From the NCBI RefSeq assembly GCF_009900745.1, contig NZ_WXVU01000001.1, forward strand, positions 372,001-436,000: a stretch of DNA of 64,000 bases. The letters run 5' to 3'. The translations under genes and the position numbers were made by a program. The DNA is from Chryseobacterium sp. c4a. Lineage in GTDB: Bacteria > Bacteroidota > Bacteroidia > Flavobacteriales > Weeksellaceae. Numbering within the stretch: the stretch's first letter is position 1; each line of letters starts with the position of its first letter. Below are positions 1-64,000 of the stretch, in pieces. Below the pieces are notes generated by a model, which worked only from the letters and a program-made list of their open reading frames with translations, made no database searches and had not been told where the DNA came from.

Positions 1-245
1 CTTAAATTAGAATCAAAATCAATTTCCTGGTCGAATAAAACCACCTGGATATCCTTATTAATAATCGCAGTCCCACTGTCTGCAATTTCTTTACCCATTA
101 AAATTTTAAGAAGAGTAGATTTTCCACTTCCGTTTTTAGCAACAATGGCAATTTTGTCTCCTTCATTAATGTGAAAAGATATATTTTCAAACAAAACTTT
201 GATGCCGTAAGATTTGGTAAGATTTTCTGCAGAAACGTAATTCAT
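1..245 (-). CDS. ABC-F family ATPase, N-terminal fragment (cut by window start)
   Basis: The reverse strand reads MNYVSAENLTKSYG and continues open to base 1, so only about 81 N-terminal residues are visible. It shows the start of an ABC nucleotide-binding domain: an A-loop region (KSYG) and a Walker A motif, KNGSGKST, at residues 37-44. The absence of membrane segments and the very N-terminal position of the ATPase domain fit the ABC-F group (Uup/EttA-like, duplicated ATPase domains acting on ribosomes), but an ordinary ABC transporter ATPase cannot be excluded from this fragment. The ATG is at 245-243, and a perfect -7 box lies upstream at 285-292. Confidence 0.75.
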   Translation of the reverse strand, partial: MNYVSAENLTKSYGIKVLFENISFHINEGDKIAIVAKNGSGKSTLLKILMGKEIADSGTAIINKDIQVVLFDQEIDFDSNL

Positions 246-284
246 TGGAAATTAATAGTTTGATTTTAATTTTAAACTGAGCGG

Positions 285-292
285 CAAAAATA
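285..292 (-). promoter_or_regulatory. -7 promoter box (TATTTTTG) of the ABC-F gene
   Basis: The reverse strand carries TATTTTTG, an exact match to the Bacteroidota -7 consensus TAnnTTTG, about 40 bases before the ATG. No convincing -33 TTTG is seen at the usual distance. Confidence 0.4.
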
Positions 293-391
293 CGAAAATG
301 TAACCATAAAATTTTCCGGAACCTCCTTTATAAAAATGAATATTTAAGATTTTTTAATAAACTGTGTCCACTGTTTAAAAAAATGATTAGG

Positions 392-399
392 TAAATTTG
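392..399 (+). promoter_or_regulatory. -7 promoter box (TAAATTTG) of the nucleotidase gene
   Basis: TAAATTTG matches TAnnTTTG exactly and lies 71 bases before the ATG at 471. The -33 region (TGTTT near 372) is only a weak match. Confidence 0.35.
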
Positions 400-470
400 A
401 TAACAATTGATATGAGGTATCGCAACTTAATTTTAGACTTACACCAATTATAAAAAATCATTACAATCAA

Positions 471-983
471 ATGAAAAAAGTTATCGTTGATATGGATGGG
501 GTAATGGCAGATGTATATCATCAGCTGATTCAATTTGAACAAAGAGATACTGGCAGAAACGTTGAATCTGAGAGTATTGCAGGAAAGCCGGAAATGGAAG
601 CTTTTCCCAACGGAAAGAAACATGTAAATGAAGTAGGATTTTTCAGAACACTACCATTGATGAAAGGCAGTAGAGAAGCTATGGAATATCTGAATAATAA
701 ATATGAGCTATACATTGTTTCTGCAGGAATGGAGTTTCCCAATAGTCTAAGGGAAAAATACGACTGGCTGGCGGAGCATTTTCCATTTATTACTTGGGAA
801 CAGATTGTTCTTTGTGGCAGTAAAAAAGTTGTAGCAGGAGATGTTATGATTGATGATCATCCAAAGAATCTAGATCATTTTTCAGGGCAAAGATTAATTT
901 TTACCCAACCTCATAACGAGCTGATCGAAAATGATACCTACAAAAGAGTGAATTCATGGGAAGAGATCATGGATATTCTATAA
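471..983 (+). CDS. 5'(3')-deoxyribonucleotidase-like HAD phosphatase
   Basis: This 170-residue protein is the size of the NT5C family (5' nucleotidase, deoxy type), which removes the 5' phosphate of deoxyribonucleoside monophosphates in the cytoplasm. HAD motif I is DMDGVMAD (nucleophile D7, acid D9). S84 in IVSAG is the motif II position, a lysine near 118-119 (SKK) fits motif III, and DDH at 128-130 fits motif IV. There is no signal peptide. It is monocistronic and convergent with the GH25 gene. A role in balancing dNTP pools is inferred from the family. Confidence 0.8.
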   Translation: MKKVIVDMDGVMADVYHQLIQFEQRDTGRNVESESIAGKPEMEAFPNGKKHVNEVGFFRTLPLMKGSREAMEYLNNKYELYIVSAGMEFPNSLREKYDWLAEHFPFITWEQIVLCGSKKVVAGDVMIDDHPKNLDHFSGQRLIFTQPHNELIENDTYKRVNSWEEIMDIL

Positions 984-1078
984 CACGATAATTTTCTCCA
1001 AGATGTAGATATTAAAAAAATGTTAGCTAAAGAGAATTAAAAAAATCAATAGATATATCATTTTATACTTCTAACTGA

Positions 1079-1942
1079 TTAATCCAAGGTCAATCTTTTT
1101 AATGACCAAGAATTACCATTGTAAATGTCGAGATCGACCTTGGTGTTTATCCCGTGAACAATTCCGTTTTCGGTAAATTGCCAGAAATCCCATTGGTCAT
1201 CAGGAGATGGAGTAGGGACATCGTTATAGTTTGCTAACCATAGAGGATAGTCTTTAAATTCACCTTTTAAGAAATCTTTATAATAATGATAATAGGTATA
1301 AATGATAGGTTTTTCACCATACGTTTCTTCCACAATCTTACACCAAACCTTTAAATCTTCTACTAATTTTTTATTGGTTTTTCGTTTCGGAATTTTTTCA
1401 ATATCCAGAATGGGAGGAAGATCGCCGCTTTCCAACTTTACATTGGCCAGGAAATTATTGGCTTGGATGATAGGGTCTTCATCAGCTCTGTAGAAATGAT
1501 AGGCACCGCGGATCAGGTTGTGTTTTTTAGCCATTTCCCAGAATTCGTCAAAGTGTTTATCTGCGCTTTTATTTCCCATGGTAGCACGCATTACAACAAA
1601 CTCCAGAGGAATAGTTTTATTACCTATACTAAGACTGTCCCATTTGATATCTTCCTTATTTTGATAGTGGGAAACATCAAAGCCGTAGGTCTTATCAAGA
1701 TTGTTGGCTAATATTCTTTGAATTCTTGAGCTTTCCTTTTCACTGTTGTGAAGTTTTTTATGAGTAAACTTATTAAAGTACAAAGCATAGTAATAGCTTA
1801 CGGATTGTTTTAGATAAAATCCCGTCCCGATTAAAGCCACAATTAAGATCGCTAATAGTACTCTTCGACGGAAGAAATAATTGCTCCGTCTGTTCTTATG
1901 GATCTGTTTGGCAGTTTTTTTGGTGTACTTTTTTTGTGTCAT
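1079..1942 (-). CDS. Membrane-anchored GH25 muramidase (lysozyme family)
   Basis: The 287-residue product begins MTQKKYTKK and has a basic N-terminus followed by one membrane segment (about residues 28-45, VLLAILIVALIGTGFYL), so it is a signal-anchored protein with an extracytoplasmic domain. The rest is a GH25 barrel: YGFDVSHYQ with catalytic D89, VVMRAT, GAYHFYR, then LDIE with D180 and E182, and WQFT near the C-terminus. GH25 enzymes cut the MurNAc-GlcNAc bond of peptidoglycan, so cell-wall turnover is likely. A TTG codon lies in frame at 1954, but the -7 box TAGTTTTG at 1952-1959 overlaps it, so I use the ATG at 1942. Confidence 0.85.
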   Translation of the reverse strand: MTQKKYTKKTAKQIHKNRRSNYFFRRRVLLAILIVALIGTGFYLKQSVSYYYALYFNKFTHKKLHNSEKESSRIQRILANNLDKTYGFDVSHYQNKEDIKWDSLSIGNKTIPLEFVVMRATMGNKSADKHFDEFWEMAKKHNLIRGAYHFYRADEDPIIQANNFLANVKLESGDLPPILDIEKIPKRKTNKKLVEDLKVWCKIVEETYGEKPIIYTYYHYYKDFLKGEFKDYPLWLANYNDVPTPSPDDQWDFWQFTENGIVHGINTKVDLDIYNGNSWSLKRLTLD

Positions 1943-1951
1943 AAAGTTTTG

Positions 1952-1959
1952 CAAAACTA
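1952..1959 (-). promoter_or_regulatory. -7 box (TAGTTTTG) directly before the GH25 gene
   Basis: Exact TAnnTTTG on the reverse strand, ending 9 bases before the ATG at 1942. It predicts a very short 5' leader. Confidence 0.45.
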
Positions 1960-1993
1960 ACTTTTTTCACATCTAAATGCTAAATAAAATCAG

Positions 1994-2001
1994 TAAATTT
2001 G
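1994..2001 (+). promoter_or_regulatory. -7 box (TAAATTTG) directly before ndh
   Basis: Exact TAnnTTTG, ending 6 bases before the ndh ATG at 2008, so the transcript should begin at or very near the start codon. No clear -33 TTTG. Confidence 0.5.
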
Positions 2002-2007
2002 TGTATT

Positions 2008-3270
2008 ATGGAAACACGCGAAAAAATCATCATTATAGGAGGAGGATTTGCGGGGCTGCAGCTTGCAAAAACATTGAATAACAAGAACAAAAAAGTAATT
2101 GTTCTGGATCGGATGAATCATCATATGTTTCAACCGCTTTTTTATCAGGTAGCCTCAGGAAGGATAGAACCTTCCAACATTTCTTTCCCTTTCAGAAAGA
2201 TTTTTCAACAATCCAGAAACACTCAGTTTCGGATGACCGATGTAAAGGAAATAGATGTTGCCAACAATAAGGTGATTACAGATGAAGCTGAATTTACTTA
2301 CGATAAACTGATCATTGCGACAGGTTGTAAAACTAATTTTTTCGGTAATAAAGAACTTGAAGGAAAAGCCTTCGGTATGAAAAATACTCAGGAAGCCATC
2401 AGTATCAGAAATCACGTTCTGATGACGTTTGAAAAACTGATTATTGAAAAAAGCCGAAGCGATGACGGAAACTGGAATATTGTGATTGTAGGAAGTGGCC
2501 CTACGGGTGTAGAACTTGCAGGTGCGTTTGCTGAAATGAAAAAAGATATTCTCCCAAGAGATTATCCTTATATGAACTTTGATCATCTGAAAATTATTCT
2601 GGTAAGTTCTACAGAAAAGCCTCTTGCAGTGATGAGTACTGAGGCTCAGGATAAATCTGAAAAATACCTGAAAGATCTTGGCGTAACCTTCATGAGTGGA
2701 GAGGTGGTTACAGAATATGACGGAGATATAGTTCATATGAAAAGCGGTAAACAAATACCCTCCAATAATGTAATATGGGCGGCTGGTGTTACAGGAAATG
2801 TAATCGACGGTTTCCCTGAAGACAAATTAGTGAGAAACCGATACATTGTAGATCGATACAATAAAATAAAAGGGTACGATAATATTTATGCCATCGGCGA
2901 TATTGCCTATATGGAAACACCTAAATATCCACAAGGGCATCCACAGGTTGCCAATGTAGCGATTAATCAGGCCAAAAACTTAGGGCGAAATTTCTTAAAG
3001 AAAAACGCAGACGAATGGAAGGAATATGAATACGATGATATGGGATCTTTAGCAACCATAGGGAAGCATAGAGCCGTTGTAGACCTGCCATTTATAAAAT
3101 TCCAGGGATTTTTAGCCTGGTATTTCTGGATGTTTCTCCATTTAATGCTAATTTTGAGCGTTCGAAATAAGCTGGCCATATTCTTCAACTGGATGTGGAG
3201 CTATATCAATAAGGATTCTTCCTTACGATTAATTATTATACCTACTAAGAAAAACGGAACATTACAATGA
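2008..3270 (+). CDS. ndh: Type II NADH dehydrogenase (NDH-2)
   Basis: A 420-residue FAD-dependent oxidoreductase. The FAD-binding GGGFAG lies at residues 11-16 and the NADH-binding GSGPTG at about 162-167. Near the end of the second nucleotide domain is the conserved IYAIGD. The hydrophobic C-terminal stretch ([22 protein letters not shown]) is the membrane-attachment region seen in NDH-2 enzymes, which pass electrons from NADH to quinone without pumping protons. I chose ATG 2008 because the upstream TTG at 1999 lies within the -7 box. The last four bases (ATGA) overlap trmD, so the two genes are probably translationally coupled. Confidence 0.9.
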
Positions 3271-3938
3271 GAATTGATATCATAAGCGTACTTCCAGAAT
3301 TGATGGAAAGTCCATTTCAAACTTCTATTTTAAAGAGAGCAATGGACAAAGGACTGGTAGAAGTACATTTTCATCATTTGAGAGATTGGGCAATCAATAA
3401 ACACAGGCAAATTGATGATGAGCCTTACGGAGGAGGAGCAGGAATGGTAATGATGGTGGAACCATTGGATAAATGCATTTCTGAGCTTAAATCCCAAAGA
3501 AATTATGATGAGGTGATCTATCTTACCCCAGATGGAGTAACTCTTAACCAAAAAATAGCCAATTCTCTTTCCATAAAAGAAAATTTGATTTTTCTGTGTG
3601 GACATTATAAGGGAATAGATCAGAGAGTAAGAGACCTTCATATTACCAAAGAAATTTCTATTGGTGATTATGTACTTACTGGTGGCGAGCTTGCTGCATG
3701 TGTACTTGCAGATTCTATTATAAGATTACTTCCGGGAGTTTTAAATGATGAGCAAAGCGCATTGACAGATAGTTTTCAGGATGACCTCCTGTCGCCGCCA
3801 ATTTATACAAGACCTGAAAGTTATAAAGGGCTGGATGTTCCTAAGATTTTATTAAGCGGAAATTTTGGTAAAATTGAAGAGTGGCGTCATGATGAAGCGG
3901 TAAGAATTACAAAGGAAAAACGTCCTGACCTTCTTTAA
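3267..3938 (+). CDS. trmD: tRNA (guanine-37-N1)-methyltransferase
   Basis: At 223 residues this is a full-length TrmD, the SPOUT enzyme that uses S-adenosylmethionine to methylate G37 next to the anticodon and so prevents frameshifting. Diagnostic stretches are [12 protein letters not shown] at the N-terminus, [23 protein letters not shown] and [15 protein letters not shown], which form the knotted SAM site. The usual rimM-trmD-rplS context is absent. Here the gene overlaps ndh by 4 bp and ends in a terminator at 3947. Confidence 0.95.
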
Positions 3939-3946
3939 TATGATGC

Positions 3947-3974
3947 TTCAGTTTATTTAAACTGAATTATTTTT
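3947..3974 (+). terminator. Intrinsic terminator after trmD
   Basis: An 8-bp stem TTCAGTTT/AAACTGAA with loop ATTT is followed by a T-rich tail. Confidence 0.6.
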
Positions 3975-4314
3975 AAATTATTCTATTTGTCTATAAATTA
4001 AATGGAATAATATTTGTTATTATTGTATCTGAAAAGAAAAATATTAGCAACTTTGGTTTTTTAATTGAAATATAGCTTTCATTAATTGAAAAATAGTTTA
4101 TTATTTAAATTCTGATATATTGAATAGAATTACATATTAATTAGAAATTTAATTCACTATATTTAGTTTTATTGATTTTTTTTATTACATTTGAAATATT
4201 TCTTATTATAAATTGATTTGTTGGTATTGTGGATAAATCAAATAAGATTTGAAAAAATAATAAATTTAGGTATAGAAAAAGAGCATATTAATTAAAGTAT
4301 AGAAATTTGTGTTG
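3975..4314. other. AT-rich intergenic stretch
   Basis: About 340 bases of very AT-rich DNA between the trmD terminator and the next gene. I see no ORF of interest and no strong hairpin. Just before the next gene is GAAATTTG (4302-4309), one mismatch from the -7 consensus. Confidence 0.5.
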
Positions 4315-5250
4315 ATGGAACTGTTCTCTTTTTATAATGTCGAAAATTTATTTTTACCTGATCCTAAACCTGTTCATAAATTAGATCCTACAAAGTCAGG
4401 TTTAAGAAACTGGGATGAGCGGAGATATAAAAATAAACTTTTTAAAATCTCCCACGTATTTCAATTGATGAAGGAAGAAAATGGAGTATTACCATTTATC
4501 ATTGGATTATCTGAAGTTTCCGGAAGGAAGGTTTTAGAGGATCTTGTGGAAATGGATCCCTTTAATTCTGAATATGGAATTGTGCATTACAATTCTATGG
4601 ATGAAAGAAAAGTGGATGTAGCCATGTTATATAATAAAAGTAAAGTAGAGGTTCTGGATTCTGAAACCATTACTTTCTTTTTTGAAATAACTTATAAAAA
4701 CACAGGAAATTACGACACAACCAGAGACGTACTTTTTTCAAAAATTAAATATAAAGGGGAAATTATTAATGTCTTTATCGCCCATCTTCCCTCTAAGCGC
4801 GAAAAAGATATCAATAAACCAAAAAGAGCTTTTATATTAAATGAGGTTCGGCAGCGAATCATGAAAATTGTAGATGCAGATAAAGAACATGTCATATTGT
4901 GTGGTGATTTTAATGAAAACCCGGATGATGAAAATTTAGTACAAATTCTCTATGACAATGATCATGAGAAGGTTTTGATGAACCCTTTTCAGGAGTTGTT
5001 TTCTACAAGAAATTATTCTACTTTTCATTATAAATCTGGATTGCTGTATGATCAGATTATTATGTCGAGATCTCTTCTTGATAATCAAACACTGGCTTTT
5101 CAGGAAGCTCATGTATTTAATTCTGATAAAATTAGCAGCAGAACCAGAAATTTTGAAGGACGGCCTTTCCGAACTTATGCCGGTACCCGGTATTTAGGCG
5201 GATATAGTGATCACTTCCCGGTTTTTGTAAAGTTTAAAAGCTTATCATAA
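4315..5250 (+). CDS. Endonuclease/exonuclease/phosphatase family protein
   Basis: A 311-residue metal-dependent phosphohydrolase of the DNase I-like superfamily. Visible motifs are NVENLF at residues 8-13 (the conserved early Asn and Glu region), GLSEVSG near 65-71 (metal-binding Glu), CGDFNENPDD near 195-204 (catalytic Asp/Asn) and SDHFPVF close to the C-terminus (catalytic His). There is no signal peptide, so it is probably cytoplasmic. The substrate cannot be read from the sequence. GTG and TTG codons lie just upstream in frame (4309, 4312), but the ATG fits the family start MELFSFYNVENLF. Confidence 0.75.
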   Translation: MELFSFYNVENLFLPDPKPVHKLDPTKSGLRNWDERRYKNKLFKISHVFQLMKEENGVLPFIIGLSEVSGRKVLEDLVEMDPFNSEYGIVHYNSMDERKVDVAMLYNKSKVEVLDSETITFFFEITYKNTGNYDTTRDVLFSKIKYKGEIINVFIAHLPSKREKDINKPKRAFILNEVRQRIMKIVDADKEHVILCGDFNENPDDENLVQILYDNDHEKVLMNPFQELFSTRNYSTFHYKSGLLYDQIIMSRSLLDNQTLAFQEAHVFNSDKISSRTRNFEGRPFRTYAGTRYLGGYSDHFPVFVKFKSLS

Positions 5251-5277
5251 AAAACATAAATAATAAAAAAGTAGAAA

Positions 5278-5748
5278 ATGAAAAATTCGAGCAACACAAG
5301 TTACCATTTAGATTCCATTGATAAGGAAATCATCTATATGTTGATGGACAATGCTAAAACTTCTTTAGCACACATTTCAAAGAACGTTGGTATCTCTACA
5401 ACAGCGGTACATCAAAGAATTAAAAAGCTAGAACACGCAGGAGTTATTGAAAACTCAATTTCATTCCTTAACCCTAAGAAAATTGGGTATAAGGTGATTT
5501 CATACATCGGAGTGTTTTTGGATCAGCCAAGTCATTATCCTGAAGTGGTAAAATCTTTGCATGATATCAATGAAGTAGTGGAAGCCCACTATACAACAGG
5601 AAATTATACAATATTCCTTAAAGTTCTTTGTAAAGATAACGATCATTTGATGCAAATCCTTAGCAAACTTCAAAAACTGAAAGGAGTTACAAGAACAGAA
5701 ACTTTTATATCTTTGGAACAAGGTATTTACAGACAATTGAAAGTATAA
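5278..5748 (+). CDS. Lrp/AsnC family transcriptional regulator
   Basis: This 156-residue protein has the Lrp layout: an N-terminal helix-turn-helix (about residues 12-60, LDSIDKEIIYMLMDNAKTS ... VHQRIKKLEHAGVI) and a C-terminal RAM/ligand-sensing domain (about 72-150, with EVVEAHYTTGNYTIFLKVLCKD). Such proteins form octamers and respond to amino acids or related metabolites. The gene is 4 bases upstream of deoC and probably shares its mRNA, so local control of deoxynucleoside catabolism is possible. The actual ligand is unknown. Confidence 0.85.
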   Translation: MKNSSNTSYHLDSIDKEIIYMLMDNAKTSLAHISKNVGISTTAVHQRIKKLEHAGVIENSISFLNPKKIGYKVISYIGVFLDQPSHYPEVVKSLHDINEVVEAHYTTGNYTIFLKVLCKDNDHLMQILSKLQKLKGVTRTETFISLEQGIYRQLKV

Positions 5749-5752
5749 CGAT

Positions 5753-6496
5753 ATGAACATAGCCCAATATTTGGATTCAACTTACTTGAAGACACCGGAA
5801 CAATCAGGAATCTCACATGAAGAAACCCTTCAGATTGATAAGAAACTTACTCAGGAAGCCATTGATAATGGTATTTTCGCTGTAATGATCCGTCCTGATT
5901 ATGTAGCAGACATCAAGAAATTTATTCAGGAGAAAAATTCAAATGTGGTAGTAGGAACTGTAATAGGATTCCACGAAGGAACCTATTCAATAGAAGAGAA
6001 ACTTGCAGAAGCATCAAAAGCTATTGAAGACGGTGCCGATGAATTGGATTTTGTAATTAATTATAATGCCTATCTTCAAGGAAATACTGCATTGGTAAAA
6101 GAAGAGTTTGTGAAGTGTACCAAGCTAGCTTTGGAACATCATAAAATTGCTAAATGGATCATCGAGATTGCTGCATTAACTGATGAGCAGATCGCAGGTC
6201 TTACCAAAAATATTTCAAACTGGGCAGAAGAGAATTTCTCAACCAATGATTTACAGAATATTTTCGTTAAATCATCAACTGGTTTTTATGAAACTACAGG
6301 TGGAAAGCCTAATGGAGCAACATTTGAAGGTATAAAAATTATGTTGGAGAATGCTGGGAAACTTCCAGTAAAAGCTGCCGGAGGAGTAAGAACTCCTGAA
6401 GATGCTGAAAAAATGATTAACATGGGAGTGAAGAGAATCGGAACTTCTTCAGCATTGGCATTAATTAAAAATGAATCTTCTTCAGGCGGATATTAA
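5753..6496 (+). CDS. deoC: Deoxyribose-phosphate aldolase
   Basis: A 247-residue class I aldolase that splits 2-deoxyribose 5-phosphate into glyceraldehyde 3-phosphate and acetaldehyde. The Schiff-base lysine is K173 in FVKSSTGF; the second active-site lysine is K207 in VKAAGGVRT; the acid/base aspartate region is ELDFVINY (D99). Spacing agrees with the E. coli enzyme. It follows the Lrp-type regulator by 4 bp and ends in a strong terminator. With the nucleotidase at 471 it could form a route from deoxynucleotides to glycolysis, but no phosphorylase or phosphopentomutase is in the window. Confidence 0.93.
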   Translation: MNIAQYLDSTYLKTPEQSGISHEETLQIDKKLTQEAIDNGIFAVMIRPDYVADIKKFIQEKNSNVVVGTVIGFHEGTYSIEEKLAEASKAIEDGADELDFVINYNAYLQGNTALVKEEFVKCTKLALEHHKIAKWIIEIAALTDEQIAGLTKNISNWAEENFSTNDLQNIFVKSSTGFYETTGGKPNGATFEGIKIMLENAGKLPVKAAGGVRTPEDAEKMINMGVKRIGTSSALALIKNESSSGGY

Positions 6497-6520
6497 AATT
6501 AATATTCAATAACAAAATAA

Positions 6521-6547
6521 AAAACCATCAATTCAATTGATGGTTTT
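6521..6547. terminator. Bidirectional terminator between deoC and dusB
   Basis: A perfect 12-bp stem (AAAACCATCAAT / ATTGATGGTTTT) with a 3-base loop gives a U-tract on both strands between two convergent genes. Confidence 0.85.
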
Positions 6548-6551
6548 TGTT

Positions 6552-7547
6552 TTATACCTGAGCTTGATATTCTTCGTAGAATTGCTGAGTTTCTTTAATT
6601 AAGGCATCCATTTCTTCTAATGTGAAAACTTCCAGGAACCTTTTTCTGAAGTCCTTGAAATGAGGAATACCTCTGAAATAGTTGCTGTAATGTTGTCTCA
6701 TTTCTACCAATCCTAGTCTTTCTCCTTTCCATTCTGCACTCCATTCTGCATGCTGGCGTACTGCTAATAATCGGTCTGAAATAGTTGGTGCAGGTAAATG
6801 CTCTCCTGTTTTAAAGAAATGTTTAATTTCATTAAATATCCAAGGATAACCAATGGCTGCACGCCCAATCATAATTCCATCACAAGCATACTTTTGTTTG
6901 TAGGCTAATGCTTTTTCAGGAGAGTCTATATCACCATTCCCAAAAATTGGAATTTCAATATTTGGATTTTGCTTAATTCTTGAAATGTGCTCCCAATCTG
7001 CTTCACCCTTGTACATTTGTGCACGGGTTCTGGCATGTATGGTAAGCGCTTTGATACCGGTTTCCTGAAGACGTTCTGCCACTTCATCAATATTGATGCA
7101 GGTGCTATCCCATCCTAAACGGGTTTTAACGGTTACAGGCAGATGAGTAGAACTTACTACTGCTTTTGTAAGACGAACCATAAGGTCAATATCTTTTAAA
7201 ACTCCGGCTCCGGCACCTTTACAGACTACCTTTTTTACAGGACAACCAAAATTAATGTCCACAAGGTCTGGATTCACTGTTTCTACAATTCTTGCAGACA
7301 TGGCCATTGCTTCTTCATCACCACCGAAGATCTGTATCCCAACTGGTCTTTCATAATCGAAAATATCCAGTTTTTTACGGCTCTTAATCGCATCACGAAT
7401 TAACCCTTCGGAAGAAATAAATTCCGAATACATTAAATCTGCACCGTGCATTTTACACAAACGTCTGAACGGAGGATCACTTACGTCTTCCATCGGAGCC
7501 AGCAAAAGTGGAAATTCCGGCAGTTCTATATTGCCTATTTTTATCAT
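6552..7547 (-). CDS. dusB: tRNA-dihydrouridine synthase (DusB type)
   Basis: A 331-residue FMN enzyme that reduces uridine to dihydrouridine in tRNA D-loops with NADPH. LLAPMEDVSDPPFRR opens the TIM barrel; NFGCPVKKV contains the catalytic cysteine C102; IHARTR and FGNGDI bind FMN; MIGRAA precedes the C-terminal helical tRNA-binding domain. The length and the GCP motif match DusB. The -7 box at 7552-7559 ends 4 bases before the ATG, so the mRNA is probably leaderless or nearly so. Confidence 0.9.
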   Translation of the reverse strand: MIKIGNIELPEFPLLLAPMEDVSDPPFRRLCKMHGADLMYSEFISSEGLIRDAIKSRKKLDIFDYERPVGIQIFGGDEEAMAMSARIVETVNPDLVDINFGCPVKKVVCKGAGAGVLKDIDLMVRLTKAVVSSTHLPVTVKTRLGWDSTCINIDEVAERLQETGIKALTIHARTRAQMYKGEADWEHISRIKQNPNIEIPIFGNGDIDSPEKALAYKQKYACDGIMIGRAAIGYPWIFNEIKHFFKTGEHLPAPTISDRLLAVRQHAEWSAEWKGERLGLVEMRQHYSNYFRGIPHFKDFRKRFLEVFTLEEMDALIKETQQFYEEYQAQV

Positions 7548-7551
7548 GGTG

Positions 7552-7559
7552 CAAATTTA
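7552..7559 (-). promoter_or_regulatory. -7 box (TAAATTTG) directly before dusB
   Basis: Exact TAnnTTTG on the reverse strand with only 4 bases between it and the ATG. Confidence 0.5.
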
Positions 7560-7599
7560 CAAAATTCTAAATAGTAGAGAATATGATATTATCTATTAA

Positions 7600-7728
7600 T
7601 GTAAGTGATGAGTTTGAGGGTTTAGAGATGGGAGTGTTTTAGGGTTTTTAAGGGGGCAGAGGTAAGAGTAGGGGGGAGAAAAATTGAATGAGTGAAGAAT
7701 AATTAACCTTAAACCTTAAACTTTGAAT
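7600..7728. repeat. Purine-rich intergenic element, repeat-like
   Basis: A run rich in GGG, TTAGAG and GAAG words (for example gagggtttagagatgggag) followed by ttaaccttaaaccttaaac. It resembles other purine/pyrimidine-biased intergenic stretches near 34.9, 35.6, 44.8, 52.8, 59.6 and 60.3 kb. It encodes nothing obvious. Confidence 0.35.
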
Positions 7729-7730
7729 CT

Positions 7731-10700
7731 TTAGAAACTCGCCTTTACCTGCATACTTCCAATATGAATGGTTCTTTCACCGGAATTTCTTCCCTCGTAG
7801 TTGAGATTTAATTGAATAAATGAGTTGATTGCCTGCTGGATGAATATACTCCATACCTGGTTTTTGCCGGGCTTCAGACCATCAAGCATCTGGTTACCAA
7901 CAATACTGAAATTATTTCCGTTGAAATTGTTATTAATGAAAGAGAAATTTCCACGGATAGATGTCTTTCTGAATTCCCACTGAACGGTTCCTGTAATATC
8001 AAAAGCTTTTAATAACTCTTCACCATCTATTCTTTTCTTCTGTCTATAAGCAGAGGAAAGTTCCGTTTGAATAGCATCGGTAAATTTATAAGTAGCCTTT
8101 GGCTTAGTTTCAAAATTATTTAAACGGTAATCTCTGGTAGCAAATAATTGTGACGAGTTTTTAATATCGTGAACAGAATTTTCCCAGTCTACTCTGAATT
8201 CTTTATTAAACCAGTATCCAATATTAAGGAAGTGAGACGTTTGTTCACGTTCCTCATTACTGAAATTTGCATTGATAAGATTGTCATTTGTAATGAATCG
8301 ATAATTTCCGTTCCATCCGGATTTATCGGTAGGATTAAACTGTACAGAAGTTAAAATATTTTGATTTTTAAGTATTTGATCGCTGTTCTTTTCAAACGGA
8401 TTCAGTACAAGAACCTTATCTTTTTTATAGAATGAATTTTGAGAATTTAATGAAATATTAAAGTTCCAACGTTTTAAAAATGCATTTTCGGAGTTCAAGA
8501 TAATCGCCGGATTTACAAATAAGGCTAACTGCAATTTGTTTTTATTGGATGGAATGTACCGAACAGAATTTGTGTAAACCCTGATGTATTTGGCAAGGTC
8601 GGAGTATTCCGCAATTTCAAATTCGTCTAATTGCTGAACGCCGTCACCATTGTAATCTGTCCATTTATAAACACCCTGTCCGTCTGTTACTTTAATATAT
8701 TGAAATTCTCTCTGCGCTTCCTGTCCGTTTCCAAGCTCATAAAATGCTTGAAGACGCATCCCGTTTTTGAAAAGTTGTTGATTATAGAGAATATTACCCA
8801 CCACGAAATCGTTGTTTCGGGACACAGTTCCTTCTGCACCTGAATAATAGAATTTTCTGTAATGGATTAAAGCATTAAGAGTGGTTCTTTCTGTTTTAAT
8901 GATCTGACTTTCTGCCATGAAACCAAGAATATTATTCATGTTCTGAAGCCTGTTATCACGTACAGAGTCGTTGTTTCTCATATATACTTTTGCCAATAAC
9001 TTGGTACGGGTACTATCACCAATTTTCTTTTGAAGGAAAATTTCTTTCCAGCTGAAACTGGTGACATCCATCAATTGAGTGTCATTATACTTCTTCTCAT
9101 TATGCTCCATACTTCCTCCTATCGCCCAGCTTCCTTTTTTTCCTGTAAATTCGGTTGATATTCCCCCACGGATAAATTTGGTATCCTGGAGTGTAGCATT
9201 AGTATTCAGGAAGGAGAAATTTCCTTTGGTAAAGAACTGTCCAGTGATCCAACCGAAATCTAGATCATTCTTAAGTCCTTTATATGAGTCTTGTTCATTG
9301 AGATAGTTGACACGATAATTTAAAGTGGATTTATTATTCCATTTATTTAAAAAACTGAAAATAAAACGGTTTTGAGTCTTTTTATTAAATTCCTGCGCTA
9401 AGTTGAAATCTCTGGAGAATTCCACATCATTGATACGATCCAGAATATGGAATTGCTTATCGATGTATTGATATTCAAAACTAGGAGTTCCTTTCCATGT
9501 GTTTTTTGTAAATGTTTTATTTCCGAAAATACGATAGGCGTACCCAACATTTTGATCAGAGTCTTTAGATGAAAATAAATTGACATCATAATTACTCAGG
9601 GAAATATCTGCACCAATTTTTCCTTCATTCAGTAAATATTCCGTATTAAGGGAAAATACCTGTGATTTTTGTGGTGAAGGAAGTTTTCTTACCGCTCTGT
9701 AATCTCCTGCATTAGGACCTACATATTCAAAAACACGTCCGTTGTTGGTTGTCTGAGATGTTTTATAATCTCCCTGATTGGCTCCAAAATAAGTGAAAGA
9801 TACCTGGTATAGTGTATCATTAGCATCTGTGGAGTGTTCGTAGTTTCCGGCAGCATTTAAACGGTATAAAATTTTATTAACATCATATTCGGTAATAACT
9901 CCTGATGGAGCATACATAAGATTAGGATCATTTCCTGCATTAGCAAGGATTTGTTCATCTTCTTTTGATAAACTTAAAGCAAGAGGGGCATTCTTGTTAT
10001 CATTCTCCATAAACCAGTTAAGCCCAACTTTGAATTTTTCTCTTTGATGCTCCAGTTTTCCTGTAAATAAATATCTTGAATAATTTCTGTTGGCGTAGTT
10101 GTAAGAAATAGTGATGAAATTTTGTTGGAAAATAGGACGGAAACTCGTAAAGGTAACCTCGCCTGTGTTGTAATTAATGGTATAATCCTGATTTTCTCCG
10201 CGTTTCATCAAAATACCGTCAATAAATACCTGTTCAGAACCGGAAATAAGAGTAATGAACTGTTCTCCATTTTTCCCGGTTAAACGATAGGGACCTTGGT
10301 TTCCTTCAACTCCTTGAAAACGAATTCTGTGAAATTCACTTCGTGCCACTCCGGCGGAAATATCCAGAAATGTTTTATTCTCTTTCCCAAATTCTGTCTG
10401 AAACTGGATTCCCATGCTTCGTCTCTGATATTTGGCAAAGTAATTTTTAGACTCTGCAAGATCAAGATGGCCAGCTCTAAGAATAGATTTGTCCTTAATA
10501 TTAAGCTGTATATAGATTTTGTCAAATTCTTCTAAAGTTTGGGTATATCCATCAGCCTGAATCGGTAAATTATGATCGGAGATACTGGCTAAGATCGTTA
10601 CATCTTTAGAAAGCCTTCCGGAAATCTGAAGATCCATGGAACTTTGTACAGACTGTCCCTGGTTATTACCAAATGTGATTCCACGGATAATGGAACCTTT

Positions 10701-10955
10701 AGAATTAAGTTCACCTAAAAATCTTTTTTTATCATTTTTTGCCAGTACAGCTTCATCAATCACAATCCTGTTATGGGTTCTGATAAAATCTAAAGTATCT
10801 TTTGCAAAAATATCTTGTTCAAACTTTGCGGCAAGAATGCTGTCCTTTTTTATGCTGTCTTCAGGAATGTTGGGATTTTTCCACGAAAATATCTGGGCAT
10901 TTCCTGAAAATATGCCAAAGAAAAATACAATGAATAGGATAACAATATTCCGCAA
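7731..10955 (-). CDS. Very large outer-membrane protein, unknown function
   Basis: The 1074-residue product begins with a signal peptide (MRNIVILFIVFFFGIFSGNAQ) translated from a TTG codon; no in-frame ATG is available upstream before a stop. After about residue 85 the sequence has a GSIIRGITFGNNQGQSVQSS region and then long runs of alternating polar and aromatic residues, with strands ending in F or Y, up to a terminal ASF. This is the pattern of an outer-membrane beta-barrel of many strands. The segment around residues 85-160 recalls parts of the SprA/Sov secretion pore, but the protein is less than half that length, so I do not call it SprA. It is a single-gene unit facing away from the T9SS cargo genes. 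Confidence 0.7.
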   Translation of the reverse strand: MRNIVILFIVFFFGIFSGNAQIFSWKNPNIPEDSIKKDSILAAKFEQDIFAKDTLDFIRTHNRIVIDEAVLAKNDKKRFLGELNSKGSIIRGITFGNNQGQSVQSSMDLQISGRLSKDVTILASISDHNLPIQADGYTQTLEEFDKIYIQLNIKDKSILRAGHLDLAESKNYFAKYQRRSMGIQFQTEFGKENKTFLDISAGVARSEFHRIRFQGVEGNQGPYRLTGKNGEQFITLISGSEQVFIDGILMKRGENQDYTINYNTGEVTFTSFRPIFQQNFITISYNYANRNYSRYLFTGKLEHQREKFKVGLNWFMENDNKNAPLALSLSKEDEQILANAGNDPNLMYAPSGVITEYDVNKILYRLNAAGNYEHSTDANDTLYQVSFTYFGANQGDYKTSQTTNNGRVFEYVGPNAGDYRAVRKLPSPQKSQVFSLNTEYLLNEGKIGADISLSNYDVNLFSSKDSDQNVGYAYRIFGNKTFTKNTWKGTPSFEYQYIDKQFHILDRINDVEFSRDFNLAQEFNKKTQNRFIFSFLNKWNNKSTLNYRVNYLNEQDSYKGLKNDLDFGWITGQFFTKGNFSFLNTNATLQDTKFIRGGISTEFTGKKGSWAIGGSMEHNEKKYNDTQLMDVTSFSWKEIFLQKKIGDSTRTKLLAKVYMRNNDSVRDNRLQNMNNILGFMAESQIIKTERTTLNALIHYRKFYYSGAEGTVSRNNDFVVGNILYNQQLFKNGMRLQAFYELGNGQEAQREFQYIKVTDGQGVYKWTDYNGDGVQQLDEFEIAEYSDLAKYIRVYTNSVRYIPSNKNKLQLALFVNPAIILNSENAFLKRWNFNISLNSQNSFYKKDKVLVLNPFEKNSDQILKNQNILTSVQFNPTDKSGWNGNYRFITNDNLINANFSNEEREQTSHFLNIGYWFNKEFRVDWENSVHDIKNSSQLFATRDYRLNNFETKPKATYKFTDAIQTELSSAYRQKKRIDGEELLKAFDITGTVQWEFRKTSIRGNFSFINNNFNGNNFSIVGNQMLDGLKPGKNQVWSIFIQQAINSFIQLNLNYEGRNSGERTIHIGSMQVKASF

Positions 10956-11039
10956 CTTCTGAAAAATAATTCGTAAAAATAATTAAAAAATGTTAATGGC
11001 AATGAGCCAACTATTATTAACAGAAAATTAACTTAAATA

Positions 11040-11071
11040 TTGTGAAGTCTTTAAAATTAAATGTAATTTAG
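11040..11071 (+). promoter_or_regulatory. Putative promoter of the first T9SS cargo gene
   Basis: TTG (11040-11042), 21 bases, TAATTTAG (11064-11071): one mismatch to the -7 consensus. It is about 35 bases before the ATG. Confidence 0.4.
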
Positions 11072-11105
11072 CCACCGAAATTATAAATAATTAAAATTTT
11101 AAATC

Positions 11106-11840
11106 ATGAAAAAACTTTATTCTTTAATTGCTGTTGCAGTTCTTGCAGTTTCGATGTCAGCACAAGGATCAGAATCATTTACTAATTTGAATGCTCCAAC
11201 TGGTAGTTATGCAGATGGTTCTTTTGTAGGGGACAATGCTGTTGTATGGACTTTTAGTAAAGCAAGAAAAGTTACAACTGGAGATAATGTTACAGGAACA
11301 TCTATTGGTTTTGATTCTAGTGGGACTAGAAGTGTAACAGCAAATTCTGGAGCAAACGGAGTCGGGGATATTACATATACAGTTAGATCTTATTTTACTG
11401 GAGGTACAGCAGCTAATAGAGTTATTCAAGTATATGTTAATGGAACAATGTATGATTCATTCACATTAGATGCTATGGCTACCAATTATACTAGAACTTT
11501 AACGGCAAATGTTTCTGGAAATGTTTCTATAGAATTTAGATCTACAGGAACAAGACAAATTGTTATAGATGATATTTCTTGGACAGCTGCAGGAAGTTTA
11601 GGAACAGCAGAGGTTAAAGGGAAGAAAAATACTTTCGTTAAAAACACATCTGTAGATAATGAAATTTATTTTGGAACAAAAGCTGATATTAAGATCTTTA
11701 ATGTAAATGGACAAGTGGTTAAGACAGCTTCAGTTTCTGAAAATGGAACTTTGAATGTTGCAAATCTACAAAAAGGGATTTATTTTGTAACAGGAAATGT
11801 TAATGGTAAAGCCGTTTCTGAGAAGATTATTAAAAAGTAA
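11106..11840 (+). CDS. Secreted protein with T9SS sorting domain
   Basis: A 244-residue exported protein. Residues 1-19 are a signal peptide (MKKLYSLIAVAVLAVSMSA). Residues about 22-165 form a Ser/Thr/Gly-rich beta domain of unknown role, ending IDDISWTA, which suggests a jelly-roll or carbohydrate-binding-like fold. Residues about 190-244 are a type A T9SS tail (KIFNVNGQVVKT ... LQKGIYFVTGNVNGKAVSEKIIKK). Such tails direct proteins through the outer membrane for release or surface attachment. No catalytic motif is seen. It is the first of three cargo genes in a row. Confidence 0.8.
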   Translation: MKKLYSLIAVAVLAVSMSAQGSESFTNLNAPTGSYADGSFVGDNAVVWTFSKARKVTTGDNVTGTSIGFDSSGTRSVTANSGANGVGDITYTVRSYFTGGTAANRVIQVYVNGTMYDSFTLDAMATNYTRTLTANVSGNVSIEFRSTGTRQIVIDDISWTAAGSLGTAEVKGKKNTFVKNTSVDNEIYFGTKADIKIFNVNGQVVKTASVSENGTLNVANLQKGIYFVTGNVNGKAVSEKIIKK

Positions 11841-11863
11841 TTTTAATTAATTGTTAAATATAT

Positions 11864-11896
11864 ACCGCTGTTTCATTTGAAGTAGCGGTTTTTTTG
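11864..11896 (+). terminator. Intrinsic terminator after first T9SS cargo gene
   Basis: Stem ACCGCT/AGCGGT with an inner TTCA..TGAA pairing, followed by seven T. The T-run overlaps the likely promoter region of the next gene. Confidence 0.75.
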
Positions 11897-11904
11897 TATT
11901 TTTA
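11876..11904 (+). promoter_or_regulatory. Putative promoter of the second T9SS cargo gene
   Basis: TTTG (11876-11879), 17 bases, TATTTTTA (11897-11904), embedded in the terminator of the previous gene; one mismatch in the -7 box. Confidence 0.35.
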
Positions 11905-11932
11905 CTACATAAATTTTAAAAAAAATTATTTT

Positions 11933-12724
11933 ATGAAAAAGATCTTTACTGTTTTAGCAGCAACAGCTGCATTTACGTTTTCAAATGCTCAAAATTTGAT
12001 AACTAATGGTGGGTTTGAAACTTGGACTGATGCTTCTGTAAAACCAGATGGCTGGTTCAGTATGGCTGGTGGATCTAAAGAAACTGCAACTGTACATAGT
12101 GGAAATAATGCTATTAAAGTATCTCCGGTTTCTGCAACAACAAATGGGAATATAGATTTTGTTGATGTTCCTGCTTCTGCCAATACAGATTATACTGTTT
12201 CTTATTGGGTTCTTGACAATGATGCAAATGCAAGAGCAAGACATTGGATTCAATTTAGAAGCGCTACTGCGAATATTGCTCCAGGTTCTGGAAACCCTTT
12301 CCAACCTACAGTTTATAGTAATGATAACCCAAGTTGGACGAATGTTACTGCTACAGCTACAACGCCTGCGGGGACAGCTTTTCTAAGACTTAGTTTAAGA
12401 GTATATGCTCAAAACAATGTTACTACAGGAGCTATTTATTTTGATGATGTTATGTTGTATCCAACAGGGTCTTTAGGATCAAAAGAAGTAGAGCTTGTTA
12501 AAAATAGTATTAAGATTTCTAATACACTTGTTAAGAATTCTTTTGACCTTTACTTAAATGGAAATGCTGAAGTGAAAATTGTTTCTGCTACCGGACAATT
12601 ATTTGAAACTAAGAAAGTACAGAACTTTGCTACTTTTGATGCTTCAAAATTACCTGTAGGAGTTAACTTTGTTCAGATTAATCAAAACGGAAATATTATT
12701 GTTAAGAAGATTCTAAAACAATAA
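11933..12724 (+). CDS. Secreted carbohydrate-binding-like protein with T9SS tail
   Basis: 263 residues from the ATG at 11933; the longer reading from 11894 would start in the promoter. Signal peptide MKKIFTVLAATAAFTFSNAQ is followed by NLITNGGFETWTD, the typical opening of CBM_4_9-type jelly rolls. The domain continues through YTVSYWVLDND and closes with IYFDDVMLYP at about residue 175. The last 70 residues are a T9SS tail (VKIVSATGQLFETKKV ... IIVKKILKQ). No glycosidase module is attached, so the job is probably surface binding of a polysaccharide or protein. This is inferred from fold similarity. Confidence 0.75.
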   Translation: MKKIFTVLAATAAFTFSNAQNLITNGGFETWTDASVKPDGWFSMAGGSKETATVHSGNNAIKVSPVSATTNGNIDFVDVPASANTDYTVSYWVLDNDANARARHWIQFRSATANIAPGSGNPFQPTVYSNDNPSWTNVTATATTPAGTAFLRLSLRVYAQNNVTTGAIYFDDVMLYPTGSLGSKEVELVKNSIKISNTLVKNSFDLYLNGNAEVKIVSATGQLFETKKVQNFATFDASKLPVGVNFVQINQNGNIIVKKILKQ

Positions 12725-12740
12725 TTATTAAAACTAATAA

Positions 12741-12777
12741 AAAAGCCGGCCATTTCGGAGAAATGGCCGGCTTTTTT
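12741..12777 (+). terminator. Strong GC-rich terminator
   Basis: A perfect 15-bp stem (AAAAGCCGGCCATTT with its complement) and a 5-base loop, then a T-run. It is the most GC-rich hairpin nearby. Confidence 0.9.
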
Positions 12778-12905
12778 ATGCTTGTTTATTCATATTTTAT
12801 GAGTTGGGATTATTATATATTTATTATGGATATTTTGTGTATTTCCTAAGTATGTGGTATTGTTTTTGATATTTTTACCATAACTTTATTCCTAAAATTA
12901 TTTTA

Positions 12906-13715
12906 ATGAAAAAAATCTTTACTATTGCCAGTTTAATTTTGATGACTGCTTTTACGAATGCCCAAATTGTAATCAATGAGATCTATGGGGGCAATGGGAA
13001 TTCAGGAGCTGTTTTCAAAAATAATTATATTGTCCTAAAAAATATAGGAACTACTCTGGTTTCCTTAACAGGAGCAAGTATACAATATGCACCGGCAATA
13101 GGGGCTTTTACAGAATATCATACACTCCCTGATTTTACTTTAGGGCCAGAAGAAACTTTTCTGATTCAGGAAGCGGCAGTAGAAGGTGGAGTAGAAGGAT
13201 TGCCAACACCGAATTTTATAGCGACAACAGTCACTAATTTCGATGGAACCCCCAATAAATCTGTTGGAATCAGAATTTCAGGAACATCTGGTAAAGTAGC
13301 ACTGGCAGGAAATATTGTACAAGTAATGAACCCAGATTCTTCTAATGTATTGGATTTTGTAGGATATGGTGCCAATGCAGATCAATTTAAAGGGGATGGC
13401 CCAGCTCCTTCGCCTACAGCGTCTACGGCAATCAGAAGAGCTTTAGAAAATAACAGTGATAACAGAGCAGATTTTTCTGCTGAAGGAATGGCGAAAGCAG
13501 GTTTTGTTCAAAATCCCTTTGTTAAAGATGGTAAGGTAATTTTTGGAATGGTGATCAAAGATGTAAAGGTTTATGATACTTTCAGGCAGGTGGTGAAGCA
13601 ATCACCTACAAAATTTGCTCAAAATATAGATATTACAGAACTTCCCAAAGGAACCTATTTTGTAACAGGAACAGTGAACAACGCCCCGGTTTCCCAAAAA
13701 ATTATAAAAGATTAG
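12906..13715 (+). CDS. Lamin-tail-domain-like secreted protein with T9SS tail
   Basis: A 269-residue exported protein: signal peptide MKKIFTIASLILMTAFTNA, then IVINEIYGGNGNSGAVFKNNYIVLKN, the characteristic start of bacterial lamin-tail (LTD) domains, which continues to about residue 165 (VLDFVGYGA). The C-terminal 60 residues are a T9SS tail (VKDVKVYDTF ... LPKGTYFVTGTVNNAPVSQKIIKD). Bacterial LTD domains occur in secreted nucleases and adhesins. Here there is no enzymatic domain, so a binding or matrix role is the best guess. Confidence 0.75.
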   Translation: MKKIFTIASLILMTAFTNAQIVINEIYGGNGNSGAVFKNNYIVLKNIGTTLVSLTGASIQYAPAIGAFTEYHTLPDFTLGPEETFLIQEAAVEGGVEGLPTPNFIATTVTNFDGTPNKSVGIRISGTSGKVALAGNIVQVMNPDSSNVLDFVGYGANADQFKGDGPAPSPTASTAIRRALENNSDNRADFSAEGMAKAGFVQNPFVKDGKVIFGMVIKDVKVYDTFRQVVKQSPTKFAQNIDITELPKGTYFVTGTVNNAPVSQKIIKD

Positions 13716-13734
13716 TTTTTCAATATTTTTTGAT

Positions 13735-13764
13735 AAGGAGCAGCTTACATTTAAGCTGTTCCTT
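13735..13764. terminator. Bidirectional terminator between convergent genes
   Basis: Stem AAGGAGCAGCTTA / TAAGCTGTTCCTT (one G-T pair), loop CATT, flanked by T-rich and A-rich stretches. Confidence 0.75.
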
Positions 13765-13769
13765 TATTT

Positions 13770-16592
13770 TTAATACCATCCTCTTCTTGCTGCGTTGATG
13801 ATAGATCCAAGATTGAGAACCAGCGTATATCTGATGCGTTTAGCGTAATCTTTGAACCCAGGTTCAAATCCTAATGAAGACTGTACCGGAAAATAAACTT
13901 CAAGAAAATCCGGAATGATTCTTACCTTAATTCCACTGTCCCAAATAAATTTTGGAGAAAGATCCTGGTTTTTATACATTCCTGCATCAGCATATACATG
14001 AAAAATCTTCCATATACTGGAATCCACATTTACAGAAGTAATCCATTGATTAACCGTTCCGGGAAGAAATGATTTAAATCCTCCGTCTGCAAGAATAAAT
14101 TGTTGTGAAAGGAGACCACTGCTGGCACTTTCTCCTAAAAGACTATAAGAGAAAGTATAATTAGAAACTCTTGAAATTCCATAATTAAACAAGTCATTAC
14201 GGGTATCGTTTCTAAGGAAATATCCTGCAAATAAACGGACGCTTAGCTTTTGTCTGGGAGCAAACTCCCATCTGTAGAATCCCTCGGCAGTAATTTTATT
14301 AAAATCTTCCATACCCTGAGCACTTAGACTAAAGCTTTTCTCATGGATCATCTGACTGTCACTATAGCTGTAACCCACGCCCCAAAGATTATATTTTTTA
14401 TAATCATCATTGGCGATCATAACAGGGCTAAGATCTCTTTCAAAATAGCTATAGGAAACACCAAGACTTCGGCTCACCGTACTTCTCGGGTTCTTTCTAA
14501 AGTTAAGGGTTGAAAATATTGAGCCTTTTTTGTAAGCCAGTCCATAATCATAATGGAAATAGGATCCGGAAACTCCAAATGTAATACTTCTGAACATACT
14601 TTCAGCTGGCAGAAAAGAGTAAGATACTCCTCCTGATCCGGTTAATTTTCCTGTTCCGGTACTGTAGGTTGGAGTAAATGAATATAAGAATTTCTGATCA
14701 AAAAAAGATTGATTTTTAAAATTAGCACCTAGCAAAAATTTATCATAGGTGTTATTAAAACGTACCCTTGGGCTTATATAAATTTCATTATATTCAGGAT
14801 TGGGAATATCTTTTATAAGTTTAAGCTTAATTTTTTTTGTGTTTGAAAATAGCCCTTTTGCATACAAAAAATTGTCCCGATAACTAGACTCAGGGAAAAT
14901 GTAGTCACTATTTAAAGTTATTTTATAAATATTGTCTGAGGTAGGAAGAGAAACCGTTTTAATTTTCTGATTTTCTTCAGTATCTATCCAATAAGATCTC
15001 TTTTCTCCATCCCTCGTCTCTGTTTCCAATTTTACGGGAATAGAAGCATCTGTATTTTTAGCGATTTTAATTTCTAAAGAATCCTTTTCCTTATTAATAT
15101 GTTTCAGTTTAAAGTTAACCCTGTTTTTCTGGTTAAAAAATTGAGTTAAATAAGTGGTAGATTTTTCTTTTTCTGCAAGCTGTTTCAAAAAATCATTAGG
15201 ATTAATTTTATTTCCCGAATTTTTTAAAAGATATGATTCTACAAGATCTGTGAAAGCCTGATCCCCCATTTTATCAGCAGAATAATTGAAGAGACTTCCT
15301 GTCTCAAAACTGCTGATGGCCATATCATTGAAATTACTTAAAGTCGTAAAGTCTTCATCAATTTTCTGATCCAAATTCTGAAGCATGATATACTGGTATG
15401 CCAGCCCATAGCGATCTAGAAGTTTTACTTTAGAGGCATGGAATAGTTTTAAAGGCTTCAGTCCAAATAATTTGGTTTCCGGAAGAGCTCCTAAAAGCTT
15501 GGTGTCTTTATAGAATTTTTTCAGGTATTGAATTTCAAGATAGGATTTTAAACCACTTTTAAACCAATGATCTTTTTGTTTATCTGCAATGATGTTTTCG
15601 TCTAAAACTTTTTTAGCAATAATTCCAAAGTAATCAAGATCTGTTTTTTCAGCATCTGTAAATAATTGAAATCTGAATTTCCAGAATGTAATATCATTAT
15701 TCCCAAAGAAGTCTTCTTTTGCTCTGAATTTATCAGAAATAAAGATACTTTTTGGAAGAGAGCCAATTTTTTCTTTAATGAACTTTAAATGAAGAGGTAA
15801 ATAGAATTCCAGATTTTGTTTTTCTTCGGGTTTAAGGTTGTAACCGAACTTTACTTCAACATCACTGCCGTCAATATTAGCTTTTATAACAGGATAAGTG
15901 TTGTTTGAAACCGAAAACTCAGGATCTGAATCCAAGTATCCTTGAAAAGAATTCATTTGAATCTGTGGAAGATTACTTTCAATGAAGCTATTCACAGGAA
16001 TATCAAAATTTACCGTCCAGAAAGTATTGAAGCTTACTGGTTCTTCAATATCATGATATTTTCTTTCAGAAATATTGTCCGGATCAAAATGATCCGGAAC
16101 AATAAAGAAATATTTTAAAGCTGTATTCTGTCCGGATGTTCCGTATCCCGTAAACTTTTTATCGGGAAGCTGCATACGGTAATGGAGCTGAAAAGTAATG
16201 CTTTCTCCTGGCTTTAATGCTTCTTTCAGAGGAAGAAAAAGATTTTCATCTGAAATGGAATTGACTGGTATTTCCTGATTTTCGGAATTCTTAATATTCA
16301 GTTCAAGAAGTTTTCCCAGTTCATTATTTTTTGCAAAATGCAAATCATTATTTCTGTCTTCCAGTTTCCTATAGACTAGAGATGTCCCCCGTTTGTTATA
16401 AGCGGAAACCCAATTCAGAAGTTTTATCGTCTGTAGGTTTTTATCGGAATGATTGTAGTAAACAATCTCCTGATTCACCTCAAGGGTTTTCATATCAGGA
16501 GAGAGTTTTGCTCCAATGTATATACTGTCTTTCTGTGCAGAAATCTGTACAATTCCACAAAACAAAATAAGGCAAATGCTGATCTTTTTCAA
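13770..16592 (-). CDS. M1-aminopeptidase-like domain fused to outer-membrane barrel
   Basis: About 940 residues. Residues 1-19 are a signal peptide (MKKISICLILFCGIVQISA) if translation starts at the TTG at 16592. The other TTG at 16613 overlaps the -7 box TATATTTG (16611-16618) and cannot lie in the mRNA. Residues 20-330 look like the N-terminal beta-saddle of M1 aminopeptidases. The next region has HWFKSGLKSYLEIQYLKKFY, the counterpart of the M1 helix that normally carries the third zinc ligand (WLNEG..SY), but the Glu is replaced and no HExxH precedes it. The last 330 residues are barrel-like (YSFLPAESMFRSITFGVSG ... LVLNLGSII). I infer a non-catalytic M1 relative anchored in the outer membrane, function unknown. 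Confidence 0.65.
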   Translation of the reverse strand: MKKISICLILFCGIVQISAQKDSIYIGAKLSPDMKTLEVNQEIVYYNHSDKNLQTIKLLNWVSAYNKRGTSLVYRKLEDRNNDLHFAKNNELGKLLELNIKNSENQEIPVNSISDENLFLPLKEALKPGESITFQLHYRMQLPDKKFTGYGTSGQNTALKYFFIVPDHFDPDNISERKYHDIEEPVSFNTFWTVNFDIPVNSFIESNLPQIQMNSFQGYLDSDPEFSVSNNTYPVIKANIDGSDVEVKFGYNLKPEEKQNLEFYLPLHLKFIKEKIGSLPKSIFISDKFRAKEDFFGNNDITFWKFRFQLFTDAEKTDLDYFGIIAKKVLDENIIADKQKDHWFKSGLKSYLEIQYLKKFYKDTKLLGALPETKLFGLKPLKLFHASKVKLLDRYGLAYQYIMLQNLDQKIDEDFTTLSNFNDMAISSFETGSLFNYSADKMGDQAFTDLVESYLLKNSGNKINPNDFLKQLAEKEKSTTYLTQFFNQKNRVNFKLKHINKEKDSLEIKIAKNTDASIPVKLETETRDGEKRSYWIDTEENQKIKTVSLPTSDNIYKITLNSDYIFPESSYRDNFLYAKGLFSNTKKIKLKLIKDIPNPEYNEIYISPRVRFNNTYDKFLLGANFKNQSFFDQKFLYSFTPTYSTGTGKLTGSGGVSYSFLPAESMFRSITFGVSGSYFHYDYGLAYKKGSIFSTLNFRKNPRSTVSRSLGVSYSYFERDLSPVMIANDDYKKYNLWGVGYSYSDSQMIHEKSFSLSAQGMEDFNKITAEGFYRWEFAPRQKLSVRLFAGYFLRNDTRNDLFNYGISRVSNYTFSYSLLGESASSGLLSQQFILADGGFKSFLPGTVNQWITSVNVDSSIWKIFHVYADAGMYKNQDLSPKFIWDSGIKVRIIPDFLEVYFPVQSSLGFEPGFKDYAKRIRYTLVLNLGSIINAARRGWY

Positions 16593-16610
16593 ATATCCGT
16601 GATAAAGTCT

Positions 16611-16618
16611 CAAATATA
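16611..16618 (-). promoter_or_regulatory. -7 box (TATATTTG) of the M1-like/barrel gene
   Basis: Exact TAnnTTTG on the reverse strand. It overlaps a possible upstream TTG start and argues for the downstream TTG at 16592. Confidence 0.45.
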
Positions 16619-16646
16619 GCTTATTTTGTATATACTTTATAAGATT

Positions 16647-18026
16647 TTATCCTTGAATTGCTTTTTTTTGCAAAGAATTAATATAGGCATTCCATCCTTC
16701 ATTTTTATAAGTAACTGCTGCTGCTGCAGGGTCTTCAGACTTATAGATTCCTCTTCCTACAATGATAAAATCTGAGTGTAATGTTTTGAAAACATGCTCT
16801 GGAGTATTGTATTGCTGTCCTTTTCCATCTCCAGAATCTGCAAGGTTTACTCCTGGAGTGAATAACAATAGATCTTCAGGAATTTTATTTTGAGAAACTC
16901 CACCAATTACATTAGGGTGGGATACGGCTACTTTTAAAGCCTCTTCACGGTAGCTGGCAGAGGTTAATGTTCCTTTTGAAGACATTCCAACGATCGCTAC
17001 GACTCCTACATTTTTGAAACAATCTAGAGATTCAAAACCACCAATAACCTGGGATGTTACAAAATCAGCCCAATCTGTAATTTTGAAAATTCCGCTTGTA
17101 AACTGTAATTCCTGGGTATTTCCGATATCTGCAAATTTTCTATCCTCCATCAATAAAAACTGATGTTTTGTTGCGATAGCTTTTAAAGGAGTGATCGTTT
17201 TTTCATATTCAAAATCAGAAATAATATCAATGTGCGTTTTTAAAGCAATGATGTGTGGCCCTACTTTTTCTGCAAAATCCAATAATTCCTGAGTAGTTGT
17301 AACATCTGCAGAAGCAATCAGATTAGATTTTTTTGCCAACGCTGTTTCCAGTAATTTTTTTGAAACAGAGTGTTGCGTAGTGCTTAACTTTTGCTCATAA
17401 GAAGCTCTGGTTTCTTCTTCAAACTGGATGTGGTTACCTTGTAGGAAATCCTGAATTCTATTCACTTCTTCATCAGATAATTCGCCAGTCTCCTGAAGAA
17501 CTCCACATACTTCTGAAATATTGAAAAGAGTATGTACTCTATACCCCTTGCTTTCCAACAACTGTTTTCCACCTTGTTCTCTGTCTAGTACTACTACAAT
17601 ATCAGAAACTTTAAGATCTTCCTGTTCTATTTCCGGAATAGTTTCTAGTAAAGATTTTCCTGATGTGATTACGTCTTCTACCAACAGACAATTTTGCCCT
17701 TTCTGGTAAATTCCTTCAATCAGTTTTTTAGTACCATAGCTTTTTGCTTCTTTTCTTTTAATAATTAATGGAATATAACTTTCCAATGACATCGCTGTAG
17801 CCATAGGAAGAGCAGCATAAGGAACTCCACATATTAAATCAAAATTATCTAATGGAAGCATTTCCAATAAATAATTAGCCAGATTTTTTAAGATTTTAGG
17901 ATCTGAAGCCAAAGGTCTCAAGTCTACATAAAAAGGGCTTTCGATACCACTTTTTAGAGTAAACCTCCCGAATTTAATGATACCTAGCTTATAGCACTCC
18001 AAAAAGAATTCTTTTTTACTTTCCAT
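16647..18026 (-). CDS. pyrEF: Bifunctional UMP synthase (OPRT-ODCase fusion)
   Basis: A 459-residue fusion of the last two pyrimidine-synthesis enzymes. Residues 1-200 are orotate phosphoribosyltransferase: TLKSGIESPFYVDLR and the PRPP-binding loop VEDVITSGKS at 116-125. Residues about 215-459 are orotidine 5'-phosphate decarboxylase, with ASADVTT, K263 in LKTHID and the catalytic EDRKFADIGNT (D295, K297, D300); GRGIY near the C-terminus binds phosphate. The order OPRT-ODCase is that of eukaryotic UMPS, and the ODCase motif is the eukaryote-like form. A -7 box TAAATTTG lies at 18046-18053, 19 bases before the ATG. Confidence 0.92.
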   Translation of the reverse strand: MESKKEFFLECYKLGIIKFGRFTLKSGIESPFYVDLRPLASDPKILKNLANYLLEMLPLDNFDLICGVPYAALPMATAMSLESYIPLIIKRKEAKSYGTKKLIEGIYQKGQNCLLVEDVITSGKSLLETIPEIEQEDLKVSDIVVVLDREQGGKQLLESKGYRVHTLFNISEVCGVLQETGELSDEEVNRIQDFLQGNHIQFEEETRASYEQKLSTTQHSVSKKLLETALAKKSNLIASADVTTTQELLDFAEKVGPHIIALKTHIDIISDFEYEKTITPLKAIATKHQFLLMEDRKFADIGNTQELQFTSGIFKITDWADFVTSQVIGGFESLDCFKNVGVVAIVGMSSKGTLTSASYREEALKVAVSHPNVIGGVSQNKIPEDLLLFTPGVNLADSGDGKGQQYNTPEHVFKTLHSDFIIVGRGIYKSEDPAAAAVTYKNEGWNAYINSLQKKAIQG

Positions 18027-18045
18027 TATTTTTTATTAGATGTTG

Positions 18046-18053
18046 CAAATTTA
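18046..18053 (-). promoter_or_regulatory. -7 box (TAAATTTG) of the UMP synthase gene
   Basis: Exact TAnnTTTG on the reverse strand, 19 bases before the ATG; no clear -33 element. Confidence 0.4.
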
Positions 18054-18100
18054 AGGATTTGAAATAAGGCTTAAAAATTTATTGCCCATTTGATCAATAA

Positions 18101-18131
18101 AAAACCATTCTAGAGCTTCCAGAATGGTTTT
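18101..18131 (-). terminator. Terminator after the DUF1232 gene
   Basis: Perfect 11-bp stem AAAACCATTCT/AGAATGGTTTT with a 9-base loop; U-tracts on both strands. It separates the leftward DUF1232 unit from the UMP synthase gene. Confidence 0.75.
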
Positions 18132-18148
18132 AAAATATAAATAAACTA

Positions 18149-18490
18149 TTATTTTACGATTTCGGCATCAATGACTTGAGTGCCACTATATTTTTGTTCA
18201 GCTTCCCAAAGTAAAAATTTGTCCACCTCTTTAATGAGTTTTGGAATGGTAAGCGACAATACCGCAAGATCATCCATTACTCCAAGTACCGGGATGGCAA
18301 ATTCAGGAAGAAGGTCAATAGGAGAGATGACATACAAAATTCCCAAGAGAGGAAGGATAATGTCAATGGATTTCATAGGATAGGTTCCTCTTCTCCACAT
18401 TTTTACCATTCTGAAAATATCAGGGATCTTTTTTACAAAGCCCTTGTGATTGATAGCTTCTTTTGCAAGATTTAATTTTGAATATTTCAT
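18149..18490 (-). CDS. DUF1232 (YkvA-type) small membrane protein
   Basis: 113 residues from the ATG at 18490. The diagnostic part is ILPLLGILYVISPIDLLPEFAIPVLGVMDDLAVL, the hydrophobic segment and acidic motif of DUF1232. The family has no proven biochemical role; a membrane-associated accessory function is all that can be said. A GTG at 18535 would add 15 basic residues, but the ATG gives the usual family start (MKYSKLNLAKEA). Confidence 0.8.
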   Translation of the reverse strand: MKYSKLNLAKEAINHKGFVKKIPDIFRMVKMWRRGTYPMKSIDIILPLLGILYVISPIDLLPEFAIPVLGVMDDLAVLSLTIPKLIKEVDKFLLWEAEQKYSGTQVIDAEIVK

Positions 18491-18573
18491 TTTGTGTTTG
18501 GATTTAAACAAATTTTTCAACGCTATAAATTTCACAAATCCTATACCAACAAATTATAAAATTTAGTTAAAAT

Positions 18574-19113
18574 TTATTTGATGATATTATCAATAAACTG
18601 GTGTACAGTTTCTGAGTCCCAGTCTTTTGTGGCATCTTCTTTAATAATGATTCTGCCGGTTTTATCAAGAAGGAAAGTGGTGGGAAAAACTTTAGGAAGA
18701 ATCTTTTCAGATATCGGGCTTTGAGCAATATATACCGGTACTGTATAATTATTTTCCTTTAAAAATTTTATCACATCTTCTTCTTTATCATTCATGGCAA
18801 TAAGTACAAAATCTACATTGCCTTTTCTGGAATCATACAATTTCTGAATAGATGGCCATTCTTTCCTGCATGGTGGACACCATGTTCCCCAAAAGTTCAA
18901 GAAAACAGCCTTGTTTCTAAAGTTTTTAAGGTTGGTACTAGGTGCATTAATTCCTTTTAGATCTACGTCGTAATCATCTTCATTGATGTGTACTGCATTT
19001 TCAATTGTAGCGATTGGGAAGAACTGGTTTTTCAAATAATCCTTCACACCCGGTACAAATGCAACAACTCCAATAATGACAATTAATACAATAAAAATAA
19101 TTCCTTTTTTCAT
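18574..19113 (-). CDS. TlpA-like thiol:disulfide oxidoreductase
   Basis: A 179-residue thioredoxin-fold protein with an N-terminal membrane anchor (residues 4-22, GIIFIVLIVIIGVVAFVPG) that places it in the periplasm. FWGTWCPPCRKEW carries the redox pair C79/C82, the CPPC signature of TlpA/ResA proteins. FPTTFLLDKTGRI contains the cis-proline region. Such proteins reduce disulfides in apo-cytochromes or other envelope proteins. It sits 11 bp downstream of another thioredoxin-fold gene, probably in one operon. Confidence 0.85.
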   Translation of the reverse strand: MKKGIIFIVLIVIIGVVAFVPGVKDYLKNQFFPIATIENAVHINEDDYDVDLKGINAPSTNLKNFRNKAVFLNFWGTWCPPCRKEWPSIQKLYDSRKGNVDFVLIAMNDKEEDVIKFLKENNYTVPVYIAQSPISEKILPKVFPTTFLLDKTGRIIIKEDATKDWDSETVHQFIDNIIK

Positions 19114-19124
19114 ATCCTGTTTTT

Positions 19125-19688
19125 TTATAACAGATCTAAAATTTCCTGAACAGCATCCTTACCTCTGTTTTTAGCATAATAGATCTGCAGGTCATTATAG
19201 AAAGTATCTTTAGGATAACCTTCCGGATCAGCTTTGTACTTCATGAGTAATTCATAACCATATTTTGGACGAGGCCCCCATGAGTTCTTTACATTAAAGT
19301 CATTGTCAAGAATCAATACCTTAGGAATAGACTCTGTACCATTAGTTAAAAACTGGTTGATCAGGCTTTTATCATTGTCTCTAAGAAAAACTCTGATCTC
19401 ATTATGACCTTCAAAGAATTTAAAAAGTGCCGGAACTGTTGCACTGGCATCTCCACACCAAGCTTCAGAAATGATTAAAATTTTTCCGTCAAAGTTTTTG
19501 GACTCTAATTCTTTTCTTTGTTCTTCATCCGGAACATACTTTTTTACAGTTCTGTCCATTCTTTGAAGCCCAAGCTCATAATATTGTTTATATTCGATTT
19601 CCTGTTGATTGGCAGGATGATCTAATCTTTGCTGTGCAATTTTAAGGTATTCTTCAAAAGAAATTCCCTGATTCCAGTAATTTTTCAT
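19125..19688 (-). CDS. Thioredoxin-family protein with single active-site cysteine
   Basis: 187 residues from the ATG at 19688 (an in-frame TTG lies two codons earlier). The C-terminal two thirds have a thioredoxin fold of the Thioredoxin_9 type: ILIISEAWCGDASATVPAL, with one cysteine (C78) followed by Gly-Asp instead of a second cysteine, and SIPKVLILDND with the cis-proline. There is no signal peptide, so it is cytoplasmic. Lack of the CxxC pair argues against a classical disulfide reductase. It lies 17 bp downstream of aroC and upstream of the TlpA-like gene. Confidence 0.75.
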   Translation of the reverse strand: MKNYWNQGISFEEYLKIAQQRLDHPANQQEIEYKQYYELGLQRMDRTVKKYVPDEEQRKELESKNFDGKILIISEAWCGDASATVPALFKFFEGHNEIRVFLRDNDKSLINQFLTNGTESIPKVLILDNDFNVKNSWGPRPKYGYELLMKYKADPEGYPKDTFYNDLQIYYAKNRGKDAVQEILDLL

Positions 19689-19705
19689 TACCAAAAATAT
19701 TTAGA

Positions 19706-20776
19706 TTAAAAATTATTGATGTTTCTTGTTTTATTGATCAAAAATAAGTCTGCCAGAACAAATGCCGCAAGGCTTTCCACTACAGGGACGGCTCTTGGTA
19801 CTACACAAGGATCGTGTCGCCCTTTGCCTTCTACAATGACAGGATTTCCTTCTTTATCAATACTATCCTGAGGTCTCAGAATCGTTGCCACAGGTTTGAA
19901 TGCTACACGGAAATAAATATCCATTCCATTGGAAATTCCACCCTGAATTCCTCCTGAAAGATTAGATTTTGTAGTAAAATCTGTATTAAACTGATCATTA
20001 TGCTCTTTTCCGGTCATTTTAGCTCCACAGAATCCACTGCCATATTCAAATCCTTTGCAGGCATTGATATTGAGCATTGCTTTTGCTAATTCTGCCTGAA
20101 GTTTTGAAAATATAGGTTCACCAATTCCTACAGGAACATTTTTGATCACGCAGGTAATGGTTCCACCAATGGTATTTCCTTCTTTTTTAATTTCCTTAAT
20201 TCGGGCAATCATTTTTTCCGCTGTCTCAGCATCCGGACAACGTACATCATTGCTTTCCGTTTGAGAAAAGTCAAGAGCCTGATAAGGTTTTTCACAGAAA
20301 ATATCACCTACCGACGAAACATAAGCATTGATTTCAATTTCTGGTAAAAGTTGTTTAGCTAAAGCACCTGCTACTACCCAATTCATCGTTTCTCTTGCAG
20401 ACGATTTTCCGCCTCCACGATAATCTCTCAAACCAAATTTTTGGTCATAAGTAAAATCAGCATGACTAGGACGATAAGCCTGAGCAATATGGTCATAATC
20501 TTTTGATTTCTGATTTTCGTTTTCAATGATAAAACCAATGGGTGTACCAGTTGTTTTTCCATCAAAGATCCCTGAAAGAAACTTTACTGTGTCGCTTTCT
20601 TTTCTTTGAGTAACAATAGCAGACTGGCCGGGTTTTCTTCGGTTCAGTTCATATTGAACTTTATCGAGATCTACCGTTAAACCTGCCGGAAAATTATTGA
20701 TGATACCGCCGTAAGCCACTCCGTGACTTTCTCCAAATGTTGTAAGACTAAGAAGATTACCTAATGTGTTGAACAT
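19706..20776 (-). CDS. aroC: Chorismate synthase
   Basis: At 356 residues this is full length. It performs the last step of the shikimate pathway, 5-enolpyruvylshikimate-3-phosphate to chorismate, with reduced FMN. Signatures are [18 protein letters not shown], the RRKPGQS region, and [39 protein letters not shown] and [17 protein letters not shown] lie near the C-terminus. No other aro gene is nearby. A perfect -7 box ends 4 bases before the ATG. Confidence 0.96.
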
Positions 20777-20780
20777 GATA

Positions 20781-20788
20781 CAAAATTA
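20781..20788 (-). promoter_or_regulatory. -7 box (TAATTTTG) directly before aroC
   Basis: Exact TAnnTTTG on the reverse strand with 4 bases to the ATG. Confidence 0.5.
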
Positions 20789-20826
20789 CCTTTTTTTCTC
20801 CAGATAATAAAGTTTAAACATTTGTT

Positions 20827-22461
20827 CTATTTATTAATGTTTTCGATAATATTGATTGCGGCATCCGCTTCCTTTCTCTCTTTGTAAGTCATTCTTTTCC
20901 AGGTGAATCCTTTGCTTATGTTGTTTTTGTCAATAAGCTGCGGGAAGATTTTAGCTTTTGTATCATCAAAAATAAAACTTGTGGAGATGGCAGGAAGAGG
21001 AGTTTCAAAGTTGTAAGGATAATTTTTGGAGACATTAAATTTTAAATTTCCCACTTTAAAACTATCAAATTGTTGATAGTGGTATACTGACGGCTGATAA
21101 AGCTGCTGCTTTTTAAAGCCAACCATAAAATTTCCCAATTGAAAGCTTGGAACATATTGTTGAATAAGATTAGGGAAAGATAACAACGAAATAAAAAATA
21201 AGCTGAATAATGAAAAAGCAGCTATAGATTTCCTTTTGTTCCAATATTTATGAAACAAAACAAAAAATATGACGAAAAATACATCCATGAAGAATCTGTA
21301 TTGAGCTGAAAAGGCTAGTACAAGGATGCTTTTTATCAACAAAGAAATACAGATGAAGGTGATAAGTTTATTTTTCTTGATCCACGTAAATACCGAAAAA
21401 ACGAATAAGCTTATGATCAAAAGAATATTGATTTTTGATTTGATCCCTTTTAGAAATATCCAATTTTTTATATGATCCAGTGTGGAAAATCTTTGAATTT
21501 CGTCAAATGAATACTGCATATCATAGGTTTTCAGGATAGCATATTGGGAAGATGTTTTCAAGACTTCAGGACTGGGCTTCCAACTGAATCCAAGATCTCC
21601 AATAGATACAGGGAATACAGGATATCCAAATGTCCAGATATTTTTAATAATGAACAAAAGCAAAATAGCTCCTCCAAAAAGCAGTTTTTTAAAGTTCGGT
21701 TTAAAAATAAAAATATTGTTCAGAAAAACTAATATAGGCAGCCAGATCATAGTAGGTTTTATGGCAAAAACAAAAACTGAAAAGCCGAATAAAAGGCCGA
21801 TGTTTTTATTTCCAGAAAGTATTTCATTTAAAATAAGTAAAGAAAATATAATGACTGGAAGATCCGGGCTTGGTGATTGTGAGAGAAATAATAAGATTGG
21901 AAGAAAACAGAGTTGAACCCAGGTTTTTCTTTCTATAATATATATGGTATATATCACCAATAAAATAGAATTGATTCTCAGAAATGGATCAGAAAAATTG
22001 GAAAAACCTGCCTGGAAAATATGCCATATCGACATTTGTCCCAACGTAAGATCCAGATTGGAAATTCCTTTGATAAGCCCATATTCTGTAAGCCATTTAA
22101 TGGTGGGAACATAATATCCGAAGTGATCTAATATATAAGGATAATAAGAGCCACTCAATAATATTATGACGGAAATGAATGTGATTAATAGGAAATCTTT
22201 TTTTGAAAATCTGTAGAATTCCAGATATAATTTTTCTTTAAAAAAGTAGAGTAGACCCAATAAAATAGTGGGAATTTCCACATATATATTTAAAGGAATG
22301 AAAAAGGAGACGATTGTCCATACAAGACTTGTCCCCAGGATACCCGAAAGTATCTTTCCAGAAATTCCATGGAATAAGGTTCCTGAAAATTTTTCCATGA
22401 TTTTCCCGAGTCCAGATAAGACGGGAAGAAGAAAGATTGTGGAAAAGAGAATCAGTATCAT
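20827..22461 (-). CDS. Polytopic membrane protein, GT-C glycosyltransferase-like
   Basis: About 544 residues from the ATG at 22461, with at least ten hydrophobic segments in the first 420 residues and a soluble C-terminal part of about 120. The layout, together with DHFGYYVPTIKWLTEYG in the loop after the early membrane segments, resembles GT-C type membrane glycosyltransferases and the LIC_10190 family, but no catalytic residues can be assigned. An ATG nine codons upstream (22488) falls inside the terminator of the next gene, so the shorter form is preferred. Cell-surface glycan assembly is a guess. Confidence 0.6.
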   Translation of the reverse strand: MILILFSTIFLLPVLSGLGKIMEKFSGTLFHGISGKILSGILGTSLVWTIVSFFIPLNIYVEIPTILLGLLYFFKEKLYLEFYRFSKKDFLLITFISVIILLSGSYYPYILDHFGYYVPTIKWLTEYGLIKGISNLDLTLGQMSIWHIFQAGFSNFSDPFLRINSILLVIYTIYIIERKTWVQLCFLPILLFLSQSPSPDLPVIIFSLLILNEILSGNKNIGLLFGFSVFVFAIKPTMIWLPILVFLNNIFIFKPNFKKLLFGGAILLLFIIKNIWTFGYPVFPVSIGDLGFSWKPSPEVLKTSSQYAILKTYDMQYSFDEIQRFSTLDHIKNWIFLKGIKSKINILLIISLFVFSVFTWIKKNKLITFICISLLIKSILVLAFSAQYRFFMDVFFVIFFVLFHKYWNKRKSIAAFSLFSLFFISLLSFPNLIQQYVPSFQLGNFMVGFKKQQLYQPSVYHYQQFDSFKVGNLKFNVSKNYPYNFETPLPAISTSFIFDDTKAKIFPQLIDKNNISKGFTWKRMTYKERKEADAAINIIENINK

Positions 22462-22493
22462 AAAAAAAGATTGCCTAAAAATAAGCAATCTTT
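22462..22493 (-). terminator. Terminator of the YMGG-like lipoprotein gene
   Basis: On the reverse strand: 9-bp stem AAAGATTGC / GCAATCTTT, 10-base loop, then a U-run ending at 22462, immediately next to the ATG of the downstream membrane-protein gene. Confidence 0.75.
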
Positions 22494-22517
22494 ATATTTT
22501 ATAATGAAAAAAAATTA

Positions 22518-23072
22518 TCATCTTGGTTGTACTCTTCCGTCTTTTCTGTCCTGAGATCTACCAATGGTATATCCGGTAGCTCCACCTACTACACCTCCGA
22601 TTACAGCTCCAAGGCCTCTGTTTTTCTTAGCAACAATTGCTCCTACAGCAGCACCACCTACAGTACCAATGATAGTACCTTTGGCTGCTTTACTCATTCC
22701 TTTTTTCTTGGTTGTCCCCTGTGAAGCACTGCTTCCGTTATCTGCATAGCTACCATTGCTTCCTCCTCCTGAGTTAGCATTAGAGCTTCTGTCACGATAT
22801 ACAGTTCTTGTTTCTCTGATTACTTTTGGTTTTGAATTATTTTCAGCAGTTGCTTTAGCTTTTTTGGTTTCAGAGATACTATCTGCTTTTTTCTGAGCTT
22901 CATATACCATCTTTTCTTTTTCAATGGCCAGTTTTTGACGTTCTATTTCAAGCTGTCTTGACTGGAATTCCAATTTTTGTTCTTCCAGTGATTTCTCAGC
23001 AGTTCTGTCATCTTTTTTGCAGGCCGTTAGTAAGAAAACGGATAAAAAACCTGCTAATACTATCTTTCTCAT
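22518..23072 (-). CDS. Lipoprotein with coiled coil and glycine-zipper (YMGG-like)
   Basis: A 184-residue lipoprotein. The lipobox LLTAC puts the lipidated cysteine at C18. Residues about 25-75 are highly charged and heptad-like (EEQKLEFQSRQLEIERQKL), probably a coiled coil. A Ser/Gly/Asn linker follows, and residues about 124-172 are a glycine zipper (GTIIGTVGGAAVGAIVAKK, GAVIGGVVGGATGYTIG) that can insert in a membrane. Similar proteins are envelope-stress or osmotic lipoproteins in other bacteria; the role here is unknown. Confidence 0.75.
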   Translation of the reverse strand: MRKIVLAGFLSVFLLTACKKDDRTAEKSLEEQKLEFQSRQLEIERQKLAIEKEKMVYEAQKKADSISETKKAKATAENNSKPKVIRETRTVYRDRSSNANSGGGSNGSYADNGSSASQGTTKKKGMSKAAKGTIIGTVGGAAVGAIVAKKNRGLGAVIGGVVGGATGYTIGRSQDRKDGRVQPR

Positions 23073-23374
23073 AACTCAAATTTTAATAAGCTTAAGCCTA
23101 AACGACTTTAATTTTAGTTTTATTTTCAATTATGAAGCCAAAATTTAGTTAAAGAGTGTTAAAGTTGAAATTGAAAAGAATTCAATTCATTCTAAATCTT
23201 AATATTTCTCTTTATAATAGGATGGATATGAAAAATGGGAATAAGGTTTATGCAATGCAATAATAGTTTTCAACAATGAAAAATTAATTTTATAAATGAG
23301 ATTGATCATCATTCCCCGATGTTGTCAGGAAGTCTTTATGGAAGAAATATGTAAAATATAGTTAATCCTTAGTT
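23073..23374. other. AT-rich intergenic stretch upstream of two divergent genes
   Basis: About 300 bases between the leftward lipoprotein gene and the promoter of the rightward gene at 23428. No ORF or strong hairpin is seen. Confidence 0.5.
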
Positions 23375-23406
23375 TTTGTAGAATTAATTTACGATACCTA
23401 TTTTTG
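23375..23406 (+). promoter_or_regulatory. Complete Bacteroidota promoter before the secreted-protein gene
   Basis: TTTG (23375-23378), 20 bases, TATTTTTG (23399-23406). Both boxes match the consensus exactly, making this one of the best promoters in the window. Transcription should start near 23413. Confidence 0.75.
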
Positions 23407-23427
23407 AGAATCTAAATGACTTTTAAT

Positions 23428-23874
23428 ATGAAAAAATCAATTTTTACAGTTGCAGCTGTAGTAGGAGTACTGGCTGTTACCACTTCGTTTTCTTCCACTG
23501 ATGTTGTGGAAAATCTATCAAAATCTTGTACTGAAGTATCTGCTAAGGATACAAAAACAGCAACATATCCTGTTCGCTATGGCCTTATAGCTAAAGACGG
23601 AACAAAATTGCTTTCTGGTTCAGGATATGATTTAGGAGGTTTTGTGGCAAAAAATACGGTTACAGGTGAGATTTATTTCAGTGATCAATATCATAATCGT
23701 GCTCTTCCACAGTATTCTGAGGAGGATTTGCCTGCAGGAACGTATGAGTTTTCAGGTCTTCAGGGGCAGGGGCGTTGGGTAGGTTATGGAACAGTAATTG
23801 CTACAGTATCTGATGAAAATCTAGATGAGGATGGATATATTACTATATATATTCCAATCACATGGGAAGTATAA
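23428..23874 (+). CDS. Small secreted protein of unknown function
   Basis: 148 residues from the second ATG. The first ATG at 23416 sits at the predicted transcription start and adds only MTFN before the signal peptide. Signal peptide MKKSIFTVAAVVGVLAVTTSFSS is followed by a beta-rich domain of about 100 residues with Gly/Tyr-rich strands (SGYDLGGFVAKNTVTGEIYF, GTYEFSGLQGQGRWVGYGT) ending IYIPITWEV. I recognise no family. It has its own strong promoter and terminator and begins the terminator-rich region. Confidence 0.6.
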   Translation: MKKSIFTVAAVVGVLAVTTSFSSTDVVENLSKSCTEVSAKDTKTATYPVRYGLIAKDGTKLLSGSGYDLGGFVAKNTVTGEIYFSDQYHNRALPQYSEEDLPAGTYEFSGLQGQGRWVGYGTVIATVSDENLDEDGYITIYIPITWEV

Positions 23875-23908
23875 TTTTGTGAGAGAAAAAATAATTATCT
23901 AAATTTAC

Positions 23909-23932
23909 AAATCCTCGAACGAGGATTTTTTA
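23909..23932 (+). terminator. Terminator after the secreted-protein gene
   Basis: Stem AAATCCTCG/CGAGGATTT followed by a T-run. Confidence 0.8.
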
Positions 23933-23946
23933 ATCTACAGTAGTTA

Positions 23947-24030
23947 ATGGCTGTTGTATATACTACATCTTCTTATGTGAAGAATATAGAAACAGCTTCA
24001 ATAATATTCTGTTTGGATTTTTCTGAATAG
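23947..24030 (+). CDS. Possible 27-residue ORF, very uncertain
   Basis: ATG at 23947 opens a 27-codon frame (MAVVYTTSSYVKNIETAS...) that stops 26 bases before a strong terminator. There is no clear promoter or ribosome-binding site. It may be a small protein, the tail of a decayed gene, or chance. Confidence 0.2.
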   Translation: MAVVYTTSSYVKNIETASIIFCLDFSE

Positions 24031-24055
24031 ATTTTTTTCATCATTTGTGTTTTTT

Positions 24056-24079
24056 AGGCCTCTTCGGAGGCCTTTTCTT
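24056..24079 (+). terminator. Terminator with UUCG tetraloop
   Basis: Stem AGGCCTC/GAGGCCT closed by TTCG and followed by TTTTCTTTTT. No recognised gene lies directly upstream on this strand. Confidence 0.85.
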
Positions 24080-24141
24080 TTTAATACCTTTATGATTATA
24101 CTCATATATGTAGAGAAATAAGAATGGTATCTTTGAATAAA

Positions 24142-24199
24142 CATTTTCTATTCCATATTATCCTTATGATAAAAGTTCCTCATTTCGGGGAACTTTTTT
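24142..24199 (+). ncRNA. Possible small RNA between a -7 box and a terminator
   Basis: A perfect -7 box TATCTTTG (24128-24135) is followed, about 36 bases on, by the stem AAAAGTTCC / GGAACTTTT (24171-24197) and a T-run. Any transcript would be about 55-60 nt with no ORF. The evidence is promoter and terminator only; there is no clear -33 box. Confidence 0.25.
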
Positions 24200-24267
24200 A
24201 TTGCAAAGAGGAGAGTGAATAGAAACTTTATATGACTGTACTCATAAAATAGAAGAAAAAGAAGGTT

Positions 24268-24275
24268 TATTTTTG
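24268..24275 (+). promoter_or_regulatory. -7 box (TATTTTTG) upstream of an orphan terminator
   Basis: Exact TAnnTTTG. The preceding 35 bases resemble those before the TATCTTTG box at 24128, suggesting a duplicated promoter segment. A terminator follows at 24330. Confidence 0.3.
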
Positions 24276-24329
24276 AGTTGAAATTTTTATTTCTGATATA
24301 AAATTTTTTTTCATCATTTGTGTTTTTTG

Positions 24330-24353
24330 AGGCCTCCAGATGGGGGCTTTTTT
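24330..24353 (+). terminator. Terminator, duplicated copy of the 24056 type
   Basis: Stem GCCTCC/GGGGGC (one G-T pair), loop AGAT, then TTTTTT. The 31 bases leading into it nearly repeat those leading into the terminator at 24056. Confidence 0.75.
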
Positions 24354-24385
24354 GATGATGTAGTTTCATCTATGTGCTGAGTTCT

Positions 24386-24613
24386 TTATTCATTAAAAAT
24401 TATTCTGCCGTCAAAAGGATGATCCCAAACTACAAATATGCTTTCATCTAATCTTCGAATAGGAGCTTGTATTATTTCATATTCTCCTTTTTCATTCAGT
24501 CTTTGTACAATAAGGTTGCTGCCTTCGCCTATTTCATTTACTTTGAACTCAATCTGATATTGTTTTTCATGATTCTGAGCAAAATCTGTTTTTTTTAATT
24601 GTTTTTGTGACAC
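24386..24613 (-). CDS. Small hypothetical protein (75 aa)
   Basis: A GTG-initiated 75-residue frame with a balanced, soluble composition (QYQIEFKVNEIGEGSNLIVQ, IFVVWDHPFDGRIIFNE), unlike the neighbouring AT-driven frames rich in Lys, Phe and Asn. No signal peptide, membrane segment or known motif. It is the only plausible gene between 23.9 and 25.2 kb on the reverse strand. No clear promoter is seen. Confidence 0.45.
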   Translation of the reverse strand: MSQKQLKKTDFAQNHEKQYQIEFKVNEIGEGSNLIVQRLNEKGEYEIIQAPIRRLDESIFVVWDHPFDGRIIFNE

Positions 24614-24918
24614 GATATTAGATTTAAATGTTATGTTAAATGACAGAATAAATTATGCCAAGTTGTAATTTTTGAGGTCTTCTTTGTCTTCATCTTGTAT
24701 TTTGAAGAATTTATCTCTTTTGCTGATTTTTTATTTTTATTTTTTTTAAAAATTATTGAATTGTTAAGTATTGCGCTATTTGATAATATATGTGTGGTGT
24801 TTAGTGGAGTTATTATTTGTATATATTTAAAGTTCAATGTGTTTTATATGTTAATTTTTTAATTGTATTTTCTCTGTTTATGAAAGAAATTTTAATTTTT
24901 TTTCAAAAAAAGTAATTC
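24614..24918. other. AT-rich intergenic stretch without a supported gene
   Basis: Very AT-rich, with long A and T runs. A 68-codon frame on the reverse strand here has the composition of random AT-rich DNA (Asn/Lys/Ile) and is not called. Confidence 0.5.
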
Positions 24919-24935
24919 TTGGCACGATTTTTCAA
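24919..24935 (+). promoter_or_regulatory. Sigma-54-like promoter element (TTGGCACG ...)
   Basis: TTGGCACGATTTTTCAA has a perfect -24 half (TTGGCACG) with the correct T-rich spacer, but the -12 half is TTCAA rather than TTGCA. It is preceded by A and T tracts. A terminator lies about 55 bases downstream. Confidence 0.3.
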
Positions 24936-24945
24936 TATACCAATG

Positions 24946-25016
24946 CAACTCATGTTTAATTTGAGTTTTCATGGTTATTAGTTTTTATCCTCGGAATTTC
25001 CGAGGATTTTTTTTGT
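24946..25016 (+). ncRNA. Possible ~70-nt small RNA from the sigma-54-like site
   Basis: The span from the predicted start about 12 bases after the -12 region to a strong terminator (stem ATCCTCGG/CCGAGGAT, 24988-25008, then eight T) has no ORF. It is supported only by the flanking promoter-like and terminator signals. Confidence 0.25.
24988..25016 (+). terminator. Orphan intrinsic terminator
   Basis: ATCCTCGG AATTT CCGAGGAT followed by a long T-run; no coding gene upstream on this strand. Confidence 0.85.
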
Positions 25017-25194
25017 TTATATGTGAAGGTGTTGAAAGGTGTCTTAATTTTTGACGATCAGGTTTTAAAATGGAATAATAAAATATAGTATAAAACAAAA
25101 ATCATAATTCTATGATACTCTGTGTTTTTTAATTTGTTTTAAACTATCGATCATTAGTGGGTTAATATCATGTTTTTTATTCTCTTTTCGGTGA

Positions 25195-25202
25195 TATTTT
25201 TG
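25195..25202 (+). promoter_or_regulatory. -7 box (TATTTTTG) of the lipoprotein gene
   Basis: Exact TAnnTTTG, 31 bases before the ATG at 25234. The -33 region is T-rich without an exact TTTG. Confidence 0.5.
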
Positions 25203-25233
25203 TATCATTGCAGCTGATAAAAAATTAATAATT

Positions 25234-25812
25234 ATGAAAAAGCTATTGTTAGCATCGTTATTTGTACTAACACTTACATCATGTGGAAGAGATGAGGCGG
25301 AAATTCAAACAGAAAATCAATCGGCTGTATCTTCTTCACCTTCTTTAAATTCTATATCGGCTAAAGGTTCTGAAAAGATGAGTATGACTGTGGTTCCAAT
25401 TCATAGACAATATAGTTATGAAAGAGAGAAACATTTTTTTGGAAAAAATATACAGCCTCCTGGATCAGCTCCAAATACATTAAGATGGAGATATGAGCAA
25501 GTAGCTTTTGGACTGGAGTCCTCATTCAATACTATTGCCTCAGATGTTCCGGTTGTAAGTATGCTTAATCCGAACACTTTAGATAATGTTTTGGTTACAA
25601 CTATTGTTGAGAGGCAAAGTGCAGAATCACAAGGATATATTGTTATCGAAGATTTGGGATTTTCTATTAACAAGAATGCGATGAACGCTTCTCCGGTTTA
25701 TAGATATTTCAGACCTTCAAAAAGTGGTCATCTTTATACTAAGAATTTTGCCGAACTAGGTAATGGTGGAAATGGTTGGGTATATGAAGGAATAGCATTT
25801 TATGCTTATTAA
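25234..25812 (+). CDS. Lipoprotein with DUF5648-like repeats
   Basis: A 192-residue lipoprotein: lipobox LTSC with C17, then a low-complexity Ser/Glu/Asn linker. The C-terminus PVYRYFRPSKSGHLYTKNFA ... GWVYEGIAFYAY matches the DUF5648 pattern (VYR-y-n..tg-HfYT...gw.YEGiaFya). An earlier stretch (HRQYSYEREKHFF ... WRYEQVAFGLE, residues about 60-105) looks like a second, degenerate copy. DUF5648 repeats occur on secreted and surface proteins of many bacteria and are probably binding modules. The gene has its own promoter and terminator. Confidence 0.65.
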   Translation: MKKLLLASLFVLTLTSCGRDEAEIQTENQSAVSSSPSLNSISAKGSEKMSMTVVPIHRQYSYEREKHFFGKNIQPPGSAPNTLRWRYEQVAFGLESSFNTIASDVPVVSMLNPNTLDNVLVTTIVERQSAESQGYIVIEDLGFSINKNAMNASPVYRYFRPSKSGHLYTKNFAELGNGGNGWVYEGIAFYAY

Positions 25813-25830
25813 TCCAGAACATTAATATAT

Positions 25831-25867
25831 AATTTGACCGTCTCAAAAGGACGGTCAAATTTTTTAT
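25831..25867 (+). terminator. Terminator after the DUF5648-like lipoprotein
   Basis: Perfect 12-bp stem AATTTGACCGTC/GACGGTCAAATT with a 7-base loop and a T-run. Confidence 0.85.
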
Positions 25868-25931
25868 TTAATGTAAAATGAGCCTAAGATGAATGATATA
25901 TTTAACTGAAAATAATATTATTGAAGATAAA

Positions 25932-25960
25932 AAAACCTCTAAATAAAATTTAGAGGTTTT
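25932..25960 (-). terminator. Terminator after tRNA-Cys
   Basis: Perfect 13-bp stem AAAACCTCTAAAT/ATTTAGAGGTTTT with loop AAA, just downstream of the tRNA on the reverse strand. Confidence 0.8.
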
Positions 25961-25964
25961 AAAG

Positions 25965-26035
25965 AGGTACCTAGCGGATTCGAACCGCTGTAGATGGTGT
26001 TGCAGACCACTGCCTAGCCGCTCGGCCAAAGTACC
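25965..26035 (-). tRNA. tRNA-Cys (GCA)
   Basis: The reverse strand folds as a 71-nt cloverleaf. The acceptor stem is GGTACTT/AGGTACC, the D-arm GCC..GGC, the anticodon stem GTGGT/ACCAT around loop CTGCAAC (anticodon GCA), and the T-arm AGCGG TTCGAAT CCGCT. The discriminator base is U. CCA is not encoded. The short variable loop and 71-nt length are usual for tRNA-Cys. Confidence 0.95.
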
Positions 26036-26262
26036 ATGTCTTACCATTTTTGAGGTGTGCAAATATAGCTAAATTTCTATACAAACCAAAGTTTTTATGT
26101 AATTTCTTTCATTTTTATACTGTCAATTTTGCTTTCAGTCTGTTTTTCAGACTTATAATTTTTGCTGGCTATGACTCATTTTTTCTGAAATTGTTAAGAC
26201 CTTATTGTATTTTAAAAAAGATACAGAATTAAGAAGGGTGGATCTGGTAAGATTTTTAGTTT

Positions 26263-27627
26263 TTAGAATCCATTGACAAGTAGTTTTAAGGTGGCATTAG
26301 TATCAATAACAGCAGTAATTCCTGTACTGTTGAGAAGAATTTTACTCGGTTTCAGGTTAAATACCTTTCCACTCATCTTTAATCCTTTGTAATATTCTTT
26401 ATTGAAAGCGTCTTCAATACTTTTTCTTGATGTTTCTTCTAATTCTTGTGTTGGAATTCCATATTCTTCTTCAATCATCTTTACGATTTTCCCTTGGAAT
26501 AGGAGAGATGCTGTTTTTTGAAGAATATTCATTGTTTTCAGTTTGAACTTAGTGTCAGACAAAACAATTTTTCTTTTGCTTTCATCATACACCGGAATTC
26601 CCGAAATAACAGCAGTTCCTTTGATGTACCCTTCTGTCTGCGCTTCAATGACGATTCTGCTGTCTACACCATATACCCTGATGTCTGTTACCTTTACTTT
26701 AGAATCTCTGATATCAAACTCTTTATTTAAAAAAGTTTTTCTGGCCATATTGCTTGCTTCCGTAAAAGGAATATTAGCTGTCGTCTGCAAAACAAATTTA
26801 TCTGCAACAGTAGGAGAGAAATTAAAGTTGCTTGCAGAAGTTACTGTTGGAGAGGCTGCCGGTTTATTTCCTGTAAATGTTTCTGAGAAAATATCAATTC
26901 CAAGGGTTGCATTGATCTGATTTCCGTAGAACTTTAATGGAGTAATATTAACGCCTACCGGGCTTACTTTTAACCAGGTGTTATATTCTTCTGAAATATT
27001 GATTGGCTGTGCAAAAGTGTTCCAAGCCATAATAGCGTATTGTTGGAAATTCAGTTGCGTGGCCATTTGCTGATCTATCGTTTTACAGAATTTCTCTTGT
27101 TGTTCCTTCAAACTCTTTTCAACAATAGGAGTGATTGGGATTTGTATTCTGCCATAGTCCAATACGGGTTTGGTCACCCATCGGAATCCGTTAGGCTGAG
27201 TATTGGTGATAATTGTCCAGTTATTTTTAAATGTAACGGTTGTATTAAAAGACATTACGGTCTCAAAAGTGGTATTCTGGTAGGAGTAAACTCCTAAAGT
27301 TCCTATTCCTTTTTCTGCCCAGATCTTTAAAGGTACCTCGATCAAAAGATTTTGACTTGTGCCTCCCACTAAGCGGATAGGTCTGGTTTTCCAGACTTTT
27401 ACTTTAAACTGATCATTATTATTGTCTGTATAAGAATCGTCCTGATAGATGAGATCCTTTACAGAAGCATTTACCATGTTACTAAGCTCTGAAAGTGGAA
27501 TCGTTACCGGCATAGTAATGCTGGATTTAATCTTTGGAAAGTTATAACTGGCCAATTGATTATCAACACTTGCTTGACCGAAAGCATTGATGAATGCTGC
27601 TAAAAATAATATTTTAATGAATTTCAA
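26263..27627 (-). CDS. DUF4403 family exported protein
   Basis: 454 residues with signal peptide MKFIKILFLAAFINAFG, translated from a TTG codon; no ATG precedes it in the 35-bp gap to folB. The body matches DUF4403: SSITMPVTIPLSELSNMVNASV near the N-terminus, WKTRPIRLVGG, and repeated amphipathic beta segments resembling lipid-binding tubular proteins. The function of the family is not established. It is the last gene of the leftward thr-folB run and may share that transcript. Confidence 0.75.
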   Translation of the reverse strand: MKFIKILFLAAFINAFGQASVDNQLASYNFPKIKSSITMPVTIPLSELSNMVNASVKDLIYQDDSYTDNNNDQFKVKVWKTRPIRLVGGTSQNLLIEVPLKIWAEKGIGTLGVYSYQNTTFETVMSFNTTVTFKNNWTIITNTQPNGFRWVTKPVLDYGRIQIPITPIVEKSLKEQQEKFCKTIDQQMATQLNFQQYAIMAWNTFAQPINISEEYNTWLKVSPVGVNITPLKFYGNQINATLGIDIFSETFTGNKPAASPTVTSASNFNFSPTVADKFVLQTTANIPFTEASNMARKTFLNKEFDIRDSKVKVTDIRVYGVDSRIVIEAQTEGYIKGTAVISGIPVYDESKRKIVLSDTKFKLKTMNILQKTASLLFQGKIVKMIEEEYGIPTQELEETSRKSIEDAFNKEYYKGLKMSGKVFNLKPSKILLNSTGITAVIDTNATLKLLVNGF

Positions 27628-27662
27628 TTTTGTATTTTTTTAATGAAATAAAAATAAGGATT

Positions 27663-28031
27663 TTAATTTTCCGGTTTAAAGCTTTTTTCCAATTCAATGG
27701 TTGCTCCTTTCATCTCGCCCTGCATAGGAGGTGCTGTTTTGGTAAGCTTAATCTTGATATAGTCGATTTGTGGAAAACGCTCATGTATTTTTGAGATAAT
27801 TCTTCCTGCAACATGCTCCAGAAGTTTGGATTTGATTTTCATTTCGTGATGAATGATATCATTAATGTCTGCATAGCTTATGGTATCATTCAGGTCATCG
27901 GATTCTGCTGCCTTCCACAAATCGGTATGAAGTTCTGCATTTAAAATATAATAGGTGCCAATAATATTTTCTTCAGGTAAAACCCCGTGGTAGGCATATA
28001 TTTTTACATTTTCAAGATATATCTTACTCAT
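27663..28031 (-). CDS. folB: Dihydroneopterin aldolase
   Basis: A 122-residue FolB, the folate-pathway enzyme that cleaves 7,8-dihydroneopterin to 6-hydroxymethyl-7,8-dihydropterin. The family pattern is clear: KIYLENVKIYAYHGVLPEEN (with the conserved YHGVLPEE), SYADINDIIHHEM, LLEHVAGRI and a C-terminal KLTKTAPPM. The stop of thrC lies 3 bp upstream, so folB is part of the thr operon. Confidence 0.93.
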   Translation of the reverse strand: MSKIYLENVKIYAYHGVLPEENIIGTYYILNAELHTDLWKAAESDDLNDTISYADINDIIHHEMKIKSKLLEHVAGRIISKIHERFPQIDYIKIKLTKTAPPMQGEMKGATIELEKSFKPEN

Positions 28032-28034
28032 TGC

Positions 28035-29339
28035 TTAATTTTTATCAAGCAAAAATCGTCTTAATTCTTCAAAATCTGAATTTATTTCTACAGTTTTTTT
28101 CTCCTTTTTCATGAGGTTCTCCAGAGATTGGGGAATTTCAATTTTTGTTTTGATCGCATTTTCTACGGCATCAGGGAATTTTACGGGATGTGCCGTTCCC
28201 AGAATGAATCCTTTTTTACCTGGGTTTTCTTTAAGGTATTGTTCTAAAGAGGCAAAAGCTACAGCACTATGAGGATCCAGGATATAATGGTTTTCTTTAT
28301 ATACTTTTGTAATTGTTTGCATCGTTTTCTCATCGTTAATGGAATAACCGGATATCTTATTTTTTAAAAGATCAAATTCATTGTTGAAAAGTTCCATGAT
28401 TCTGACAAAATTACTTGGGGCTCCTACATCCATAGCATTGGATAATGTTGCTACAGTTTTTTTAGAGTTAAATTTTTCAGTTTTTAGATATTCCGGAATT
28501 ACATCGTTAGCATTGCAAGCGGCAATAAAATGTTCTGCAGGAAGACCACGGAGGTGTGCTAAAATTCCGGCACAAATATTTCCGAAATTTCCACTCGGAA
28601 CAGCAATAACAGGAGTTTTATTTTCTGTCTGCTGCCATTGTTTTAATGCTAACAAATAATAAATCTGCTGTGGAAGCCATCTGGCAACATTAATAGAATT
28701 GGCTGAAGTCAAAAATAATTGTTCATTGATTTCTGCATCGGAGAAGGCTTGCTTTACTAAACCTTGACAATCATCAAAACTTCCATTAACTTCCAATGCA
28801 TAGATGTTTTTTCCTAATGCTGTAAGTTGTTTTTCCTGAACGGGACTTACCCTGTTTTTAGGATAAAGAATGACAACTTCTATTCCCGGAAGATCATAAA
28901 ATCCGTGAGCAACAGCACCGCCGGTATCTCCTGAAGTGGCTACCAAAACAGTAACTTTTTTCTGCTGGCCTTCTAAAAAATAAGACAAACAACGACTCAT
29001 AAAGCCTGCTCCAATATCTTTAAATGCCAGAGTTGGGCCATGAAAAAGTTCCAACACTGAAATATCATCATTAATCTTTCTCAATGGGATGTTGAAATTA
29101 ATGGTTTCTGAAACAATTTTTTTTAATATTTCAGAAGGAATTTTTTCACCAACAAAGTCTTTCATACATTGATAAGCAATCTCCACATCAGAATATTGAT
29201 GAAGGTTTTGAATAAATTCTGTATCAAATAGAGGAAGGTTTTCCGGGAAAAATAATCCTTTATCTTTTCCTTGTCCTTTTATGGCTGCTGCTTTGAAATC
29301 AACAATTTCCTCGTGGTCTTTTAAATTATAATATCTCAT
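28035..29339 (-). CDS. thrC: Threonine synthase
   Basis: A 434-residue PLP enzyme that converts O-phosphohomoserine to threonine. K107 in FHGPTLAFKDIGAGF binds PLP; VLVATSGDTGGAVAHGF is the phosphate-binding glycine loop; ANSINVARWLPQ and VPSGNFGNICAG are family signatures. The start lies 5 bp after the stop of thrB, and folB follows 3 bp after thrC. It is the last threonine-specific gene of the operon. Confidence 0.95.
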   Translation of the reverse strand: MRYYNLKDHEEIVDFKAAAIKGQGKDKGLFFPENLPLFDTEFIQNLHQYSDVEIAYQCMKDFVGEKIPSEILKKIVSETINFNIPLRKINDDISVLELFHGPTLAFKDIGAGFMSRCLSYFLEGQQKKVTVLVATSGDTGGAVAHGFYDLPGIEVVILYPKNRVSPVQEKQLTALGKNIYALEVNGSFDDCQGLVKQAFSDAEINEQLFLTSANSINVARWLPQQIYYLLALKQWQQTENKTPVIAVPSGNFGNICAGILAHLRGLPAEHFIAACNANDVIPEYLKTEKFNSKKTVATLSNAMDVGAPSNFVRIMELFNNEFDLLKNKISGYSINDEKTMQTITKVYKENHYILDPHSAVAFASLEQYLKENPGKKGFILGTAHPVKFPDAVENAIKTKIEIPQSLENLMKKEKKTVEINSDFEELRRFLLDKN

Positions 29340-29344
29340 TTGTT

Positions 29345-30280
29345 TTAATCTTGTTTAGGTTCTTCAATGATTTCAATTCCTACAGGATTTATTTTGGAAA
29401 CATAGACAAAGCTATCTATATTGATTTCGTCATAGATAGATTTCATCAGATCAGCGATCTTTTCGGCAGTTTCTTTTTCTTCTGCCAACATAAAAATAGA
29501 AGGCCCTGATCCTGAAATTCCGCCTCCCAGAGCTTCAAGCTGAAGACTCATTGATTTAATTTCATCAAATTTTGGAATTAGGATACTTCTTACCGGCTCT
29601 ATAATAACATCGTTCAGGCTCCTGCCAATTAATGCAAAATCATTTTTCTGAATACCAGCGATCAATCCTGCAATATTTCCCCATTGCTCAACAGCACTTT
29701 TTAAGGGGATGTTTTTCTTTAGAATCTGCCTTGAATCAGACGTTTTAACTTCAACCTGAGGATGCACGGCAGCAACAAATAAATCTGGTGTGTTCAATGG
29801 AATGATATCAATGGGATGAGTAGATTTTACCAGGGTAATTCCACCATAAATGCATGGAGCAATATTGTCTGCATGACGGACTCCCGAAGCAAGTTCTTCT
29901 CCAAACATAGCAAAATGTACCATTTCGTCTTTTGACAGAATATTTCCTAATAAAATATTGGCTCCAAGGGCGGCTCCAGCGGCGCTAGCCGCGCTGGAGC
30001 CAAGCCCGCTTCCAGGCTTTATATGTTTATGAATAATGACCTCAAAACCATTTTCCAGATTAAAATGTTCCTGGATTTTTAAAAGAACTACTCCTGCAAC
30101 ATTTTTGGACGGCTCTTCCGGGAGACCAAAGAAGTCTTTATGTTTAATAATGATTTCTGAAGTTTCCAATAAACGGATTTCCATTTCATCATAAGGCTCA
30201 TTGACTGCCATTCCAAGGATATCAAAGCCACATACCAGATTGGCTACTGTAGCCGGAATTTTTAATTTTACTTTTTTCAT
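29345..30280 (-). CDS. thrB: Homoserine kinase
   Basis: A 311-residue GHMP kinase that phosphorylates homoserine. The ATP loop PGSGLGSSAAS is at residues 89-99; IPATVANLVCGFDILG opens the protein; GGGISGSGPSIFML is motif 3. I start at the ATG at 30280. The longer frame from 30325 would overlap the end of thrA and adds residues not typical of ThrB. The spacing to thrA is 10 bp. Confidence 0.94.
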   Translation of the reverse strand: MKKVKLKIPATVANLVCGFDILGMAVNEPYDEMEIRLLETSEIIIKHKDFFGLPEEPSKNVAGVVLLKIQEHFNLENGFEVIIHKHIKPGSGLGSSAASAAGAALGANILLGNILSKDEMVHFAMFGEELASGVRHADNIAPCIYGGITLVKSTHPIDIIPLNTPDLFVAAVHPQVEVKTSDSRQILKKNIPLKSAVEQWGNIAGLIAGIQKNDFALIGRSLNDVIIEPVRSILIPKFDEIKSMSLQLEALGGGISGSGPSIFMLAEEKETAEKIADLMKSIYDEINIDSFVYVSKINPVGIEIIEEPKQD

Positions 30281-30290
30281 ATTTTTGTTT

Positions 30291-32741
30291 TTAAACTGAA
30301 CGGATGATGTCTGCGAAAATTCCACTTGCAGTTACTTCTGCTCCGGCACCGGCTCCTTTTATAACCAATGGCTGTGCGGAATATCTTAATGTTTTAAAAA
30401 TGACAATATTATCTTTTCCATAAAGATGAAACAGATCGCTTTCCGGAGCTACATGCTGTAAACCGACTCTAGCTTTTCCGTCTTTAAATTCTGCGGTATA
30501 TTTTAGTATTTTTCCTTCTTTTTGAGCATTGTCGAATAAATATTTAAAGTGACTTTCATATTCTGTAAGCTTTTCGTAAAAATGTTCTACACTCCCTTCC
30601 ATACAGGCTTCAGGCAGAAAACCAGTGTTTTCAATCTCTTCAAACTGAAGGGGATATCCGGCTTCTCTGGCAAGAATTAAAATTTTCCTGGCTACATCTG
30701 TTCCCGAAAGGTCAAGCCTTGGATCCGGTTCGGTATAACCTTCTTTTTGGGCTTGGGCTACCACCTCAGAAAATTTTCTGTTTCCGTCATAAGTGTTGAA
30801 TACAAAATTTAATGTTCCACTAAGGACGGCTTCAATGGATGTAATTTTATCACCACTTTTGATAAGATCGTTGATCGTTCCTATTACTGGAAGACCTGCT
30901 CCAACATTTGTTTCGAAGTGAAAGCTGCAGTTATGGTTTCTGGCTGTATTTTTTAGAGAGGTGTATTTTTCAAAATCTGATGAAGCTGCAATTTTATTAC
31001 AAGCAACAATATTGATACTTCTTTTCAATAAGCGCTCATATACTTTCGGAATTTCCGAACTTGCTGTAATGTCCACAAAAACAGAATTTCTTAAATTACG
31101 TGCTATAATTTCTTCAGCAAATTTTTGAACAGAAGCTTCCATACCCGATTCATTCCAGTTGATGTATTCTTCTTCAGAAATCCCTTTGTCAGCAAAGATC
31201 ATTTTGCGACTGTTGGAGAGGCCGGCAATTCTTAAATTGATAAAATGATGCTCTCTTAAATATTGATTCTGATTATAAATCTGTTGGATAAGCTTAGTAC
31301 CTACATTTCCTGTTCCACAAATGTAGAGGTGAATCTGCTTGATTTCAGATTCAAAAAATTCTTCATGAAGAACATTCACCGCTTTTTTGGCATCTTTTTC
31401 AGCAACCACAACGCTGATATTTCTTTCTGAGGAACCTTGGGCAATGGTTCTGATGTTGATTCCATTATTCCCCAGGCATCCAAACATTTTAGCACTTACA
31501 CCGCTTCTGCTTTTCATATTTTCCCCTACTAATGCTACAATGGAAAGGCCTGTTTCAATATTGATAGGAGCTATTCTTTTTAAATTAATATCATCTGCAA
31601 AAGACAAATTAATGGCATTTTCGGCTGCTGATTTATCTTTTTCATGAATCGCAATAGTGATAGAGTGTTCTGAAGATCCTTGTGTAATCAGAATAACATT
31701 TATTTTTTCCTGGCTCAGACATTGGAAGAGTTTTGCAGAAATTCCAGGGATTCCTATCATGCCACTACCTTCTAAAGTCAGAAGAGCAATATTTTCCATA
31801 TTTGAAATTCCCACAGCGATCTGCTGTTTTTGATGTTCTGCATTATTCAGGTGATGAGAAATTAATGTTCCTTGGGCTTCCGGATCGAAAGTGTTTTTAA
31901 TTTTAAGGTTGATATTTCTAACCATCACAGGCTGAATTGACGGTGGATAAATAACTTTTGCTCCAAAGTGAGAAAGTTCCATGGCCTCATGATAAGATAT
32001 TTCAGCGATGGGTTTAGCTTGGGATGCCAGACGAGGATCTGCAGTCATCATTCCGCTTACATCTGTCCATATCTGAAGTTCCTCCGCATGAATGGCAGCA
32101 GCAATAATTGCAGCAGTATAATCTGAACCACCACGTCCTAATGTTGTAGTAGAACCTTTTTCATCACTAGCAATAAAACCAGGCCCTATGATAATACGGT
32201 TTTGGTGTTGATTGAAATAATTTTTAAAATTACTTTCAGTACTCTTAAAATTCACCTTTGCGTTGGTAAAATTGCTGTCTGTTTTGATGAGTTCAGCAAC
32301 ATTCATCCATAAACAATCTAATCCTTGATACTGAAGTCGTGCGGCTATAATATTAGAAGACAAAAACTCTCCATATGAGGCAATTTTATCTTTGATTCTT
32401 AAAGTAAGTTCACCAAGAATAAAGATTCCGTTATAGATATCTTCGAGATCATTGAAATGTTTTTTTACAAAGCTGAGTTGGGAACTTTGTTCTAAAATGG
32501 GGATGAGTTCTTTGACAAGGTTCAGGTGTTTTTCTTCTGCATTTTTAAGAAGCTGAAGATAATCTTCGTTTTTAACGGATGCATATTCTGCAGCCTGAAG
32601 CAGAAGATCTGTTACCCCATGAAGGGCCGATACAATAACTACAATATTATTTTTTGCAGATTCATTTTTAACAATGTTTTCCACCAGCAGAATATTCTGA
32701 GAATTGGCGACTGAAGTTCCGCCGAATTTTAAGATTTTCAT
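30291..32741 (-). CDS. thrA: Bifunctional aspartokinase / homoserine dehydrogenase
   Basis: An 816-residue fusion. Residues 1-290 are aspartate kinase (KFGGTS at 5-10; TTLGRGGSDYTAA). Residues about 300-455 hold two ACT regulatory units (ALLTLEGSGMIGIPG, SIVALVGENMKSRSG), the usual site of threonine feedback. Residues about 465-816 are homoserine dehydrogenase (ICGTGNVGTKLIQQ for NAD(P); LSGTLNFVFNTY signature). It controls entry of aspartate into threonine and isoleucine synthesis. The gene is preceded by a 198-nt leader with a Thr-rich peptide, so transcription attenuation is likely. Confidence 0.96.
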   Translation of the reverse strand: MKILKFGGTSVANSQNILLVENIVKNESAKNNIVVIVSALHGVTDLLLQAAEYASVKNEDYLQLLKNAEEKHLNLVKELIPILEQSSQLSFVKKHFNDLEDIYNGIFILGELTLRIKDKIASYGEFLSSNIIAARLQYQGLDCLWMNVAELIKTDSNFTNAKVNFKSTESNFKNYFNQHQNRIIIGPGFIASDEKGSTTTLGRGGSDYTAAIIAAAIHAEELQIWTDVSGMMTADPRLASQAKPIAEISYHEAMELSHFGAKVIYPPSIQPVMVRNINLKIKNTFDPEAQGTLISHHLNNAEHQKQQIAVGISNMENIALLTLEGSGMIGIPGISAKLFQCLSQEKINVILITQGSSEHSITIAIHEKDKSAAENAINLSFADDINLKRIAPINIETGLSIVALVGENMKSRSGVSAKMFGCLGNNGINIRTIAQGSSERNISVVVAEKDAKKAVNVLHEEFFESEIKQIHLYICGTGNVGTKLIQQIYNQNQYLREHHFINLRIAGLSNSRKMIFADKGISEEEYINWNESGMEASVQKFAEEIIARNLRNSVFVDITASSEIPKVYERLLKRSINIVACNKIAASSDFEKYTSLKNTARNHNCSFHFETNVGAGLPVIGTINDLIKSGDKITSIEAVLSGTLNFVFNTYDGNRKFSEVVAQAQKEGYTEPDPRLDLSGTDVARKILILAREAGYPLQFEEIENTGFLPEACMEGSVEHFYEKLTEYESHFKYLFDNAQKEGKILKYTAEFKDGKARVGLQHVAPESDLFHLYGKDNIVIFKTLRYSAQPLVIKGAGAGAEVTASGIFADIIRSV

Positions 32742-32938
32742 CTATTATTTTTTTAAGGTTAGGTAAAGTGAGAGAGCTACTCTTTAAAAAAAGAGTACAG
32801 GGTACCGAAAATAATATGTGAAAATTTACCCCTTTATGGGGTAGTCGTTGTAGTTGTGAATGTAGAAACAGAAGATACTCCTGAAATAGGTGATTTCAGG
32901 ATAGAAATATCAGATATGTTTCTAGAAAAATTCATTGT
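32742..32938 (-). promoter_or_regulatory. thr operon leader / putative attenuator
   Basis: The mRNA leader between the promoter and the thrA ATG. It contains the 33-codon leader ORF (32834-32935) and a 9-bp hairpin inside that ORF (TCCTGAAAT/ATTTCAGGA, 32879-32901). Two mutually exclusive hairpins follow. One pairs TACCCC, from the last Thr-Pro codons, with GGGGTA just after the stop (32827-32843). The other pairs the same GGGGTA with TACCCT (32799-32832) and is followed by a U7 run at 32792-32786. This is the layout of ribosome-mediated attenuation; the exact terminator and antiterminator roles are inferred. Confidence 0.7.
32834..32935 (-). CDS. thrL: thr operon leader peptide (33 aa)
   Basis: ATG at 32935, TAA at 32836-32834. 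The peptide begins MNFSRNISDISILK and ends STFTTTTTTP. Seven of the last nine residues are threonine, encoded by ACA, ACA, ACT, ACA, ACG, ACT and ACC, and four isoleucines occur earlier. The start lies only a few bases after the predicted transcription start. Its position before thrABC and its codon content match the role of E. coli ThrL, though the sequence is not similar. I use the name thrL for function by analogy. Confidence 0.75.
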   Translation of the reverse strand: MNFSRNISDISILKSPISGVSSVSTFTTTTTTP

Positions 32939-32945
32939 AACGGAA

Positions 32946-32975
32946 CAAATGTACAAATTATTTTGAAATAGACAA
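32946..32975 (-). promoter_or_regulatory. Promoter of the thr operon
   Basis: On the reverse strand: TTG (32975-32973), 19 bases, TACATTTG (32953-32946). Both boxes and the spacing are ideal. Transcription should begin near 32939, just before the leader-peptide ATG. Confidence 0.8.
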
Positions 32976-33018
32976 CTTTTAAGATTATAAATTAATAAGT
33001 CCTTTTTTAGAGATGTAT

Positions 33019-33049
33019 TTTGCGTAATTAATTAAAAATCTTATATTTA
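33019..33049 (+). promoter_or_regulatory. Promoter of the small-peptide cluster
   Basis: TTTG (33019-33022), 19 bases, TATATTTA (33042-33049): ideal spacing, one mismatch at the last -7 base. It is divergent from the thr promoter about 70 bases away. Confidence 0.65.
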
Positions 33050-33074
33050 TGATATTAACTAAAACAAAAATCCT

Positions 33075-33269
33075 ATGAAAAATTCAAAAAAAATTAAGAG
33101 AGAAAATTTAAAATCAATTAATGGAGGTGGACCTGGTAATTGTTATGAAACTTGTCCTATTGGTCCTTATGGTCCGAATGATGTAAGATCATGTGAGAGC
33201 TTTTATAGCTTACCTGAATGTTGTAAAGGAAGGGTAATTGTAAGCAGTGAATGCTTTGGACCCTATTAA
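33075..33269 (+). CDS. Double-glycine-leader cysteine-rich peptide 1
   Basis: 64 residues. The N-terminus MKNSKKIKRENLKSINGG is a double-glycine leader of the Flavobacteriia bacteriocin-like type (K-L-x-R-E-x-L-K-S-I-N-G-G). The core after GG carries six cysteines, including an adjacent CC pair, and has repeated G-P-Y/GPN motifs, ending ECFGPY. Such peptides are usually cleaved after GG by the peptidase domain of an ABC exporter and may be further modified. No exporter, peptidase or modifying enzyme is nearby. It is related to the third peptide of the cluster. Confidence 0.75.
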   Translation: MKNSKKIKRENLKSINGGGPGNCYETCPIGPYGPNDVRSCESFYSLPECCKGRVIVSSECFGPY

Positions 33270-33336
33270 TTTTTTTAATAGAATACAATTATTATACAAC
33301 AGTATTTTTTACTTATCATCTTAAAATTAAAACATT

Positions 33337-33507
33337 ATGAAAACAATTAAAAAATTAACACGAGAGCAAAAGAAAAGTATCAATGGTGGTGCAACCCAAA
33401 TTCAAATTGATGCTTGTGGTAGCGAGCAGCTTGTATGCTTTATGGGAGGAGGTAAATGGGGGTGTTGGCTAAAACCGGGTGGGAAATGTTATGCTCCAAT
33501 GCTGTAA
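33337..33507 (+). CDS. Double-glycine-leader cysteine-containing peptide 2
   Basis: A 56-residue frame, ATG 33337 to TAA 33505-33507. The leader is MKTIKKLTREQKKSINGG, very close to that of peptide 1. The core (ATQIQIDACGSEQLVCFMGG ... GKCYAPML) has four cysteines and is Gly- and Trp-rich, different from the other two. The conserved leader with a changed core is typical of co-exported peptide families. Confidence 0.75.
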   Translation: MKTIKKLTREQKKSINGGATQIQIDACGSEQLVCFMGGGKWGCWLKPGGKCYAPML

Positions 33508-33543
33508 CTTGAACCAGATTATAATCATTCAAAATTTTACCGT

Positions 33544-33756
33544 ATGAAAAAATTATCAAGAACAAAGCTGAAAGATATTAAAGGGCAACAAATGAGTGGC
33601 TGTGCCAGATGTTCAACCTCAGGAAACTACGGCGATGGCCCTGAATATACTTATGGTTGTATGAGTTTTTGGGGATTATCACCCGAATGCAGAAACTGTG
33701 TAGATGTAAGTGCAGACTGCTATGGCCCCGATTATTCCGATTACTATAATCATTAA
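33544..33756 (+). CDS. Cysteine-rich bacteriocin-like peptide 3, leader lacking GG
   Basis: 70 residues. The leader-like part is MKKLSRTKLKDIKGQQMSG: it aligns with the leaders of peptides 1 and 2, but the GG is replaced by GQQ. The core aligns with that of peptide 1: both have YGP/YGDGP, SF.-.L.PEC, V.VS..C.GP, and six cysteines at similar spacing. So 1 and 3 are paralogues, and 3 may be processed differently or not at all. The terminator at 33822 ends the cluster. Confidence 0.7.
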   Translation: MKKLSRTKLKDIKGQQMSGCARCSTSGNYGDGPEYTYGCMSFWGLSPECRNCVDVSADCYGPDYSDYYNH

Positions 33757-33821
33757 GGATCATGTAATAAACATCAAAAATGGATGGTGAAGTATTTCAA
33801 TTAGATCACCATTAAAAAATA

Positions 33822-33849
33822 AAAAAGCACTGTTTTTACAGTGCTTTTT
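33822..33849. terminator. Bidirectional terminator between the peptide cluster and nadA
   Basis: Perfect 12-bp stem AAAAAGCACTGT/ACAGTGCTTTTT with a T4 loop; U-tracts on both strands. Confidence 0.9.
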
Positions 33850-33851
33850 GC

Positions 33852-34871
33852 TTATTTTATACTTTTAGAAAGATCAAGCATGGCCTCAATGGGCTTCAAT
33901 GCTTTTACTCTTAATTCTTCGTCGATAAGAATTTCAGGAAGTTCATATTTCATACATAAGTACAATTTTTCCATTGTATTACGTTTCATATAGAAACACT
34001 CTGAGCAATTACAGCTTTCGTCAAAAACCAATGCTGGAATCAATTCTTTATGTGGTGCACGTTTTCTCATTTCGTGAAGAATTCCTTCTTCTGTTGCAAT
34101 GATAAACTTCTGGCAATCGTCTTTTTCTACATAATCCAATAGAGCAGATGTGGAACCAATAAAGTGGGCTAGCTTTAAAACTGCTTCTTCACCTTCCGGG
34201 TGTGCAATCATTTTCGCATCCGGATTATCTGCAAGTTGCTTTGCAATTCTTTCCATAGAAAATGCTTCGTGTACGATGCAGCTTCCATCCCAAAGGATCA
34301 TATCACGACCTGTCTTTTTAGATAAATATCTTCCCAGGTTTTTATCCGGTGCAAAAATGATAGGTCTGTCTTTTGGAAGAGCTTCAATAACTGTTTCAGC
34401 ATTGGAGCTTGTCACAATAATATCACTTTCTGCTTTTGTTTCTGCATTACAGTTGATGTAAGTGGCAATTAAAGCATCAGGATGTTGTTCACGCATTTTT
34501 CTTAGCCCTTCTCCAGAACATCCGTCTGCCAGAGAGCATCCAGCCATTGTGTCAGGTAAAACTACTTTTTTAGTTGGGTTAAGAATTTTGGCTGCTTCAG
34601 CCATGAAATGCACTCCGCAGAATACGATCATATCAGCATTGGTTTCCTTTGCTTGTCTTGCTAATTGCAAAGAATCTCCAAGGAAATCGGCAATGTCCTG
34701 AATTTCTCCCGGTTGGTAATAATGCGCAAGGATTACAGCGTTTTTCTCTTCTTTAAGTTTCAGAATGGCTTTTACCAGTTCTTCTCCCTGAGGAATCGCT
34801 ATATCTTTTATATCCAAAAATCCTTTTACAGGAATTGCAGATTTAGCTTTTTCTAATGTTTCGGTACTCAT
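33852..34871 (-). CDS. nadA: Quinolinate synthase
   Basis: A 339-residue NadA, which condenses iminoaspartate with dihydroxyacetone phosphate to quinolinate in NAD synthesis and holds a [4Fe-4S] cluster. Signatures are ILAHYYQPGEIQDIADFLGDSLQLAR, VFCGVHFMAEAAKIL (a cluster Cys), DMAGCSLADGC, and CNCSECFYMKRNTMEKLY near the C-terminus (further Cys). No nadB or nadC is in the window. It follows gmk on the same strand but is separated by a repeat-like spacer. Confidence 0.94.
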   Translation of the reverse strand: MSTETLEKAKSAIPVKGFLDIKDIAIPQGEELVKAILKLKEEKNAVILAHYYQPGEIQDIADFLGDSLQLARQAKETNADMIVFCGVHFMAEAAKILNPTKKVVLPDTMAGCSLADGCSGEGLRKMREQHPDALIATYINCNAETKAESDIIVTSSNAETVIEALPKDRPIIFAPDKNLGRYLSKKTGRDMILWDGSCIVHEAFSMERIAKQLADNPDAKMIAHPEGEEAVLKLAHFIGSTSALLDYVEKDDCQKFIIATEEGILHEMRKRAPHKELIPALVFDESCNCSECFYMKRNTMEKLYLCMKYELPEILIDEELRVKALKPIEAMLDLSKSIK

Positions 34872-34892
34872 ATCAACCTCAATGTTTTTTAT

Positions 34893-34977
34893 TATCAGAA
34901 GTTAGAGGTTAGAAATTAGAAGTTAGATTTTGATGAAAGTATATCGCTTCCATCTTCTGACCTCCATCTTCCAGCCA
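34893..34977. repeat. Purine/pyrimidine imperfect inverted repeat element
   Basis: The left arm is purine-rich (gaagttagaggttagaaatt...), the right arm pyrimidine-rich (cttccatcttctgacctcca...). The reverse complement of the right arm resembles the left arm allowing G-T pairs. Related stretches occur at several other intergenic sites in the window. Confidence 0.45.
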
Positions 34978-35541
34978 TTAATTATTGATAAAACTTTTTA
35001 TTAAACTTTCTATTTCTTTTTTAGCTTCATCAAGATCGGAATTGATTACGATCCTGTCAAATTCACTGGCGTAAGACATCTCTTCTTCCGCTTTTTCAAC
35101 ACGGGTTTTGATGGTTTCTGCATCATCCGTATTTCTTGAAATCAATCTTCGTTCCAATTCTTCAATGGAAGGCGGTTCTATAAAAATAGACAATGCCTTT
35201 TCTCCGAAGTATTTTTTCAGGGAGATTCCTCCTTTTACATCTACATCAAAAATAACAACTTTTCCCTGATTCCAGATCTTTTCTACTTCAGATTTTAAAG
35301 TCCCGTAATATTTATCAGTGTATACTTCTTCATATTCTACAAAAGCATCTTCTGAAATTTTCTGTCTGAATTCATCAGGCGTTAAAAAATGATAGTCTAC
35401 TGCATGTACTTCACTTCCTCTTGGTTGTCTTGTGGTACATGAGATTGAAAATTCAAGTTCCGGGAAGGTTTCCAGGGAATGCTTTACCAATGTAGTTTTT
35501 CCGCTTCCAGATGGTGCTGAAAATATAATTACTTTATCCAT
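34978..35541 (-). CDS. gmk: Guanylate kinase
   Basis: A 187-residue enzyme phosphorylating GMP to GDP. The P-loop SAPSGSGKTT is at residues 8-17; SISCTTRQPRGSEV and VDYHFLTPDEF are GMP-binding elements; the lid region carries RRLISRNTDDAETIKTRVEKAE. The size is normal. It follows yicC on the same strand with a 70-bp repeat-like gap; yicC-gmk linkage is common in bacteria. Confidence 0.95.
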   Translation of the reverse strand: MDKVIIFSAPSGSGKTTLVKHSLETFPELEFSISCTTRQPRGSEVHAVDYHFLTPDEFRQKISEDAFVEYEEVYTDKYYGTLKSEVEKIWNQGKVVIFDVDVKGGISLKKYFGEKALSIFIEPPSIEELERRLISRNTDDAETIKTRVEKAEEEMSYASEFDRIVINSDLDEAKKEIESLIKSFINN

Positions 35542-35549
35542 TTAGATTA

Positions 35550-35611
35550 GAGATTTTTAGATGGGAGAGGTGAGACAGAATCTCATCTTCTCTTGTCTAT
35601 AGGTCTATTGT
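35550..35611. repeat. Repeat-like purine/pyrimidine spacer
   Basis: agattagagatttttagatgggagaggtgag, then tctcatcttctcttgtctatag: another imperfect purine arm and pyrimidine arm, like 34893-34977, between yicC and gmk. Confidence 0.35.
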
Positions 35612-36469
35612 CTATAATACGTTTAACGTTTGTTCTTTAATTTTTTCCAGATCGTCCTTCATCTTCACTACAAGTTTCTGAATTTCGGCATGATTGGCTT
35701 TTGAACCTAATGTGTTGATCTCTCTTCCGATTTCCTGAGAAATAAAGCCCAGTTTTTTACCGTTGAAAGATTCATTGTCCATTACTTCTTTATAATACTT
35801 CAAATGTTGGGCAAGTCTTACCTTTTCTTCTGAAATATCCAGTTTTTCTGTGAAGTAGGCCATTTCCTGATAGAAACGCGTTTCATCCACATTTTCGAAT
35901 TCTTTCAGAGTCTTTTGGTAACGTTCTTTTACACTTACGATTCTTTCTTCTTCAAAAGGAATCACCTCACCCAGATACTTATCAATATTTTGAATATTTC
36001 TGTTAAGTTCTTCATGTAAATTGCTGCCTTCAGTGGTTCTGAATTCTTCAAAACGGTCTACGGCTGCATTAACGATTTTAGCCAATGCTTCCCATTCGCC
36101 TTCTGTAAGTTCATCAGGTCTTGAGGTAATGGCATCAGGAAGTCGAACTGCCATTTTCAGGTATTCGAAATCAGGGCCATCTGATGCAATATTTTTAAGT
36201 TCATTGATGTAGGAATCAATTAAACCTTTATTGATTTTTACATCATTAGATTCTTCAAGGTTTTCAATATTGACGTAGCAGTCAACTTTTCCACGGATAA
36301 TTCTATCGTTAAGAATTTTTCTGATCTCAAATTCTTTTTCTTTATAGCGTAAAGGAATTTTGATATTTAAATCAAAGCTCTTGCTGTTCAGTGATTTAAT
36401 ATCTATTGTTATTTTTTTTCCTTCAAAAACATCTTCGGCTCTACCGAAGCCAGTCATTGATAAAATCAT
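35612..36469 (-). CDS. yicC: YicC-family endoribonuclease-like protein
   Basis: 285 residues. MILSMTGFGRAE at the N-terminus is the YicC signature, and the C-terminus ends KLGFISQEIGREINTLGSKANHAEIQKLVVKMKDDLEKIKEQTLNVL, also diagnostic (DUF1732 part). YicC proteins are metal-dependent endoribonucleases in E. coli; the substrate here is unknown. The -7 box TATCTTTG lies at 36487-36494 on the reverse strand, inside the divergent miaA promoter. Confidence 0.9.
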   Translation of the reverse strand: MILSMTGFGRAEDVFEGKKITIDIKSLNSKSFDLNIKIPLRYKEKEFEIRKILNDRIIRGKVDCYVNIENLEESNDVKINKGLIDSYINELKNIASDGPDFEYLKMAVRLPDAITSRPDELTEGEWEALAKIVNAAVDRFEEFRTTEGSNLHEELNRNIQNIDKYLGEVIPFEEERIVSVKERYQKTLKEFENVDETRFYQEMAYFTEKLDISEEKVRLAQHLKYYKEVMDNESFNGKKLGFISQEIGREINTLGSKANHAEIQKLVVKMKDDLEKIKEQTLNVL

Positions 36470-36478
36470 AGTTTTTTA

Positions 36479-36508
36479 TTGTTCTACAAAGATAAACATT
36501 TAAATTAG
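36479..36508 (+). promoter_or_regulatory. Promoter of miaA, overlapping the yicC -7 box
   Basis: TTG (36479-36481), 19 bases, TAAATTAG (36501-36508), one mismatch in the -7 box. The reverse-strand TATCTTTG (36487-36494) for yicC lies between the two boxes, so both promoters share the same DNA. Confidence 0.6.
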
Positions 36509-36564
36509 CACAGTGAAATCTGTAAAAGATTCTATTTTGCTGATAAAATAATGAATGTGCACCG

Positions 36565-37479
36565 ATGAAAAATCTGATTTCTGTAGTAGGCCCCACCGGA
36601 ATAGGGAAGACAAAACTAGCCATTGATCTGGCAAAACATTTCAATACTGAAATTATTTCCTGTGATTCCAGACAGTTTTTCAAGGAAATGAAAATAGGAA
36701 CAGCAGCACCCTCGGAAGAAGAATTAGCTGAAGCACTTCATCATTTTATCGGAAACCTTTCGGTAGAAGAATATTATTCTATAGGGCAATATGAAGAAGA
36801 TGCCCTGAAAAAACTCAATGAACTTTTTAAAAATCATAACACCGTTATTCTTGTAGGGGGAAGTATGATGTACGAAAAAGCTGTCATTGAAGGATTGAAT
36901 GACCTTCCTGAAGCAGATATTGAAAATCAGGAAAAGCTTCAGAATATCATGGAAGAGGATGGAATAGAAAGACTTCAGGAAATTTTAAAGGAATTGGATC
37001 CCGAATATTTTGAAGTGGTGGATATTCACAATCATCGAAGACTTTTACGTGCTATTGATGTTATCTGGCAAACCCATAAAAAATACTCTGAACAAATTGC
37101 TGTTTCTCAGGATTCCAGAGATTTTAATGTGATAAGAATCGGAATTGAAGCTCCCAGAGAAGAATTGTATGACAGGATCAATCGCAGGGTTGATATAATG
37201 ATGGAAAAAGGTCTTTTGGATGAGGTAAAAGGATTGGAAAGATTTAAAGAGCTTACCGCTTTGAATACTGTTGGTTATGCTGAACTATTCAAATATTTCG
37301 ATGGTGAATGGGATTTGGATTTTGCCATTTCTGAAATTAAAAAGAACAGCCGCCGATACGCTAAACGACAATTGACTTGGTATAGAAAGGCTGAAGATAT
37401 TCATTATTTGCAGTTGGGATATTCTCAACAGGATTATGAAGATTTGCTGCTTTGGATAACCGGGCAGTTCCAGAAATAA
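36565..37479 (+). CDS. miaA: tRNA dimethylallyltransferase
   Basis: A 304-residue MiaA, which prenylates A37 of tRNAs reading UNN codons. The P-loop is VVGPTGIGKTKLA near residue 7; ISCDSRQFFKEMKIGTAAPS is the DSxQ/KGT region; GGSMMYEKAVIEGL and RRLLRAIDV bind substrate; YAKRQLTWYRK is the C-terminal signature. The gene is monocistronic. With TrmD (G37) and DusB it makes a third tRNA-modification gene in this window. Confidence 0.95.
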   Translation: MKNLISVVGPTGIGKTKLAIDLAKHFNTEIISCDSRQFFKEMKIGTAAPSEEELAEALHHFIGNLSVEEYYSIGQYEEDALKKLNELFKNHNTVILVGGSMMYEKAVIEGLNDLPEADIENQEKLQNIMEEDGIERLQEILKELDPEYFEVVDIHNHRRLLRAIDVIWQTHKKYSEQIAVSQDSRDFNVIRIGIEAPREELYDRINRRVDIMMEKGLLDEVKGLERFKELTALNTVGYAELFKYFDGEWDLDFAISEIKKNSRRYAKRQLTWYRKAEDIHYLQLGYSQQDYEDLLLWITGQFQK

Positions 37480-37531
37480 TTTTTTCAATTTACATACTCT
37501 AGATATTTATTTTTCATTTGAAAATATAAGT

Positions 37532-37573
37532 TGAGATTCTTTACTCCATGTTGTTCCGTTCAGAATGACAACG
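37532..37573. repeat. Dispersed short repeat (gagattctt ... cagaatgac)
   Basis: gagattctttactccatg...gttcagaatgacaacg. The outer parts (agattctt and ttcagaatgaca) recur at 52753-52776, where the inner part is missing. AGATTCT and AGAATG can pair as a hairpin. Confidence 0.4.
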
Positions 37574-37640
37574 CAAATAATTAGACGCTCCAAGGTAATC
37601 TAAAGCACTTTTTTATGTTGATTTACTACAGGATAACAAT

Positions 37641-37670
37641 AAAAAAATGCGATCCATAAAGAATCGCATT
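37641..37670 (-). terminator. Terminator of the RND efflux operon
   Basis: On the reverse strand: stem AATGCGAT/ATCGCATT, 9-base loop, then seven T. It lies 24 bases after the stop of the outer-membrane efflux gene. Confidence 0.8.
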
Positions 37671-37693
37671 ATAAAACAATATAATTAAATTTA

Positions 37694-39106
37694 CTACTTC
37701 CAACCGCCGCCCAGCGCTCTGTATAAATCTACAATGCTGCTTAATCTCTGTCTTTTAATGGAAGCAAGATTCAACTCAGCCTGAAGAGAATTTCCTTGTG
37801 CGGTAATCACTTCAAGATAATTGGCCGAACCTCCTCTGTAAAGAAGTTGTGCACTTTTAATTCCATCTTTTAAGGTGGTAGATTGCTCGGCTGCTTTTTG
37901 TTCCTGAACTTTTAAGTTTTCATTGGAAACCAAAGCATCCGAAACTTCACCTACGGCATTCAATACAGATTGACGGAATGCCAGTACATTTTTTTCTCTT
38001 TGAATTTTAGCGACCTCAAAATCCGTCTTCAATTGTCTTTTCTGAAAAATAGGTTGAGTAATTCCGCCTAAAACAGATCCAAATAATGATGCAGGAATTT
38101 GAAACCAGTTATCAAATTTGAATGAATTTACTCCGCCATTAGCTGTAATTTTTAATGAAGGATACATATTGGCTTGGGCAATTCCTACCATTGCATTAGA
38201 TTCCAATAAAACCAATTCTTGTTGACGGACATCCGGTCTGCGGCTTACCATAGCTGCCGGAAGACCTGCCATGATATTCTGCGGCAGGGAAGTATCAGAC
38301 ATTTCCAGCGTTCTGTTGACTTTATTAGGAGTTTCACCAACTAAAATACTCAAAGCATTTTCCTGAATAGCAATATTCTGTTCCAATTGCGAGATCAAAA
38401 GTTCAGTGGCTTGTTTCTGAGCACTTGCTTGCTGTACTCCTAAAGAAGTCGTATCGCCACTTTCCCACATCTTTTGTGTAATCATCAGGGTATTGCTGCT
38501 CAACTCCAGATTAGATTTGGCAATGGCTAATTGTTTATCCAGCATCAAAAGATTGTAATATCCTTGAGCAATGGCAGCTACAACCTGTGTTTGAATAGCT
38601 TTTGAGCCTTCATAAGTCTGAAGGTACTGCATTCTTGAAACTTCCTGTTGATTTTTAATTTTTCCCCAGATATCAGCTTCCCATGATAAATTGAACGCAG
38701 CATTATAATCTTCAACATGGCTTGAACCTAAAAATAGATTGAGACTTTGCCCATTCATGCTGTTTTTGGATGGCTTTGAAATTTGTGCTGACACTCCAAA
38801 ACCAACATCAGGATATTGCATATACTTTGCCTGTTTCAGTTTTTCCTGTGAAGAGGCTACCTGTTTTAAAGCAATTTGAAGATCATAATTGTTTTTAATT
38901 CCTTTTTCAATCAATCCCTGCAAAATAGGGTCATTGAAAAATTGTTTCCATTCCAGGTTGGCAATACTGGCTGTATCCGCAGTAGCTGTGTATTGAAACT
39001 TTTCCGGAATCGGTAGATCCGGTTCCGTGTATGCCAATTTTGACACACAGGAAACAGATCCTAAAGCTATGGCGAATGTTAATATAATATTTTTTAGTCT
39101 TTTCAT
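37694..39106 (-). CDS. Outer-membrane efflux lipoprotein (TolC/OprM type)
   Basis: 470 residues from the ATG at 39106. The lipobox GSVSC gives a lipidated Cys near residue 20. Two OEP repeats follow: LIEKGIKNNYDLQIALKQVASSQEKLKQAKYMQYPDVG, then ASAQKQATELLISQLEQNIAIQENALSILVGETP and RRPDVRQQELVLLESNAMVGIAQANMYPSLK. It is the exit duct of a tripartite RND pump, and its operon with the pump and adaptor supports that. A 211-bp gap containing an inverted repeat separates it from the pump gene. Confidence 0.9.
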   Translation of the reverse strand: MKRLKNIILTFAIALGSVSCVSKLAYTEPDLPIPEKFQYTATADTASIANLEWKQFFNDPILQGLIEKGIKNNYDLQIALKQVASSQEKLKQAKYMQYPDVGFGVSAQISKPSKNSMNGQSLNLFLGSSHVEDYNAAFNLSWEADIWGKIKNQQEVSRMQYLQTYEGSKAIQTQVVAAIAQGYYNLLMLDKQLAIAKSNLELSSNTLMITQKMWESGDTTSLGVQQASAQKQATELLISQLEQNIAIQENALSILVGETPNKVNRTLEMSDTSLPQNIMAGLPAAMVSRRPDVRQQELVLLESNAMVGIAQANMYPSLKITANGGVNSFKFDNWFQIPASLFGSVLGGITQPIFQKRQLKTDFEVAKIQREKNVLAFRQSVLNAVGEVSDALVSNENLKVQEQKAAEQSTTLKDGIKSAQLLYRGGSANYLEVITAQGNSLQAELNLASIKRQRLSSIVDLYRALGGGWK

Positions 39107-39133
39107 AGTTTTGTTTATTAAACTTAGAAACTT

Positions 39134-39282
39134 TGAGGAATACTTATGATTATAGAATGACACGAATGTTTATGATGGTATTGATATGGAAAGTCAAGAG
39201 TTTTCAAAACGTATACGTATTTCCTATGTTCAGCTTTTCTCACCTTAAAATGGCTCGGTGCTGAAAGCTATTGTATTCCTCA
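39134..39282. repeat. Short element bounded by inverted repeats
   Basis: TGAGGAATAC (39134-39143) and its reverse complement GTATTCCTCA (39273-39282) bracket 129 bases without an ORF. The match extends further with a one-base gap. It could be a MITE-like remnant or a long-range RNA stem between the pump and outer-membrane genes. Confidence 0.35.
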
Positions 39283-39317
39283 ATAGTTTATATAATTTTA
39301 TTTTACCACAGACGTAA

Positions 39318-42300
39318 TTAATTGGTGGTAGCTAAAAGCTCTTCTTCCATTTGTTTTTTCAGAAGTCTTTTCTTCTTTTTACTTGGCATTTTTTCGTGCA
39401 GGTATTGGAAAACCACATACATCACCGGAATAATGAATATTCCAAATACAACTCCTGTCAGCATTCCTCCTACTGTACTGTAACCGATAGAATGGTTTCC
39501 TTTTGCAGAGGCTCCCTGTGTCCAAACCAATGGAAGCATCCCAACAATGAAGGCAAAAGAAGTCATCAGGATCGGTCTTAGACGTAATCTTGAAGCCTGA
39601 AGAGCTGATTCAATCAATGATCTTCCTGCTTTTCTTCTCTGTACTGCAAATTCCACGATCAGGATGGCATTTTTGGCCAATAACCCGACCAGCATAATTA
39701 ATCCTACCTGTACATAAATATTGTTATCAATCCCAGCTAATCCTGTAAAAGCAAATACCCCGAATATTCCTGTTGGAATGGTTAAAATAATAGCAAATGG
39801 AAGAATATAACTTTCATATTGAGCGGATAGCAGGAAATACACAAATAAGATGCTCAGAAGGAAAATGAAGGTAGTTTGTCCTCCGGTTTTGATCTCTTCA
39901 CGAGTGATTCCCGTCCATTCATAACCATATCCTCTTGGAAGTGATTGTTTAGCTACTTCTTCAACAGCTTTGATGGCATCTCCTGTACTGTATCCAGGTT
40001 TTGGAGTACCATTGATGGTTACAGCATTGAAAAGGTTATTTCTAGTTACGGTTTCTGGCCCGAAAGTTCTTTTCAAGGTTACCAAAGTTTTAGCAGGAAC
40101 CATTTCTCCTGATTTATTTTTCACATAGATTCCTTCCAAAGAGTTGATATCTGTACGATAAGGAATATCTGCCTGAGCCATTACTCGGTAGTATTTTCCG
40201 AATCTGTTGAAATCCGAAACGAAGCTACTTCCGTAATAAATCTGCATGGTTTGCATTAATTCAGTTACTGAGACTCCTAGCTGATTGGCTTTATCTGTGT
40301 CTACATTAATAGTATATTGTGGGTTTCCGGCTGCATAAGTAGTAAAAGCAAATGCAATTTCCGGACGTTTCATCAATTCACCAATGAATTGTTGAGTAGT
40401 TGTTCCCAATTGTTCAAAAGAACCATTGGTTTTGTCCTGCAACATAAATTCAAAACCTGAAACGTTACCAAATCCCTGAATCGTAGGGAAGTTAAAGAAG
40501 AATGCATTGGCATCTTTTACCTGGCTTACTTTCCCTGTTAATGCAGCGGCAATCTGATCAGGATCTTTCATGTTTCCACGCTTATCATAATCTTTAAGTT
40601 TAATGAAACCTGCAGAATAAGGAGAAGCATTAGCATTACTAATAAAGTTCATCCCATCGGCTACCCAAAGGTGATTGGTGGCTTTTTCTCCGTTGATAAT
40701 TTTGTCAATCTGTGCCGTAGCATTATGCGTTCTTTCCAGTGAACTTCCCGGAGGAGTATTCACAGCATATAATACGAATCCCTGGTCTTCTGTTGGAATA
40801 AATCCTGAAGGCGCTTTTTTAATCATAAAAACACTGGCTGCCGTAATCACAACAAGACCTCCAATGGCTACCCATTTGTTTTTGATTAAAAATTTGAGAC
40901 TGTAGATATATTTTTTGGTCATGTTGTTGAAGCTGGCATTAAATGCATTGAAAAATCTAGCTCCAAAACCTTTTTTATGACCATGTTCGCCATGTTCTCC
41001 CTGAGGATCGTTCAGGAAAAGTGCACATAATGCAGGACTTAATGTTAATGCATTTACTGCAGAAATCATGATCGCAATTGCTAATGTAAAGGCAAACTGT
41101 CTGTAGAAAACTCCCGCAGGTCCCTGCATAAATCCAACCGGAATAAATACAGCACACATCACCAATGTAATGGAGATAATCGCTCCTGAGATCTCACTCA
41201 TGGAATTCATGGTGGCATGTTCTACAGGCATTCCTGTTTGTTCCATTTTAGAATGGACAGCTTCTACCACCACAATAGCATCATCCACTACAATACCGAT
41301 GGCCAGTACCAATGCAAATAAAGTAAGCATGTTGATACTAAAACCAAACAATTGCAGGAAAAAGAAAGTACCAATAATAGCTACAGGCACTGCAATAGCC
41401 GGAATTAAGGTCGATCTGAAATCCTGAAGGAAAATAAATACTACAATAAATACAAGAATAAATGCAATCACTAATGTTTCCACTACCTGGTGGATTGAAG
41501 CATCAAGGAAATCCTTGGAATTATACATGATAATTGGCTTCACTCCTTTAGGTAGAGTAGTACTGAACTGATCTACCTGTTTTTCAATCTCAGTCAGGAT
41601 CTCATTAGCGTTGGATCCGGCTGTCTGTAGAATAGCAAATCCTGCAACCGGTTTTCCGTCTACTCTGTTTGTTGCTGTATACGTATAAGAACCGAATTCT
41701 ACTCTTGCAACATCTTTTAATCTTAAGAATGATCCGTCACTATTCGCTTTGATGGCGATACTTTCATAATCTTCGCCTTTGTTCAGCTTTCCTTTATATT
41801 TAAGGATATATTCATAAGTTTCCTTACTTCCCTGGCCAAGCCGCCCTGGAGCTGCTTCAAGGTTGTGATCTTTGATAGCATTCAGAACTTCCTGTGGAGA
41901 AAGATTGTTGGCAGCCAAACGATCTGGTTTTAGCCAGATTCTCATGGAATAATCTCTTGTTCCGAAAACCTGAGCCTGGGCAACTCCTGGAATACGCTGA
42001 ATTTGAGGAATCACGTTAATTTTAAGGTAATTCTGTAAGAAAAGTTCATCATATTGTTTTGGATCATCGCTGGATAATCCCATGAACATAATCATACTGT
42101 TCTGAACTTTCTGTGTTGAAATTCCGGCTTGTACTACTTCCTGAGGAAGCTGGCTCATCGCTTTTGATACACGGTTTTGAACGTTTACTGCAGCATTATC
42201 AGGATCAGATCCCTGCTTAAAGAAAACGCTTAGAGTCATAGTTCCGTCATTACTGGAGTTGGAAGTCATGTAGGTCATGTTTTCAACCCCGTTTACAGCT

Positions 42301-42500
42301 TCCTCAATAGGAGTTGCTACAGAACGTGCTACTACTTCAGCATTTGCTCCCGGATAGAAAGCCGTTACCTGAACACTTGGCGGGGCAATATCAGGAAAGA
42401 GAGCAATAGGCAAATTAAAGAGAGACAAGGCTCCCAATAATAAGAGTATTATGGAGATGACCGTTGAAAGTACCGGTCTTTCTATAAATTGTTTTAACAT
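39318..42500 (-). CDS. RND multidrug efflux permease (HAE1 family, AcrB-like)
   Basis: A 1060-residue inner-membrane pump with the twelve-segment RND layout and two large periplasmic loops. MLKQFIERPVLSTVISIILLLLG is the first membrane segment. The proton relay DD is in ALVLAIGIVVDDAIVVVEAV. PGANAEVVARSVATPIEEAVNGVENM and LKDVARVEFGSYTYTATNRVDGKPVAG are typical porter-domain stretches. It should export hydrophobic or amphiphilic compounds by proton antiport; the substrates are not predictable. The operon order is adaptor, pump, outer-membrane channel. Confidence 0.95.
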   Translation of the reverse strand: MLKQFIERPVLSTVISIILLLLGALSLFNLPIALFPDIAPPSVQVTAFYPGANAEVVARSVATPIEEAVNGVENMTYMTSNSSNDGTMTLSVFFKQGSDPDNAAVNVQNRVSKAMSQLPQEVVQAGISTQKVQNSMIMFMGLSSDDPKQYDELFLQNYLKINVIPQIQRIPGVAQAQVFGTRDYSMRIWLKPDRLAANNLSPQEVLNAIKDHNLEAAPGRLGQGSKETYEYILKYKGKLNKGEDYESIAIKANSDGSFLRLKDVARVEFGSYTYTATNRVDGKPVAGFAILQTAGSNANEILTEIEKQVDQFSTTLPKGVKPIIMYNSKDFLDASIHQVVETLVIAFILVFIVVFIFLQDFRSTLIPAIAVPVAIIGTFFFLQLFGFSINMLTLFALVLAIGIVVDDAIVVVEAVHSKMEQTGMPVEHATMNSMSEISGAIISITLVMCAVFIPVGFMQGPAGVFYRQFAFTLAIAIMISAVNALTLSPALCALFLNDPQGEHGEHGHKKGFGARFFNAFNASFNNMTKKYIYSLKFLIKNKWVAIGGLVVITAASVFMIKKAPSGFIPTEDQGFVLYAVNTPPGSSLERTHNATAQIDKIINGEKATNHLWVADGMNFISNANASPYSAGFIKLKDYDKRGNMKDPDQIAAALTGKVSQVKDANAFFFNFPTIQGFGNVSGFEFMLQDKTNGSFEQLGTTTQQFIGELMKRPEIAFAFTTYAAGNPQYTINVDTDKANQLGVSVTELMQTMQIYYGSSFVSDFNRFGKYYRVMAQADIPYRTDINSLEGIYVKNKSGEMVPAKTLVTLKRTFGPETVTRNNLFNAVTINGTPKPGYSTGDAIKAVEEVAKQSLPRGYGYEWTGITREEIKTGGQTTFIFLLSILFVYFLLSAQYESYILPFAIILTIPTGIFGVFAFTGLAGIDNNIYVQVGLIMLVGLLAKNAILIVEFAVQRRKAGRSLIESALQASRLRLRPILMTSFAFIVGMLPLVWTQGASAKGNHSIGYSTVGGMLTGVVFGIFIIPVMYVVFQYLHEKMPSKKKKRLLKKQMEEELLATTN

Positions 42501-42539
42501 AAGAAGTTTATTTTTTTAAGTCTTCTGCATTCAGAATAT

Positions 42540-43700
42540 TTACAAAGGTTTTGCTCTCAATAAACTGTCTGAAGAAATAGCTTTAGGTCTGATAGAAGCA
42601 CCATCTTTCAGGTTTCCGATTCCGGTATAGACGATTTTTTCTCCTGGTGAAAGACCTTCAGAGATAAAGTAATAACTGTCTGTTTTTCCAGAAATTTTGA
42701 TAGGTTTTCCGGTTACTTTCTTATCCTTATCCATTACATAGACATAGGTTTTGTCCTGAATCTCGAAAGTAGATTCTTGTGGAATAACCACCGCGTTTGA
42801 AATCAGCTGTGGCATGCGAACTCTTCCTGTATTTCCGGTTCTCAATGTACCGTTGGTATTAGGGAAAACTGCACGTACACTAATCGCTCCGGTTGTTTTG
42901 TCAAATTGGCCATCTACAATACTCAGTCTTCCTTTTTCAGGATAAGTACTGTTGTCAGCGATAACTAAATCTACCATTGGCATATTTTTAAGCTTTTCTT
43001 CTAAAGAAGCACCAGGATATTTATTCTGGAAAGCAATAAAATCAAGTTCACTTAAAGAGAAATAAGCATAAATCTCGCTGATGTCTGATAATAAAGTCAA
43101 TGGATTAGGATCTGTTCTTGAGATCAGACTTCCTTTTTTGAAAGGGATTCTTCCTATATATCCGCTTACTGGTGCTGTAATGGTGGTAAAGCCTACATTG
43201 ATTCTGGCACTTCCTACAGAAGCTCTGGCTTGTGATGCGGCTGCAACAGCAGCTTCATAGTTGGCTTTTGCTGTTTTAAGCTGTACATCAGAAACTACTT
43301 TTGCAGCTACCAAAGGCTGAAGTCTGTCAACTTCTACTTTGGCCTTTTGTATATTGGCATTTGCAGCCTGAAGATTGGCCTGAGCCATATTCATTTGTTC
43401 ACCATAGCTTCTTGAATCTATTTTAAATAAAGGCTGTCCTGCTCTTACGTAAGCGCCTTCCTCTACATAAATTCTATCAAGATATCCATCCACCTGAGAT
43501 CTGATTTCCACATTGTTTTTTCCTTCTAAAGCAGTTGGAAATTCCTGATATGTGGTAGCAGGAGAAGTAATAACGGTATAAACCGGAAGTTCAGGAGCTG
43601 GCGGTGCAGTATTAGATCCTTCTGCAGCTTTGGTGCAGCTCTGTAAAAGAATTATACTTGAAATAAGTACAATAAACCTTGTTTTTCCAGGTATGTTCAT
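42540..43700 (-). CDS. RND efflux periplasmic adaptor (MFP) lipoprotein
   Basis: 386 residues. The lipobox LLQSC gives a Cys near residue 22. Then come the barrel-sandwich halves (NVEIRSQVDGYLDRIYVEEGAYVRAGQPLFKID and TTITAPVSGYIGRIPFKKGSLI) around a helical hairpin (residues about 100-155), followed by beta-barrel and membrane-proximal domains. It links the pump to the outer-membrane channel. As first gene of the operon it lies downstream of three copies of the TAACRGTGTTA palindrome. Confidence 0.93.
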   Translation of the reverse strand: MNIPGKTRFIVLISSIILLQSCTKAAEGSNTAPPAPELPVYTVITSPATTYQEFPTALEGKNNVEIRSQVDGYLDRIYVEEGAYVRAGQPLFKIDSRSYGEQMNMAQANLQAANANIQKAKVEVDRLQPLVAAKVVSDVQLKTAKANYEAAVAAASQARASVGSARINVGFTTITAPVSGYIGRIPFKKGSLISRTDPNPLTLLSDISEIYAYFSLSELDFIAFQNKYPGASLEEKLKNMPMVDLVIADNSTYPEKGRLSIVDGQFDKTTGAISVRAVFPNTNGTLRTGNTGRVRMPQLISNAVVIPQESTFEIQDKTYVYVMDKDKKVTGKPIKISGKTDSYYFISEGLSPGEKIVYTGIGNLKDGASIRPKAISSDSLLRAKPL

Positions 43701-43773
43701 TGTTAATTTAATTTTTTTAATGAAGTGTTAGATTGAAGTAATGTTTCTTTTTAATAAATGCTGTTTTTTTTCC

Positions 43774-43784
43774 TAACAGTGTTA
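43774..43784. promoter_or_regulatory. TetR operator copy 1 (TAACAGTGTTA)
   Basis: An 11-bp palindrome centred on G. The 30 bases around it (cctaacagtgttaatcgttagttcaaaaaa) nearly repeat those around copy 3. It lies 74 bases before the adaptor ATG. Confidence 0.65.
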
Positions 43785-43907
43785 ATCGTTAGTTCAAAAA
43801 AAATTACAGAATTTTTAATGTCCGATCAGATCGATTGTTTCCATAATTGAATTTTTTAATGTATTTAAGTATATGAAGATGTGAGGTGTAAATTATGTTA
43901 ATTTTGC

Positions 43908-43918
43908 TAACGGTGTTA
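43908..43918. promoter_or_regulatory. TetR operator copy 2 (TAACGGTGTTA)
   Basis: The same palindrome with one central change, in the tetR-to-adaptor intergenic region. Confidence 0.65.
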
Positions 43919-44037
43919 ATTTTAAAAGAAAAAATAAGTACCTTTAAACAATCAATGAAGTAGAGTTTTGCATAAATAGTTTTTGTTTTTAATCAGGAAT
44001 CTACAGTTGAATGATATTAATTCAGTGTTAAATTTCC

Positions 44038-44048
44038 TAACGGTGTTA
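44038..44048. promoter_or_regulatory. TetR operator copy 3 (TAACGGTGTTA)
   Basis: The third copy, 22 bases after the end of the tetR gene. Further half sites (GTGTTA) occur at 43725 and near 44025. Confidence 0.65.
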
Positions 44049-44069
44049 ATTTTAGTTCAAAAAAATATA

Positions 44070-44666
44070 TTATAAAGACTTAATAAAAGATGAAACCGTT
44101 TCATCCAAAGTCGATTTATTCATTGTAGAAGGGATATCACCTGTACGCATCATCATGATAGAAATCATTCCATGCACCGCTGAAAATAGAGCGTGAGACA
44201 TGTGACATGCATTATCTGTATTGGATCCGTTTTTCTCAATAATGTTGTAAGTACATTCGTAAATTAACTCCTGAAATGACGAAAACTCTTTTTTCATCTG
44301 TCCTTTTCCACAACATTGCATTCCCAGACCAAACATCAGTTGGTAATATTCTTTATTATTAAAAGCAAAGCTCCAGTAAGCATCTACAACAGCCACCAAC
44401 TGCTCTTCAGGAGTGTCATATTGTTGTTGTGCTTTTAATAATTCTATATGTAATTTATGGAAGCCATCTAATGAAATTTCAAATAGAATAGCATCCTTAT
44501 TTTCGAAATAATCATACACCACCGGTGCGCTGTATTCAATAGCGTCTGCTATTTTACGCATGGAAAGTGATGCCCAGCCCTCAGATTTAGCCAAAGTGAA
44601 TGCCGCCTGCAAAATACTTGCACGGATGGATTCTTTTTCTCTTTGACGACGTTCATGTAGGCCCAT
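44070..44666 (-). CDS. TetR/AcrR family repressor of the RND pump
   Basis: A 198-residue TetR-type protein: helix-turn-helix at residues about 12-58 (RASILQAAFTLAKSEGWASLSMRKIADAIEYSAPVVYDYFENKDAI) and a C-terminal ligand-binding helical domain. It lies directly upstream of the efflux operon on the same strand, 369 bp away. The palindrome TAACRGTGTTA occurs just before its own start and three times before the adaptor gene, which points to autorepression and repression of the pump. The inducer is unknown. Confidence 0.9.
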   Translation of the reverse strand: MGLHERRQREKESIRASILQAAFTLAKSEGWASLSMRKIADAIEYSAPVVYDYFENKDAILFEISLDGFHKLHIELLKAQQQYDTPEEQLVAVVDAYWSFAFNNKEYYQLMFGLGMQCCGKGQMKKEFSSFQELIYECTYNIIEKNGSNTDNACHMSHALFSAVHGMISIMMMRTGDIPSTMNKSTLDETVSSFIKSL

Positions 44667-44679
44667 GATATTCTTTTCT

Positions 44680-44690
44680 TAACAGTGTTA
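44680..44690. promoter_or_regulatory. TetR operator copy 4 at the tetR promoter (TAACAGTGTTA)
   Basis: The palindrome lies between the -7 box (44692-44699) and the tetR ATG (44666), where bound repressor would block its own transcription. Confidence 0.7.
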
Positions 44691-44691
44691 G

Positions 44692-44724
44692 CAAAACTAC
44701 AAACTTTTGAAGATATCTTCCAAA
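44692..44724 (-). promoter_or_regulatory. Promoter of tetR
   Basis: On the reverse strand: TTTG (44724-44721), 21 bases, TAGTTTTG (44699-44692). Both boxes are exact; the operator lies one base downstream. Confidence 0.7.
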
Positions 44725-44754
44725 CGTTATTTTCATTTTCATGAAAAAAGAAGG

Positions 44755-44905
44755 TTGTGAAATTTTGCAGGAAGCTGGAAGAATGGGTGCTGGAAGTAGT
44801 TTAAGTCTATAATTTTGAAATTATTGTAAAAATTAATAAAGTATATAGCTTTATTCGATAAGTATATTGGGAAGAATAGACTTCCATCTTCCGCTCTTAT
44901 CTTCC
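44755..44905. repeat. Purine/pyrimidine repeat-like element
   Basis: The left arm (gaagctggaagaatgggtgctggaag) and right arm (cttccatcttccgctcttat) are imperfect complements around an AT-rich centre, like the element at 34893. Confidence 0.4.
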
Positions 44906-44929
44906 TTACCGAATAACGAAAGAAATTTC

Positions 44930-44937
44930 TATCTTTG
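44930..44937 (+). promoter_or_regulatory. -7 box (TATCTTTG) of the thioredoxin-like gene
   Basis: Exact TAnnTTTG, 20 bases before the ATG at 44958. The G doubles as the first base of an in-frame GTG that I therefore reject as a start. Confidence 0.5.
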
Positions 44938-44957
44938 TGAAACTAAAGAAAAAGGAT

Positions 44958-45512
44958 ATGAATACTCCCTCCAATATGTTGGCATTAGGTACAAAAGCTC
45001 CGTTTTTTGAGCTTCCAAACCCGTCAAAAACGAATGAACTTCAGTCTTTAGAAGAACTGAAAGGAGAAAAAGGAACACTGGTGATCTTTATGTGCAACCA
45101 CTGTCCGTTTGTTCTTCATGTGATTGATAAGATCAATGAGTTATATGAAGACTATAATGAAAAAGGAATTGAATTCATCGCGATCAATGCTAACGATATT
45201 GAAAAATATCCGGATGATTCTCCTGAAAAAATGATCGAATTCCAGATTGAAAGAAGATTTGATTTTCCTTATTTATTTGATGAAAGCCAGGCGATCGCAA
45301 AAGCTTATGATGCGGCTTGTACCCCTGATTTCTACTTCTTTGATGATAAATTGGATCTTGTATACAGAGGTCAGATGGATGATTCAAGACCTGGGAATAA
45401 TAAAGATGTTACCGGAGAGGATTTGATTATTGCTTTTGAAAATCTTTTAGCTGGAGAACCTCAGGAAGAAATTCAGAGACCAAGTATGGGATGCAATATC
45501 AAGTGGAAGTAA
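44958..45512 (+). CDS. Thioredoxin-like peroxiredoxin-family protein
   Basis: 184 residues, an AhpC/TSA-type thioredoxin fold. LVIFMCNHCPFVLHVIDKINEL carries the CNHCPF motif of the PRX-like-1 group, with a CxxC pair where classical peroxiredoxins have a single peroxidatic Cys. ACTPDFYFFD supplies the cis-proline, and YRGQMDDSRPGN is a conserved later stretch. No signal peptide. A thiol-redox role in the cytoplasm is likely; the partner is unknown. Confidence 0.85.
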   Translation: MNTPSNMLALGTKAPFFELPNPSKTNELQSLEELKGEKGTLVIFMCNHCPFVLHVIDKINELYEDYNEKGIEFIAINANDIEKYPDDSPEKMIEFQIERRFDFPYLFDESQAIAKAYDAACTPDFYFFDDKLDLVYRGQMDDSRPGNNKDVTGEDLIIAFENLLAGEPQEEIQRPSMGCNIKWK

Positions 45513-45544
45513 TTCTGGTTCTTACTGGTTATAATAATAATATA

Positions 45545-45572
45545 GGCTGTTCTTTTTAGGACAGCTTTTTTT
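45545..45572 (+). terminator. Terminator after the thioredoxin-like gene
   Basis: Stem GCTGTTCT/AGGACAGC (one G-T pair), loop TTTT, then seven T. Confidence 0.8.
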
Positions 45573-45708
45573 ATTTCCTACAGATTTCCCAGATTACGAA
45601 GATATTTTTGATGGTGTTTAGTTTCATTATGATTTTATGACACAAACATCTGTGAAATTCGTAGGAATCTAAGCAGAGTGCTTTACACTGAACTGATTCG
45701 CCACCTTT

Positions 45709-46572
45709 CTAAACGCTCACCTTATTATGTGCGTAATCTTTAATAAATTCCGAAGGAGTCTTCCCTGTATACTTTTTAAACATCCTGTTAAAATACGTTA
45801 CATTATTAAACCCACAATGGTAACTGCATTCTGAAATAGATCTATCCTGAGCCATCAGCAGACAAGCTTTATTGATACGATATCGGTTTACAAATTCTGT
45901 AAAGGTGATCTGGGTTGCTTTTTTAAAAAAATTACAAAAGGCAGGTAAGGTAAGATTGGCCAACTTTGCAACATCTTCAATATTAATTTCCTTGTCATAA
46001 TGATGTTCTACATATGTGAAAATATTTTCAAGACGCGTTTTATTTTTTGAGATTATGGTGTAGGGCATGATTTCCTTATTCAAAAGGTCATAGTCTTTGC
46101 ATTTTGACAGTTCAAAAAGAATTTCCAGCAGTAGTAAATATCTTTTATAACCTTCTGATTCCAGCATGAGCCTTAATTTCGGAAGCAGAGCTTTTTTTAC
46201 TTTATGGTGGAAGTGAATTCCATACTTTGAAAGTTCCAACAAATTTTGGATAGACCTGGCTTCTACTTCCTGTTGAGGAAACTGAAGAATTTCTTCCTTA
46301 AACTGAAGGACAATTTCTTCATGCGGATCAATAGAGTTTAGACCAAATCCAGAATGCGGAATATTGGAACCTATTAAAACGAGATCACCATGAGTATAAT
46401 TGCTTTTATGATACCCAACGTGGCGGGTTCCGCTCCCGGAAATAACACATACCAATTCAATTTCGGGATGATAATGGTATTCCCATTTGAATTCCGAAAT
46501 AGGAGAGTTATTATGAATTGTCCGAAACGAGCTTTTCTCATTGGGAATTACTCTTTCAAAAGTAACTTTCAT
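45709..46572 (-). CDS. AraC-family regulator, probably of trehalose use
   Basis: 287 residues: an N-terminal cupin-like sensor (VGYHKSNYTHGDLVLIGSNIPH, about 25-150) and a C-terminal pair of helix-turn-helix motifs (IEDVAKLANLTLPAFCNFFKKATQI and ISECSYHCGFNNVTYFNRMFKKYTGKTPSEF). It is divergent from the MFS-trehalase-TonB receptor genes across 123 bp, so it probably activates them in response to trehalose or a breakdown product. This is inference from position. Confidence 0.88.
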   Translation of the reverse strand: MKVTFERVIPNEKSSFRTIHNNSPISEFKWEYHYHPEIELVCVISGSGTRHVGYHKSNYTHGDLVLIGSNIPHSGFGLNSIDPHEEIVLQFKEEILQFPQQEVEARSIQNLLELSKYGIHFHHKVKKALLPKLRLMLESEGYKRYLLLLEILFELSKCKDYDLLNKEIMPYTIISKNKTRLENIFTYVEHHYDKEINIEDVAKLANLTLPAFCNFFKKATQITFTEFVNRYRINKACLLMAQDRSISECSYHCGFNNVTYFNRMFKKYTGKTPSEFIKDYAHNKVSV

Positions 46573-46695
46573 TTAATTAATCATATTTAATCACTAAAAA
46601 TACTAATTATATTAATATTGTTCAAATATTGATTTATTGTGTTAAATTATTGTGAACAGAAATGCTTCTATCTTAGCCGCAAAGAAATAACCTGA

Positions 46696-47925
46696 ATGAA
46701 AAACTTCAACATCAAGGCGGTTCTGTTTTTGAACTATTTTGTTTTCGCAATTCTTCTGAATTCTGTGGGAACTGTTATTTTGCAGGTACAGCAGAACTTT
46801 GGAATTTCGAAATCATCTGCCAGCGTATTGGAAGGATTTAAAGATCTTCCGATTGCGATATGTTCTTTCATTCTTGCTTCATTTCTTCCTAAGATCGGAA
46901 TCAAAAAGTCAATGCTAATTGCATTATTTTTGGTGAGCGGAATGTGTTTTGTGATGCCGTTTACCAATGATTTTTGGGTCTTTAAATTATTGTTTGCTAT
47001 TGTAGGGGTCTCATTTGCATTGATTAAAATTTCTGTTTTTACTTCCATTGGCTTGGTAACAGAAACAGATAAAGAGCATTCAAGCTTCATGGGATTTCTG
47101 GAAGGATTTTTTATGATCGGTGTATTGGCAGGAAACCTTTTGTTCAGTTTATATATTGACGATCACAATCCGAAATCTACCCATTGGCTGAATGTATATT
47201 GGGTTCTGGGAGCTCTTTCCTCATTGTCTTTTATGTTCTTATTCTTTTCAAAACTGAATGAAAAAGAGGCGAAAAGTGAGAAAACCGATCTATTAGGTGA
47301 TTTAAAAAACAGTGCAAGTTTATTCAGTTATAAAAAAGTATTGTGCTTTTTATTGTGTGCATTCCTTTTTGTATTGGTAGAGCAAAGTTTCCAGACATGG
47401 ACACCTACATTTTATAAAGAAATTTTAAAAGTTCCAACGTCTATGAGTATTCAGGCAGGAGCTGTTTTGGCAGGAGCTTTTGCATTGGGAAGATTTTTAT
47501 CTGGTTTCTTTTCCAGAAAAATAAGTTGGATTTATGTGGTATCATTCTGTGTGATTGGTTTTGCAGCAAGTTTATTGTTGGTACTTCCATTGACTCATGA
47601 TATTCATATTGATTCCGATACCAACTGGTTGAATGCGCCACTTGTTGTGTATTTATTTCCATTAATGGGCGGTTTACTGGCTCCGATTTATCCAAGCATC
47701 AACTCGGTGATTCTTGCTTCTATTCCTAAATACTTGCACAGTGCAATGTCTGGACTGATCGTGGTTTTCTCTGCGATTGGAGGAACAATAGGTTCTATTA
47801 TTACAGGTTTTGTATTTCAGGAATTCAGTGGACAGCAAGCATTTTATCTATCTCTAATTCCTCTTTCATTGTTGATCACCTCAGCAATATTTATGAATAA
47901 ATTAAAAATTAATCCTAAAAAATAA
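46696..47925 (+). CDS. MFS transporter of the trehalose locus
   Basis: A 409-residue protein with about twelve membrane segments in two halves separated by a charged loop near residues 190-210 (KLNEKEAKSEKTDLLGDLK). ALGRFLSGFFSRK resembles the conserved MFS A-like motif of the second half. The stop is 2 bp before the trehalase start, so the genes are co-transcribed. It probably carries trehalose across the inner membrane to the cytoplasmic trehalase. The specificity is inferred from the neighbour. Confidence 0.85.
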   Translation: MKNFNIKAVLFLNYFVFAILLNSVGTVILQVQQNFGISKSSASVLEGFKDLPIAICSFILASFLPKIGIKKSMLIALFLVSGMCFVMPFTNDFWVFKLLFAIVGVSFALIKISVFTSIGLVTETDKEHSSFMGFLEGFFMIGVLAGNLLFSLYIDDHNPKSTHWLNVYWVLGALSSLSFMFLFFSKLNEKEAKSEKTDLLGDLKNSASLFSYKKVLCFLLCAFLFVLVEQSFQTWTPTFYKEILKVPTSMSIQAGAVLAGAFALGRFLSGFFSRKISWIYVVSFCVIGFAASLLLVLPLTHDIHIDSDTNWLNAPLVVYLFPLMGGLLAPIYPSINSVILASIPKYLHSAMSGLIVVFSAIGGTIGSIITGFVFQEFSGQQAFYLSLIPLSLLITSAIFMNKLKINPKK

Positions 47926-47927
47926 CC

Positions 47928-49409
47928 ATGAGTAATCAGCTTTATATCAAAGAAATCCAGGTGCTTTTTGATGCAGTACAGAAATCAAAAGTTTTTGAAG
48001 ATCAAAAAATGATGACCGATGCTATTCCTTTATTTCCGATAGCAGAGATCAATGCAAAATATGAGCAGGAGAAAGATGTTGAAGGTTTTGATCTGAAAAG
48101 TTTTGTGATGGCACATTTTGATTTTTTAGGAGCTAAAGTGTCTGTTCAGAAAGAAGATCACCTTCCAATCGGACAGCATATAGAAAAGCTTTGGGACGTA
48201 TTAACCCGTACAGCGTATGAAGAAAAAGGAACTCTTTTAAAATTACCAAAACCGTATATAGTTCCGGGAGGACGTTTCAATGAGTTTTTTTATTGGGACA
48301 GTTATTTTATTATGCTTGGACTGCAGGTGTCCGGAAGGGTGGAAATGATGGAAAATATTGTGGAAAACTGTTCTTACCTTATTCAAAATGTGGGCTTTGT
48401 TCCTAATGCGAGCAGAACTCATTTTTTAAGCCGTTCACAGCCACCGTATTTTTCATTAATGCTGGAACTTCTGGTAGAGACTACGAATGATGAAACGATT
48501 TATATTAAATATCACGATACTTTAGAGAAGGAATATGCTTTCTGGATGAACGGAGAAGAAGAGACAAAAAGTGGTTCGGGATTAAAAAGAGTAGTGAAAA
48601 CCCAGGATGGAGATATCCTGAACAGATATTATGATGCAGAGAATGAACCGCGTCCTGAAAGTTATCTAATCGATATTGAAGATCAAAAGAATGCGTCAGG
48701 AGACGAATTTTACAGAAATATAAGAAGTGGCTGTGAGTCTGGCTGGGATTTTTCCAGCCGATGGTTTGCAGACGGAGAACATATTCAGACGATTGAAACA
48801 CTGAATCTTGCTGAGGTAGATTTAAACTGTCTTTTATGGCATTTGGAGACGACATTGGCAAAATCATCAGCGCTTCAGCACCTGAAAGACAAAGAAAATT
48901 ATTTTACTGAAAGAGCAGCAAAGCGAAGACATATGATCAATAAATACTTCTGGGATGAAAAGACGAAGATTTACAGAGATTATCATATTAAAAAAAACAC
49001 AAAAACACCGTCTGAACATATTGCTGCTCTTTACCCTTTATATCTGGGAATTGCAGATCTGGAGCAAGCACAAGCAGTGGTTGAAACCATTTCTGAAAAA
49101 TTTTTATATCCGGGAGGATTGGTGACTACCACAAAAGAAACAGGGCAGCAATGGGATTTACCCAATGCATGGGCACCTTATCAATGGCTAGGCTTTAAAG
49201 CAATGAAAAATTATGGTTTTAATGAAATGGCAGAGCAGATAAAAAACAATTGGTGTTCGAATGTGGAGAGAGTGTATAAGAACACCGGAAAACTGATGGA
49301 AAAATACAATGCATTAGATACAGAAACAATAGCAGGAGGCGGGGAATATCCTAATCAGGATGGATTTGGTTGGACGAATGGAGTGTATTTAAAACTACAA
49401 CAAAACTGA
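47928..49409 (+). CDS. treF: Cytoplasmic alpha,alpha-trehalase (GH37)
   Basis: A 493-residue GH37 enzyme that splits trehalose into two glucose. Trehalase signature 1 is PGGRFNEFFYWDSYF (about residue 112) and signature 2 is QWDLPNAWAPYQW (about residue 405). SGCESGWDFSSRWF holds the catalytic acid region, and GGGEYPNQDGFGWTNG is the late signature. No signal peptide, so it is cytoplasmic like E. coli TreF. That requires uptake of intact trehalose, fitting the adjacent MFS and TonB receptor genes. Confidence 0.93.
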   Translation: MSNQLYIKEIQVLFDAVQKSKVFEDQKMMTDAIPLFPIAEINAKYEQEKDVEGFDLKSFVMAHFDFLGAKVSVQKEDHLPIGQHIEKLWDVLTRTAYEEKGTLLKLPKPYIVPGGRFNEFFYWDSYFIMLGLQVSGRVEMMENIVENCSYLIQNVGFVPNASRTHFLSRSQPPYFSLMLELLVETTNDETIYIKYHDTLEKEYAFWMNGEEETKSGSGLKRVVKTQDGDILNRYYDAENEPRPESYLIDIEDQKNASGDEFYRNIRSGCESGWDFSSRWFADGEHIQTIETLNLAEVDLNCLLWHLETTLAKSSALQHLKDKENYFTERAAKRRHMINKYFWDEKTKIYRDYHIKKNTKTPSEHIAALYPLYLGIADLEQAQAVVETISEKFLYPGGLVTTTKETGQQWDLPNAWAPYQWLGFKAMKNYGFNEMAEQIKNNWCSNVERVYKNTGKLMEKYNALDTETIAGGGEYPNQDGFGWTNGVYLKLQQN

Positions 49410-49431
49410 AACTAACAATAAAAATAAGGCT

Positions 49432-51867
49432 ATGAAAAAAAAATCAATCTTTTTAATCGCCGCAACAGCTGTATTGTACTTCAATAAAGCCTATGCACAG
49501 GAAACTCCACAAGATTCTGTGAAGGTTTCCTCTATCGATCAGGTTGTCATTACGGGAAACTCCAATCCAAAGAAAAAAATAGAATCCAGTACCGCTATTT
49601 CAACATTCAGCGCAAAGGAAATTCAAAAGCAGAATCCTATCAGTGCAGCAGCGTTACTACAAAGAGTTCCCGGATTTGCGGTAGAAACTTCAGGTGGGGA
49701 AGTAGGAAATAACCTTTTTGCAAGAGGTATTCCTTCTGCAGGAGCCTATGAATTTGTACAGGTTCAGGAAGACGGCCTTCCGGTGTTTGAAGATGGTGCA
49801 CTTCAGTTTGCGAATGCGGATAATTTTTTTCGTGTAGATAATTCCGTAAGCAGATTAGAGGCTTTAAGAGGAGGTTCCGGATCTATTTATGCCAACAATT
49901 CCCCGGGAGGGCTCATTAACTTTATTACGAAAGAAGGAACCAATGATTTTAAAGGAACTGCCAAACTGGAAACCAGTACTTATGGATTGATGCGTACCGA
50001 TCTTAATGTCGGTGGTGCTTTGGTGAAAGATAAACTATTCTTCAATGTTGGTGGTTTTTACAGATCAGATGACGGAATTAGAAAGACAGGTTTTAAAGCC
50101 AATAACGGTGGACAAATTAGAATGAACCTGAAGTATGTCTTTGATAAAGGCTATGTTAAAGTGTATTATAAAAAACTGGACGACAGAAATACGTTCTTCC
50201 TTCCGATTCCTTTAACGCAGGACGGAGATAAACTAAAAGGTTTCAATGGTTTTGATCCTAATTATGGTACTTACAGCTATAGAGGAATCAGTCAATTAAA
50301 TATTCCACAAGCTGGTGGAGGATTTTTCAGCAGAAATTTAGAAGATGGAATTCATCCGAAAGTAGACGTAGTGGGGGCAGAGTTTAAGTATGATCTAGGT
50401 GGAAATTTCAGCGTTTTAAATAAAACCCGATATACCAATATCGATATGAATTATACGGGAATCTTCCCCGCCGGAGCACCCAAAAGAGCTGCTGAGTTTG
50501 CCAAAGACCTGGGAATGACCAATTATCAGTATTCATTGGTAAGCAATGGGGCAGTAGTGAATCCTGAGTATGTGCAAAAGCTAGGCTTCTGGGCGATCGA
50601 TAAACAGATGAATAATTTTGTCAATGACTTACAGTTCAATTATAAATTTGATAAAGGAAATGTAACGGCTGGATTTTATAAATCAAACTGGAAATCTCAT
50701 CAATACTGGAACTGGAGCAATATTCTGACTACTGCTACAGACAGACCAGAACTGTTGAACCTGATCGATCCGACACTTAGCTCCAACAGTACTTATTCTA
50801 AAACATATAACGGAGTTCTTGATATGTCTACGTTGCTTAGAGATTCTCAAATTCAGGGAAGTTTAAATGATCTTTATTTAAATCTGGATTATAATGTAAC
50901 AGATGCATTAAGCTTTAATGGAGGAATTCGTTATAGTCGTGATTTTTACAGAGGATATAAAGTAAATACCACTAAAGCCAATCTGAATACTTCAGGCTTA
51001 ACAACTGATGGAATTCATGGTTTTGGTACGACAACAGCTGATGATAATATGAATGTTCTGGGCAATCAGTTTACCTATTGGTATTATGATATTAACAAAG
51101 TCTCCTATACATTAGCTTCCAACTATAAGATCAATCGTGAAAATGCAGTGTATGCCCGTTTCTCTCACGGTTTCAGATCTCCGAATGAAGAAGCATATTA
51201 TAATAATATAGGAAAGCTGGATGCGGTAAAACCTGTACTCACCAATCAATTGGAAGTAGGATATAAATATTATTCCCGTACTTTCGATATTGCGGTGATT
51301 CCTTTCTATTCAGCACTTAAAAATCTTTCGTTTACGGATGTTTACTCAGACGGAACTTCAGAAAATAAATTTGCCAATACGACCAATTTTGGGGTTGAAA
51401 TTGAAGGATATGCCAGATTATTCAATAATATCTTTGAAGTGACTTTCAATGGAACCATTCAGAATCCAAAATATAAAGATTTTACAGGAAGAAATGCTGA
51501 TGGTACCACCTTCGATTATAGCGGAAATGTGGTAAGAAGAATTCCTAAATTCTATTTCAATATTTCACCTGCCGTGAATATCACCAAAGAATGGAGAGCG
51601 TATGTAAGCATGAATTATTATGGAAAACGTTTCCAGAATGAAGGAAATACAGATGATAATATTCTACCATCTTTCACAGAATTTGGTGCAGGAATGTCTT
51701 ATCAGTTAGGAAAAATCCGCTTTGCTGTAGATGGAACCAATATATTTAATACCATCGGAATTACAGAAGGTGATCCAAGATCTCAGACTGTAACAGGTTC
51801 TAGTATCAGAATGGCAAGACCTATCATGGGAGCGGCTGCCAGAGCTTCAATTACTTTAGATTTCTAA
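49432..51867 (+). CDS. TonB-dependent outer-membrane receptor
   Basis: An 811-residue receptor: signal peptide MKKKSIFLIAATAVLYFNKAYA, a TonB-box-like stretch SIDQVVITG at about 35-43, a plug domain (ISTFSAKEIQKQNPISAAALLQRVPG ... ISR-like VSRLEALRGGSGSIYANNSPGG) and a 22-strand-type barrel ending ARASITLDF. It lacks the N-terminal carboxypeptidase-like domain and an adjacent SusD lipoprotein found in polysaccharide systems. Only 22 bp separate it from treF, so trehalose or a related sugar is the likely substrate. The plug sequence itself is not unlike siderophore receptors. Confidence 0.88.
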   Translation: MKKKSIFLIAATAVLYFNKAYAQETPQDSVKVSSIDQVVITGNSNPKKKIESSTAISTFSAKEIQKQNPISAAALLQRVPGFAVETSGGEVGNNLFARGIPSAGAYEFVQVQEDGLPVFEDGALQFANADNFFRVDNSVSRLEALRGGSGSIYANNSPGGLINFITKEGTNDFKGTAKLETSTYGLMRTDLNVGGALVKDKLFFNVGGFYRSDDGIRKTGFKANNGGQIRMNLKYVFDKGYVKVYYKKLDDRNTFFLPIPLTQDGDKLKGFNGFDPNYGTYSYRGISQLNIPQAGGGFFSRNLEDGIHPKVDVVGAEFKYDLGGNFSVLNKTRYTNIDMNYTGIFPAGAPKRAAEFAKDLGMTNYQYSLVSNGAVVNPEYVQKLGFWAIDKQMNNFVNDLQFNYKFDKGNVTAGFYKSNWKSHQYWNWSNILTTATDRPELLNLIDPTLSSNSTYSKTYNGVLDMSTLLRDSQIQGSLNDLYLNLDYNVTDALSFNGGIRYSRDFYRGYKVNTTKANLNTSGLTTDGIHGFGTTTADDNMNVLGNQFTYWYYDINKVSYTLASNYKINRENAVYARFSHGFRSPNEEAYYNNIGKLDAVKPVLTNQLEVGYKYYSRTFDIAVIPFYSALKNLSFTDVYSDGTSENKFANTTNFGVEIEGYARLFNNIFEVTFNGTIQNPKYKDFTGRNADGTTFDYSGNVVRRIPKFYFNISPAVNITKEWRAYVSMNYYGKRFQNEGNTDDNILPSFTEFGAGMSYQLGKIRFAVDGTNIFNTIGITEGDPRSQTVTGSSIRMARPIMGAAARASITLDF

Positions 51868-51888
51868 ACTCTATTTCTTTATAACACG

Positions 51889-51919
51889 AAACCGCCAGGA
51901 CTTAGTTCTGACGGTTTTT
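51889..51919. terminator. Terminator overlapping the end of the next gene
   Basis: Stem AAACCG-CAG / CTG-CGGTTT with one mismatch, then T-rich on both strands. It ends the trehalose operon and overlaps the last codons of the reverse-strand lipoprotein gene. Confidence 0.7.
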
Positions 51920-52642
51920 ATTTTTTAATTCTCTGAATATCCCTCTCTCGGAAAATTCTTTATTTCTAATTTTATTTTTTGGAGTTAAAGCAATATGCCT
52001 TATTTTTTCGATAGAATTTGTTTTAAGATTTAAGGTTACATCGTCAACAATTATCTTCTCAATATTATCTTGTTTATTAAACAAAAGGTATGTTTCTCCT
52101 TTTTTTACTTTTAATTCATCGAGATGTATTCCGTTCATACTTTCAACATCGTTTAAATTATAAAAGAATAAGCTATCTTTAGTCTCTTTAAATTTTTCAA
52201 AAACATATCTTTCTAATGCTCTATCATGTTCTGAATATCCTTTATATTGATATGTTCGGGTTGTTAATTTGATCTCATTTTCGGATGAAATATTCACCTT
52301 CATTGGTTTGAAAATTGGAATACTATTGTAATAAGGGTCTCCGCAAGTTCCATAACATTCGTGAGTTATACCTTCAATATTACTTTTATTTGGAATTTGT
52401 GATAATTGATAAATGGGTAGAATGCTTTCTACTTCAACCTGAAATTGTTTTGTTGAATCCAAAATTATAAAACCATGAGGGTTTGAGTCAAGACCTCCCC
52501 ATGCACTAAAATAATAGATGACTTTTGAAGTACCTTCAATCTTTTGTGTATATAATTGATCGATTCTCCATTCAGTTTTTCCAAAACCACAGCTACAAAG
52601 AATAAGAAGTGATGATATTAAACAAAATATTTTAAAATTCAT
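51902..52642 (-). CDS. Hypothetical lipoprotein (246 aa)
   Basis: The signal peptide with lipobox ILCSC gives a lipidated Cys at about residue 18. The body is soluble and mixed alpha/beta, with ITHECYGTCGDPYYNSIP containing a possible disulfide pair and a Lys/Arg/Asn-rich C-terminus. I recognise no family. It appears more AT-rich than the flanking genes, suggesting a less conserved or recently acquired gene. Its 3' end runs into the trehalose-operon terminator. Confidence 0.6.
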   Translation of the reverse strand: MNFKIFCLISSLLILCSCGFGKTEWRIDQLYTQKIEGTSKVIYYFSAWGGLDSNPHGFIILDSTKQFQVEVESILPIYQLSQIPNKSNIEGITHECYGTCGDPYYNSIPIFKPMKVNISSENEIKLTTRTYQYKGYSEHDRALERYVFEKFKETKDSLFFYNLNDVESMNGIHLDELKVKKGETYLLFNKQDNIEKIIVDDVTLNLKTNSIEKIRHIALTPKNKIRNKEFSERGIFRELKNKNRQN

Positions 52643-52752
52643 TTTTTACTAGGTTATTAGGGAGTATTATGCATAATTTGTAGATTATGATAATCCGAAA
52701 ATGTATTTTACATTTATTCATTCTACTTCAATCCTATTATTAAAAATCCGAT

Positions 52753-52776
52753 GTTTAGATTCTTTCAGAATGACAA
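52753..52776. repeat. Second copy of the gattctt...gaatgac repeat
   Basis: tttagattctttcagaatgacaaa: the outer parts of the 37532 element without its centre. It is followed by a pyrimidine-rich stretch with aaccttcaaacccgaacc. Confidence 0.4.
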
Positions 52777-52838
52777 AATGCGTGAAACGCTTACACTCTC
52801 AAACCTTCAAACCCGAACCTCGCACTCCGAAAGCCCGC

Positions 52839-53477
52839 TTACTTTAAAAAAGGATTATACTGTTTTTCAAACCCAATTGAAGTAGGATTTCCGTGACCGG
52901 AGAAAACCTGAGTTTCAGGATCCAGTACAAAAAGTTTTGTTTTAATCCCGTCAATTAACTGTTCATAATTTCCTTTATAAAGATCTGTTCTTCCAATGCT
53001 TCCTTCAAACAAAACATCACCTGAGATCATAAATTTCTGATTTTCGTTGTGATAAACCACACTTCCTGGTGAATGTCCCGGAACATGATAGATTTTAAAC
53101 TTTTCTCCGTCCAGTTCAAGTTCCTCTCCTTCATTGATATATTGGATATCTACCTTCACAGGCTCAATAGGGAAGCCGAATCTCATTCCACTAGCCTGAA
53201 GCATATCTAGAACCTCCTGGTCTTCCTGATGCATATTAACAGGAACTTTGAAGGTGTCAAATGCCCATTGTAGGCCTAAAACATGATCAATATGAGCATG
53301 GGTTAAAAGAATTTTCTGAATGTTCAGTTCTTTTTCTTTAATAAAGTTATCAATGGCTCTGGTTTCCTGTTCATTCATATTTCCCGGATCAATTAACCAG
53401 GCATTTTTGTTTTCATTATAAAGAATGTAGGTATTCTCACTTGCGAAGTTGCATACGAAGCCTTGAATCTGAAGCAT
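52839..53477 (-). CDS. MBL-fold hydrolase (glyoxalase II-like)
   Basis: 212 residues from the ATG at 53477; the longer frame would begin at 53546, overlapping the divergent promoter. The metallo-beta-lactamase motif THAHIDH (about residue 55) supplies three metal ligands plus Asp. HVPGHSPGSVVY supplies the next His, ISGDVLFEGSIGRTDL the bridging Asp, and SGHGNPTSIG the last His. The pattern is that of small glyoxalase II/YcbL-type thioesterases. The substrate is not determined. Confidence 0.85.
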   Translation of the reverse strand: MLQIQGFVCNFASENTYILYNENKNAWLIDPGNMNEQETRAIDNFIKEKELNIQKILLTHAHIDHVLGLQWAFDTFKVPVNMHQEDQEVLDMLQASGMRFGFPIEPVKVDIQYINEGEELELDGEKFKIYHVPGHSPGSVVYHNENQKFMISGDVLFEGSIGRTDLYKGNYEQLIDGIKTKLFVLDPETQVFSGHGNPTSIGFEKQYNPFLK

Positions 53478-53534
53478 AATCTGAATATTTTTATTCAAAA
53501 ATACGATATTATTAAGAAAATGGCTATTTTTCGT

Positions 53535-53542
53535 TATCTTCG
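53535..53542 (+). promoter_or_regulatory. -7 box (TATCTTCG) directly before the plug-family gene
   Basis: One mismatch to TAnnTTTG; it ends 5 bases before the ATG at 53548. Confidence 0.35.
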
Positions 53543-53547
53543 TCATA

Positions 53548-54762
53548 ATGAAAACTTTGCGAATACTCTTACTTTCCCTGGGTGGACTGGTTTATGGACA
53601 AAATATCCAAAGCATCCAGCTATTTAATCCTCAGACGAATGATGAAACGCCGGTCATCAAGTTCGGTGAACAATTGGTGTTGAGTTTTGATGATCTTACC
53701 AATGGCAGTGAAATCTATCGATACACTATTAAACATTATGACAGAAACTGGAATGATGATAATTTGTTCTTTACAGAAATTGCTACGGGGAGTATGAATG
53801 GGCTTTTGGATCAGTTTCAGTATTCATTCAATACATTGCAGGCTTATACACATTATAAACTGACTTTTCCCAATGATAAAATTCAGCCGAAAATATCAGG
53901 GAATTTTGAACTGATCGTTTACAAGGATTCTGCAGACAGACCCTTATTCAAAAGACGATTCTATCTGGTAGAAGATGCCGCTACTCTGGGAGTGAATGTC
54001 TCAAGGATTGCGGATGCGAAGAATCCTAACGTCAACCAAAGAGTAGAAGTAAAAGCATTACCAAAAGCGGGTGATCTTTCTTCTAATGTCAACTCTATGA
54101 GTTTGAACGTAATGCAGAATAATAATCCCAATATGGTAATTTTTAACCAGAAGCCAAGTGCTGTTTTAGGAAATCAATTGCTTTTCCAACAGATGAATCT
54201 TGTGTTTCCAGGAGATAACGAATTCTATTATTTCGATAATAAAAATATGACCATTGCAGCTGATATGGTTCGGGCAGTTGAAGTAAAAGATGATGCCAAT
54301 TATACTTATTTACATCCTGTTTGGGCATTTCCTTTAAATTATCAATATCAGCCTGATGTAAATGGTGCCTGGTATTATCGAAGAAATGATTTGGGGAGAG
54401 AAAGAGATGCTGAAAGAGAAGCAGATTACTCCTGGGTATATTTTTATTTAGATTCAGATCCGGTGGATAAGGAAATCTATATTCTTGGGGGATTCAATAG
54501 TTTTAAACCCAGCAAAGAAAATCAGATGCAGTATGATCCGGCAACGAAACAGTATGTTGCTAAGTTATTTCTGAAACAAGGATTCTATAATTATGTTTTG
54601 GCCACAAAGCAAGGAGATGCTCCATTGGATTTTGGTGAGGTAAATGGTAATTTCTGGCAGACAGAAAACCTTTATCAGGCATTCCTTTATTATGCGCCTT
54701 TTGGACGAAATTATGATGGTCTGATAGGGTATGGTGAATTCAGAACTCCTATTAGAAAATAA
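53548..54762 (+). CDS. T9SS plug-family protein (DUF5103)
   Basis: A 404-residue exported protein with signal peptide MKTLRILLLSLGGLVYG. The N-terminal region IQSIQLFNPQTNDETPVIKFGEQLVLSFDDL and DNLFFTEIATGSMNGLLDQFQYSFNT are typical of DUF5103. Later, EIYILGGFNSFKPS and KLFLKQGFYNYVL resemble the glycogen-binding-like fold of this family. A DUF5103 protein closes the periplasmic side of the SprA translocon in F. johnsoniae. The T9SS cargo genes in the window, including the one directly downstream, make such a role plausible. Confidence 0.8.
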   Translation: MKTLRILLLSLGGLVYGQNIQSIQLFNPQTNDETPVIKFGEQLVLSFDDLTNGSEIYRYTIKHYDRNWNDDNLFFTEIATGSMNGLLDQFQYSFNTLQAYTHYKLTFPNDKIQPKISGNFELIVYKDSADRPLFKRRFYLVEDAATLGVNVSRIADAKNPNVNQRVEVKALPKAGDLSSNVNSMSLNVMQNNNPNMVIFNQKPSAVLGNQLLFQQMNLVFPGDNEFYYFDNKNMTIAADMVRAVEVKDDANYTYLHPVWAFPLNYQYQPDVNGAWYYRRNDLGRERDAEREADYSWVYFYLDSDPVDKEIYILGGFNSFKPSKENQMQYDPATKQYVAKLFLKQGFYNYVLATKQGDAPLDFGEVNGNFWQTENLYQAFLYYAPFGRNYDGLIGYGEFRTPIRK

Positions 54763-54790
54763 TATCTAAGAATTAACTATAAAATATAAA

Positions 54791-54830
54791 ATAAAGGCTG
54801 TCTCTACTGAGATAGCCTTTATTTTTTATA
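54791..54830 (+). terminator. Terminator after the plug-family gene
   Basis: 14-bp stem ATAAAGGCTGTCTC/GAGATAGCCTTTAT (one G-T pair), loop TACT, then T6. Confidence 0.9.
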
Positions 54831-55094
54831 GATATTATTAAGATTGGATAATTATATTCCATAAAATGTTTAGCATAATGAAAAAAATAATTCACAAAAT
54901 ATTGATTTTTGTGAATTTAATTCATGAAAAATATTCATAATAATAAAATTATGTTTAATTATTTCGCTTTAATATAAAATCATTAGTGTGGTTTGTGTAA
55001 TGATTTATATTTTCTATTGAATTTTATTTAAAATAAATATCATTATGTTGTGAAAAGTTTATAAATTCGTTCTCACATCAAACAAATATTATTT
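54831..55094. other. AT-rich upstream region of the M4 protease
   Basis: About 260 bases, very AT-rich with many AAAAT and TATTT words. It must contain the protease promoter, but the best -7 candidate (TAAATTCG, 55062-55069) has no properly spaced -33 box. Confidence 0.4.
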
Positions 55095-57050
55095 ATGAAA
55101 ACAAAATTTATTTTAGCAGTAAGCGTTGCAGCCTGCTCTTTCGTTTTTGGACAAAACACTCCATCCAAAGTAATTTCCGGTAAAAATGGATTACACGCAG
55201 ATTTTCTAAGGTTCGATAAAAATGGGCCGGTTTTCAAAGGAACTCCGGTTTTATATGATGAAACATCTGAAAGATTATCACCTGGACACGCTCGTAAATT
55301 AGGGACTGAAAAAGATCAGCTAGGGTTTGAGACTCACAGATTCCAACAAGTAGTTAATGATATTCCTGTAGAATATGGGATGACAGTTGTACAAACCAAA
55401 AATGGCAATATTGTAGGGCAAACTGGAAAATGGATCCTTGATGTTCCTCAGAGAGTTGAAAAACAGGCAAACATTTCTGAGAACATCGCACTGCAAAATG
55501 CTTTATCATTTGTAGGAGCAGAATCTTATAAATGGCAAAACAAAGAAGAGGAAGATTTCATTAAAAGAGAAACTAATGATAAAAATGCGACTTTTGCACC
55601 GAAAGGAGAGCTGGTGTATTACTCAGAGCCTACTGATGAAAAGCTGAATGATCTTAAACTAGCTTATAAATTTGATATTTATGCTGAGAAGCCATTAAGC
55701 AGACAATATGTTTTTGTAGATGCAAAAAATGGAAAAGTATTAGGAACTGATGCATTGATTCATGATGTAAATGCAGCAGGAACGGCTACCACAGGATACA
55801 GTGGAAATAGAAATATTACAACTGATTCTTATAATGGAAGCTACAGATTAAGAGAAACAGGAAGAAACGGAGGAACAGCTGTAGAAACTTATAACCTGCA
55901 AAAAGGTACAAATTATGCAGCAGCGGTAGATTTTACCGATTCTGACAACGTTTGGAATAATGTGAATACCAATAAAGATCAATATGCTACAGATGCCCAT
56001 TGGGGTGCTGAAATGACAGTAGATTATCTTTATACAAAATTTGGAAGAAAGAGTATCGATAACAATCATTTTGCTATAAAATCGTATGTTCACTATTCAA
56101 CCAATTATTTCAATGCATTTTGGGATGGTTCAAGAATGACGTATGGTGATGGAAGCTCTACTACAAATGGAGGAAAACCATTGACTGCCATTGATGTTTG
56201 TGGGCACGAAATTACTCACGGGATGACTTCTAAAACAGCTAACTTGGCATATCAGAGAGAATCAGGAGCTTTGAACGAAGGTTTCTCAGATATTTTTGGT
56301 AACACTATAGAAAAATGGGCCAGACCAAACCAGGCAAGCTGGACACTAGGAGAGGATTTCAGTTATGTGATCAGAAATATGGCCAACCCTAACGCCTATA
56401 GTCAGCCGGATACTTATATGGGTACTTACTGGAAAGCTACTACTACTTCAGGTTGTGCTACTCCTAGCCAGGCCAATGACTATTGTGGAGTTCATACCAA
56501 TTCCGGAGTTCTGAATTTCTGGTATTATTTATTGGTAACAGGAGGTTCTGGAACTAATGATAAAGGGTTTGCTTATAACGTTTCAGGAATAGGATTGGAT
56601 AAAGCAGCAGCGATCGCTTATAGAACTTTGACTACTTACCTGACTTCTAGTTCCACTTATGCCAATACAAGAACATATTCTTTACAGGCAGCAGCGGATC
56701 TTTATGGAGCTGGAAGTAACGAAGTAACACAGGTTACCAATGCATGGAATGCTGTAGGTGTTGGCGGTGGTACTTCTCCTGCAGGACTCATTGCAGCAGC
56801 AGCTAATGAATCTCCTTATACTATTAGTCCAAATCCTGCAACAGACAGATTTACGGTAGCATTCAATGGAAAAGAAGGTAAAGGAACTGTAGAAGTGGTG
56901 AACTTAACAGGAAGAAAAGAACTTTCTGAAAAAGTTAAGCTTACTGATGGAGCCAATAGACTGGAAATACAGCTTCCATCCAATATGCTTCCAGGAGTTT
57001 ATATTGTAACAGTGAACGGCCAGAAAGCCGGAAATCTAATTAAAAAATAA
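55095..57050 (+). CDS. Secreted M4 (thermolysin-type) metalloprotease with T9SS tail
   Basis: 651 residues. Signal peptide MKTKFILAVSVAACSFVFG is followed by an FTP/PepSY propeptide (about 30-225) that inhibits and folds the enzyme. The catalytic domain begins near residue 245. H371-E372-x-x-H375 and E395 form the HExxH-19-E zinc site in CGHEITHGMTSK ... GALNEGFSDIFG. VHTNSGVLNFWYYL contains the conserved later His region. The last 70 residues are a T9SS tail (YTISPNPATDRFTV ... GVYIVTVNGQKAGNLIKK). It is an extracellular protease, probably for protein degradation or virulence. Confidence 0.95.
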   Translation: MKTKFILAVSVAACSFVFGQNTPSKVISGKNGLHADFLRFDKNGPVFKGTPVLYDETSERLSPGHARKLGTEKDQLGFETHRFQQVVNDIPVEYGMTVVQTKNGNIVGQTGKWILDVPQRVEKQANISENIALQNALSFVGAESYKWQNKEEEDFIKRETNDKNATFAPKGELVYYSEPTDEKLNDLKLAYKFDIYAEKPLSRQYVFVDAKNGKVLGTDALIHDVNAAGTATTGYSGNRNITTDSYNGSYRLRETGRNGGTAVETYNLQKGTNYAAAVDFTDSDNVWNNVNTNKDQYATDAHWGAEMTVDYLYTKFGRKSIDNNHFAIKSYVHYSTNYFNAFWDGSRMTYGDGSSTTNGGKPLTAIDVCGHEITHGMTSKTANLAYQRESGALNEGFSDIFGNTIEKWARPNQASWTLGEDFSYVIRNMANPNAYSQPDTYMGTYWKATTTSGCATPSQANDYCGVHTNSGVLNFWYYLLVTGGSGTNDKGFAYNVSGIGLDKAAAIAYRTLTTYLTSSSTYANTRTYSLQAAADLYGAGSNEVTQVTNAWNAVGVGGGTSPAGLIAAAANESPYTISPNPATDRFTVAFNGKEGKGTVEVVNLTGRKELSEKVKLTDGANRLEIQLPSNMLPGVYIVTVNGQKAGNLIKK

Positions 57051-57070
57051 GTTTTAATATATTTCAAGAG

Positions 57071-57106
57071 AAAGGCCGCAGAAAATTTTCTGCGGCCTTT
57101 TTATAT
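57071..57106. terminator. Perfect palindromic terminator between the M4 protease and hemH
   Basis: A 30-base perfect palindrome, AAAGGCCGCAGAAAA and its complement, followed by T5 on the forward strand; it can serve both convergent genes. Confidence 0.9.
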
Positions 57107-57122
57107 ATTATATCTGAAGGAT

Positions 57123-58157
57123 TTATACGAAATAGAAATCATTCAATTTTTCTTCGCAAAGTATTTTTACCACTTCTATCCATCGATCTTCATCATTCAA
57201 GCAAGGGATGTAATGGAAACTTTCTCCACCACCATGCATGAATTGTTCTTTTCCTTCTTCAGAAATTTCTTCCAGAGTTTCAAGACAGTCTGAAACGAAT
57301 GCTGGGCAGACAACAGCCAGATTTTTAATTCCTTTTTTAGGAATCGTTTCTAAAGTATGATCTGTATAAGGCTCAATCCACTTGTCTTTTCCTAATCTTG
57401 ATTGGAAAGAAACAATTGTTTTTTCCTTTGGAAGTCCCATTTTAGCAATAACAGCCTCGGTAGTTTTATAACACTGATGCCTGTAGCAATAAGCATTGTG
57501 AGTATCTACCTGACTGTTGATACAGTTAGCATCATCAATCTTACAGGTCTTTGAGGGATCTGTTTTGTACAGATGTCTCTCCGGAACCCCGTGGTAAGAA
57601 AACTGAAGGGCATCAAAATTCTCAGGAAGCTTTTCCTTAATACTTTCAGCCAGACAATTGATATAAATATCTCTGTTGTAAAAAGGTTGAATATAATTGA
57701 TTTTTACCTTTGGAAACTTTTTCTTTCTTACTTCTTCTGCCTTTTCAATAACAGTTTCTGTGGTACTCATCGCATATTGAGGATATAAAGGGAAAAGAAC
57801 GATTTCAGAAATTCCCTGATCTACCAGTTTCTGGATTCCGGTTTCAATACTCGGTTCTGCATATCTCATCCCGATTTCCACCGGGACATCCACTATCTTT
57901 TGAAGTTTTTTCTGAATTTTTTCAGTAATGACAATCAATGGAGAACCTTCATCTGTCCAAACCGTTTTATAGGCTTCAGCAGACTGGGCCGGTCTTGTTT
58001 TCAGAATAATACCCTGAACAAGAAGAGCACGAAAGATCCAACGATAATCAATTACCCTTTCGTCCATCAAAAATTCATCAAGATATTCCTTTACATCATT
58101 TACAGCCGTAGATCTTGGTGATCCAAGGTTGACCAGTAAAATTCCTTTTTTATTCAA
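57123..58157 (-). CDS. hemH: Ferrochelatase
   Basis: A 344-residue enzyme inserting iron into protoporphyrin IX. GILLVNLGSPRSTAVNDVKEYLDEFLMD is the N-terminal signature, FSYHGVPERHLYKTDPSKTC the active-site His region, and CPAFVSDCLETLEEISEEGKEQF the late signature with the conserved Glu residues. Translation appears to start at TTG 58157; no suitable ATG is in frame. The reductase gene ends 5 bp upstream, so they are co-transcribed. No other hem gene is close. Confidence 0.93.
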   Translation of the reverse strand: MNKKGILLVNLGSPRSTAVNDVKEYLDEFLMDERVIDYRWIFRALLVQGIILKTRPAQSAEAYKTVWTDEGSPLIVITEKIQKKLQKIVDVPVEIGMRYAEPSIETGIQKLVDQGISEIVLFPLYPQYAMSTTETVIEKAEEVRKKKFPKVKINYIQPFYNRDIYINCLAESIKEKLPENFDALQFSYHGVPERHLYKTDPSKTCKIDDANCINSQVDTHNAYCYRHQCYKTTEAVIAKMGLPKEKTIVSFQSRLGKDKWIEPYTDHTLETIPKKGIKNLAVVCPAFVSDCLETLEEISEEGKEQFMHGGGESFHYIPCLNDEDRWIEVVKILCEEKLNDFYFV

Positions 58158-58162
58158 TTTTT

Positions 58163-58699
58163 TTATTTTAATGATGAAACAGACTTGTGAAAATCTGTTA
58201 CCAATTCTAATACTTTAGCAAAGGTATTGTTTTCAATTGAGCCATCAGGCTCCAATCTGCCCTTTATCCCTTTTATTAAAAGCTGATGTTTATCATCCGT
58301 TTTTGCTCCAAGCGTTTTTAAGAGCAGTAATAATTCTTCATGACCTTTCTCTCCACTGGCAGAACCTGTAATGAAGGCAACAGGTTTGTCCAGAAAAACA
58401 TTCGTAGAAACACACCATTCCAATAGATTCTTTAATCTGCTCGGAATACTGAAAATATATTCCGGAGTAGAAATGAGTACTCCTCCCGAATCGTTAATAT
58501 ATTCTCTGATCTTCACGATTTCCTCAGGGATGTTCATATCAGTTAATGAGGTATCAAAATGAGGAAGTACAGAAAGATCATCATACATCTGGAATTTGAT
58601 ATTGGGATTATTGTCCATTACCTGTTCCATCAGTTTCTGATTACTGGAATTTTTTGTAGCACTTCCAATAATGATGAGAATCTTTTTAGATGCAGTCAT
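58163..58699 (-). CDS. NADPH-dependent FMN reductase family protein
   Basis: A 178-residue flavodoxin-like protein: ILIIIGSATKNSSNQKLMEQV at the N-terminus binds FMN phosphate, and GGVLISTPEYIFSIPSRLKNLLEWC is the conserved TPEYN-like stretch of the family. No signal peptide. It lies between nfu and hemH in a tight operon, so supplying reduced flavin, or electrons for iron reduction before heme or Fe-S assembly, is a reasonable inference. Confidence 0.85.
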   Translation of the reverse strand: MTASKKILIIIGSATKNSSNQKLMEQVMDNNPNIKFQMYDDLSVLPHFDTSLTDMNIPEEIVKIREYINDSGGVLISTPEYIFSIPSRLKNLLEWCVSTNVFLDKPVAFITGSASGEKGHEELLLLLKTLGAKTDDKHQLLIKGIKGRLEPDGSIENNTFAKVLELVTDFHKSVSSLK

Positions 58700-58708
58700 G
58701 AAATTGAA

Positions 58709-59587
58709 TTATCCGTTTACAGCTTCTACTCTTTCTACAAGATCCGGAACGAATTGTTTTAAAATATTCTCAATTCCGTTCTTTAAAGTAGCGGTAGAAC
58801 TTGGACATCCTGAGCATGCTCCTTGTAAAAGCATTTTAGCAGTTTTGCTGGATTCATCATATTCCATTAAAGAAATTTTTCCACCATCATTTTCTACAGC
58901 CGGAGCTACATATTCATTTAAGATGTCAGAAATCTTCTGCTCATCATCAGTGTAATCTCTGTTAATGATCTTTTCAACAGGGTTTTCGTGTTTTTGAGGT
59001 TCAATTTTTGAAATTTCACCACCATTTTGAAGATAATCAGCAATAAGAGCTCGAACAGTAATCATTACTTCATGCCATTCCACAGAATTATCTCTGGTAA
59101 CCGCTACGAAGTTATCAGAAATGAAAACTTCTTTTGCAAAATCAAACTCATTAAAGATCGCTGCTGCTAAAGGAACTTCTTCTGCAGCTTCTTTTGATTT
59201 TACTTCTACAAAACCTTCCATAAGCAGTTTGCTGGAAACAAACTTCATTACGTTTGGATTCGGAGTCATTTCAGAATAGATCTGATACATTTCTTTTTTC
59301 TTCTGAAGATAAATTCTTGGATTGGCCAATAATTCGTCCTCAATCACATTTTTCAGACTTTCAGCAACATGTTCCCATTCAACAGTATCCTGTTTTGCTA
59401 CAGCTACAAAATTAGCCGTGATGAAAACTCTTTCCACAAAAGGATAATTGAAAAGTTCCTGTGCCATAGGAATTTCTGAAATATCTGAATTTCTGTCCAA
59501 CTCCAAAGACCCCGGAATCAAGTTGTAGTCGGCAACAAATTTCATCACTTTCGGGTTTTCGGTTGGTTCTATAAGTACGGTACGCAT
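58709..59587 (-). CDS. NifU/Nfu-type iron-sulfur scaffold with doubled N-terminal domain
   Basis: 292 residues from the ATG at 59587. Two Nfu-N domains follow each other: residues about 1-90 (EPTENPKVMKFVADYNLIPGS ... FVERVFITANFVAVAKQDTVEWEHV) and about 95-190 (MTPNPNVMKFVSSKLLMEG ... FAKEVFISDNFVAVTRDNSVEWHEV). The C-terminal Nfu domain has the cluster-binding CSGC in LLQGACSGCPSSTATLKNG. It probably carries Fe-S clusters to target proteins. It is the first gene of the nfu-reductase-hemH operon. Confidence 0.9.
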   Translation of the reverse strand: MRTVLIEPTENPKVMKFVADYNLIPGSLELDRNSDISEIPMAQELFNYPFVERVFITANFVAVAKQDTVEWEHVAESLKNVIEDELLANPRIYLQKKKEMYQIYSEMTPNPNVMKFVSSKLLMEGFVEVKSKEAAEEVPLAAAIFNEFDFAKEVFISDNFVAVTRDNSVEWHEVMITVRALIADYLQNGGEISKIEPQKHENPVEKIINRDYTDDEQKISDILNEYVAPAVENDGGKISLMEYDESSKTAKMLLQGACSGCPSSTATLKNGIENILKQFVPDLVERVEAVNG

Positions 59588-59608
59588 TTTTTCGTTAAAT
59601 TTGAGATA

Positions 59609-59616
59609 CAAAAATA
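59609..59616 (-). promoter_or_regulatory. -7 box (TATTTTTG) of the nfu-hemH operon
   Basis: Exact TAnnTTTG on the reverse strand, 21 bases before the nfu ATG. The -33 region falls in a ttagaagttagaagctg repeat-like stretch. Confidence 0.5.
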
Positions 59617-59619
59617 CGC

Positions 59620-59715
59620 ATTAGAAGTTAGAAGCTGAAAATTGAGAGTTAGATTTTTGCTATCGCTGTAATTTAGAAGTTAGATGCTAAAAATCAGAAG
59701 ATAGGAAATCATGAT
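59620..59715. repeat. Purine-rich repeat-like spacer
   Basis: Contains ttagaagttagaagctgaaaattgag, then tttagaagttagatgctaaaaatc: two related purine-rich units in tandem, of the same type as at 34.9 and 44.8 kb. Confidence 0.4.
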
Positions 59716-59753
59716 TTTCAAATGGCTCATTTTTAAATTTTCAAATTAAAACT

Positions 59754-60290
59754 ATGGCACTTATAAAAGAACTTTTAGGTAAAATACCACAAATAGGAGA
59801 GAATACATTTTTAGCAGAAACCGCTACCATTATTGGAGATGTTACCATGGGAAAAGACTGCAGTGTTTGGTATAATGCTGTTATCAGAGGTGATGTTCAT
59901 TATATTAAAATGGGTGATAAAGTAAATGTTCAGGACAATGCGATGCTACACTGTACTTATCAGAAACACCCTTTGAATATTGGAAATAATGTTTCTATCG
60001 GTCATAATGCGATTGTTCACGGATGTACAATTAAAGATAATGTACTTATCGGAATGGGAGCTATTGTGATGGATGACTGTTTGGTTGAAGAAAACTCAAT
60101 TGTAGGGGCAGGCTCTGTGGTTACTCAGGGAACACATATTAAATCCGGAGAAGTGTGGGGTGGAGTTCCTGCTAAAAAAATTAAGGATATTAATGCTCAG
60201 TTGTTGGAAGGTGAAGTCAATAGAATTGCAGATAACTATGTGAAATATTCATCCTGGTACAAAGAGAATGTGAAAGATTACGAATTGTAG
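59754..60290 (+). CDS. Gamma-class carbonic anhydrase-like protein
   Basis: A 178-residue left-handed beta-helix protein. The hexapeptide repeats run from about residue 22 to 135 (ATIIGDV, CSVWYNAVIRGDV, KVNVQDNAMLHC, VSIGHNAIVHGC). H66, H84 and H89 match the zinc/iron ligands of gamma carbonic anhydrases. The short YrdA/PaaY-like form lacks the acidic loop of the archaeal Cam enzyme, so carbonic anhydrase activity is uncertain. It is monocistronic. Confidence 0.88.
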   Translation: MALIKELLGKIPQIGENTFLAETATIIGDVTMGKDCSVWYNAVIRGDVHYIKMGDKVNVQDNAMLHCTYQKHPLNIGNNVSIGHNAIVHGCTIKDNVLIGMGAIVMDDCLVEENSIVGAGSVVTQGTHIKSGEVWGGVPAKKIKDINAQLLEGEVNRIADNYVKYSSWYKENVKDYEL

Positions 60291-60294
60291 GCAG

Positions 60295-60410
60295 AGGTGT
60301 GATTTGAGGGACAGGTTTTCGGGGTACGGGTTTGGGGAATACGTAGATATGATTTCGGAATTTGCTCCTTGTCTCTAATCTTTAAATCTCGAGTCTAAAT
60401 CACAACTACA
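60295..60410. repeat. Purine/pyrimidine repeat-like spacer
   Basis: G-rich left part (gagggacaggttttcggggtac) and pyrimidine-rich right part (ctccttgtctctaatctttaaatc), another member of the dispersed intergenic family. Confidence 0.35.
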
Positions 60411-60422
60411 TAAAAAACAACA

Positions 60423-60448
60423 AAAGCTCTGTCTAATGACGGAGCTTT
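60423..60448 (-). terminator. Terminator downstream of the reverse-strand lipoprotein
   Basis: 11-bp stem AAAGCTCTGTC/GACGGAGCTTT (one G-T pair), loop TAAT; the T-rich tail is on the reverse strand. Confidence 0.7.
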
Positions 60449-60497
60449 GTATATCAATTCTTTGTATTGATTTGATATAGAACCTTTGCTTTATTTT

Positions 60498-60950
60498 TTA
60501 TTTTGTGTCTGGAGTAATCAATCTTGCCTCTCCATTAATACATTTGATATAGGATGGAGGTGTGATTACTGTACAGTCGGACACGATATTATATTTTTCG
60601 TTAAATATCCTCACCTTATCCGTATATTCACTAATTCTTGACAGAATTGATGCTTCAATTTTTTTAGGGTAGGCAATGTATTGCTGAGGGCCGCCACAGG
60701 ATTTTACTCCCATTGGAGCAATTGCCCAGTCACTGGCATTCGTACAGCTTTCCCCTTTTGCTTCAGATTCAATAGAAGCTTTTAATCTATCGATTTGTGC
60801 CTGATCATATTTTTGACTGTCTTCATCAGCGGGTCGGTTGGCAATATCTATAGGAAGGTTGGTATCAAGATTCTTCGTTGAATTACAGGAAACCAGGATG
60901 AATGTAGTACATAATACTATCGCTGGGATAAACAGTAAATTTTTTTTCAC
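60498..60950 (-). CDS. Hypothetical lipoprotein (150 aa)
   Basis: Starts with GTG. The signal peptide and lipobox FILVSC give a lipidated Cys near residue 22. The remainder has three or four cysteines (GESCTNASDW, VKSCGGPQQY, SDCTVITPP, IKCINGE) that could form two disulfides in the periplasm. Small proteins with VKSCGGP.QYIAYP also occur as stand-alone lipoproteins in related genomes as far as I recall, but no function is known. It is monocistronic and divergent from the helicase gene. Confidence 0.65.
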   Translation of the reverse strand: MKKNLLFIPAIVLCTTFILVSCNSTKNLDTNLPIDIANRPADEDSQKYDQAQIDRLKASIESEAKGESCTNASDWAIAPMGVKSCGGPQQYIAYPKKIEASILSRISEYTDKVRIFNEKYNIVSDCTVITPPSYIKCINGEARLITPDTK

Positions 60951-61018
60951 AATAGACTTTTTTCTTTTTAAGAATTTTCAAAACTTATGCCAAGGTAAGA
61001 AAATCAAATTCATTTCCG

Positions 61019-61026
61019 TATTTTTG
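61019..61026 (+). promoter_or_regulatory. -7 box (TATTTTTG) directly before the helicase gene
   Basis: Exact TAnnTTTG ending 6 bases before the ATG at 61033. This rejects the long upstream extension of the helicase frame. Confidence 0.55.
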
Positions 61027-61032
61027 ACAACG

Positions 61033-63159
61033 ATGAACAATCATTTTTTTGACTTAATAGAGTACACCAACAGGAGTGTTTTCTTGACTGGAAAAGCCGG
61101 AACAGGGAAAACAACGTTTCTTAATGATTTTGTAAGACGAACAAAGAAAAAGCATATTGTGATTGCACCTACAGGGATTGCAGCCATTAATGCAGGTGGA
61201 GTTACCATCCATTCCATGTTCGGATTGCCACTTAGAACCTTTTTGCCTACGACGGAAAGGATAGACACCAGTTTGGCTAATAATATTGCCGATCTGATGC
61301 CCCATTTTAAATACCGTAAAGATAAACTCAAACTGTTAAGAGAAGTTGAGATCATTATTATTGATGAGGTATCCATGTTGAGAGCAGATGTCTTGGATAT
61401 GATGGATTTTTCTTTACGATTTATCAGAAGGAATAATCAAAGGTTTGGAGGAGTACAGATGTTATTCATTGGGGACTTGTTTCAGCTGCCACCGGTAGTA
61501 AGGGATGAGCATATTCTGAAAATGTATTATGATTCTCCGTTCTTTTTCGACAGTCATGCAATTAAAGATATTCCAATTGTTACGATTGAACTTACAAAAG
61601 TGTACAGACAATCTGACCAGGAATTTTTGGAAATACTGAATGCCATTCGTGATGGTGATGTAGCCAATATTGATTTTGATCATCTGAACAAAAGATATGA
61701 TCCGGATTTTGATATGGGTAAGGAGTCTTACGTATATCTCTGCTCTCACAACAAAATGGCGGATGAGATCAATCAGGAAAAGCTGAAGGAAATAAAAGTT
61801 GATGCTAAAACCTATGAAGCTAAGCTGGTGGGTGATTTTAAAGAAAATCAGTTTCCAAATGATCAGTTTTTGGAGCTTAAAATAGGAGCTCAGATTATGT
61901 TCATCAGAAATGATATTTCCGGTGAGAAGAAATATTTCAATGGAAAACTTGGTGAAATCATTGGGCTGGATGAAGATGAAATTCGTGTAGTTCTCGATGA
62001 AAGTGAAAAAGAAATTACGGTAAAAAAAGAAACCTGGGAGCAGAAAAAATATTTTCTGGATACAGATAAAACAATCCAGGAAGAAGTATTGGGAAGCTTT
62101 GAACAGTTTCCGATAAAGCTGGCTTGGGCAGTTACTATTCATAAAAGTCAGGGACTTACCTTTGATAAAGTCATTATTGATGCAGGGAAAAGTTTTACCG
62201 CAGGTCAGGTATATGTAGCGTTGTCGCGTTGCAGAACATTGGAGGGAATTGTTTTAAAATCAAAAATTACTCCTGAAGTTATTTTTAAAGATAACAGAAT
62301 TCTGCATTTCCATAGCGATACAGTGGCTAATGATCATGTTGAAGCTATTCTGAATCAGGAAAAATATGATTACAGTATCCGAAAAGTACTTCGTACAGTT
62401 GATTGCATGTGGTTTTTAAACGAAGTAGAAGAGTGGAATAAACTTTCCTCTACTACTAAAAATATAGACCGTGTTAAAGCCAATCAGCTTTACCTTCAAC
62501 TCAAACATGAGGCAACCAATCTTGGAAAGATATTTGAAAAACTGGAACGCATTATTTTCCAGAAAGTAAATAATTTTATTGAACAAAAAGAAGAATGGTC
62601 TGAGATTGAAAGCAAGTCAAAAGGCGCTGTTAATTTCTTCTTTACAGAAACCAGAAATAAAATCTTTGATCCTTTGAAAGAATTTTACGCCGAAATCAAA
62701 GGGGCAAAAGGATTGAAACAATACAATGAAGAAGTGAAAAGCTGGCTGGAAGATATTGAAGAATATCTGAACAGTTTAAAAGACATTCACCTTCTTGAAA
62801 CAAGACTTCTGGATGAAAAGAATGACAAGGAAGTCAGCATGAAAATTGTTAAGGTTCCTTCACAGGTTTTGACCTTTCAACTTTTTGAACAAGGGAAAAC
62901 AATTGGAGAGATCGCATTAGAAAGAGGATTGGTAAAAGAAACCGTAATCGGCCATCTTGCCAAATTTGCAGAACAAGGATTGCTGGATATTTCAAGAGTC
63001 ATTACTTCTGATAAAATTAAGGCATTTGAAGATGAGTTTTATAAAAATCCACATGAGACTTTAACTGAGTGGAAAAATGCTTTACCAAGTCATTTTGAAT
63101 TTAATGAGATCAGGATTCTGATCAACCACTATAACTATAAAAAAGAAAAGAATTCCTAG
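61033..63159 (+). CDS. PIF1-like SF1B helicase with C-terminal HTH_40
   Basis: 708 residues. Walker A is LTGKAGTGKTT at 18-28, Walker B IIIDEVSMLRAD near 110; LFIGDLFQLPPV is motif III. WAVTIHKSQGLTFDKVIID and VYVALSRCRTLEGIVL are motifs V and VI of the PIF1/RecD2 group, which move 5' to 3' on DNA. After a helical linker, residues about 615-700 (TFQLFEQGKTIGEIALERGLVKETVIGHLAKFAEQGLLD) form an HTH_40 domain, often at the end of RecQ or Pif1-type helicases in Bacteroidota. A role in replication-fork or G-quadruplex processing is inferred. The reading frame is open back to 60838, but that extension overlaps the promoter. Confidence 0.9.
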   Translation: MNNHFFDLIEYTNRSVFLTGKAGTGKTTFLNDFVRRTKKKHIVIAPTGIAAINAGGVTIHSMFGLPLRTFLPTTERIDTSLANNIADLMPHFKYRKDKLKLLREVEIIIIDEVSMLRADVLDMMDFSLRFIRRNNQRFGGVQMLFIGDLFQLPPVVRDEHILKMYYDSPFFFDSHAIKDIPIVTIELTKVYRQSDQEFLEILNAIRDGDVANIDFDHLNKRYDPDFDMGKESYVYLCSHNKMADEINQEKLKEIKVDAKTYEAKLVGDFKENQFPNDQFLELKIGAQIMFIRNDISGEKKYFNGKLGEIIGLDEDEIRVVLDESEKEITVKKETWEQKKYFLDTDKTIQEEVLGSFEQFPIKLAWAVTIHKSQGLTFDKVIIDAGKSFTAGQVYVALSRCRTLEGIVLKSKITPEVIFKDNRILHFHSDTVANDHVEAILNQEKYDYSIRKVLRTVDCMWFLNEVEEWNKLSSTTKNIDRVKANQLYLQLKHEATNLGKIFEKLERIIFQKVNNFIEQKEEWSEIESKSKGAVNFFFTETRNKIFDPLKEFYAEIKGAKGLKQYNEEVKSWLEDIEEYLNSLKDIHLLETRLLDEKNDKEVSMKIVKVPSQVLTFQLFEQGKTIGEIALERGLVKETVIGHLAKFAEQGLLDISRVITSDKIKAFEDEFYKNPHETLTEWKNALPSHFEFNEIRILINHYNYKKEKNS

Positions 63160-63177
63160 GAATTCTTTTCTTTTTTT
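63145..63177. terminator. Palindromic terminator containing the helicase stop codon
   Basis: The perfect 26-base palindrome GAAAAGAATTCC/TA/... (63145-63170) has the helicase TAG at its centre and is followed by T7. It can terminate both convergent genes. Confidence 0.85.
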
Positions 63178-63200
63178 ACGATTGAGAAAGACTTTACAAT

Positions 63201-64000
63201 TTAAGGATACATCGCATTGATGGTATTGATATCTCCGGTTGTAAATCCTGTTCTGTTATAAGTGAAGTTGGAACCATCAGCTCTTTTAATAGTAGGTAGT
63301 CCATTTTTAGAATAAGATGTTGGCCAATACATCATTACAGAATTGATGTTAAAAGGCCCTATATCTGTCCCAGAAGTATATTTATTGAAATTATAGCCTT
63401 GTCCATCCTGAATATTTCCCCATTGAATGCTCACATACTGATCTCTGTCCTGGCGGCAATGTTCATGATAAAGTCCAACGGTGTGCCCCATTTCATGAAT
63501 AACCGATCCTACTGAAATATACTGATCCAGAGAAATAGTTTGTTTTCCGCCCTGATATCCGATATGAGCCCATCCATCCGAACCATTTGAACTTCCAAAA
63601 ATAAATTCTACATAATTGGATTGGTTGGTACGCTGAACCCAGCGGGTATTCGTTTTGGAGTTGTATTCACTCACTGCAGTATTGATTTTATTACCATTGA
63701 TAGATCCCATATTATTTGCAACGGTGTAGTAAATGGTGCGATTGGGCCATCTTGAGTAAGTTGCACCACCTTTATGGGTTGTACCTCCTTCCGACAGCTG
63801 TTGATCAGAAAGAACAATGTCACCTTGGAAAAAATTCATTCCGTTTTTTACTTCATACGTGATTTCCTGACCGTTTAACTGTCCTTTTTTAAGGTTAGCA
63901 ACATTCACTGCGTTCGTTTGGGTTTCACTTGTGATTTCATCATTATTTTTACTACAAGAAGATACTATTGCAGCCATCACAAGGCTCATTAGGAAAGTTT
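63201..64000 (-). CDS. M12A astacin-type metalloprotease lipoprotein (start beyond window)
   Basis: 262 residues are visible from an internal ATG at 63989, but the frame stays open to base 64000 and reads LFLMSLVMAAIVSSC, so the true start is probably just outside. It is a lipoprotein (Cys of VSSC). The astacin zinc motif HEMGHTVGLYHE covers all ligands (H165, H169, H175 counted from the internal ATG) with E166 catalytic, and SVMMYWPTSYS is the Met-turn with its Tyr. A short propeptide (LKKGQLNGQEITYEVKNG) precedes the domain. It is a surface or secreted endopeptidase with no T9SS tail. Confidence 0.88.
   Translation of the reverse strand, partial: TFLMSLVMAAIVSSCSKNNDEITSETQTNAVNVANLKKGQLNGQEITYEVKNGMNFFQGDIVLSDQQLSEGGTTHKGGATYSRWPNRTIYYTVANNMGSINGNKINTAVSEYNSKTNTRWVQRTNQSNYVEFIFGSSNGSDGWAHIGYQGGKQTISLDQYISVGSVIHEMGHTVGLYHEHCRQDRDQYVSIQWGNIQDGQGYNFNKYTSGTDIGPFNINSVMMYWPTSYSKNGLPTIKRADGSNFTYNRTGFTTGDINTINAMYP

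What the first reader, a model, noticed from the sequence alone, without database searches (positions are those of the whole stretch)
32742..32975. thr operon attenuator with a six-threonine leader peptide in a flavobacterium
An ideal promoter (TTG-19-TACATTTG) is followed by a 33-codon ORF ending STFTTTTTTP and then thrA-thrB-thrC. The ORF has seven Thr codons, six of them consecutive, and four Ile codons. A 9-bp hairpin lies inside it, and two mutually exclusive hairpins compete for GGGGTA (32827-32832), one with a following U7. Established: E. coli thrL works this way with Thr and Ile codons. Inferred: ribosome stalling at the Thr run selects between the hairpins. Which hairpin terminates is not clear, because the stop codon lies in the loop of the first. 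I cannot tell whether this leader has been described in Bacteroidota.
Basis: partly seen in the sequence, partly recalled or inferred. Interest (0 to 1): 0.75.

Follow-up and report, generated by a model that had tools for sequence, protein, structure and literature searches.

The report
Threonine leader switch lacking ordinary terminator
In front of the threonine genes of a Chryseobacterium lies a tiny gene full of threonine codons that very probably senses threonine shortage; it ends in an RNA element shared with distant relatives that shows no ordinary stop signal for transcription, so how it switches the genes off is open.

Summary
Conservation makes a threonine-sensing leader very likely: of 66 leader regions chosen by ThrA protein alone, 65 have the hairpin at the stop codon and 62 a run of three or more Thr; over 112 leaders the six codons next to that hairpin are 74-99% Thr (2-16% further upstream). 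The in-ORF hairpin covaries. Instead the ORF ends in a conserved element: ACCCC-loop-GGGGT hairpin holding or touching the stop codon, 9-11 nt, ACAUAU, then a second hairpin. The motif lies almost only upstream of thrA (31 of 196 order genomes, reversed control 0; also 7 genomes of another class). Not in Rfam. I call it a variant of leader-peptide attenuation whose OFF step is not an ordinary terminator, perhaps Rho or a polymerase pause. Leader attenuation as a kind is already reported for Flavobacterium.

The parts
32946..32975 (-). Bacteroidota-type promoter, TTG-19-TACATTTG
   Evidence: TAnnTTTG present upstream of 99 of 111 leaders vs 7.1% of random stretches, full TTG-17..21-TAnnTTTG in 61 of 111 vs 1.0%. 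The consensus itself is recalled.
32834..32935 (-). Leader ORF, 33 codons plus stop, seven Thr (six consecutive) and four Ile codons
   Evidence: in 112 leaders mean 6.1 Thr in the last 11 codons, ATG in frame in 108; Thr by position.
32879..32901 (-). Hairpin A inside the ORF (9 bp)
   Evidence: 30 leaders, 8 pairs counted: 87.4% of cells paired; 5 pairs changed on both sides (20 of 500 shuffles reach that), 30 such cells (0 of 500); slid controls 1-7 cells.
32827..32843 (-). Hairpin B TACCCC/GGGGTA with the leader stop codon in its loop
   Evidence: 65 of 66 leader regions chosen by ThrA protein match ACCCC-N2-6-GGGGT; the 66th, L001, has TCCCC. CCCC:GGGG never varies in 48 rows, so it gives no covariation.
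32814..32819 (-). Conserved ACATAT 9 nt after GGGG (9-11 in relatives)
   Evidence: 105 of 112 leaders have ACATAT at gap 9, 10 or 11; 63 of 66 regions chosen by ThrA protein match the whole pattern.
32778..32797 (-). Hairpin E TACTCTTT-TTTT-AAAGAGTA, no U-run directly behind it
   Evidence: Sought within 52 nt behind ACATAT: some hairpin in 108 of 112 leaders, 99 at -4 kcal/mol or better; folding z against 60 shuffles each, mean -2.2 over 106, below -2 in 64; pair counts; the Chryseobacterium sequence form in 59 of 66.
32742..32777 (-). G-poor stretch up to thrA (possible Rho loading site, inferred)
   Evidence: From ACATAT to thrA, C 18.6% and G 9.6%, C>G in 77 of 83 leaders with 50-130 nt there; 29 control upstream regions of the window 13.4% and 12.5%.
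30291..32741 (-). thrA, bifunctional aspartate kinase/homoserine dehydrogenase I
   Evidence: NF006959, 990 bits, cut-off 726.
29345..30325 (-). thrB, homoserine kinase
   Evidence: NF002288, 371.5 bits, cut-off 194.
28035..29339 (-). thrC, threonine synthase
   Evidence: TIGR00260, 296.4 bits, cut-off 167.1.

Best explanation
This is a leader-peptide attenuator of the thrABC operon that reads the supply of threonyl-tRNA (and to a lesser degree isoleucyl-tRNA), in a variant without a visible intrinsic terminator. Shown by conservation: the short ORF, its Thr codons set directly against hairpin B, hairpin A, hairpin B around or beside the stop codon, ACAUAU at nearly fixed distance, and a further hairpin E. 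Inferred: when threonine is scarce the ribosome stalls on the Thr run and covers the 5' arm of hairpin B, so B cannot form and RNA polymerase goes on into thrA; when threonine is plentiful the ribosome reaches the stop codon and leaves, hairpins B and E form, and transcription stops before thrA. Since no U-tailed hairpin is seen, I think the stop is made by Rho on the free G-poor RNA behind the leader, or by polymerase held at a pause made of hairpin B and ACAUAU. That threonine sensing takes place I put at about 0.9; that the OFF step is not intrinsic termination at about 0.65; Rho in particular at about 0.35.
For: Thr content rises from 2-16% (10 to 25 codons upstream) to 74-99% in the six codons next to hairpin B; 112 leaders, ATG in frame in 108. 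Hairpin A covaries. The pattern ACCCC-N2-6-GGGGT-N7-11-ACATAT: one place in the own genome, 31 of 196 order genomes, one each, none in the reversed control; 30 of 296 phylum genomes with 31 places, reversed control none. Of the 38 loci fetched for these hits (L181-L218), 37 have the start of a ThrA 86-720 nt downstream, L218 does not. Seven genomes of family f37, another class, carry it before thrA with Thr/Ile leaders. Terminator contrast: 21 of 21 hand-picked type I leaders, 1 of 112 type II, at -8 kcal/mol or better. C>G. Rho is encoded in the genome.
Against: No expression data at all. Neither the 2:3 alternative pairing nor any other switch partner is established, so mutual exclusion rests on inference. 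Hairpin E covaries only weakly within Chryseobacterium (2 pairs changed on both sides, reached by 276 of 500 shuffles; 6 such cells, reached by 6 of 500) and RNAalifold predicted only hairpin B in both alignments. The C>G signal is modest: the window ranks 3 of 29, its own region included. ACAUAU has no known reader.
Confidence: 0.62

Rival explanations
1. Classical attenuator: GGGGTA pairs either with TACCCC or with the downstream TACCC, and a hairpin before U7 terminates.
For: Both pairings exist in the window (window p 0.08); a stem of 5 or more pairs can be drawn in 68 of 71 Chryseobacterium leaders and 35 of 40 others; other genera have textbook Thr/Ile leaders with U-tailed terminators at the same operon; a U-run lies inside hairpin E in most of the 49 rows of A1.
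Against: Pairing not better than shuffles in most leaders nor matched between strands; best hairpin before a U-run -1.9 kcal/mol in the window, 1 of 112 at -8 or better; some leaders have no U-run in E (L077, L079, L145).
Confidence: 0.15
2. The leader controls initiation of thrA translation or mRNA stability: hairpin E or the window's TATTATTTT:AAAAATAATA pairing hides the start region until a stalled ribosome changes the fold.
For: The window's best fold pairs the stretch just before thrA with the region behind ACATAT.
Against: From the start of the pattern to the ThrA start the distance runs from 86 to 201 nt, and 720 in L195 (37 loci), so E is not held near the start; the AT pairing is missing by eye in some relatives, for example L009 and L020.
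Confidence: 0.15
3. Hairpin E is itself a terminator that needs no U-tail, in a classical layout where strand 2 (GGGGTA) pairs with the 5' arm of E under starvation.
For: It is where strand 3:4 would be; strand 2 can pair with its 5' arm by 6 bp in the window (-5.0 kcal/mol), and in L109-L113 GGGGTATA pairs with TATACTTT by 8 (p 0.08-0.27).
Against: E is weak in the f37 genomes tested (4-5 bp); matched 2:3 pairs not favoured (p 0.19, though the arms taken there for Flavobacteriaceae leave out TATA). U-less terminators are recalled as disputed.
Confidence: 0.1

Closest known systems
E. coli thr operon leader (thrL; Rfam has a Thr_leader family, recalled)
   Same: Thr and Ile codons in a short ORF between promoter and thrABC; same genes (E. 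coli side recalled).
   Different: The window has no Rfam match to such a family at gathering score or at E<=10 and no U-tailed terminator by my test.
Type I thr leaders of other genera (tested: L086, L094, L096, L097, L155-L167, L169, L170, L172, L173; by eye only: L224, L225, L228)
   Same: Same operon, Thr/Ile leader, same phylum.
   Different: They carry a strong U-tailed hairpin (21 of 21 hand-picked, median -16.5 kcal/mol) and by eye lack the CCCC/GGGG-ACATAT element.
Leader-peptide attenuation in Flavobacterium psychrophilum (PMC9723704); leader-like sORFs in Bacteroides thetaiotaomicron (PMC7366714)
   Same: Passages report strong clues for leader-peptide attenuation upstream of amino-acid biosynthesis operons and long 5' UTRs with sORFs reminiscent of attenuation leaders.
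   Different: The passages name no thr operon and no terminator-less element; supplements were not open to me.
Actinobacterial cys leaders and LEU element (PMC1262725)
   Same: Leader peptides with cognate codons but no clear terminator; Rho proposed for cys (passages).
   Different: Other phylum, other genes; the LEU element pairs its Leu codons with the Shine-Dalgarno site, which I did not see here.

Membership tests
Ribosome-mediated amino-acid attenuators | Short ORF with a cluster of cognate codons ahead of the biosynthetic genes | tested here: met
   translation itself not shown.
Ribosome-mediated amino-acid attenuators | Promoter upstream so that leader and genes share a transcript | tested here: met
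   Promoter motif enriched; no transcript data.
Ribosome-mediated amino-acid attenuators | Mutually exclusive antiterminator and terminator structures | tested here: inconclusive
   Hairpins A and B conserved, E less surely; alternative 2:3 pairing not established.
Ribosome-mediated amino-acid attenuators | Intrinsic terminator (hairpin plus U-tract) before the first gene | tested here: not met
   Window -1.9 kcal/mol; 1 of 112 at -8 or better, 8 at -5 or better.
Ribosome-mediated amino-acid attenuators | Expression rises on limitation of the amino acid | not testable with these tools
   Needs an experiment.
Rfam Thr_leader | Scores above the family's gathering cut-off | tested here: not met
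LEU element | Cognate codons pair with the ribosome binding site of the gene, pseudoknot | not tested
   Looked at by eye only in the sequences; none seen.

The most novel reading that the evidence does not exclude
Hairpin B, the 9-11 nt gap and ACAUAU form a new kind of attenuation signal, read directly by RNA polymerase, Rho or an unknown RNA-binding protein and present in at least two classes of the phylum, in which a stalled ribosome switches genes on without any intrinsic terminator.
Probability: 0.3. Interest if true: 0.75.

Novelty: new variant of a known kind. Interest (0 to 1): 0.55.

Why it matters
Attenuation is understood mainly through U-tailed terminators (recalled). Here one operon in one phylum uses two builds, one textbook and one without a visible terminator but with a sequence signal kept across classes. 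That makes it directly testable how a leader ribosome can stop transcription in Bacteroidota, and gives a motif by which thr control can be annotated in many genomes.

Tried and rejected
Rfam at gathering score and at E<=10: no related family. Competition for GGGGTA: tested by shuffles and by matched versus mismatched strands, not established; limit: the E arms found for Flavobacteriaceae leave out the TATA part that pairs with GGGGTATA. U7 terminator: not supported. ACATAT as a common element of other leaders in the same genome: TTTTCACATATNAT has four places (reversed control one); besides thr, the other three show by eye no Thr run and no CCCC/GGGG hairpin beside the motif, and the full pattern has one place. 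RNAalifold gives hairpin B only. Two pattern hits are not at a thr operon that I found: L218, and a second place in G420 that I did not fetch and that lies on another contig than the ThrA; one order hit (G116) got no locus.

Selection to bear in mind. The type I set of 21 was picked by eye, so its 21 of 21 is a contrast, not a rate. The type II set of 112 was found by a hairpin-plus-motif expression in thrA upstream regions (105 after removing identical ones; one of them, L195, came from a pattern hit) plus 7 pattern hits of family f37, so counts of B and ACATAT within it lean upward; the 66 regions (65 loci, 64 titled Chryseobacterium and one Weeksellaceae, plus the window) were chosen by ThrA protein alone. 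Of 174 protein-chosen upstream regions, some genomes twice, 109 match a loose form of the element. A1 holds 49 and A2 21 of the 105 rows and A3 covers 30 leaders, chosen by me; the L001 row of A1 is cut inside hairpin B and L020 is shifted in A3. One search dropped 6, one search dropped 29, one search dropped 1 and one search dropped 4 of 112. The search for E was confined to starts 4-23 nt behind ACATAT. thrA of eight reduced genomes of family f16, four of f15 and some Flavobacteriaceae show no leader by eye.

Literature: ten searches listed no paper that I recognised as describing this element; I opened passages of PMC4833913, PMC9723704, PMC7366714, PMC1262725 and PMC9291695 only. The most relevant study, Lopatovskaya et al. 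2010 (seen only as a reference), is not held, so earlier prediction of Bacteroidota thr attenuators cannot be excluded.

Full report
The window is from a Chryseobacterium close to C. jejuense (ThrA 90% identical). The Thr run is the only run of five or more Thr in the six-frame translation of the window, and the leader folds far better than shuffled sequence (z -4.5).

Conservation. A protein search with ThrA gave 65 loci, 64 titled Chryseobacterium and one Weeksellaceae. Together with the window they make 66 regions: 65 match ACCCC-N2-6-GGGGT (L001 has TCCCC), 63 the whole pattern up to ACATAT, and 59 the Chryseobacterium form of hairpin E; one region (L043) is cut at 180 bases. A run of three or more Thr was found by machine in 62 of the 66; the exceptions L016, L041, L042 and L043 have Thr mixed with Ile, Ser or other codons by eye. 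With relatives from the family and order and seven pattern hits of another class I worked with 112 leaders of this type. Thr makes up 74-99% of the six codons next to hairpin B, counting its own ACC, 14-47% at positions 6 to 9 and 2-16% at positions 10 to 25. Ninety-six of 112 end in Thr-Pro-stop, and ATG is in frame in 108. Hairpin A inside the ORF has changes on both sides in 5 of 8 pairs (20 of 500 shuffles reach that) and in 30 cells (0 of 500; slid controls 1-7).

Two builds. At the same operon, other genera of the family and of the class carry textbook leaders with a strong U-tailed terminator (type I). Chryseobacterium, many Flavobacteriaceae-like genomes (family f3) and some others have a different end (type II): hairpin B with the stop codon in the loop or just behind it, 9-11 nt, ACATAT, then a hairpin E that starts 24-38 nt after the first G of GGGG in 33 representatives, within a search that was confined to that neighbourhood. 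I scored the best hairpin ending within 3 nt of a U-run: 21 of 21 hand-picked type I leaders reach -8 kcal/mol, median -16.5; of 112 type II leaders 1 does (L052, a hairpin that contains E), 8 reach -5, and the window has -1.9.

The alternative pairing. A stem of 5 or more pairs between the GGGG strand and the stretch behind ACATAT can be drawn in 68 of 71 Chryseobacterium leaders and 35 of 40 others, but shuffled stretches do nearly as well: p<=0.05 in 4 of 71 and 0 of 40; the window has p 0.08. I also tried GGGGTA against the 5' arm of hairpin E, which would give a classical 1:2, 2:3, 3:4 layout; the window has 6 such pairs at -5.0 kcal/mol, but own pairs are not better than pairs taken across species (mean -2.43 against -2.33, p 0.19). 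That test took short E arms for Flavobacteriaceae, whose GGGGTATA:TATACTTT pairing (8 pairs, p 0.08-0.27 in L109-L113) it does not cover. A switch by mutual exclusion is therefore neither shown nor excluded.

A motif of thr operons. ACCCC-N2-6-GGGGT-N7-11-ACATAT occurs once in the own genome, in 31 of 196 genomes of the order with one place each and no hit of the reversed pattern, and in 30 of 296 genomes of the phylum with 31 places, reversed pattern none. Of the 38 loci fetched for these hits, 37 have a ThrA start 86-720 nt downstream; L218 has none. A second place in G420 and the place in G116 were not fetched by these calls. Family f37, which is not in the same class (its name is withheld), has seven such genomes, with leaders such as ...STTTTITTP. 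L219 of another family of the class has a near form with TTATAT in place of ACATAT. Rfam has no family for it that scores.

How it may work. Stalling on Thr codons that abut hairpin B would place a ribosome over the 5' arm of B (inferred from the recalled footprint of about 15 nt ahead of the A site). Fast passage would free the RNA behind the stop codon. That RNA is G-poor (C 18.6%, G 9.6%, C>G in 77 of 83, against 13.4% and 12.5% in 29 control regions), the genome encodes Rho, and Rho was proposed for actinobacterial cys leaders by analogy with tna of E. coli (passages of PMC1262725). The other idea is that B plus ACAUAU is a hairpin-stabilised polymerase pause; the gap of 9-11 nt would suit that by recollection of the E. 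coli his pause, but the passages I saw of a paper on pausing (PMC9291695) gave no distance to compare with.

Novelty. Leader-peptide attenuation in flavobacteria is already reported (passage of PMC9723704; the passage names no operon), leader-like sORFs are noted in Bacteroides (passage of PMC7366714), and leaders without clear terminators are known in Actinobacteria. Ten searches listed no paper that I recognised as describing this thr element, but a comparative study that may cover it was not held. I therefore rate it a new variant of a known kind.

Noticed in passing
33075-33507 (+): Two small genes divergent from the thr operon whose N-terminal leader matches NCBIfam NF047798 'bacteriocin-like protein' (leader_Chryseo); a third, 33544-33756, has no family match at E<=0.01.
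   Followed up: partly
32912-32920 (-) and relatives: AACATATCT near the start of the leader ORF is nearly invariant in the 66-row Chryseobacterium alignment and shares ACATAT with the conserved motif behind the ORF.
   Followed up: no
112 leaders, last 12 codons: Ile codons there are ATT in 154 of 163 cases; genome codon use was not compared.
   Followed up: no
32933-32953 (-): The leader ATG lies 10 bases behind the -7 box, so the transcript should be nearly leaderless (start site recalled, not mapped).
   Followed up: no
L077, L079, L080 (same family): Between ACATAT and hairpin E, L077 and L079 have a perfect 7-bp hairpin CAACATT-CGC-AATGTTG (one changed base in L080) that Chryseobacterium lacks by eye.
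   Followed up: no
L223 (class, family f22): A Thr-rich leader ending RTTTTG with ACGGGGTAACCCGT behind the Thr run, possibly a third build.
   Followed up: no
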